Shown one piece after another: positions 1 through 22,271 of a stretch of 22,271 bases of DNA. The notes beneath the pieces are model-generated. The model saw only the letters and a list, made by a program, of their open reading frames with translations. It was not told the DNA's origin and ran no database searches. Each line of letters opens with the position of its first letter. The stretch's first letter is position 1. The translations under genes were made by a program, and so were the position numbers. The DNA is from a virus: IMG/VR virus record IMGVR_UViG_3300045425_000093, positions 1 to 22,271 of that record, one strand, 5' to 3'.

Positions 1-31
1 GATTTTATATTCTCCTACTATTTAACAAAAA

Positions 32-1405
32 TTATAATGGAATTGTTGGAGATCCTTTTTTACCCACAGCATCTCGTACCAAATTAAGTTTTGTATAACC
101 ACCTTGAGATTTACTTATGTAGTGACATAGATCGGCAATTATATAATATCCACCAAATTGATCATTTAAACCTTGAGTTTGTTTATTTGATAGTTCTGGA
201 GAATCAATGTAAATTAAATCTCCTGCATGGAGACTAAAATCAGAAATAATTGTAATTTCAGTTTTAGTGTTAAACAATTGATTATATCTCATTGAAGATT
301 GATTGAGAATATTTTTAGGATCAAAATTTGGATTTATAGACTTTTCAATTTGTTGCTTTGTATCTCCAGTAGGAAGAGATCCCTTATCAATTAGCATATA
401 TTGTGTTCTACTAAAATCCTTCTTATTACCTTCTTTATTAAATTCTGGATTAAATTTTGGTAACTGTTTACCTGCAAGTTTTAATTTTTTTTGATCTTCT
501 TGTGCATTTTGTGTGAGCACTTCATAATAACAATTAAAAGGATCAAATAAAATTGTACGAGTACTATAAGATCCTATTTCCAGTTTTGATTGAACATCAC
601 CACTTACATCATTGATATTATGTTCTAAAATTTTACCCGTATATCCAGAAGGAATATTTGCTCCACCAGAATCAGGTGTTTGATTAAAAATCAAACTTTT
701 ATATTTCTTTTTATTTCCACTTCCAGGTTCTGTAGTTGAAAGTAATCCATCCACAGATCTAAATTTAAATCCTTGTGCAGTCTCATAGAAAAAATAACCA
801 GCAGAAAATCCTTTCTCTACATCTTTCGGAATTGCTTTTTTTGCTAACCAAACGCAAGCATAAAAAGGTCTTCTTTGATTCCCAATAAAGTTATAATTAT
901 TTTCAGTTTCTTCAATATCAAGAGATTTTTTTGAATTTAGATAGTTTGAATCTGTAAGTATTTTACGAATTGAATCAGAAATCTTGCCATCAAAACGAGT
1001 ATTCAATACGGTTTTATAATTTAAAATTCCTTCTTTAGATACTAAATCAATACCTACGACAGATTTAGTAGTATCCTGACTAATTGGTGTAATTCTATTA
1101 ATATAAAGAGTAAGTTTTAACTCTACATTATTACAATCTTTGAGTTTTATATTTACTTTTTCTTCTCCAACTAAAGGCATTCCTTCAAGTAGTGTTTTTA
1201 ATGATCCATTTTTTTGTACAGATTTTCCTGTATCAACATATATTATAGAAGCCCTAATAGTTTCTTGCAAAACACTTTCATAGTAATATAAGTCAGTAAT
1301 TATATCAGGAATGTCTTTTTTGGTTGTTTGATCGTTTGATATGATCAAAAACTCACCAATATCAACGTCTCTTACCTGACGAGTTGTGATAATATTTTCT
1401 GCCAT
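32..1405 (-). CDS. Baseplate hub protein, gp27-like (tentative)
   Basis: This 457-residue protein ends the minus-strand baseplate/tail cluster, 30 bases after the lysozyme-bearing tape-measure-like gene. The N-terminal half is beta-rich (YYYESVLQ near residue 41, GIDLVSKEGILNYK near 122) and leads into a block with FDGKISDSIRKILTD, NYNFIGNQRRPFYACVWLAKKAIP and GFKFRSVDGL. This layout resembles gp27/gpD-type hub proteins, which form the trimeric ring that joins spike to tail tube. The family call rests on overall pattern and position, not on a diagnostic motif. The ATG follows a weak AAGA-type ribosome site. After the stop, AGGAG on the minus strand (12-16) suggests that another gene begins beyond the left edge. 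It could instead be a different cyanophage baseplate protein. Confidence 0.6.
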   Translation of the reverse strand: MAENIITTRQVRDVDIGEFLIISNDQTTKKDIPDIITDLYYYESVLQETIRASIIYVDTGKSVQKNGSLKTLLEGMPLVGEEKVNIKLKDCNNVELKLTLYINRITPISQDTTKSVVGIDLVSKEGILNYKTVLNTRFDGKISDSIRKILTDSNYLNSKKSLDIEETENNYNFIGNQRRPFYACVWLAKKAIPKDVEKGFSAGYFFYETAQGFKFRSVDGLLSTTEPGSGNKKKYKSLIFNQTPDSGGANIPSGYTGKILEHNINDVSGDVQSKLEIGSYSTRTILFDPFNCYYEVLTQNAQEDQKKLKLAGKQLPKFNPEFNKEGNKKDFSRTQYMLIDKGSLPTGDTKQQIEKSINPNFDPKNILNQSSMRYNQLFNTKTEITIISDFSLHAGDLIYIDSPELSNKQTQGLNDQFGGYYIIADLCHYISKSQGGYTKLNLVRDAVGKKGSPTIPL

Positions 1406-1435
1406 TAGAGTCTTATTTTATTACTATTTAAGGTA

Positions 1436-4417
1436 TTAACCACGCTCATAAAGTCCTTCAGAAAAATTGGATCCTCCAGAAGAACCACCCGCAACCATAA
1501 CACCTCCTCCAATTGGAACTGGAGTTGTTATATAAACAATCTCAGGTTCTGGTTGTTCTACTACAACTTCTTGTTGTCCTCCAGGTTCATATCCTGCAAT
1601 GTGACTTATTGTATTAATAAGAGAATCTGCTTTGTTTTTTAATTGAGATGTATTTTCAATTGAATTTATTGTTGCAATAAAATCTTTTCCAAGAAGATCT
1701 ACAGAGTCTTTATCAACTACAAACTCACCTTTATGAAGATTATATTTCCCATCTTTGGGAACTAATCTCCCATGAAATGCAGATCCATCTGGTTTTTTAC
1801 TCATATGAAACAATTGAGTTTTTCCAGATCCAGGAACAGCAGCAGCATGACCAGATCCTCCAGATTGATAAAATGAATAATTAAGAGGAAATGGAACCAA
1901 AGGAAATCCTGGCATATTTACATCCATTCTTGGTCCGGGTCTATGTGTATGTTGTGCTATACCACTCTTTACAATATTAACATAATAGTCATTAGTTTGA
2001 CCAGAAAGTATTTTTGATCCATTGGCAAGTTCAGGTTTTAATCCAGAAGAAGCCATTTTTTTGAGAATAGGAACCATATCTCTTGTCAAAGTAGATTCAT
2101 TTGCACTATCAAAGTGTGCATGAGACCATCCAGGTTCAACACTTAATCTTCCAGTTCTACCAAATCTCCAAGTTCCCCCACCAGTACCAACATCTCTTCC
2201 TTCTCCGGGAATAAAAGTTCCTTGTTCACCTTTTTGAAGTGCTGCAAAAATTCTTGCAGATTGTGTCCAACGATCACCTTCTATTCCCCATCCAATGTAT
2301 TTGTATGAATCAGATTTCAATTGAGATTCAGTTCTATTTGGATCCATAAACTCATCAAGTAATCCATATTGTCTGAGTTCTTCTTTAATCCATCTAACTT
2401 GTTCGGCATTACTTGCAGTTTCTAAAGGTTTACCTAAGAATTTTTCCCCATTAACAATTCTTGAACGGTTCCAACTAATGAGACCTTTATTAGTTCCAGC
2501 ACCATCATTTAAAACCCAGGGAGTTCTTTGCCCTTTCCACGCTGATTCTGCCTGAACATTTCCAGCAAGAATTGCAGCAGCAAGCATAGGAAATCCCTGT
2601 GCCATAAACAATCTTGCTCCACCAATTGCATCAGTAGCAGACCCACCCCCACCCATATCTACTCCAGGTTCTTGTCCGGGAGGTTTTTCTTTTTCAATTA
2701 TATTAGGTTTCAACATCATCTGCTTCATAAGGTCATTAATTGCATCATCAACTTTCTTGGAAATATTTTCTTCTAAAGATTTTGCAATAACATTAGTCAT
2801 ATCACCACTACTCTTTGAGAGCATTTCAGCATTAATTTGACCACCACCAGCAGCTGCAAGTGCTCCAGTTCTCAACACTTCATCACTAAAAGTTACATTC
2901 ATCCAATTACTCAATCCTTGGGCAGCATTTTTATAATCAATAGGACTTGGTTTTTGACCAACAACTGCTTTAGTAGCAATTCCCATCAAAGCACCAAAAT
3001 ATGGTGCTTCACTTGTCTTCTTATAAGTATCTTCAATATATCCCAATGGATTTACAGTGCCGCTCTTTTCACTCTTAGGGAATACTTTTTCAATTTGCTT
3101 TTCTCCACCAATACTTGCTCCAGGTTTGATTGGTGTTGATTGAACTTTTACAGTTCTTCTTGCTTTTGTTATTTTTCGTTTTGCTGGACCAGTAACAATT
3201 CTACCACCTCTTGTTGAAGGAGCACTACCACCACCTGCAGCTTTTATACTCTTTTGTGGTTTTTGTGGAGAATTTTTACTATTAAAGATTTTATCATATA
3301 TAACCTCTGCAAGTTTAGAACCACCGGCACTACCAAGCCACATACCAATAGCAGTGCCAACACCAGGAATAGGTATTAATGATCCTAGGGCCCCTCCAAT
3401 CCAAGTTCCCAATCCAGCACCAACTCCTTTAAATGCTGCCTTTCCTACAGGATCTCCAGACATCCAAGAAAGTACAAACTCCATAACACCACCAATTAGC
3501 GGTATATTTCTAACTAATGGTGCTACTACTTTTAATGCAGTTTTTGTTCCTCCTTTACCAAGAGCACCAACAACAGCATTTCTACCAAATTTTGTTAGAG
3601 CACTCCGCTGCATAGATTTTGGAAGATTCTTAAGATTGTCTTTTCCAAATCTTTTAATGAATTCGTCTCTTCCGTATTTTTCAGCAAACCTTTTTTGAGT
3701 ATTTACACCAACTCTTCTTCCTGTGGTGTCAAACCCTCTTCTTGCGGGTTTTCCTCCTGGCCCACCACCCTTCTCACCACCAGATCCTAGATTACCTAAA
3801 GCAAGGGAAGCCGCAATAGCAGCAAATATAATGTTCTCAAATGCTTTATTAAGGGCATCAAATTTTTCTACTGCACCTTCACCACCAAAGTTTCTTAATT
3901 GTTTTCTTGTAAAATCAGCAACCTCATAACCTTTCTCAACAAAAGTTACCAATCCATTTAATAATGTTCCACCTACACTTGTAAGAAAATCAAGTGTTCC
4001 ACCAAGAAACTTTGCTACTCCTATAAGTTTAGGTAGATGTTCAATTAAACGAACAGCAATAAACCCAAGAAAAGTATTAAACAAAAAGTTTTTTATACGA
4101 TCTAAGAATCCAAGTTTAGGTGTTGAAGGAAGTTTAATACCAGTTTCTTTTGGTTTCTTTTTTTCTAGTTTCTTTTCAGTACCTTCAAACTTTTCCTGTT
4201 CTTGTTCTTTTTGTTTTCTTTTTTGTTCATTCTTTTTGGATAAAGTAATATTTGTAATTAGGTTTTTAATTTGAAATACTTGCTTTTTGATAATTGAAAA
4301 ATCATTTTCACCTGAGGTCTTTAATTTGTTTGAAGACACTGAAGTTTTTTTAGATGAAAAAGAAGAACCACCAAGTAACTTAGTTGAATTAACTTTAGAA
4401 GAAGAAAGTGATTTCAT
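1436..4417 (-). CDS. Tape-measure-like tail protein with tail-lysozyme-like domain
   Basis: This is a 993-residue virion protein. It has a Ser/Lys-rich start, a charged predicted coiled coil (about residues 40-95), hydrophobic helices (about 110-165), and a glycine-zipper block (about 330-371, GLGTWIGGALGSLIPIPGVG). A domain at about 600-740 resembles phage tail lysozyme: AAAILAGNVQAES, then GLISWNRSR, then a YIGWGIEG region, with Glu624 as the likely catalytic residue. Near residue 896 is HKGEFVVDKDSVDLLG, a motif also seen in the upstream gene. The C terminus is Gly/Pro-rich. The role inferred is a tail-interior or hub-associated protein that cuts peptidoglycan during DNA entry. The ATG lies 2 nt after the stop of the preceding gene, so the two are translated together. 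Tape measure versus hub lysozyme cannot be decided from sequence alone. Confidence 0.62.
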   Translation of the reverse strand: MKSLSSSKVNSTKLLGGSSFSSKKTSVSSNKLKTSGENDFSIIKKQVFQIKNLITNITLSKKNEQKRKQKEQEQEKFEGTEKKLEKKKPKETGIKLPSTPKLGFLDRIKNFLFNTFLGFIAVRLIEHLPKLIGVAKFLGGTLDFLTSVGGTLLNGLVTFVEKGYEVADFTRKQLRNFGGEGAVEKFDALNKAFENIIFAAIAASLALGNLGSGGEKGGGPGGKPARRGFDTTGRRVGVNTQKRFAEKYGRDEFIKRFGKDNLKNLPKSMQRSALTKFGRNAVVGALGKGGTKTALKVVAPLVRNIPLIGGVMEFVLSWMSGDPVGKAAFKGVGAGLGTWIGGALGSLIPIPGVGTAIGMWLGSAGGSKLAEVIYDKIFNSKNSPQKPQKSIKAAGGGSAPSTRGGRIVTGPAKRKITKARRTVKVQSTPIKPGASIGGEKQIEKVFPKSEKSGTVNPLGYIEDTYKKTSEAPYFGALMGIATKAVVGQKPSPIDYKNAAQGLSNWMNVTFSDEVLRTGALAAAGGGQINAEMLSKSSGDMTNVIAKSLEENISKKVDDAINDLMKQMMLKPNIIEKEKPPGQEPGVDMGGGGSATDAIGGARLFMAQGFPMLAAAILAGNVQAESAWKGQRTPWVLNDGAGTNKGLISWNRSRIVNGEKFLGKPLETASNAEQVRWIKEELRQYGLLDEFMDPNRTESQLKSDSYKYIGWGIEGDRWTQSARIFAALQKGEQGTFIPGEGRDVGTGGGTWRFGRTGRLSVEPGWSHAHFDSANESTLTRDMVPILKKMASSGLKPELANGSKILSGQTNDYYVNIVKSGIAQHTHRPGPRMDVNMPGFPLVPFPLNYSFYQSGGSGHAAAVPGSGKTQLFHMSKKPDGSAFHGRLVPKDGKYNLHKGEFVVDKDSVDLLGKDFIATINSIENTSQLKNKADSLINTISHIAGYEPGGQQEVVVEQPEPEIVYITTPVPIGGGVMVAGGSSGGSNFSEGLYERG

Positions 4418-4418
4418 T

Positions 4419-6890
4419 TTATCCCACTCTTACTCCATATAAAAATCTTGCTTTTGATGCCGTTGGACTAGCAGCATTAAACTTCGGTGCATTTGGTTTT
4501 GCTGAAGAAGTAGTTCCACCACCTCGCACATTACGCTTAGTATTTCTATTTGGAACATAAGTAACTCTTGCCTGCGATTGTGAAGGTGGAGTTATTCCGG
4601 AAGGTTTTAGTTTTTTTCTAAAATTCAAATCATTTTGAGTGTCTTTTAAATTTCCACCCATTTGCTTCATCATTCTTGCTTGAGCATCTGGTGTCATCCC
4701 TTGTTTTTGAAATCCTTCCAGGGCATTAACCATTGATTCCTTGTGCTTTTGTCTCTCAAGTTTTGCATCGTTGTCTTTATATGCACCCGGATTAATAAAT
4801 CTACCAAGCATTTCAAGTGGATTAGTTGTGCCAGTTCCGGATTGAGGTCCTCTTACATATACAAGTTTTCCACCCTTCAATGCCTTATATCCAATAGAAG
4901 GTCTTCCCTTATCATCAGTTATTATTGATGTCTTAGGAGCATCTTTAAATTCTTGTTTCTTTAACCCCCAACCACCTTTGATTGCTCCACCAATTCCACC
5001 ACGATTATTTCTTTCCTTTTCTGCATTTACTCCAGAAAAATCATCAGCAAGTTTTCCCCCTAACATTGCTCCACCATAACCAGCAGCAAGACCACCAACA
5101 ATTGCACCAACAGCAGCACCAACACCAGTCCCTAAACCAGGAACGATACTACCAAGGGCTGCACCAGCAAGAGCACCTGCTTTTGCTCCCGCCATCCAAC
5201 CAAGTTGACCACCCAGAGCAGATCCACCAGCACCTAATCCTGCTTGAACATTTGTTTGTCCTTCATCTTTTCTTTGTTTCATTTCAAATGCAGTCATTAT
5301 CGCAGAAAGAGATCCTCCACGAATACGACCTCCAGGTACATTCATATTTGTATTAATTCTTTGAACTGGTGGTTTTACAATTGAACTATTAGAAGTTGGT
5401 TTATAATTAACATCAACATTAGTTTTTACATTTACTCCAGTTGGTGGTTTATATACTCCCCTTTTAATTGCAATTTTTTTTATTTTTTCATATGTATTTT
5501 TATGTTCTTGATTATTTGGATCATAAGAAATTTCTTTAAGATTTTCTCCTCTATTATTATTTGCTGCCATTCTATAAAGTTCATCATCACCAACAAATCC
5601 TCCACCAAATGCATAAGTAGTACCTTGAACTACTTTAGGTTTATTTGTACCTCCACCAGCAGCGTTCATTGATTCAAGAGTATCCACACCATACTTTGCA
5701 ACAGCACCACGCGACATAACAAACTCACCATCAGTAAGCATCGCTGGAACTTTATCTGTTCCTTTTGGTCCTCCTACCATACCATTAGAAAATCCACCCA
5801 TATTACCGAATAGATTTTTTAAGTTTGCAAAACCTCCACCAGAAAATTGAGCTTTAGGTGTTTGAGGTTGCTCTTCTTTTTCACCACCAATACCACCAAA
5901 TCCTTCAATACCTTTACTTAAAGCAAAAGTCCCCCCTGCAACCGCAGCAAGTTCAAGACCCATTCCAATAAGTTTTCCTTTTGGTCCTCCAAGGAACTTA
6001 AGTGCCCCTGCAGCACCTTTAATTCCTGCTCGTGCTGCTAATCCTGCCGCTGCCTTAATTAGAGCACCAGTTCCCCAAATTGCAAGTTTAATTATTCCTC
6101 TTGCAAATGCACCAAGACCAGTACCAAATGCAACAAAAAGTGCGAGAAGTTTAGGCCAATGATCTCCTAAAAACCTTAAAATTGTATCAACTTTTTTCTT
6201 ATTTGCAGGATTATTAAACCACTCCAAAAGAAGAATTAAACTTCTTCCAATAAAAACTGCAAGAAAGAAATCAATAATTCTTTGAAGAATAGATTTAACC
6301 GGAGCAATTACTTTTTCAGCAATATTAAGTGCCTTAGAAAACCCACTTTCAAGATCTTTTTCTCTTGCCCCTCTTCTTGCATTTTCTTTTTCTCTTCTAT
6401 CTTTCTCTGAAGATTTTTTTGTAAGACCATTAAGAATAGTCAGTTGTTCTATAATTGCTGTGAGAGCATCTTGAATTTGTTCTAAGTCATTCTTTCCAGA
6501 CATCTTATCAATTGCTGGAGGAAGAGCAAGAGGTTTCATTCCTGCTCCCAACTTTTTACCAAGATTTAAATTAATTCCAGTCGCAGTTCCCTTCTTAAAA
6601 CTATCTGCAGTTATTTTCTTCTTCTTTGGAAATTTTTTAGACCTTATTCGTTTCAATTCTTCTGTGATTAACTCTTCGTCTTCTCTGGAGAGTTTACTTT
6701 TTCCCATAACAATTAAGAGCATCTTTTCCTTAAGAAGAGAAAGATACTCTTGTTCGTCTTCTATATCAAATTCACTTACTCCAAGAATTTTGAGTATTCT
6801 TGGATCTATTTTTCCAACATCAAAATTAGATTTATTTCCACTATTCTGTGAAGAAGATAATTTTAATAGTTTAGAAGAATTGACCGCCAT
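4419..6890 (-). CDS. Probable tail tape measure protein
   Basis: This 823-residue protein starts inside the end of gp51 (20-nt overlap). Its N terminus is Ser/Asn-rich, followed by a charged helical region (about 40-190). Strong hydrophobic helices come next (about 200-222 and 243-300), then a Gly/Pro linker, GGPKGTDKVPAMLTDGEFVM near residue 388, and a glycine-zipper block at about 565-616 (GSIVPGLGTGVGAAVGAIVGG). Long helices with membrane-like segments and the VPAMLTDGEFVM motif fit phage tape measure proteins, which set tail length and can enter the host membrane. Position directly after the gp26/gp51 pair matches the usual order of tail chaperone then tape measure. T4 gp29 is shorter (590 aa), and direct similarity to it is not evident by eye. 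Confidence 0.62.
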   Translation of the reverse strand: MAVNSSKLLKLSSSQNSGNKSNFDVGKIDPRILKILGVSEFDIEDEQEYLSLLKEKMLLIVMGKSKLSREDEELITEELKRIRSKKFPKKKKITADSFKKGTATGINLNLGKKLGAGMKPLALPPAIDKMSGKNDLEQIQDALTAIIEQLTILNGLTKKSSEKDRREKENARRGAREKDLESGFSKALNIAEKVIAPVKSILQRIIDFFLAVFIGRSLILLLEWFNNPANKKKVDTILRFLGDHWPKLLALFVAFGTGLGAFARGIIKLAIWGTGALIKAAAGLAARAGIKGAAGALKFLGGPKGKLIGMGLELAAVAGGTFALSKGIEGFGGIGGEKEEQPQTPKAQFSGGGFANLKNLFGNMGGFSNGMVGGPKGTDKVPAMLTDGEFVMSRGAVAKYGVDTLESMNAAGGGTNKPKVVQGTTYAFGGGFVGDDELYRMAANNNRGENLKEISYDPNNQEHKNTYEKIKKIAIKRGVYKPPTGVNVKTNVDVNYKPTSNSSIVKPPVQRINTNMNVPGGRIRGGSLSAIMTAFEMKQRKDEGQTNVQAGLGAGGSALGGQLGWMAGAKAGALAGAALGSIVPGLGTGVGAAVGAIVGGLAAGYGGAMLGGKLADDFSGVNAEKERNNRGGIGGAIKGGWGLKKQEFKDAPKTSIITDDKGRPSIGYKALKGGKLVYVRGPQSGTGTTNPLEMLGRFINPGAYKDNDAKLERQKHKESMVNALEGFQKQGMTPDAQARMMKQMGGNLKDTQNDLNFRKKLKPSGITPPSQSQARVTYVPNRNTKRNVRGGGTTSSAKPNAPKFNAASPTASKARFLYGVRVG

Positions 6891-7059
6891 TTTGTGTCTG
6901 CTGTTTTAATTTCTCTTCTTCAAGATGTTGTTTGAGTAGTTCCACATAGACATCTCGTTCCCAAGGCAACATATTTTCTATTTCCCATAGTGAATATTTA
7001 TGATATTGAACTAAGGAAAATGTGAGGCGAAAATAATACTCCAAGTCTATGTGAGACAT
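6871..7059 (-). CDS. gp51: Baseplate hub assembly protein gp51
   Basis: This is a 62-residue, mainly helical protein (SHIDLEYYFRLTFSLVQY, then ENMLPWERDVYVELLKQHLEEE) of the T4 gp51 hub-assembly type. In T4, gp51 is needed for hub assembly but is not a virion component. The ATG lies 2 nt after the gp26 stop and has no Shine-Dalgarno sequence in front of it. Translation therefore probably depends on gp26, by reinitiation or by -1 frameshifting at the slippery heptamer at 7068-7074. That shift would join gp26 to gp51 through Arg-Val-Ala. The C-terminal helix 'LEEEKLKQQ' is followed by the overlapping start of the tape-measure gene. The name rests on size, position after gp26, and resemblance to cyanophage gp51. 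Confidence 0.8.
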   Translation of the reverse strand: MSHIDLEYYFRLTFSLVQYHKYSLWEIENMLPWERDVYVELLKQHLEEEKLKQQTQNGGQFF

Positions 7060-7061
7060 CG

Positions 7062-7778
7062 CTACGCGAAAAAAGATGCTAACCCTTCTATAACAACTTC
7101 ACTTTCTACTTCAGTGTTTGGATTTGTTACTTTCACTTTATGAGAAAGTTTAGGCATTGTTTCAAAGAACTTTTCTATCTCTTTAAATTGAGATGAATTC
7201 ATTTGTTCTATGAAGTCAATTATCTCTTTCTTGGTTACATCAGCCGCAGACCACACTTCATCTTCAGTATAAATTTTATCAATACAACTTGCAATTAATT
7301 CAAATGATTGATCCATTGCATTATTTGTAAAGTCAAAGTTGTTTTTGATAAACTGATCTAGTGATGGATACTTCATTTCCATCATAATACTAGCGTCAAC
7401 TTTAACTTTGTTTGAGTGTTCTTCGTTTGTTTCAACTTTAATTGAATCAATATCAATTTTTACTACAACATTTGTGATTTCGTCATCAGGGCAAATAATA
7501 TTGACTTCAATTTCTTCTCCTACTGATTTTCCTCGAATATTTAAGAACAAATATTCAATATCAAAAGTTGGAAGTGCTTCTACTTTAATTCCTTTAGTGT
7601 GAATGCAACTTTTAATTACATTCTTAATTGCAGTAGTAATCTGTTTGGTATCTTCACTTTCTAGTGCAATTACAAGTAGTTTCTCTTCCTTAACGAGAAA
7701 AGGTCTATATTTTATTTCTTGTCCAGTTGATGGCAATTCAAGTGTATATTGCGGTACACTAATCTTAGGTAATGGCAT
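7062..7778 (-). CDS. gp26: Baseplate hub subunit gp26 (T4 baseplate family)
   Basis: A 238-residue protein of the T4 gp26 baseplate hub family. Recognisable features are the opening PLPKISVPQYTLELPSTG, the segment EIKYRPFLVKEEKLLVIALE, and a C-terminal helical half (KKEIIDFIEQMNSSQFKEIEKFFETMP). In T4, gp26 takes part in hub assembly. A perfect late promoter, TATAAATA at 7807-7814, lies 29 nt upstream of the ATG, so the gene can be expressed apart from gp54. The last sense codons are TCT TTT TTC GCG before TAG, which place a T_TTT_TTC slippery heptamer in the zero frame. The -1 frame from there stays open through gp51 and would give a 302-residue fusion. Whether the shift occurs is inferred. 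Confidence 0.92.
   Translation of the reverse strand: MPLPKISVPQYTLELPSTGQEIKYRPFLVKEEKLLVIALESEDTKQITTAIKNVIKSCIHTKGIKVEALPTFDIEYLFLNIRGKSVGEEIEVNIICPDDEITNVVVKIDIDSIKVETNEEHSNKVKVDASIMMEMKYPSLDQFIKNNFDFTNNAMDQSFELIASCIDKIYTEDEVWSAADVTKKEIIDFIEQMNSSQFKEIEKFFETMPKLSHKVKVTNPNTEVESEVVIEGLASFFA
7068..7074 (-). promoter_or_regulatory. Candidate -1 ribosomal frameshift site (T_TTT_TTC)
   Basis: Read on the minus strand, the end of gp26 is TCT-TTT-TTC-GCG-TAG. The heptamer T TTT TTC matches the X_XXY_YYZ rule in the zero frame, so both tRNAs could re-pair after a one-base slip. The -1 frame then reads CGC-GTA-GCG-ATG, which enters gp51 at its own ATG with no stop between. No clear downstream stimulatory hairpin was seen. 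Confidence 0.55.
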
Positions 7779-7806
7779 AATGTCTTTATGAAAAAGTCAG
7801 TTACTT

Positions 7807-7814
7807 TATTTATA
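7807..7814 (-). promoter_or_regulatory. Late promoter TATAAATA for gp26 operon
   Basis: The minus strand reads TATAAATA, the exact T4 late promoter element (recognised by the gp55 sigma factor, with gp33 as coactivator). It lies just after the gp54 stop and 29 nt before the gp26 ATG. Cyanophage late promoters follow the form NATAAATA. Confidence 0.8.
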
Positions 7815-7822
7815 GGAGATGT

Positions 7823-8701
7823 TTAGAATAGTGTAAAATTGCTCAATTTGACATTTTCAAATACTCTTGTGGGATCATCATCAATATTAAATGCTGTACC
7901 AGAAGAAATATTATACTGATTGAATGATAGATTATTAGAATATGTCTGATTATATATTGCTTGTTCTTCAGGTGTTAAATTATAAGGATTTGGAGTTCCT
8001 GCAGCAGTGTCTGGTGATCCTGGTTGTCCTTGTGGATTTGAAATAAGAGTTTTAACTACATAACGACTATAAGTAAATGATACGGTACATTTCAATAACT
8101 GAGCGGCATCATAAGAAACTGGCATAGATGTAATGCTGATTGGAAATGCATTTACAAATTGATACTGAAGTGTATTATTATCTTGTTTTATTTTTGCATT
8201 TGAATTAATTCCTTTTCTTTGATATGGATCAGTGTCTTTCTCAAATTTTGTTATGAAAAGAGATGGAGTAATATAATTTTTCGGATAATTCATTCGGTAT
8301 GAATATGTTGATTTTTCTTGTCCTTCAAAATTGTCTTCACCAACGATATATGAAATCCAAGTTTCAAAGAAAAGAATACTTGTATATTCTCTATCAACAT
8401 AAAAACTAAAGTCTGCCCTATCATCATATAAACGACGATATGCGTGTCTTTCTGTTACACCAGTAAAATCATTATTAAGTTCGTGAGTTGCTATAGATGA
8501 ACCAGGAAGAGAAGCTTCTGAACAAGAAAGTTCTATAATTTCTTGATTTTTTACATTAAGAGGAATTTTCCTTGGGTTAAAAAAATCTTTAACAGGTTGG
8601 GGTGGTGTAAAAGAACAACGAAAATGTGAAGTTAATGCTGGTCTCAATAACTTTTGTTTTATAACATTTACGCCAATAGACTTTGTTGACGGCCCTTCCA
8701 T
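7823..8701 (-). CDS. gp54: Baseplate tail tube initiator, gp54-like
   Basis: This 292-residue protein resembles T4 gp54, which sits on the baseplate hub and starts tail tube polymerisation. Visible features are SLPGSSIATHEL near the N terminus, YDDRADFSFYVDREYTSILFFETWISYIVG in the middle, and LQYQFVNAFPISITSMPVSYDA followed by CTVSFTYSRYVV, which is a tube-protein (gp19-like) beta pattern. The Asn/Gln-rich C terminus ends in FENVKLSNFTLF. I chose the ATG at 8701 (MEGPSTKS). The longer reading from 8758 would run across the divergent gp4 start and its promoters. T4 gp54 is 320 aa. A tail tube gp19 paralogue is the main alternative, but the divergent gp4/gp48/gp53 neighbours favour gp54. Confidence 0.8.
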   Translation of the reverse strand: MEGPSTKSIGVNVIKQKLLRPALTSHFRCSFTPPQPVKDFFNPRKIPLNVKNQEIIELSCSEASLPGSSIATHELNNDFTGVTERHAYRRLYDDRADFSFYVDREYTSILFFETWISYIVGEDNFEGQEKSTYSYRMNYPKNYITPSLFITKFEKDTDPYQRKGINSNAKIKQDNNTLQYQFVNAFPISITSMPVSYDAAQLLKCTVSFTYSRYVVKTLISNPQGQPGSPDTAAGTPNPYNLTPEEQAIYNQTYSNNLSFNQYNISSGTAFNIDDDPTRVFENVKLSNFTLF

Positions 8702-8702
8702 T

Positions 8703-8710
8703 AATAAATA
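8703..8710 (+). promoter_or_regulatory. Late promoter-like AATAAATA upstream of gp4
   Basis: The plus strand reads AATAAATA, which fits the cyanophage late form NATAAATA. It ends 21 nt before the gp4 ATG in the 30-bp divergent spacer. Confidence 0.5.
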
Positions 8711-8726
8711 CTGCTGGATTATTATG

Positions 8727-8734
8727 TATTTATG
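8727..8734 (-). promoter_or_regulatory. Late promoter-like CATAAATA upstream of gp54
   Basis: The minus strand reads CATAAATA, matching NATAAATA, and lies 25 nt before the chosen gp54 ATG. Its first bases are the complement of the gp4 start codon (8732-8734). Transcription from it would give a very short leader, which supports the 8701 start for gp54. Confidence 0.5.
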
Positions 8735-9181
8735 GCGCGAGACGGAAAATATCATCAAGGAAGATTTAATCCAAGAAATCCAGAAAAATATAAAGGTGAT
8801 ATAAGAAATATCATTTATAGATCTTCTTGGGAATTAAAGTTTCTTCAATGGTGTGATCGTAGTGAAAATATTTTAGAATATGGATCTGAAGAGTTTTTTA
8901 TTCCTTATCTTGATCCCAACACTGGTAAAATAAGACGATACTTTCCCGATGCTTATGTGAAGGTTAAAGAAGCAAATGGAAAGATTAAAAAATACATTAT
9001 TGAAATCAAACCTTTGAGGCAAACAAAACCACCTATTCCAGGAAAGAAAAAGAGACAGACTTTAATTGCAGAAGCACTAACTTATGAAAAGAATCTTGCA
9101 AAATGGGAGGCCGCAAGACAGTGGTGTGCTGATAGAATGTTAGAATTCAAGATTCTCACGGAATTGGATTTGGGGATATAA
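8732..9181 (+). CDS. gp4: Head completion nuclease-like protein gp4
   Basis: A 149-residue protein of the T4 gp4 (head completion, 150 aa) type. The N terminus KGKF-like pattern appears as QGRFNPRNPEKYKGDIRNIIYRSSWELKF. A PD-(D/E)XK-like core follows: Glu in 'SSWELKFLQWCD', Asp in 'RYFPDAYVKV', and 'YIIEIKP' giving the E-x-K pair. In T4, head completion proteins finish the filled head before tail joining; a nuclease fold for gp4 is inferred from these residues. It is the first gene of the plus-strand cluster and diverges from gp54. No strong ribosome site precedes the ATG. Its stop codon is embedded in the late promoter of gp48. Confidence 0.88.
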   Translation: MARDGKYHQGRFNPRNPEKYKGDIRNIIYRSSWELKFLQWCDRSENILEYGSEEFFIPYLDPNTGKIRRYFPDAYVKVKEANGKIKKYIIEIKPLRQTKPPIPGKKKRQTLIAEALTYEKNLAKWEAARQWCADRMLEFKILTELDLGI

Positions 9182-9184
9182 ATA
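9177..9184 (+). promoter_or_regulatory. Late promoter TATAAATA for gp48-gp53
   Basis: An exact TATAAATA overlaps the gp4 stop codon (TAA at 9179-9181). It leaves a leader of roughly 75 nt before gp48. Confidence 0.8.
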
Positions 9185-9208
9185 AGATATAAAGAACTTC
9201 TATTTCTA

Positions 9209-9268
9209 ATGTTGCGTAAAGGAAATAAAACTTGGATTCTTATGTTCCTTGTTAAGGAGGAGTTCTAA
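9209..9268 (+). CDS. Possible 19-codon leader peptide before gp48
   Basis: An ATG ORF of 19 codons (MLRKGNKTWILMFLVKEEF) fills the gp48 leader. Its TAA overlaps the gp48 ATG as TAATG. The gp48 ribosome site AAGGAGG lies inside the ORF. The leader can fold in two exclusive ways: AAGGAA (9219-9224) with TTCCTT (9245-9250), or TCCTT (9246-9250) with AAGGA (9254-9258), the second hiding the gp48 ribosome site. The layout suggests a translated leader that opens the gp48 site. No good ribosome site is seen for the peptide itself, so it may be chance. Confidence 0.35.
   Translation: MLRKGNKTWILMFLVKEEF
9254..9260 (+). promoter_or_regulatory. Strong ribosome binding site of gp48 (AAGGAGG)
   Basis: AAGGAGG lies 7 nt before the gp48 ATG and is a full match to the anti-Shine-Dalgarno. 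It fixes the gp48 start. Part of it can pair with TCCTT at 9246-9250. Confidence 0.85.
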
Positions 9269-10686
9269 TGGCAACTCCAACAACTTATGGATCTAGAGAT
9301 AGTAATCCATTTCAAGTGCCAAAAGAATATTTAATAAATGGTGTGAAGACTCCAAGTAATAATCAAAATGCAAGATACTATCTATTAGTAGACTCAGTAA
9401 CTGGAGATACAACAGTAAAAACTGCAGATGGAAAACTTCCCAGTTCTGCTGGAGGAAATACTGGTATGGATAGAATAGTTGGAACAATTCCAAAAGACGG
9501 AGTATTTAAACCGGTAGTGGGATCGACCACTTCAAATGAAACGAAATATTTTACAAGCGCACAAGGACAAAAAGACGTAAAAAATCACGCTGTTATTACT
9601 GCACAAAAAGCGGGAGCACAGAATGCGCAGCAATTAATTTTTCCAAATTCAGCAACTGCCGGAGCTGGGCAAGGGCAAAATCAACCACCGCAAAGTGGTG
9701 GAGATCAACAAGCTGGAGCAGGACCAGATCCATTGGGATCTGAGCAAAATGCTGCAGTTGTAGCAGAATTAGAAAAAGGATCTAAAGAAAATACAAGAAA
9801 AGATTATGGAAATGTTCAGTATCCAGTAGACTTAAATCCAGGAGTTCAAGATTGTATAAAATTTTCAATATTTGAATATAAGGCACCAGGAGTTCAACCA
9901 GGTACTTCGGCGGCGGGATCAAGAATTGTTTCTTTAGTAGATGGAAATCCAGGATTTAAAGGTAGAAAAACTATACTTGGAACCATAACTCTACCAATTC
10001 CGGGGGGAATAAATGATAGTAATACTGCTGATTGGAGTGGTGAGAAAATAGATGAATTTACTAGAGCTCTTGCAAATATATCAGGTCAAACAATACTTGG
10101 CGGTGGTGATGCTGTCGCACCAGTAGTAAGTGGTGAAGTAAAAAATGCAAATTCTGGTGGAGGAAAAGATTTAAAATCTCTTATAGTATCAAAATTTGCA
10201 GGAGATGCCGCTGGTGCAAGTAATTTAATATCAAGACAATTTGGTGCCGTAGTAAATCCAAATTTAGAATTATTATTTAATGGACCTTCTCTAAGAACAT
10301 TTGGTTTTAATTTTAGAATGTCTCCAAGAGACGCACCAGAAGCAAGAAATATAAGAAAAATTATAAGATTTTTCAAACAAGCAATGTCAGTCAAAAGAAG
10401 TAATAGTTCTTTATTATTAAAAGCACCTCATACATTTGCAATTTCTTATGTTACATCTGATAAGGAACACCCATACTTAAATAGATTTAAGGAATGTGCC
10501 CTTACAGTTTGTAATGTAAACTATACTCCGGATGGAACTTATATGACCTATAAAGGAGGTATAGATGATAGATCTATGACTGCATATGAACTAAGTTTAA
10601 CATTCCAAGAAATTGAACCAATCTTCGATGATGATTATTTTGAAATTGATTCAAATGATAAAGAAGTTAAGTCTATAGGTTTCTAA
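9268..10686 (+). CDS. gp48: Baseplate tail tube cap gp48
   Basis: A 472-residue homologue of T4 gp48 (364 aa), the protein that caps the baseplate hub under the first tube ring. The C-terminal half carries the recognisable part: LLFNGPSLRTFGFNFRMSPRD, EARNIRKIIRFFKQAMSV, CALTVCNVNYTPDG and YELSLTFQEIEPIFDDDY. The N-terminal 170 residues hold a Gly/Gln/Pro/Ala-rich, low-complexity stretch (about 125-165) that accounts for much of the extra length. The ATG has a full AAGGAGG ribosome site and lies under a TATAAATA late promoter. gp53 follows after one base and is certainly in the same transcript. Confidence 0.93.
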   Translation: MATPTTYGSRDSNPFQVPKEYLINGVKTPSNNQNARYYLLVDSVTGDTTVKTADGKLPSSAGGNTGMDRIVGTIPKDGVFKPVVGSTTSNETKYFTSAQGQKDVKNHAVITAQKAGAQNAQQLIFPNSATAGAGQGQNQPPQSGGDQQAGAGPDPLGSEQNAAVVAELEKGSKENTRKDYGNVQYPVDLNPGVQDCIKFSIFEYKAPGVQPGTSAAGSRIVSLVDGNPGFKGRKTILGTITLPIPGGINDSNTADWSGEKIDEFTRALANISGQTILGGGDAVAPVVSGEVKNANSGGGKDLKSLIVSKFAGDAAGASNLISRQFGAVVNPNLELLFNGPSLRTFGFNFRMSPRDAPEARNIRKIIRFFKQAMSVKRSNSSLLLKAPHTFAISYVTSDKEHPYLNRFKECALTVCNVNYTPDGTYMTYKGGIDDRSMTAYELSLTFQEIEPIFDDDYFEIDSNDKEVKSIGF

Positions 10687-10687
10687 G

Positions 10688-11356
10688 ATGTCAAATTACT
10701 TCAGCAAAATACCAAACTTTGATTATGTAAGCAGACTTCCAAATGCTAAAATATCAGATTATATTCGGGTCAAAAACTTTTTTAAAAAATCAAAGTTAAG
10801 AGAAGACATTTTTCAAAATCTTGCCTTCTTTGAAAAATATACTATAACTGGTAATGATCGTCCTGATAATGTTGCATTTAAAGTTTATGATGATGCAACT
10901 TTTGATTGGGTTATTTTAGTGGCAAATAATATTATCAATATTCAATCAGAATGGCCTTTAGAGCAGAATGATTTTGATCGTTATATGTTAGAAAAATATG
11001 GCGATTATAATACTCTTTATAATGGTATTCATCATTATGAGACAGAAGAAGTTAAGAATTCAAATGGAGTCACTATAGTTCCTGCAGGACTTGAAGTTCA
11101 AAATAATTACACAGTAAGTTATTTTGATTTCTTTATAGATCAACCAATCACTACAGGAAATATTTCAATTCCAATTACCAACTATGATTATGAGAAGAAA
11201 ATTGATGAAGATAAAAGAAATATTTTTGTTCTTAAACCTTTCTATCTTAATGTGGCAGTAAATGATCTTGATGAACTCGTTAGATACAAAGAAGGGTCCT
11301 CACAATATGTTAGTGAGGACCTTGTAAGAGGAGATAATATTAGATTATTTGAGTAA
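10688..11356 (+). CDS. gp53: Baseplate wedge subunit gp53
   Basis: A 222-residue homologue of T4 gp53 (196 aa), which binds wedges together around the hub. Typical segments are YFSKIPNFDYVSRLPNAKISDYIRVKNFFKKSKLRED, YDDATFDWVILVANNIINIQSEWPLEQNDFDRYMLEKYG and HHYETEEV. It starts one base after gp48 ends. The last 20 codons contain a strong inverted repeat (11293-11323). The TAA directly abuts the stop codon of gp32 on the other strand, with no space between the convergent genes. Confidence 0.93.
   Translation: MSNYFSKIPNFDYVSRLPNAKISDYIRVKNFFKKSKLREDIFQNLAFFEKYTITGNDRPDNVAFKVYDDATFDWVILVANNIINIQSEWPLEQNDFDRYMLEKYGDYNTLYNGIHHYETEEVKNSNGVTIVPAGLEVQNNYTVSYFDFFIDQPITTGNISIPITNYDYEKKIDEDKRNIFVLKPFYLNVAVNDLDELVRYKEGSSQYVSEDLVRGDNIRLFE
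11293..11323 (-). terminator. Hairpin inside gp53, probable terminator for gp32
   Basis: GGTCCTCAC (11295-11303) and GTGAGGACC (11313-11321) form a perfect 9-bp stem with a 9-nt loop; one wobble and one A-T pair extend it. On the minus strand it lies about 35 nt beyond the gp32 stop and is followed by a pyrimidine-rich stretch (CTTCTTTG). The U-tract is imperfect, so it may act in RNA stability instead. Confidence 0.5.
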
Positions 11357-12298
11357 TCAAGAATTTGCTAGTTTAGAAAAGTAACTCATTGCATCACCAT
11401 CATCATCATCACTTGTTACTTTAGGAAGATCTACACTCTTACTCTTGCGGTAAGATTCTTCAAGTTCCTGCATCACATTTTCTTCAATGTTTTGCTTTGG
11501 AGCATAAGATTCGTAATGCTCTTCTTCATCAGCAGTAGATGTTTTAGGAGCAACTTTACCAATACCAAGAACAGAATTTAGACGCTTTTCAAGTTCATCA
11601 TAAGACTTGAATTGATCTGGGGCAACAATTGCAGAAAGGGAATATTCTTTCTTCCAGATTGCTTCCATAGCATCATCATCCTTTAGAAGAGGTTCAGGGG
11701 TATCAAACTCCGACTTATCGTAGTTCCAATAACCTTCTACCTTACGAATCTTGAGGCGGAAGTTTGCACCTGCCCAAAAATCAAACGGATTAATAGGTGC
11801 TTCATCTTCAAATTCTGGTTGCATTGCGTTCAGAATTTTATCAAAGATTTTCTTACCAAATTTGAAGAGAAAAATCTTACCTTCGTTTTCAGGATTTGCA
11901 GGATCTTTGATTACATAGATGTTTGAGTAGTATGATAATTTACGCTTCCGTTGACGAACTGTTTCCTTATCACGGTCGTTTCCAGAGTTCCAAAGTTCAG
12001 TGTTTGATGCACACACGGGACACTTCTGCCCAACCGTAGTGGAGCAATTGTCAATCAACCAACCACCAGTTCCTTGAAATGCGTGATTGTACAGTTTTAC
12101 CCAAGGTAGATCTTCATCGCCTGGAGCAGGAAGGAAACGAATAACTGCTGATCCAACATCTCCTTTACCCATAGTTGGTTTCCAGAAGCGTTCATCAGTT
12201 CCTCCAGCACCACCAGTATTCATTTTTTCAACTTCTTTCACCAGTTTATCGGTGAGAGAACCAAGTTTAGATTGCTTTTTTAGAGATTCAAATGACAT
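11357..12298 (-). CDS. gp32: Single-stranded DNA-binding protein gp32
   Basis: A 313-residue homologue of T4 gp32 (301 aa), which coats single-stranded DNA during replication, recombination and repair. The basic N terminus (SLKKQSKLGSLTDKL) matches the cooperativity region. The core has a zinc site formed by His72, Cys85, Cys93 and Cys96 (NHAF, NCSTTVGQKCPVC) and an OB-fold with aromatic residues (KLSYYSNIYVIKDP). The C terminus is acidic (SDDDDGD), used in T4 to recruit partners such as gp59. It ends an operon with gp33, gp59 and a DUF1825 protein, and also has its own sigma-70-like promoter at 12360-12388. No Shine-Dalgarno precedes the ATG; the leader is A-rich there, which could fit autoregulation by gp32, though no pseudoknot was shown. 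Confidence 0.97.
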   Translation of the reverse strand: MSFESLKKQSKLGSLTDKLVKEVEKMNTGGAGGTDERFWKPTMGKGDVGSAVIRFLPAPGDEDLPWVKLYNHAFQGTGGWLIDNCSTTVGQKCPVCASNTELWNSGNDRDKETVRQRKRKLSYYSNIYVIKDPANPENEGKIFLFKFGKKIFDKILNAMQPEFEDEAPINPFDFWAGANFRLKIRKVEGYWNYDKSEFDTPEPLLKDDDAMEAIWKKEYSLSAIVAPDQFKSYDELEKRLNSVLGIGKVAPKTSTADEEEHYESYAPKQNIEENVMQELEESYRKSKSVDLPKVTSDDDDGDAMSYFSKLANS

Positions 12299-12359
12299 TT
12301 TATTTCAGTGTAGATTTGGCCTTTGTGATTTTGCTTAAGGGATCATCCAGCCCATAATT

Positions 12360-12388
12360 ATTCTACACTTCCTCTTCAGAAATGTCAA
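12360..12388 (-). promoter_or_regulatory. Sigma-70-like promoter for gp32
   Basis: TTGACA (12383-12388) and TAGAAT (12360-12365) on the minus strand are separated by exactly 17 nt. The -10 box contains the stop codon of the DUF1825 gene. It would give gp32 a transcript of its own with a leader of about 55 nt. Confidence 0.65.
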
Positions 12389-12707
12389 GTTGTTCTTTCA
12401 TCGTCTCAATTAATCTCATCATATTATTAAAAATAATATTCATATCAACATTTGGTGACATACCCATCATCGCAGCAGATTCAGCAATTTTTTCTTTCAT
12501 TTCAATTGCCTCTGGATCATCAGACAAACTTAACCGAGTATAAAGAACTTTTTGCTTATTCAAGAGTTTTTCAAGTAGTGCAATATGAAACTTCTTTTCC
12601 TCAATTGTCATTGTAGGAAAAGTAAAAACATTATAATAAACGTCTTCTTGTAGCATAGAGATCTCAGTCATCTCTGCACGAACTATGTCAGAGTTAAAGA
12701 AACTCAC
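12363..12707 (-). CDS. DUF1825 family protein
   Basis: A 114-residue helical protein that resembles DUF1825, a family of unknown function found throughout cyanobacteria and carried by cyanophages. The match is seen in SFFNSDIVRAEM at the start, then helices with EEKKFHIALLEKLLNKQKVLYTRLSLSDDPEA, and a C-terminal helix MRLIETMKEQLD. The start is taken as GTG at 12707: GGGAG lies 8 nt upstream and GTGA overlaps the gp59 stop. A longer reading from GTG at 12716 is less likely. Its place between helicase loader gp59 and gp32 suggests a role tied to replication, but that is inference only. Confidence 0.75.
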   Translation of the reverse strand: MSFFNSDIVRAEMTEISMLQEDVYYNVFTFPTMTIEEKKFHIALLEKLLNKQKVLYTRLSLSDDPEAIEMKEKIAESAAMMGMSPNVDMNIIFNNMMRLIETMKEQLDISEEEV

Positions 12708-13297
12708 ATTACACACTCCCTCAAAATTGATTTGAATTTATTACTATCAATATGTATAAAAGGAGAATATTTTTCAATTCTCATAGATACAAATTCCCAA
12801 ACAGGGTCTGTAAGTTTCTTATCAAATTGTTTTTTATAATCAAGAATGTTGTTCAAGATAATCATTGTTTCTAATGATAGATTCTTTTGTAGAAATTCTT
12901 TTAAAATTCTAGGATGCTTATTGCCTTCAATGTTGAACATTCCATCAAAGTTTTTTGAATTAAGAATACTCACTTCCTCCTTAAAAATATAAGAAAGTGA
13001 TTGTTTTCTACGCATCCAGTTTGTATAGGTTTCTTCTCCCTCTTTAATGATTTGACCAATCCAAAGTGATTGTGGGTCATCACAGGAAGCAAAGTTAGAT
13101 ACAAAAAAGTTAATAATTTCTTCGTCACTTTTTTGACGAGACATTTTTTCAAAGTAAAAACGATCCTTCCGTTTATAGAAGGATTGAATATTTGCTTTTA
13201 CCTTTCCATTATATGTGAAGTAATTATAATTCTTATTAGTGAAATGATTCTTCAAGGCCAAATAAGCCTTGTAGCAGTTTAGTGGATCCAATTTCAA
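12704..13297 (-). CDS. gp59: DNA helicase loader gp59
   Basis: A 197-residue homologue of T4 gp59 (217 aa), which loads the gp41 helicase onto gp32-coated forks. The diagnostic start is LDPLNCYKAYLALKNHFTNKNYNYFTYNGKV. Basic helices follow (FYKRKDRFYFEKMSRQKSDEEIINFFVSNF), and the C-terminal domain has NNILDYKKQFDKKLTDPVWEFVSMRIEKYSPFI. The start codon is TTG at 13297, overlapping the TGA of gp33 (TTGA); another TTG lies two codons downstream at 13291, and no ATG is available in frame. It overlaps the DUF1825 start by 4 nt. Coupled translation with gp33 and DUF1825 is likely. Confidence 0.9.
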   Translation of the reverse strand: MKLDPLNCYKAYLALKNHFTNKNYNYFTYNGKVKANIQSFYKRKDRFYFEKMSRQKSDEEIINFFVSNFASCDDPQSLWIGQIIKEGEETYTNWMRRKQSLSYIFKEEVSILNSKNFDGMFNIEGNKHPRILKEFLQKNLSLETMIILNNILDYKKQFDKKLTDPVWEFVSMRIEKYSPFIHIDSNKFKSILRECVM

Positions 13298-13560
13298 AAT
13301 ACTAATCGTGCCTTTGAAGTTTTCTTGAGGAAGTTAAGTTCCATTGCTTCAAACTTAATCTTTTCTTTTAGTGGTTTTGAAAGTAGTTTAGGTACAGATT
13401 CCAAATCAATTTTATTGATTTCACAAAAAGCAATTATTGCATCAATATAAGAGACACTTTCCTGCACTACAAGTTTCTCAACTTCTTGAGCAAATCTTGA
13501 GGGGCAGTAAAACTTTTCTTCTAATACTTTTTCTAATTCTTTATTATAATCAGAAGTCAT
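13294..13560 (-). CDS. gp33: Late transcription coactivator gp33-like
   Basis: An 88-residue helical, charged protein resembling cyanophage gp33. In T4, gp33 bridges RNA polymerase and the sliding clamp so that late promoters (TATAAATA) fire. The segments FAQEVEKLVVQESVSYIDAIIAFCEINKID and LLSKPLKEKIKFEAMELNFLKK support the call, as does position just before gp59. I chose the ATG at 13560; a GTG at 13584 would add eight residues. Neither has a clear ribosome site. A full-consensus sigma-70 promoter lies about 50 nt upstream, so this regulator should be made early by the host polymerase, before the late promoters found elsewhere in this window are used. Confidence 0.75.
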   Translation of the reverse strand: MTSDYNKELEKVLEEKFYCPSRFAQEVEKLVVQESVSYIDAIIAFCEINKIDLESVPKLLSKPLKEKIKFEAMELNFLKKTSKARLVF

Positions 13561-13607
13561 TAATTGAACGAGCGTAAGTGGCACAATAATTTAATTCACT
13601 TTTGTTC

Positions 13608-13636
13608 ATTATAAAACTTTAGTCCTTATGTGTCAA
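13608..13636 (-). promoter_or_regulatory. Consensus sigma-70 promoter for gp33-gp59 operon
   Basis: TTGACA (13631-13636), a 17-nt spacer, and TATAAT (13608-13613) on the minus strand are a full match at both boxes. The -35 box overlaps the stop codon of the upstream nuclease gene. Confidence 0.85.
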
Positions 13637-14301
13637 GCAATTTGTTCTAACTTATCGTTTACAAACTTTTTGATATACTGAATTACAAGTTTCATATATT
13701 TTTCTAAATCTCTTTCTTCATAAACAACACATTCTCCATCTTCACAGGTCATTATGATAACTAACTTTTTAATTTGAATACCCGTCATCTCATATAACGC
13801 CATTCCATAAAACATAGTTTGAACAAAGTAATCAGTTATCCATTCACGAGGCTTTGGTTTTGCGGAAGTCTTATAGTCAATAACTGCAAGTTCTCCATCA
13901 AATTCTCCTATAGTATCGACAGAACCTGCAACTCCCAGAACCTCACTATATAAAGAACTTTCTAAACAATGAATATTATTTATACGATTTAGAGTTGGTT
14001 TTGCTAATTTGAATAGCATTTCAGAAATTGGTTGAACCTCTGACAGTTCTTCATTTAGCAAATAACTCTCAATAAGAGTATGAGTATCAGTACCACGACT
14101 GGTTGCCCTTTTTGTGATTCTATTTGCTTCTTCTTCACCAACTCTTTTACGCCACTTTGCAAACTTCTCTTTGCTGTAATGACTAATCACCGAAGTAATG
14201 GAGACTAGTTTTTTATTTTCTCCACCTATGTTGTAATAGCGAACTCCATCTATACTCTCCCTTGAAAGTTTTGGGAGTTTCAAATCAATATGTGTGAACA
14301 T
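13633..14301 (-). CDS. PD-(D/E)XK nuclease superfamily protein
   Basis: A 222-residue protein with the RecB/Cas4-like PD-(D/E)XK pattern. His74 (GTDTHTLIESY) is followed by Asp129 (GVAGSVDTIGEF), the Asp142-x-Lys144 pair (LAVIDYKTS), and a Gln161-x3-Tyr165 motif (QTMFY). No iron-sulfur cysteine set is seen, so a Cas4-type cluster is unlikely. The role inferred is a DNA exonuclease or endonuclease for recombination, repair or host DNA degradation. It starts one base after the phoH stop and is the last gene of the thyX-phoH operon; the next promoter overlaps its stop codon. Its exact T4 counterpart is not obvious. Confidence 0.8.
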   Translation of the reverse strand: MFTHIDLKLPKLSRESIDGVRYYNIGGENKKLVSITSVISHYSKEKFAKWRKRVGEEEANRITKRATSRGTDTHTLIESYLLNEELSEVQPISEMLFKLAKPTLNRINNIHCLESSLYSEVLGVAGSVDTIGEFDGELAVIDYKTSAKPKPREWITDYFVQTMFYGMALYEMTGIQIKKLVIIMTCEDGECVVYEERDLEKYMKLVIQYIKKFVNDKLEQIA

Positions 14302-14302
14302 T

Positions 14303-15073
14303 TTATATGTTAATATTTAAGGAATGTTTTGCAATTAGATACTCCTTAACCAATCCACTTCTGCATACATCTTCAATGCCAAATTCAATGAAATCAAATG
14401 AGGGCATAATTTGAAGAATTTTTACAAAGTCGTGAATTCCATTTCTTTCATTTTGACGAACTAAATCACTCTGTGAAGCATCACCACAGAACATAATTTT
14501 ACAATTTTCACCTACACGAGTGATGATAGAATCGTTTTCGTGTCCATTCATATTTTGGAATTCATCCACAATAAGAATGCAATTATCAAAAGTAGTCCCT
14601 CTTAAGAAAGAAGAAGACCAAAAAGAAATAGTACCTTGAGACTTGAGATTACCATAGAGCATCTCAAACTCATCTTCAGATGGTAGTTGGAACATATATT
14701 TTACCATATTCTTATATGGTATTTCAAAGAGTGCTGATTTATCTTCGTGATTACCTGGCAAAAAACCAATTTCACGAGTCTGCACTAAAGACCTTATGAT
14801 ATAAATTTTATCATAGGGCGTCCTTTCATTAAGAACATCTTTGAGCGCATTATAAAGAACAATAAAAGTTTTGCCAGTTCCAGCTGCACCATAAGCAACA
14901 ATGTGCTTACCTTCATCATAAGATTCAAATAGTTTTCCTTGATTATCTGTTAGAGGTTGAATATCTAAAAGTAAATCGGTGTTTAATGGTTTTCTACGCT
15001 TCATATGTTTCGTAGTCATAGGAACACCACCAACAGACTGAGTATCCTGAGTAGTTCTTTTTCTTCTTGCCAT
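14303..15073 (-). CDS. phoH: PhoH-like ATPase
   Basis: A 256-residue P-loop protein of the PhoH family, present in most cyanomyoviruses. The Walker A motif is GAAGTGKT (residues 62-69), and the Walker B region is CILIVDEFQNMN with Asp170-Glu171. Basic residues fill the first 30 positions. PhoH in bacteria is often phosphate-regulated and linked to RNA or nucleotide metabolism, but its phage role is unknown. No pho box was identified here. It begins one base after the stop of the 80-residue gene and is followed after one base by the nuclease gene, so the three are cotranscribed. Confidence 0.94.
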   Translation of the reverse strand: MARRKRTTQDTQSVGGVPMTTKHMKRRKPLNTDLLLDIQPLTDNQGKLFESYDEGKHIVAYGAAGTGKTFIVLYNALKDVLNERTPYDKIYIIRSLVQTREIGFLPGNHEDKSALFEIPYKNMVKYMFQLPSEDEFEMLYGNLKSQGTISFWSSSFLRGTTFDNCILIVDEFQNMNGHENDSIITRVGENCKIMFCGDASQSDLVRQNERNGIHDFVKILQIMPSFDFIEFGIEDVCRSGLVKEYLIAKHSLNINI

Positions 15074-15074
15074 G

Positions 15075-15317
15075 TTAAATTTTTTTTACAAGTGACTTAG
15101 GTGCCTTAGATGCTTTATCCAAAACTTCGTTCCATCCCGGATGCTTAGAAATTAATTTATTTCTCCAATCACCTACCTCTCCAGGTGTTGCGCATCCTTC
15201 ACTCCAATCACGCTTCCATTCTAGATTATTTTTATACCATTCCTGAATGTCGTGAACACTCATTTCAATAACCTTTTTTTCACCAGTTTCTTTATGAATA
15301 ATTGGGTATATCGCCAA
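15075..15317 (-). CDS. Small protein, possible zinc-less FmdB-type domain
   Basis: An 80-residue protein of unknown function, starting MAIYPIIHKETGEKKVIEMS. The spacing of Tyr4 and of 'TG' at 11-12 recalls the FmdB-type zinc ribbon start, where Cys-Gly is usual, but the zinc cysteines are missing; its only Cys is in EGCATPGEVG. It aligns without gaps to the first 30 residues of the neighbouring 52-residue protein (shared M1, Y4, T11, G12, D23, Q25, E26, K29). The start is TTG at 15317, supported by AGAGGTG about 6 nt upstream; no in-frame ATG exists. A late-like motif at 15344-15351 precedes it. Confidence 0.72.
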   Translation of the reverse strand: MAIYPIIHKETGEKKVIEMSVHDIQEWYKNNLEWKRDWSEGCATPGEVGDWRNKLISKHPGWNEVLDKASKAPKSLVKKI

Positions 15318-15343
15318 AATTTACACCTCTATTGTGTTGTGAT

Positions 15344-15351
15344 TATTTATT
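15344..15351 (-). promoter_or_regulatory. Late promoter-like AATAAATA before the phoH pair
   Basis: The minus strand reads AATAAATA, matching NATAAATA, 27 nt before the 80-residue gene and overlapping the stop codon of the 52-residue gene. It could allow late expression of phoH in addition to early read-through from the thyX promoter. Confidence 0.35.
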
Positions 15352-15505
15352 CTATACAAATTGAAGGTGCGTCATCACACTCAATACAATCAATACACTC
15401 ATCAATATCTGGATGAGATTTCAAAAATTCTTGAAAGTCTTTCTCAGTAAAAAGAACTTTAAAAACTTGACCAGTCAAATGATCTTTTAAACAATAAGAT
15501 TTCAT
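15347..15505 (-). CDS. Small Cys-rich protein, 52 aa
   Basis: A 52-residue protein of unknown function between thyX and the 80-residue gene. It starts MKSYCLKDHLTGQVFKVLFT and ends with an acidic, Cys-rich tail (ECIDCIECDD, then SIC). The N-terminal 30 residues match the neighbouring 80-residue protein at eight positions without gaps, so the two look like a diverged tandem pair. The ATG lies 6 nt after the thyX stop with a GAGGT ribosome site. Four closely spaced cysteines could bind metal, which is inference. Confidence 0.68.
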   Translation of the reverse strand: MKSYCLKDHLTGQVFKVLFTEKDFQEFLKSHPDIDECIDCIECDDAPSICIE

Positions 15506-15511
15506 AATACC

Positions 15512-16267
15512 TCAAGGACTTAATCGTGCTTTATGTAGACGCTTCTCTTCATAATAACTGAAGATTTCTGGAACCCATTCTTTCATTACGGGGACCATAC
15601 CCTCACATAATGCCTGAATTTCTACCTGAGCATCAAGTTTTGCACGAAGGTCCAGGAAGTGAAGTGCGGCACGAAGAGAGAACGAAACCACAAAGTTCTG
15701 GCGAATATTTTGAGGAAGGTAATCGCGGAGATGTTCTTCTGCCATACCACGAGTATCATAACCCTCTGCATACCGCTCAGATGCCGCCAGACAGAACTTT
15801 AGTTGCCTTTCGTAGTCATCCTTCGTCCATTCGTACTTGTGCCCTTTACGGTCCAAATAGAGACCTTCTGGACGCACATAGAAAACCTCTTCAGGTTTCA
15901 GGTCGCCAGTCGCAACCTTCAATACACGACGACCGGTATAACGCTGAGACTGGACATCAAAAGAAACTCCAACACGGTGAGTTCTTGCCTGAACCATTAC
16001 ATTATGAACAAACCCAACACAATCCAAAGAAATGGCAGGATGCTCTAGAGGTCCCCAGTGCCCCCTCTCATTTGCCAAGAGTTGCTCAATTACCCATTTA
16101 CCACATTCCTTTTCTGCTGGTGGAAACTTGGTATGAATAGGGTCTTCACTATAATCATTCTTACCTGCCTGCCAAACAAGACTTTGTGGAAGTTGTGTCT
16201 GACGAATCATCACAACTTGCATATAACGGTCAAGTTCTAAAAGGTCTTTTGCTTTAATGGGTCTCAT
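15512..16267 (-). CDS. thyX: Flavin-dependent thymidylate synthase ThyX
   Basis: A 251-residue ThyX, which makes dTMP from dUMP with methylene-tetrahydrofolate, FAD and NADPH and so supplies phage replication. The ThyX motif appears as RTHRVGVSFDVQSQRY (residues 95-110), with the RxHR and SxR elements that bind FAD and dUMP. HWGPLEHPAISL (70-81) and the C-terminal SLRAALHFLDLRAKLDAQVEIQ segment (substrate and catalytic arginines) are also present. I chose the ATG at 16267, which overlaps the previous stop as TAATG and has GGGAGG about 10 nt upstream; the longer reading begins with TTG. By eye its GC content is higher than its neighbours', consistent with acquisition from a cyanobacterial host. 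A long open frame on the opposite strand is a shadow of this composition. Confidence 0.97.
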   Translation of the reverse strand: MRPIKAKDLLELDRYMQVVMIRQTQLPQSLVWQAGKNDYSEDPIHTKFPPAEKECGKWVIEQLLANERGHWGPLEHPAISLDCVGFVHNVMVQARTHRVGVSFDVQSQRYTGRRVLKVATGDLKPEEVFYVRPEGLYLDRKGHKYEWTKDDYERQLKFCLAASERYAEGYDTRGMAEEHLRDYLPQNIRQNFVVSFSLRAALHFLDLRAKLDAQVEIQALCEGMVPVMKEWVPEIFSYYEEKRLHKARLSP

Positions 16268-16455
16268 TAGTTTGGTGCCTCCCAATTATCTTTTTCCTCT
16301 TTACGAAGTTTTTTAAGTTCCTTATACATATCTTTAATTTGCTGATATGCATCTTCTGGGGACATTTTATCGGCAATTTCAAGTCCTGCTATAAGAGCAC
16401 ACTTATCTCCAAATCTTGCAAGAGACCGTTCATACGGTGTTAGTTCTTCATACAT
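16267..16455 (-). CDS. Hypothetical protein, 62 aa, upstream of thyX
   Basis: A charged helical protein without recognised domain. It reads MYEELTPYERSLARFGDKC, then a helix with SPEDAYQQIKDMYKELKKLRKEEKD and ends WEAPN. I chose the ATG at 16455, where AGAGGA lies about 7 nt upstream and the start overlaps the stop of the previous gene by 8 nt; an upstream ATG at 16494 would add 13 residues. Its stop overlaps the thyX ATG (TAATG), so translation of thyX is coupled to it. Confidence 0.75.
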   Translation of the reverse strand: MYEELTPYERSLARFGDKCALIAGLEIADKMSPEDAYQQIKDMYKELKKLRKEEKDNWEAPN

Positions 16456-16612
16456 CTTCTTCATCCTCTTCTGTGTAGTATTCGTCAGCATCATCTAGAT
16501 ATGAAGTAATATTTTCATAAGAAATTTCAGGAGAATCTATAAGTTCTTCCTTTAGAGATTGAACTAAAAGATCTAGATTATTTACAATTAATTTTAATCG
16601 TTCTTTATTCAT
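16448..16612 (-). CDS. Small acidic protein, 54 aa
   Basis: A 54-residue ORF with a basic-hydrophobic N-terminal helix (MNKERLKLIVNNLDLLVQSL) and a strongly acidic C terminus (LDDADEYYTEEDEEDV). No family is recognised. It is the first gene after the promoter at 16634-16662, with a leader of about 15 nt, and overlaps the next gene by 8 nt. Its codons are AT-ending like the neighbours', which supports it as real. Acidic early phage peptides often bind host proteins; that is a guess here. Confidence 0.7.
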   Translation of the reverse strand: MNKERLKLIVNNLDLLVQSLKEELIDSPEISYENITSYLDDADEYYTEEDEEDV

Positions 16613-16633
16613 TCCTATAGTGTGTCTTGTATT

Positions 16634-16662
16634 ATTTTACATAAAAAAAGAGAGAATGTCAA
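16634..16662 (-). promoter_or_regulatory. Sigma-70-like promoter for the thyX operon
   Basis: TTGACA (16657-16662) and TAAAAT (16634-16639) on the minus strand have a 17-nt spacer. The -35 box lies in the loop of the speD terminator and the spacer contains its U-tract, so one stretch of DNA ends one operon and starts the next. Confidence 0.72.
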
Positions 16663-16673
16663 TCCTCTCCTTT
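16643..16673 (-). terminator. Terminator of the speD operon
   Basis: Directly after the speD stop the minus strand forms a GAGAG/CTCTC stem (16665-16669 with 16650-16654), extendable by flanking A/T pairs, with a 10-nt loop and seven T's (16643-16649). The flanking A and T runs make it look bidirectional. Confidence 0.75.
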
Positions 16674-17000
16674 TTATCTTTGAATATAATTAAGTTTATA
16701 TTCAATTGGTTTCAATTGCTCTATCATTATATCACATCCAATCTTTGGATTCGCTAGACCGCAAGTAAAAATATCTGCCGATGCCTTATGTTCCTCAGGC
16801 CAGGTATGAATGCTAATATGACTTTCTGAAAGTAAGCAAATAATAGTAACACCTTGAGGTTCAAACTTATGAGATACTGTTTTTAATACTGTTGCTCCAG
16901 AAGCAATTGCAGAATTTTCCAGTAAATCAACAAGAAAAATCTCGTCGTTCAATAGAACTGACGAGCACCCATAAAGGTTCAATAAAAAATGCTTACCCAT
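16674..17000 (-). CDS. speD: S-adenosylmethionine decarboxylase proenzyme
   Basis: A 108-residue SpeD of the short prokaryotic class. The enzyme decarboxylates S-adenosylmethionine to donate aminopropyl groups for spermidine synthesis. The self-cleavage site is Glu59-Ser60 (LLSESHISIHTWPEE); Ser60 becomes the pyruvoyl group. His65 and Cys80 fall at the +5 and +20 positions expected from the Thermotoga enzyme (Ser63, His68, Cys83). No spermidine synthase is present in the window, so the phage probably works with the host enzyme. It is the last gene of an operon with three upstream unknown genes and is followed at once by a terminator. Confidence 0.96.
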   Translation of the reverse strand: MGKHFLLNLYGCSSVLLNDEIFLVDLLENSAIASGATVLKTVSHKFEPQGVTIICLLSESHISIHTWPEEHKASADIFTCGLANPKIGCDIMIEQLKPIEYKLNYIQR

Positions 17001-17004
17001 TTAT

Positions 17005-17193
17005 TTAATTTAGAGGATTATCCTCATATTCTTTTAAAAGTTTCGACACAACTTTCTCTGTTCCATCAATTTTCTTCACTTCGTATAAGGAAGATTTCAT
17101 ATATTTTTTAATTTTTTTATAGTGTTTAAGTAGTTTATCAACTTCATCTGAATTAATTTCTACTTTCAGTTTATTATCAAATCCTGCAGTCAT
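17005..17193 (-). CDS. Hypothetical protein, 62 aa, upstream of speD
   Basis: A 62-residue lysine-rich protein of unknown function, with a predicted helix (SDEVDKLLKHYKKIKKYMKSSL) and a C-terminal helix (EKVVSKLLKEYED). The ATG overlaps the stop of the preceding gene (ATGA). speD starts 4 nt after its stop. Coupling on both sides supports it as a real gene. Confidence 0.78.
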   Translation of the reverse strand: MTAGFDNKLKVEINSDEVDKLLKHYKKIKKYMKSSLYEVKKIDGTEKVVSKLLKEYEDNPLN

Positions 17194-17525
17194 TTTTTTT
17201 TCTTTCCTTCAGGTGCTTTATATCCCCATATTCTAGGAGAAACTCTTCCATATCCAAAATCAATTTTTTGAACTGATCCTGGTCCAAACTTATCATAGTA
17301 CATATCAAAGATTTTAACTCTTGTTCCGCGACATAAGTCTACGTAATTTTCACCATCCACGCGATAAACAATTAGATAAGCATCATTTGGTAGAGAAGGA
17401 TCTTTTACCTGAGCAAGTGTGGTACGTTCAAAAAGAATTTCACAACCGTAACGAGAAGAAGTTTCTTTTTTTTCTTCCGGAGTCCATTGCATAGTTCCTT
17501 CCTCTACTACTACAGATTTACTCAC
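17190..17525 (-). CDS. Hypothetical protein, 111 aa, Lys tail
   Basis: A protein of unknown function rich in beta-type and aromatic residues (YLIVYRVDGENYVDLCRGTRVKIFDMYYDKFG, then KIDFGYGRVSPRIWGYKAP), ending in GKKKK. I chose GTG at 17525: GGGGAGG lies 6 nt upstream and GTGA overlaps the previous stop. A longer frame from TTG at 17540 includes that ribosome site and is unlikely. It is conserved-looking, between a 191-residue gene and the small gene before speD. Confidence 0.78.
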   Translation of the reverse strand: MSKSVVVEEGTMQWTPEEKKETSSRYGCEILFERTTLAQVKDPSLPNDAYLIVYRVDGENYVDLCRGTRVKIFDMYYDKFGPGSVQKIDFGYGRVSPRIWGYKAPEGKKKK

Positions 17526-18097
17526 GAACGACCTCCCCAACGAATATCGGGATATGCCTCTTTAACATTATCCCAACTTACTTTATATTTATTTGTGAGG
17601 TTTTTATCTTTTACTAGACAAACTAATTCTGCTTCTAAAGGATGAAGTCCTTGAAGCATGTTAATAAAAACAGTCTCCTTGCGAATTTGAGAAAGAGTAC
17701 TACTTCCACCTTTTAAGAAAAGATAAAAATTGGTATATTCATTGCGAAGAGAAGTACGTTGCTTATTCATTAACTCTTCAGTTCCTGCATATGCACCATT
17801 TTTCAAATTGGTATTTTTTGCTTTGCTATTAATCAATTCAGATAGATTTCCTCCTATGGATGATTGATCAGATGGGTCCGCATAAGGAACTTCTCCTGGA
17901 GGTAAAATACTAATTACACTCTCATCAAAGTTCCAAATGAACAAACTTATCAGAGCATCATTACGATATTCTTTAAGTAATTCTACTTTTTTTACATTAC
18001 TTCTTTGTTTTGACACCAATTCCAGAATTTCATATTGAAATGAATTTGGTTGAAGTTTTGCAATTGGTGCTTCAGTTTTTGTTTTTGTTACAGTCAT
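17522..18097 (-). CDS. Conserved phage protein of unknown function, 191 aa
   Basis: A 191-residue protein I do not recognise with certainty. The N-terminal third has helices with NSFQYEILELVSKQRSNVKKVELLKEYRNDALISLFIWNFDESVISILPPGEVPY. The middle is polar (Asn/Ser/Gly), and the C-terminal part NMLQGLHPLEAELVCLVKDKNLTNKY-VSWDNVKEAYPDIRWG looks like a compact helical domain. Similar proteins are common in T4-like cyanophages as far as I recall, without known role. It begins the speD operon, and a late-like motif GATAAATA lies about 40 nt upstream. Confidence 0.8.
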   Translation of the reverse strand: MTVTKTKTEAPIAKLQPNSFQYEILELVSKQRSNVKKVELLKEYRNDALISLFIWNFDESVISILPPGEVPYADPSDQSSIGGNLSELINSKAKNTNLKNGAYAGTEELMNKQRTSLRNEYTNFYLFLKGGSSTLSQIRKETVFINMLQGLHPLEAELVCLVKDKNLTNKYKVSWDNVKEAYPDIRWGGRS

Positions 18098-18137
18098 AAT
18101 TTTTAATACAATTCAGTTTAGTAAATATAATCTTGTT

Positions 18138-18145
18138 TATTTATC
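18138..18145 (-). promoter_or_regulatory. Late promoter-like GATAAATA before the speD operon
   Basis: The minus strand reads GATAAATA, fitting NATAAATA. It overlaps the stop codon of the 78-residue gene and lies 40 nt before the 191-residue gene. Confidence 0.35.
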
Positions 18146-18380
18146 AATCTTCATCACACTCATCATCATCACTATCAAAAAATCCTTCTTCAAATCTAAC
18201 CGCGAGAACTTCATCTGGAATTATATTTCCGTTATTATCAAAAAATTCTGGATGAATATTACGAATACCATAAATTCTTTCCACTTGATATTGTTTAAAT
18301 ATCCAACCTCCAATTAATCCAATCATTAAGAACATTACACAAAAGAGAGTTGTGAATGTAAGAATAACTGCTGTTTCCAT
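18144..18380 (-). CDS. Small membrane protein with acidic tail, 78 aa
   Basis: This protein has one N-terminal membrane helix (about residues 5-28, VILTFTTLFCVMFLMIGLIGGWIF), a basic-aromatic linker (KQYQVERIYGIRNIHPEFF), and a very acidic end (DSDDDECDED). The likely topology is a membrane anchor with a cytoplasmic tail; function is unknown. The ATG has a good AAGGAG ribosome site 7 nt upstream. It follows the 45-residue ORF and precedes the speD operon. Confidence 0.82.
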   Translation of the reverse strand: METAVILTFTTLFCVMFLMIGLIGGWIFKQYQVERIYGIRNIHPEFFDNNGNIIPDEVLAVRFEEGFFDSDDDECDED

Positions 18381-18398
18381 CGGTATTCTCCTTGAGAG

Positions 18399-18536
18399 TT
18401 ACTTTTTTTTCATATCTAAAAAGAATTCAAATTGAAAATGTATCTCTCGTTTAAAGAGAGATATCATCTTACCAAAACGAATTTGAAATGTTTTTGGTTG
18501 TGATGGTTTCTCCCTCCTACTATTATTTCTCAACAT
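18399..18536 (-). CDS. Possible small basic protein, 45 aa
   Basis: A 45-codon ORF reading MLRNNSRREKPSQPKTFQIR, then a segment with GKMISLFKREIHFQFEFFLD and a Lys tail. A run of GGGGG lies 9-14 nt upstream of the ATG, similar to the region before the 72-residue gene. The frame is open further upstream to 18647 but that part overlaps the 119-residue gene, so the shorter start is preferred. A perfect 8-bp inverted repeat (18441-18463) lies inside. No family is recognised; coding status is uncertain. Confidence 0.42.
   Translation of the reverse strand: MLRNNSRREKPSQPKTFQIRFGKMISLFKREIHFQFEFFLDMKKK
18441..18463. repeat. 8-bp inverted repeat inside the 45-aa ORF
   Basis: TATCTCTC (18441-18448) and GAGAGATA (18456-18463) pair perfectly around a 7-nt loop. 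There is no U-tract, so it is more likely an RNA-processing or stability element than a terminator, if it does anything. Confidence 0.5.
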
Positions 18537-18573
18537 CAACTCAAACCCCCGATTAATGTGGAGGTCCTGAGAA

Positions 18574-18933
18574 TTATTTAGGTTCTTTTTTTCGTCGTCC
18601 TGGTTTTTTGTCATTGCTATATTTCCATGCATCGTTAAGAATGTCATACAAATAATTTCTTATTTTTCTTGCTTCAGGTTTTGAAAGGTGTCCATATGCT
18701 TCACGAAGTTGTTTATGTTCATTATCAGAACCTCCTTCGAGATATGTATCTAGATCTAACACAAGTTCACTAATATTTGTCGCTGTATGACTTTCAATAA
18801 ATTGTTCAACTTCTCTACGGAGAACTTTTTTAATTTTTAAATAATCATAAAACTTTAATACAAACTGACCCTTAAAAGCATAATCAATTGCCTTTTCTAC
18901 ATCGTAATAAACTTCGTAAAAGGTTGTTTCCAT
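18574..18933 (-). CDS. Hypothetical protein, 119 aa, downstream of glutaredoxin
   Basis: A 119-residue helical protein with no recognised domain. It begins METTFYEVYYDVEKAIDYAF, continues with a basic helix (YLKIKKVLRREVEQFIESH), and has an arginine/lysine-rich end (KKPGRRKKEPK) that could contact nucleic acid. It starts immediately after the glutaredoxin stop (TAAATG), so it is cotranslated with it. Function is unknown. Confidence 0.8.
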   Translation of the reverse strand: METTFYEVYYDVEKAIDYAFKGQFVLKFYDYLKIKKVLRREVEQFIESHTATNISELVLDLDTYLEGGSDNEHKQLREAYGHLSKPEARKIRNYLYDILNDAWKYSNDKKPGRRKKEPK

Positions 18934-19173
18934 TTAGATTACTTTATTCTCCTTAAGGTACTTGACTGTATCTGTACATCCACCAAGGTGTTCTTGATCA
19001 TTAAGAACTACTTGAGGGAATGTAGAACCAGACCCAAACTCAGCATAAAAATCTTCACGATTAAAGTGCTCTCCTAGTTTGTAGACCTTATGTTCCAGAT
19101 TGCTTAATTGTAGCACCTGTTCTACTTTGGAGCAATAGGGGCAACCGTCTTTTGAATAAACTGTGAATCTCAT
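18934..19173 (-). CDS. Glutaredoxin
   Basis: A 79-residue glutaredoxin with the CPYC active site at Cys11-Cys14 (SKDGCPYCSKVEQVL), the cis-proline loop TFPQVV, and the C-terminal GG (HLGGCTDTV) for glutathione binding. It reduces disulfides using glutathione, and in T4-like phages it is thought to supply electrons to ribonucleotide reductase, whose genes are not in this window. The ATG overlaps the stop of a 31-codon hydrophobic peptide (ATGA), and a further gene starts directly after its stop. Confidence 0.94.
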   Translation of the reverse strand: MRFTVYSKDGCPYCSKVEQVLQLSNLEHKVYKLGEHFNREDFYAEFGSGSTFPQVVLNDQEHLGGCTDTVKYLKENKVI

Positions 19174-19265
19174 AATAGTACAACTAAAGGTATAAGAATT
19201 GTTAAAATTGAAATGATAATGCCCACTGCTATTTCTAACAGTGGGCGAATACTGTATGGGTCCAT
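19170..19265 (-). CDS. Tiny membrane peptide, 31 aa
   Basis: A 31-codon ORF too short for standard callers. It starts MDPYSIRPLLEIAVG and continues with a hydrophobic run of Ile, Leu and Val that forms one membrane helix to its end. It is coupled on both sides: TAATG with the HNH gene stop and ATGA with the glutaredoxin start. A GC-rich 8-bp hairpin lies inside (19221-19246). No known small photosystem or cytochrome subunit is recognised; function is unknown. Confidence 0.65.
   Translation of the reverse strand: MDPYSIRPLLEIAVGIIISILTILIPLVVLL
19221..19246. repeat. GC-rich 8-bp hairpin in the 31-aa gene
   Basis: GCCCACTG (19221-19228) and CAGTGGGC (19239-19246) pair perfectly with a 10-nt loop. 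This is one of the most GC-rich stems in an AT-rich region. It lies about 50 nt before the glutaredoxin start and has no U-tract. Confidence 0.6.
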
Positions 19266-19633
19266 TAAATTATATTTCTTCTTGGGCGATAGGTATAGTA
19301 TTCATTATCATTTATTTGTTTTTGCCATTCTATAATAGCAGATAATTTTTCGGTTGTAAAGAATGATTGTTGCATATACCAATCATACCAAGCTTGATGA
19401 CCCTTTGATTGGTTACAAGAATGGCAAGCACATAAGACATTTGCAACTCGGTCACTTCCACCTTTGGATATTGGAGTGATATGATCTAATGTTAAATTTT
19501 TATCAGATTCACAATATGCACATTCATAATTCCATTTTTCTTTGATTGATTGTCTCCATTTTCTTTTTGCTTCTGAACTTGTAGTTGCCTCAAGATTATA
19601 CAAAAGTTCGTCTGAAGTGGAGTAAAGTGGCAT
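19265..19633 (-). CDS. HNH endonuclease
   Basis: A 122-residue HNH nuclease. The core starts at WNYECAYCESDKNLTLDHITPISKGG, with Cys38/Cys41 and Asp50-His51, and ends at Asn65 and CACHSCNQSKG (Cys70, Cys73, Asn74). This is the classical zinc-stabilised beta-beta-alpha-metal fold that cuts double-stranded DNA. Free-standing HNH genes in T-even phages are often homing endonucleases. I chose the ATG at 19633 (MPLYSTSDEL); a TTG six codons upstream is less likely. It is embedded among small auxiliary genes and overlaps a possible 57-codon gene at its 5' end. Confidence 0.88.
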   Translation of the reverse strand: MPLYSTSDELLYNLEATTSSEAKRKWRQSIKEKWNYECAYCESDKNLTLDHITPISKGGSDRVANVLCACHSCNQSKGHQAWYDWYMQQSFFTTEKLSAIIEWQKQINDNEYYTYRPRRNII

Positions 19634-19769
19634 TCTTAAGATGCGTACCAAAAATATTTAGAGTTTCTTGAAGAGTGATATAAATGTAGTCAAACTCATC
19701 ATGAACAGAAATATCCTGATCCCTTTCAAAGAATTTAGAACATTTTTTGATTGTTATGTTTTTTAGCAC
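19596..19769 (-). CDS. Possible small protein, 57 aa
   Basis: This ORF begins with GTG (AGAGG about 5 nt upstream) and fills the 83 bases between the HNH and 72-residue genes, overlapping both. It reads MLKNITIKKCSKFFERDQDI, then a segment ending DEFDYIYITLQETLNIFG. Codons in the unshared part are AT-ending and protein-like. The C-terminal part overlapping the HNH gene reads less naturally. No family is recognised. It could also be a decayed gene end. Confidence 0.42.
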   Translation of the reverse strand: MLKNITIKKCSKFFERDQDISVHDEFDYIYITLQETLNIFGTHLKNATLLHFRRTFV

Positions 19770-19953
19770 AAGCACCTCTTCCCCATCCGCGACTTACGGC
19801 ATTAATATAAGAACAAATTTTTCCACTCTCTCCACAATAAGGACACTTTGCATCTGGTGGGTCATTTGCATAAGGATTATAGACTTCCTTCTTGGGTCTT
19901 TTTATATTCTCTGATTGTTTATGTTTTCTATGATTCATTTCTATCTTTACCAT
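19735..19953 (-). CDS. Small Cys-containing protein, 72 aa
   Basis: A 72-residue protein with a basic start (NHRKHKQSENIKRPKKE) and a possible zinc knuckle: Cys37 and Cys40 (AKCPYCGESG), Cys47 and Cys62 (GRGACAKKH). The pattern suggests a small zinc ribbon that could bind nucleic acid; this is inference. The ATG is preceded by a GGGGG run, and an alternative ATG lies five codons in. It may overlap a 30-codon ORF upstream. Confidence 0.75.
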   Translation of the reverse strand: MVKIEMNHRKHKQSENIKRPKKEVYNPYANDPPDAKCPYCGESGKICSYINAVSRGWGRGACAKKHNNQKMF

Positions 19954-20020
19954 AGTTAAACCCCCAATAAATGATATAAAGGTCCAGTAGAATATTAAAC
20001 CAATTGATACTTTGCATCAT
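19928..20020 (-). CDS. Possible tiny membrane peptide, 30 aa
   Basis: A 30-codon ORF starting MMQSINWFNILLDLYIIYWG with a hydrophobic, Trp/Tyr-rich helix and a polar tail (KDRNES). Its ATG overlaps the stop of the 125-residue gene upstream (ATGA), which suggests coupled translation. It overlaps the start of the 72-residue gene by 26 nt. No family is recognised. Confidence 0.42.
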   Translation of the reverse strand: MMQSINWFNILLDLYIIYWGFNYGKDRNES

Positions 20021-20394
20021 ACTACTACGGGTTTTTGTTGACCCTCTGGAAGTTGAAGTGCTTTAGAAGAGACCACAGGGTTCTTGTTTGAGTTTTTAAT
20101 GACGATAAAGGCATCAGATTGATAAGTAACTGTCCCATAAGGTTTTGCCCATTTTGGATTTGCATCAGGATGAGTTGCGGTTCCTGTTGCAGAACATCCA
20201 CCGACATTCACCTCAAAAGTATCATCACCAGTCCAACCAAGATTACGCATTACCTCAAATACATCTTTCATTACATACTGAAACTTTGATTCTTCTCTTG
20301 ATGCTGCGGCAAGGTCATTAATCATTTTTGGGTATAGGTCATCAATATTTTTTTCTCCCGAACGAAATTGATTGCCGTAGGTTTCTTTTGTCAT
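20017..20394 (-). CDS. Hypothetical protein, 125 aa
   Basis: A protein of unknown function. It starts MTKETYGNQFRSGEKNIDDL, has a helical middle (SKFQYVMKDVFEVMRNLGW), then a beta-rich region with Gly-Gly-Cys (FEVNVGGCSATGTATHP) and WAKPYGTVTYQSDAFIVIKNS. I chose the ATG at 20394 because the upstream ATG at 20418 lies within the -10 box of a promoter (TATAATG) and would not be transcribed from it; if another promoter is used, eight residues are added. It leads a chain of small genes that runs to glutaredoxin and beyond. Confidence 0.75.
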   Translation of the reverse strand: MTKETYGNQFRSGEKNIDDLYPKMINDLAAASREESKFQYVMKDVFEVMRNLGWTGDDTFEVNVGGCSATGTATHPDANPKWAKPYGTVTYQSDAFIVIKNSNKNPVVSSKALQLPEGQQKPVVV

Positions 20395-20416
20395 CTGAGT
20401 ATTAGGTCTTTGTATC

Positions 20417-20445
20417 ATTATAGGGCACTTGTGAGTTTTTGTAAA
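20417..20445 (-). promoter_or_regulatory. Sigma-70-like promoter before the 125-aa gene
   Basis: TTTACA (20440-20445) and TATAAT (20417-20422) on the minus strand are separated by 17 nt. The -10 box shares bases with an ATG at 20418, which argues for the downstream start at 20394. Confidence 0.68.
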
Positions 20446-20454
20446 GACCTTCTA

Positions 20455-21156
20455 TCAGTATTTTTCCAAACAATATACACCATTCTTTTCAGTAATCGCA
20501 GAGGTGCTATCACACCAATCTCCACAACACATATACACCACCTTACCAAAGTTACGAATATTTCCAGAATGTATGTGCCCACAGATTACACCAGAATATT
20601 TCTTATCTCTTTGAGCACAATAAGAAGCAATATCGGTCTCATATTGATTGATATAATTCTTTCCTCTTACAGTATTTTTGAGAAAATATACTAAAGAAAA
20701 TCTAAAGAATCTTTCCAACCAAATACTTAGTGGTGTAATCAATTCATAACCTTTATTGAACATCAGTTGCTTCCAAGACCCAGAAGAATACTCTGAATAC
20801 TTATCTCCGTGAATACAAAGAAACTTATTTCCCTTTGAGTCTTTATGAACATACTCATCAACCATCTTAAAGTTCTTGTGCTCAAAGTCACAATACCTTC
20901 GTAGCATACCTTCGTGATTTCCAAGAATATAAACAATCTCGGTTCCTTTCTTTGCGAGATTGAGTATTTGATGAACACATTCGGTATGCTCTTTGGTCCA
21001 ACGAGTGTTATATCTTTCCATACAATGAATATCAATAACATCACCAACTAAAACTAATTTCTTAGTCTTAAGTTCTTTTAGAAATTTTAGAAACTTTTCA
21101 GTATTACATCTTGGAGTTCCTAGGTGAATATCACTGATAAAAGTTGCGTCGTACAT
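20455..21156 (-). CDS. Calcineurin-like metallophosphoesterase (LpxH-like)
   Basis: A 233-residue phosphoesterase with the complete metal-binding set: Asp9-x-His11 (SDIHLG), Asp39 (VGDVID), Asn80-His81 (LGNHEGM), His116 (IHGD) and His194-x-His196 (GHIH). The order and the GNHE motif resemble the UDP-2,3-diacylglucosamine hydrolase (LpxH) branch, though the substrate cannot be read from sequence; nucleotides, nucleic acid ends or phosphoproteins are alternatives. A hydrophobic segment (about 139-160) may contact membrane or substrate. An extended -10 promoter lies about 25 nt upstream, after a 21-codon hydrophobic ORF. Confidence 0.9.
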   Translation of the reverse strand: MYDATFISDIHLGTPRCNTEKFLKFLKELKTKKLVLVGDVIDIHCMERYNTRWTKEHTECVHQILNLAKKGTEIVYILGNHEGMLRRYCDFEHKNFKMVDEYVHKDSKGNKFLCIHGDKYSEYSSGSWKQLMFNKGYELITPLSIWLERFFRFSLVYFLKNTVRGKNYINQYETDIASYCAQRDKKYSGVICGHIHSGNIRNFGKVVYMCCGDWCDSTSAITEKNGVYCLEKY

Positions 21157-21180
21157 AAAAAGTTGTGGTTTATCTTATAT

Positions 21181-21189
21181 ATTATAGCA
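21181..21189 (-). promoter_or_regulatory. Extended -10 promoter for the phosphoesterase
   Basis: The minus strand reads TGCTATAAT, an extended -10 element; no good -35 box is seen at the usual distance. It lies 25 nt before the phosphoesterase ATG and overlaps the end of the 21-codon ORF. Confidence 0.45.
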
Positions 21190-21247
21190 GAGACATCAGA
21201 AAGAGGAACACTCCGAATGCTATGAAGGCTGCGAGGATTGTTAGCAT
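21182..21247 (-). CDS. Possible tiny membrane peptide, 21 aa
   Basis: A 21-codon ORF that starts MLTILAAFIAFGV and is almost wholly hydrophobic, enough for one membrane helix. Its ATG lies one base after the stop of the endonuclease VII-like gene (TAAAATG). Similar tiny hydrophobic ORFs lie at 19170-19265 and 19928-20020. No match to a known small photosystem subunit was recognised. Confidence 0.45.
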   Translation of the reverse strand: MLTILAAFIAFGVFLFLMSLL

Positions 21248-21248
21248 T

Positions 21249-21677
21249 TTATTGGTGCTTTTGTAGGTATTTAATCATTTCTTCCAATACTCCTGAATTT
21301 TCTCCAACATAACCCATAGTTCTATTGCATATATTACAAAGTAGTCCACGAACCTTTCCTGTCTTATGGTCGTGGTCTACATAAAAAACATCAACTCCGC
21401 CACCTCTACCAGATTTTCTACCTTTTGGGTCAGTACTTTCACAAATAGCACAACGATGATTTTGTTGTTCTAATAGAGTATTGTACTCTTCAATACCAAT
21501 ACCATAAACCCTTTTTAGATTTTCATCTCTCTTTTTTATAGGGTCATATTTTTCTTGTTGTTTTTTTACATAACAAGATTTACATTTCCCGTGATATCCA
21601 TACGGTTCTCCATTTCTTATAGTTTGATAAAACTCGGAAAGTGGTTTTATTTGATTACAGATGTTGCAGGTTCTCAT
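21249..21677 (-). CDS. Endonuclease VII-like HNH nuclease next to psbA
   Basis: A 142-residue nuclease with two zinc sites. The first (Cys4, Cys7, Cys32, Cys35) is an N-terminal finger that could bind DNA. The second, with Cys76-x2-Cys79 (RCAICE), Asp101-His-Asp-His104 (YVDHDHKTGKVRGLLC) and Cys114-x2-Cys117-Asn (CNICN), is the recombination endonuclease VII/HNH core. T4 endonuclease VII (gp49) resolves branched DNA, but the finger fusion and position just downstream of psbA fit a free-standing homing endonuclease; a psbA-adjacent homing enzyme (F-CphI) is known from cyanophage S-PM2, although I cannot say this is related. It has its own promoter, set apart from psbA by a terminator. Confidence 0.88.
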   Translation of the reverse strand: MRTCNICNQIKPLSEFYQTIRNGEPYGYHGKCKSCYVKKQQEKYDPIKKRDENLKRVYGIGIEEYNTLLEQQNHRCAICESTDPKGRKSGRGGGVDVFYVDHDHKTGKVRGLLCNICNRTMGYVGENSGVLEEMIKYLQKHQ

Positions 21678-21689
21678 AGTTCTTTTAGT

Positions 21690-21721
21690 TAGTTGAAGTT
21701 ATTATAACATAACTTCAACTA
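21690..21721. repeat. 13-bp perfect inverted repeat over the endonuclease promoter
   Basis: TAGTTGAAGTTAT (21690-21702) and ATAACTTCAACTA (21709-21721) pair perfectly around a 6-nt loop. It covers the -10 box and most of the spacer of the promoter at 21701-21729. Such placement suits an operator, or a hairpin at the 3' end of psbA transcripts. Confidence 0.75.
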
Positions 21722-21729
21722 TTTAGCAA
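21701..21729 (-). promoter_or_regulatory. Sigma-70-like promoter for the endonuclease
   Basis: TTGCTA (21724-21729), a 17-nt spacer and a full-consensus TATAAT (21701-21706) on the minus strand lie about 24 nt before the endonuclease ATG and just after the psbA terminator. Confidence 0.65.
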
Positions 21730-21731
21730 AT

Positions 21732-21759
21732 AAAAAAAGAGACCCCATAAAGAGGTCTC
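21732..21759 (-). terminator. Rho-independent terminator of psbA
   Basis: On the minus strand GAGACC (21754-21759) pairs with GGTCTC (21739-21744); two inner pairs extend the stem around a short loop. Seven T's follow at 21732-21738. It lies 15 nt after the psbA stop. Confidence 0.88.
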
Positions 21760-21774
21760 CAATTTATAATTTTA

Positions 21775-22271
21775 TCAACCGATTGAAGGTGCAGTTAAAG
21801 CAACAGAAGTTGTTTCAGCAGCAGCAAGGTCTAATGGAAAGTTGTGGGCATTACGCTCATGCATAACCTCCATACCCAACCCAGCTTTGTTCAATATGTC
21901 CGCCCAAGTAGGAATTACATGACCCTGATTATCCAGAATACTCTGGTTAAAATTCAGTCCGTTGAGATTAAAAGCCATTGTAGAAACGCCAAGAGCAGTG
22001 AACCAGATGCCTACAACAGGCCAGGCAGCAAGGAAGAAGTGCAACGAACGTGAGTTATTAAAGGACGCATATTGGAAAATAAGACGACCAAAGTACCCGT
22101 GAGCAGCCACGATGTTGTATGTCTCTTCTTCTTGTCCGAACTTGTAACCATAATTCTGCGATTCAGTTTCTGTGGTCTCACGAACCAAAGAAGAAGTCAC
22201 AAGTGAACCGTGCATCGCAGAGAACAGTGAACCACCGAAGACACCAGCAACACCTAACATATGGAAGGGGT
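21775..22271 (-). CDS. psbA: Photosystem II D1 protein, 3' part
   Basis: The C-terminal part of D1, the reaction-centre core protein of photosystem II, cut by the window edge at about codon 195. Numbering back from the C terminus gives His198 and His215 (HPFHM, AMHG), Phe255, Ser264, His272, and the manganese-cluster ligands His332, Glu333, His337, Asp342 and Ala344 in [14 protein letters not shown]. The 15-residue extension after Ala344 is the CtpA-cleaved tail, so a full-length protein of about 359 aa is expected. All functional residues visible are intact, and no intron interrupts this part. Cyanophages express psbA during infection to keep photosynthesis going as host D1 decays. GC content is higher than in neighbouring genes, as expected for a host-derived gene. 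Confidence 0.99.

Follow-up and report, generated by a model that had tools for sequence, protein, structure and literature searches.

A conserved -1 frameshift signal appears to join gp26 and gp51 of T4-like cyanophages into a tail chaperone pair of the lambda G/GT type

In phage lambda, the tail assembly chaperones gpG and gpGT are a pair made by -1 frameshifting just upstream of the tape measure gene, and a review describes this G-T type of frameshifting as widely conserved "except T4". In the T4 literature, gp26 and gp51 are listed as hub assembly chaperones, gp51 is required for baseplate assembly although it is absent from the particle, and the hub includes the tape measure gp29. A tail chaperone expressed by a -1 frameshift before the tape measure, at an invariant GTTTTT motif, has been described in Vandenendeviridae and Andersonviridae (PMC12846349). 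In addition, to judge from papers that cite the article, Vladimirov, Gautam and Davidson 2022 (Virology 566:9-15) already identified the tail chaperone genes of T4-like phages; therefore, the central chaperone claim made here is probably not new and probably already published.

We analyzed a virus record of 22,271 bases, called here the window, in which gp26 and gp51 are annotated as separate genes. Both belong to the T4 gp26/gp51 family (PF12322; phrog_150, phrog_634) by profile match and alignment, with gp26 matching Pfam PF12322 (E 6.4e-76) and gp51 matching phrog_634 (E 1.3e-24). The relatives of this gp26 are cyanophage myoviruses, the nearest isolate among the matches shown being Bellamy with 79% identity. 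Elsewhere in the window, two HNH-endonuclease-like ORFs (19265-19651 and 21249-21677) and a psbA-like fragment at the window end (21775-22269) were read from the translations. The features of the locus are the following:

7823 to 8758, minus strand: tail tube protein gene in the lambda V position, just upstream of gp26 (PF23849, E 1.8e-14; phrog_45, E 5e-33)
7062 to 7778, minus strand: gp26, 238 aa, putative short chaperone form, G-like (PF12322 T4_baseplate / phrog_150)
7083 to 7088, minus strand: SD-like GAAGGG, candidate slip stimulator
7068 to 7074, minus strand: slippery heptamer T_TTT_TTC in zero frame, predicted -1 frameshift site
6871 to 7067, minus strand: -1 frame, predicted C-terminal domain of the long form (phrog_634 match)
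7045 to 7057, minus strand: candidate downstream hairpin GUCU-CACAU-AGAC, with a 4-bp stem read by eye from the sequence
4419 to 6890, minus strand: 823-aa protein, probably the tape measure (its tape-measure matches are weak, E 6e-4 at best; two hydrophobic segments)

The minus-strand junction reads GAA GGG TTA GCA TCT TTT TTC GCG TAG CG ATG TCT CAC. The original prediction had placed a slippery T_TTT_TTC in the zero frame of gp26, two codons upstream of its stop, and this is what is found at 7074-7068 ahead of the TAG. The ATG of annotated gp51 (7059-6871, minus strand, 62 aa) comes 2 nt past this stop. A -1 slip would lead into CGC GTA GCG ATG, that is R-V-A-M, with no stop until the end of gp51 (FF-RVA-MSHIDLEYYF across the junction), so that the stop-free passage through Arg-Val-Ala and the 302-residue fusion (237+3+62) foreseen by the original prediction hold at the level of sequence. 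The predicted fusion contains the peptide VAMSHIDLEYYFR, which begins before the gp51 ATG, and, at the slip, VTNPNTEVESEVVIEGLASFFR. The claim that gp51 has no ribosome site of its own also stands, as no Shine-Dalgarno was found near its ATG; the only SD-like run, GAAGGG (7088-7083), lies about 23 nt upstream, before the heptamer, and is too distant to serve that start. In the 23 larger ORFs of the window, the heptamer occurs at 3 of 6,144 codon positions, the junction site included.

The end of gp26 was then read in 246 related loci, near duplicates included, of which 64 are left at less than about 80% identity. Results showed T_TTT_TTY in 242 of the 246 loci, reaching down to about 22% gp26 identity, and a -1 frame open for at least 56 codons (56 to 76) in 241 of these 242, the exception being S-SCSM1. 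The two checks proposed beforehand, a heptamer kept in relatives and a -1 frame kept open, therefore turned out in favor of the frameshift. Loci with both heptamer and -1 frame span Kyanoviridae and uncultured relatives, but also phages of Pseudomonas, Vibrio (XZ1), Stenotrophomonas, Aeromonas (AS-zj), Cronobacter (LPCS28), Rhizobium and Agrobacterium. We also noticed that the -1 frame gp51-like domain is unannotated in Cronobacter phage LPCS28 (L249 3700-3880) and in Aeromonas phage AS-zj (L250 3700-3875). The 4 loci without T_TTT_TTY are the Vibrio phages K474 and K393, the Streptococcus-labelled phage GXN1 and Rhizobium phage I1_9, the last one carrying T_TTT_TTG, which is still slippery, in front of an open -1 frame. 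Conservation of the heptamer is far from chance, the background in the gp26 bodies of the 64 non-redundant genes being 2 in 15,112 other codon positions.

A constraint on the amino acids does not explain the heptamer, because the other Phe-Phe pairs in the same genes are written TTC TTT in 34 of 70 cases and TTT TTC in only 6, and because gp26 of T4-type phages (Tevenvirinae) usually encodes this Phe-Phe by TTC TTT following GAA or GAG, which is non-slippery. Moreover, the base pattern downstream of the site tracks the -1 frame. Arg is the first amino acid read past the slip in 48 of 54 loci, while the zero-frame residue at the same place varies freely (A16, G16, V9, E6 and others). Selection for the fused product is visible in these sequence patterns.

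The surroundings of the heptamer are also those of a -1 frameshift cassette of the dnaX/IS type, in which an X_XXY_YYZ heptamer is combined with an upstream SD-like element. When the region from -90 to +30 was scanned in the 64 loci, anti-Shine-Dalgarno pairing was strongest (mean -6.05 kcal/mol) at a site whose end lies 7 nt ahead of the heptamer, and this pairing beats a resampling of codons that keeps the protein (-6.10 versus -4.96, sd 0.15). The downstream RNA structure of such cassettes is covarying in the family but weak in the window, where the stretch 7064-7023 folds no better than shuffles (z only -0.21). In most relatives the hairpin is strong, and within the scanned region the family RNA folding has its only minimum directly after the heptamer (mean z -1.9 versus dinucleotide shuffles). 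Its register varies by clade, and a single register common to all relatives was rejected for this reason. For the window's own group, GGUCC/GGACC is paired in 86.8% of the cells, with 18 cells changed on both sides, a level reached by 0 of 500 shuffles; for a second group, GCCUC/GAGGC is paired in 95.6%, with whole-pair swaps, a percentage that is biased because this set was picked for folding in that register.

The original prediction had extended the comparison to T4, and here only a part of it stood: cyanomyovirus junctions are conserved, whereas T4-type phages do not frameshift, as their genes 26 and 51 are divergent, without any slippery site, and no slip can join them. Both T4-type proteins match PF12322 and phrog_150. 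By hhalign, the T4-type gp51 (250-aa) aligns along almost all of its length, at 15-253, with residues 23-290 of a virtual fusion of 304 (prob 99.5), and the T4-type gp26 aligns with the short form only, ending at the slip site (prob 99.6), with gp28 as negative control giving 1.3. The same profile comparison ruled out T4 gp28 as a further paralogue, for which there had been a weak PHROG hint. As T4-type gp51 corresponds to the whole fusion and T4-type gp26 to the short form, these alignments indicate that T4 encodes the short and long forms as two separate genes, and that the "gp51" of cyanophages is the C-terminal domain only of T4 gp51.

The gene order is tail tube, gp26, gp51 and probable tape measure. 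Therefore, as in the lambda G/GT arrangement, two ORFs stand between the tail tube and a tape measure, which in the window is assigned by weak matches, and a conserved frameshift signal connects the two. The 823-aa ORF does overlap gp51 by 20 nt, as had been claimed; its identity as the tape measure, the other half of that claim, is likely, going by sequence matches that are weak. A homology to T4 gp29 found no support, and the matches of this protein to tape-measure families are weak. After it, a large tail protein is encoded at 1436-4417, with weak tail-lysozyme and tape-measure matches, and either of the two ORFs could be the ruler. The head-closure gene (gp4-like) at 8732-9181 was also seen to encode a TnsA-like endonuclease domain (PF08722, E 2.3e-21). 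In the phages SP-15 and LIS04, the homologous pair is followed by a gene with the annotation tape measure, and this gene comes after tail sheath and tail tube.

Structure comparison was based on an alignment-based model of gp26 (pLDDT 87). For residues 1-88, its best PDB matches are the HK97 tail assembly chaperone 2ob9 (Z 7.7, in the tool's "common" range) and YqbN 3klu (Z 7.3), which we take to be a prophage tail-chaperone-like protein, while their Foldseek E-values (1.2 and 1.8) are not significant; the next matches drop to Z 5.0 and 2.8. A profile search of PDB sequences found nothing.

Several readings of these data had to be weighed. gp51 might be a separate protein made by termination and reinitiation, ribosomes stopping at the gp26 TAG and restarting 2 nt further on at the ATG, so that no fusion is made. 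The TAG CG ATG spacing would fit such a coupling, and the Vibrio phages K474, K393 and YC carry TAATG overlaps without a canonical heptamer. However, the first 14 codons of the extension contain no ATG in 98 of 241 loci and none of ATG, GTG and TTG in 80 of 241, and for L188 and similar loci the core of gp51 starts upstream of the gp26 stop, so that in these loci the domain would hardly be made except by frameshifting; considering that the ATG is absent from many relatives, the annotated gp51 ATG is probably not a real start. Reinitiation also leaves unexplained why the heptamer is invariant, why the Arg ahead of the ATG is constrained and why T4-type phages have a natural fusion, and we regard it as highly unlikely. 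Transcriptional slippage on the T run, whose mixed-frame mRNAs would give the fusion with no ribosomal frameshifting, is suggested by six consecutive T in an AT-rich phage, but it appears extremely unlikely: the tract is short, almost always TTTTTTC and in the X_XXY_YYZ register, and an SD-like element and a hairpin stand at spacings typical of ribosomal -1 sites. Considering all these observations, we estimate at about 0.93 the probability of a genuine -1 frameshift site at the junction, and gp26 and "gp51" are almost certainly one gene, a single expression unit read in two ways.

The function of the products leaves room for another reading, in which the fusion is made but gp26 and gp51 are hub-assembly factors, as annotated, and not chaperones of the tape measure. 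The T4 literature, with its hub assembly chaperones, is in agreement with it; on the contrary, the gene order, the HK97-chaperone-like N domain and the tape measure adjoining the pair in SP-15 and LIS04 are not, and we consider it very unlikely. The two roles may also coincide, because the T4 tape measure gp29 belongs to the hub. That gp26 and gp26-51 work like lambda G/GT, both products being tail assembly chaperones, is in our judgment very probable by analogy and from the model and the sequences, and this part of the original prediction is supported by the gene order, the HK97-like N-domain of gp26 and the long form encoded as one gene in T4-type phages.

S-SCSM1, three Thornevirus-type phages and some Ackermannviridae are without the canonical -1 arrangement. 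A gp51 in another frame relative to gp26 was the case named in advance as speaking against the frameshift; it occurs in S-SCSM1 and the Thornevirus-type phages, few compared with the heptamer loci that keep the -1 frame. S-SCSM1 (L082 4690-4760) has an intact heptamer, but 11 nt inserted downstream of the gp26 stop shift its gp51 into the +1/-2 frame; its relative S-B05 has the standard layout. In the Thornevirus-type phages, a +1 (or -2) shift from the gp26 frame leads into the gp51-like domain:

SP-15, L277 2100-2440: +1 (or -2) frame gp51-like domain
LIS04, L278 2100-2460: +1 (or -2) frame gp51-like domain
GXN1, L252 3600-3997: +1 (or -2) frame gp51-like domain

All three have NCC CGA TTY near the gp26 end, a candidate +1 frameshift site, and neither SP-15 nor LIS04 has a start codon in the +1 frame near the junction. 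The frame would be explained by a +1 slip at NCC_C while the slow CGA codon occupies the A site. Scans that looked for further relatives of SP-15 with this +1 frame recovered SP-15 alone. Finally, in Ackermannviridae such as SFP10 the gp51-like -1 frame comes directly after ATT TTC ATT TAA, a slip site that is not X_XXY_YYZ (L274 2270-2510; L279 2260-2480; L282-L296), and this frame is unannotated in SFP10 and phiEa2809.

The frame change in S-SCSM1 and the Thornevirus-type phages looks like a changed mechanism and not like a loss of the fusion, and, as the exceptions alter the mechanism and keep the product, they favor selection for the fusion. We give about even odds to a single orthologous chaperone family in which the route to the long form was replaced several times and the product kept. 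The routes would be a -1 slip at T_TTT_TTY in most lineages, a +1 slip at NCC_CGA_TTY in SP-15, LIS04 and GXN1, a relaxed NTT_TTY -1 slip in Ackermannviridae, perhaps -2/+1 in S-SCSM1, and separate genes in T4.

We propose that most ribosomes would terminate at the gp26 TAG and release the short form. A minority would be slowed by contact with the upstream SD-like element and, in most relatives, also by a hairpin about 6-10 nt downstream; the P- and A-site tRNA-Phe would then re-pair one base back on U_UUU_UUC, giving the 302-residue long form. As proposed for lambda gpG/gpGT, the gp26 part may serve to hold the tape measure protein; the long form, which would be rare, may use its C-terminal domain to recruit tail-tube subunits. 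In this scheme we infer the frameshift efficiency, the binding partners and the chaperone action.

Such a mechanism would correct the annotation of hundreds of abundant cyanophages and of other T4-like phages to one joined gene, replacing the "hub subunit" and "hub assembly catalyst" labels, and the T4 gp51 "catalyst" would be explained as a long tail chaperone. The family would also let the exchange of recoding mechanisms be followed. A literature search without most subscription journals found no paper on the flanking elements, the cyanophage case or the +1 cases, and the +1 (or -2) frame gp51 of the three Thornevirus-type phages is new as far as could be checked.

Compared with known systems, the locus resembles lambda gpG/gpGT in two respects: the pair is flanked by the genes for tail tube and probable tape measure, and the small C-terminal domain is in the -1 frame. 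It differs from lambda in its heptamer, U_UUU_UUC, and in its phage, contractile-tailed and T4-like, and the likeness comes without demonstrated sequence homology. The HK97 chaperone 2ob9 is the best match of gp26 residues 1-86 (rmsd 4.0, 84 aligned) at 10% identity, and gp26 carries an extra domain of about 150 residues. Vandenendeviridae and Andersonviridae share the -1 slip before the tape measure but are another phage group with another motif, and their GTTTTT resembles the NTT TTY of the Ackermannviridae described here. T4 gp26 and gp51 are homologous and, by alignment, the short and the full long form, whereas Tevenvirinae differ in having separate divergent genes, no slippery site and a Phe-Phe in non-slippery codons.
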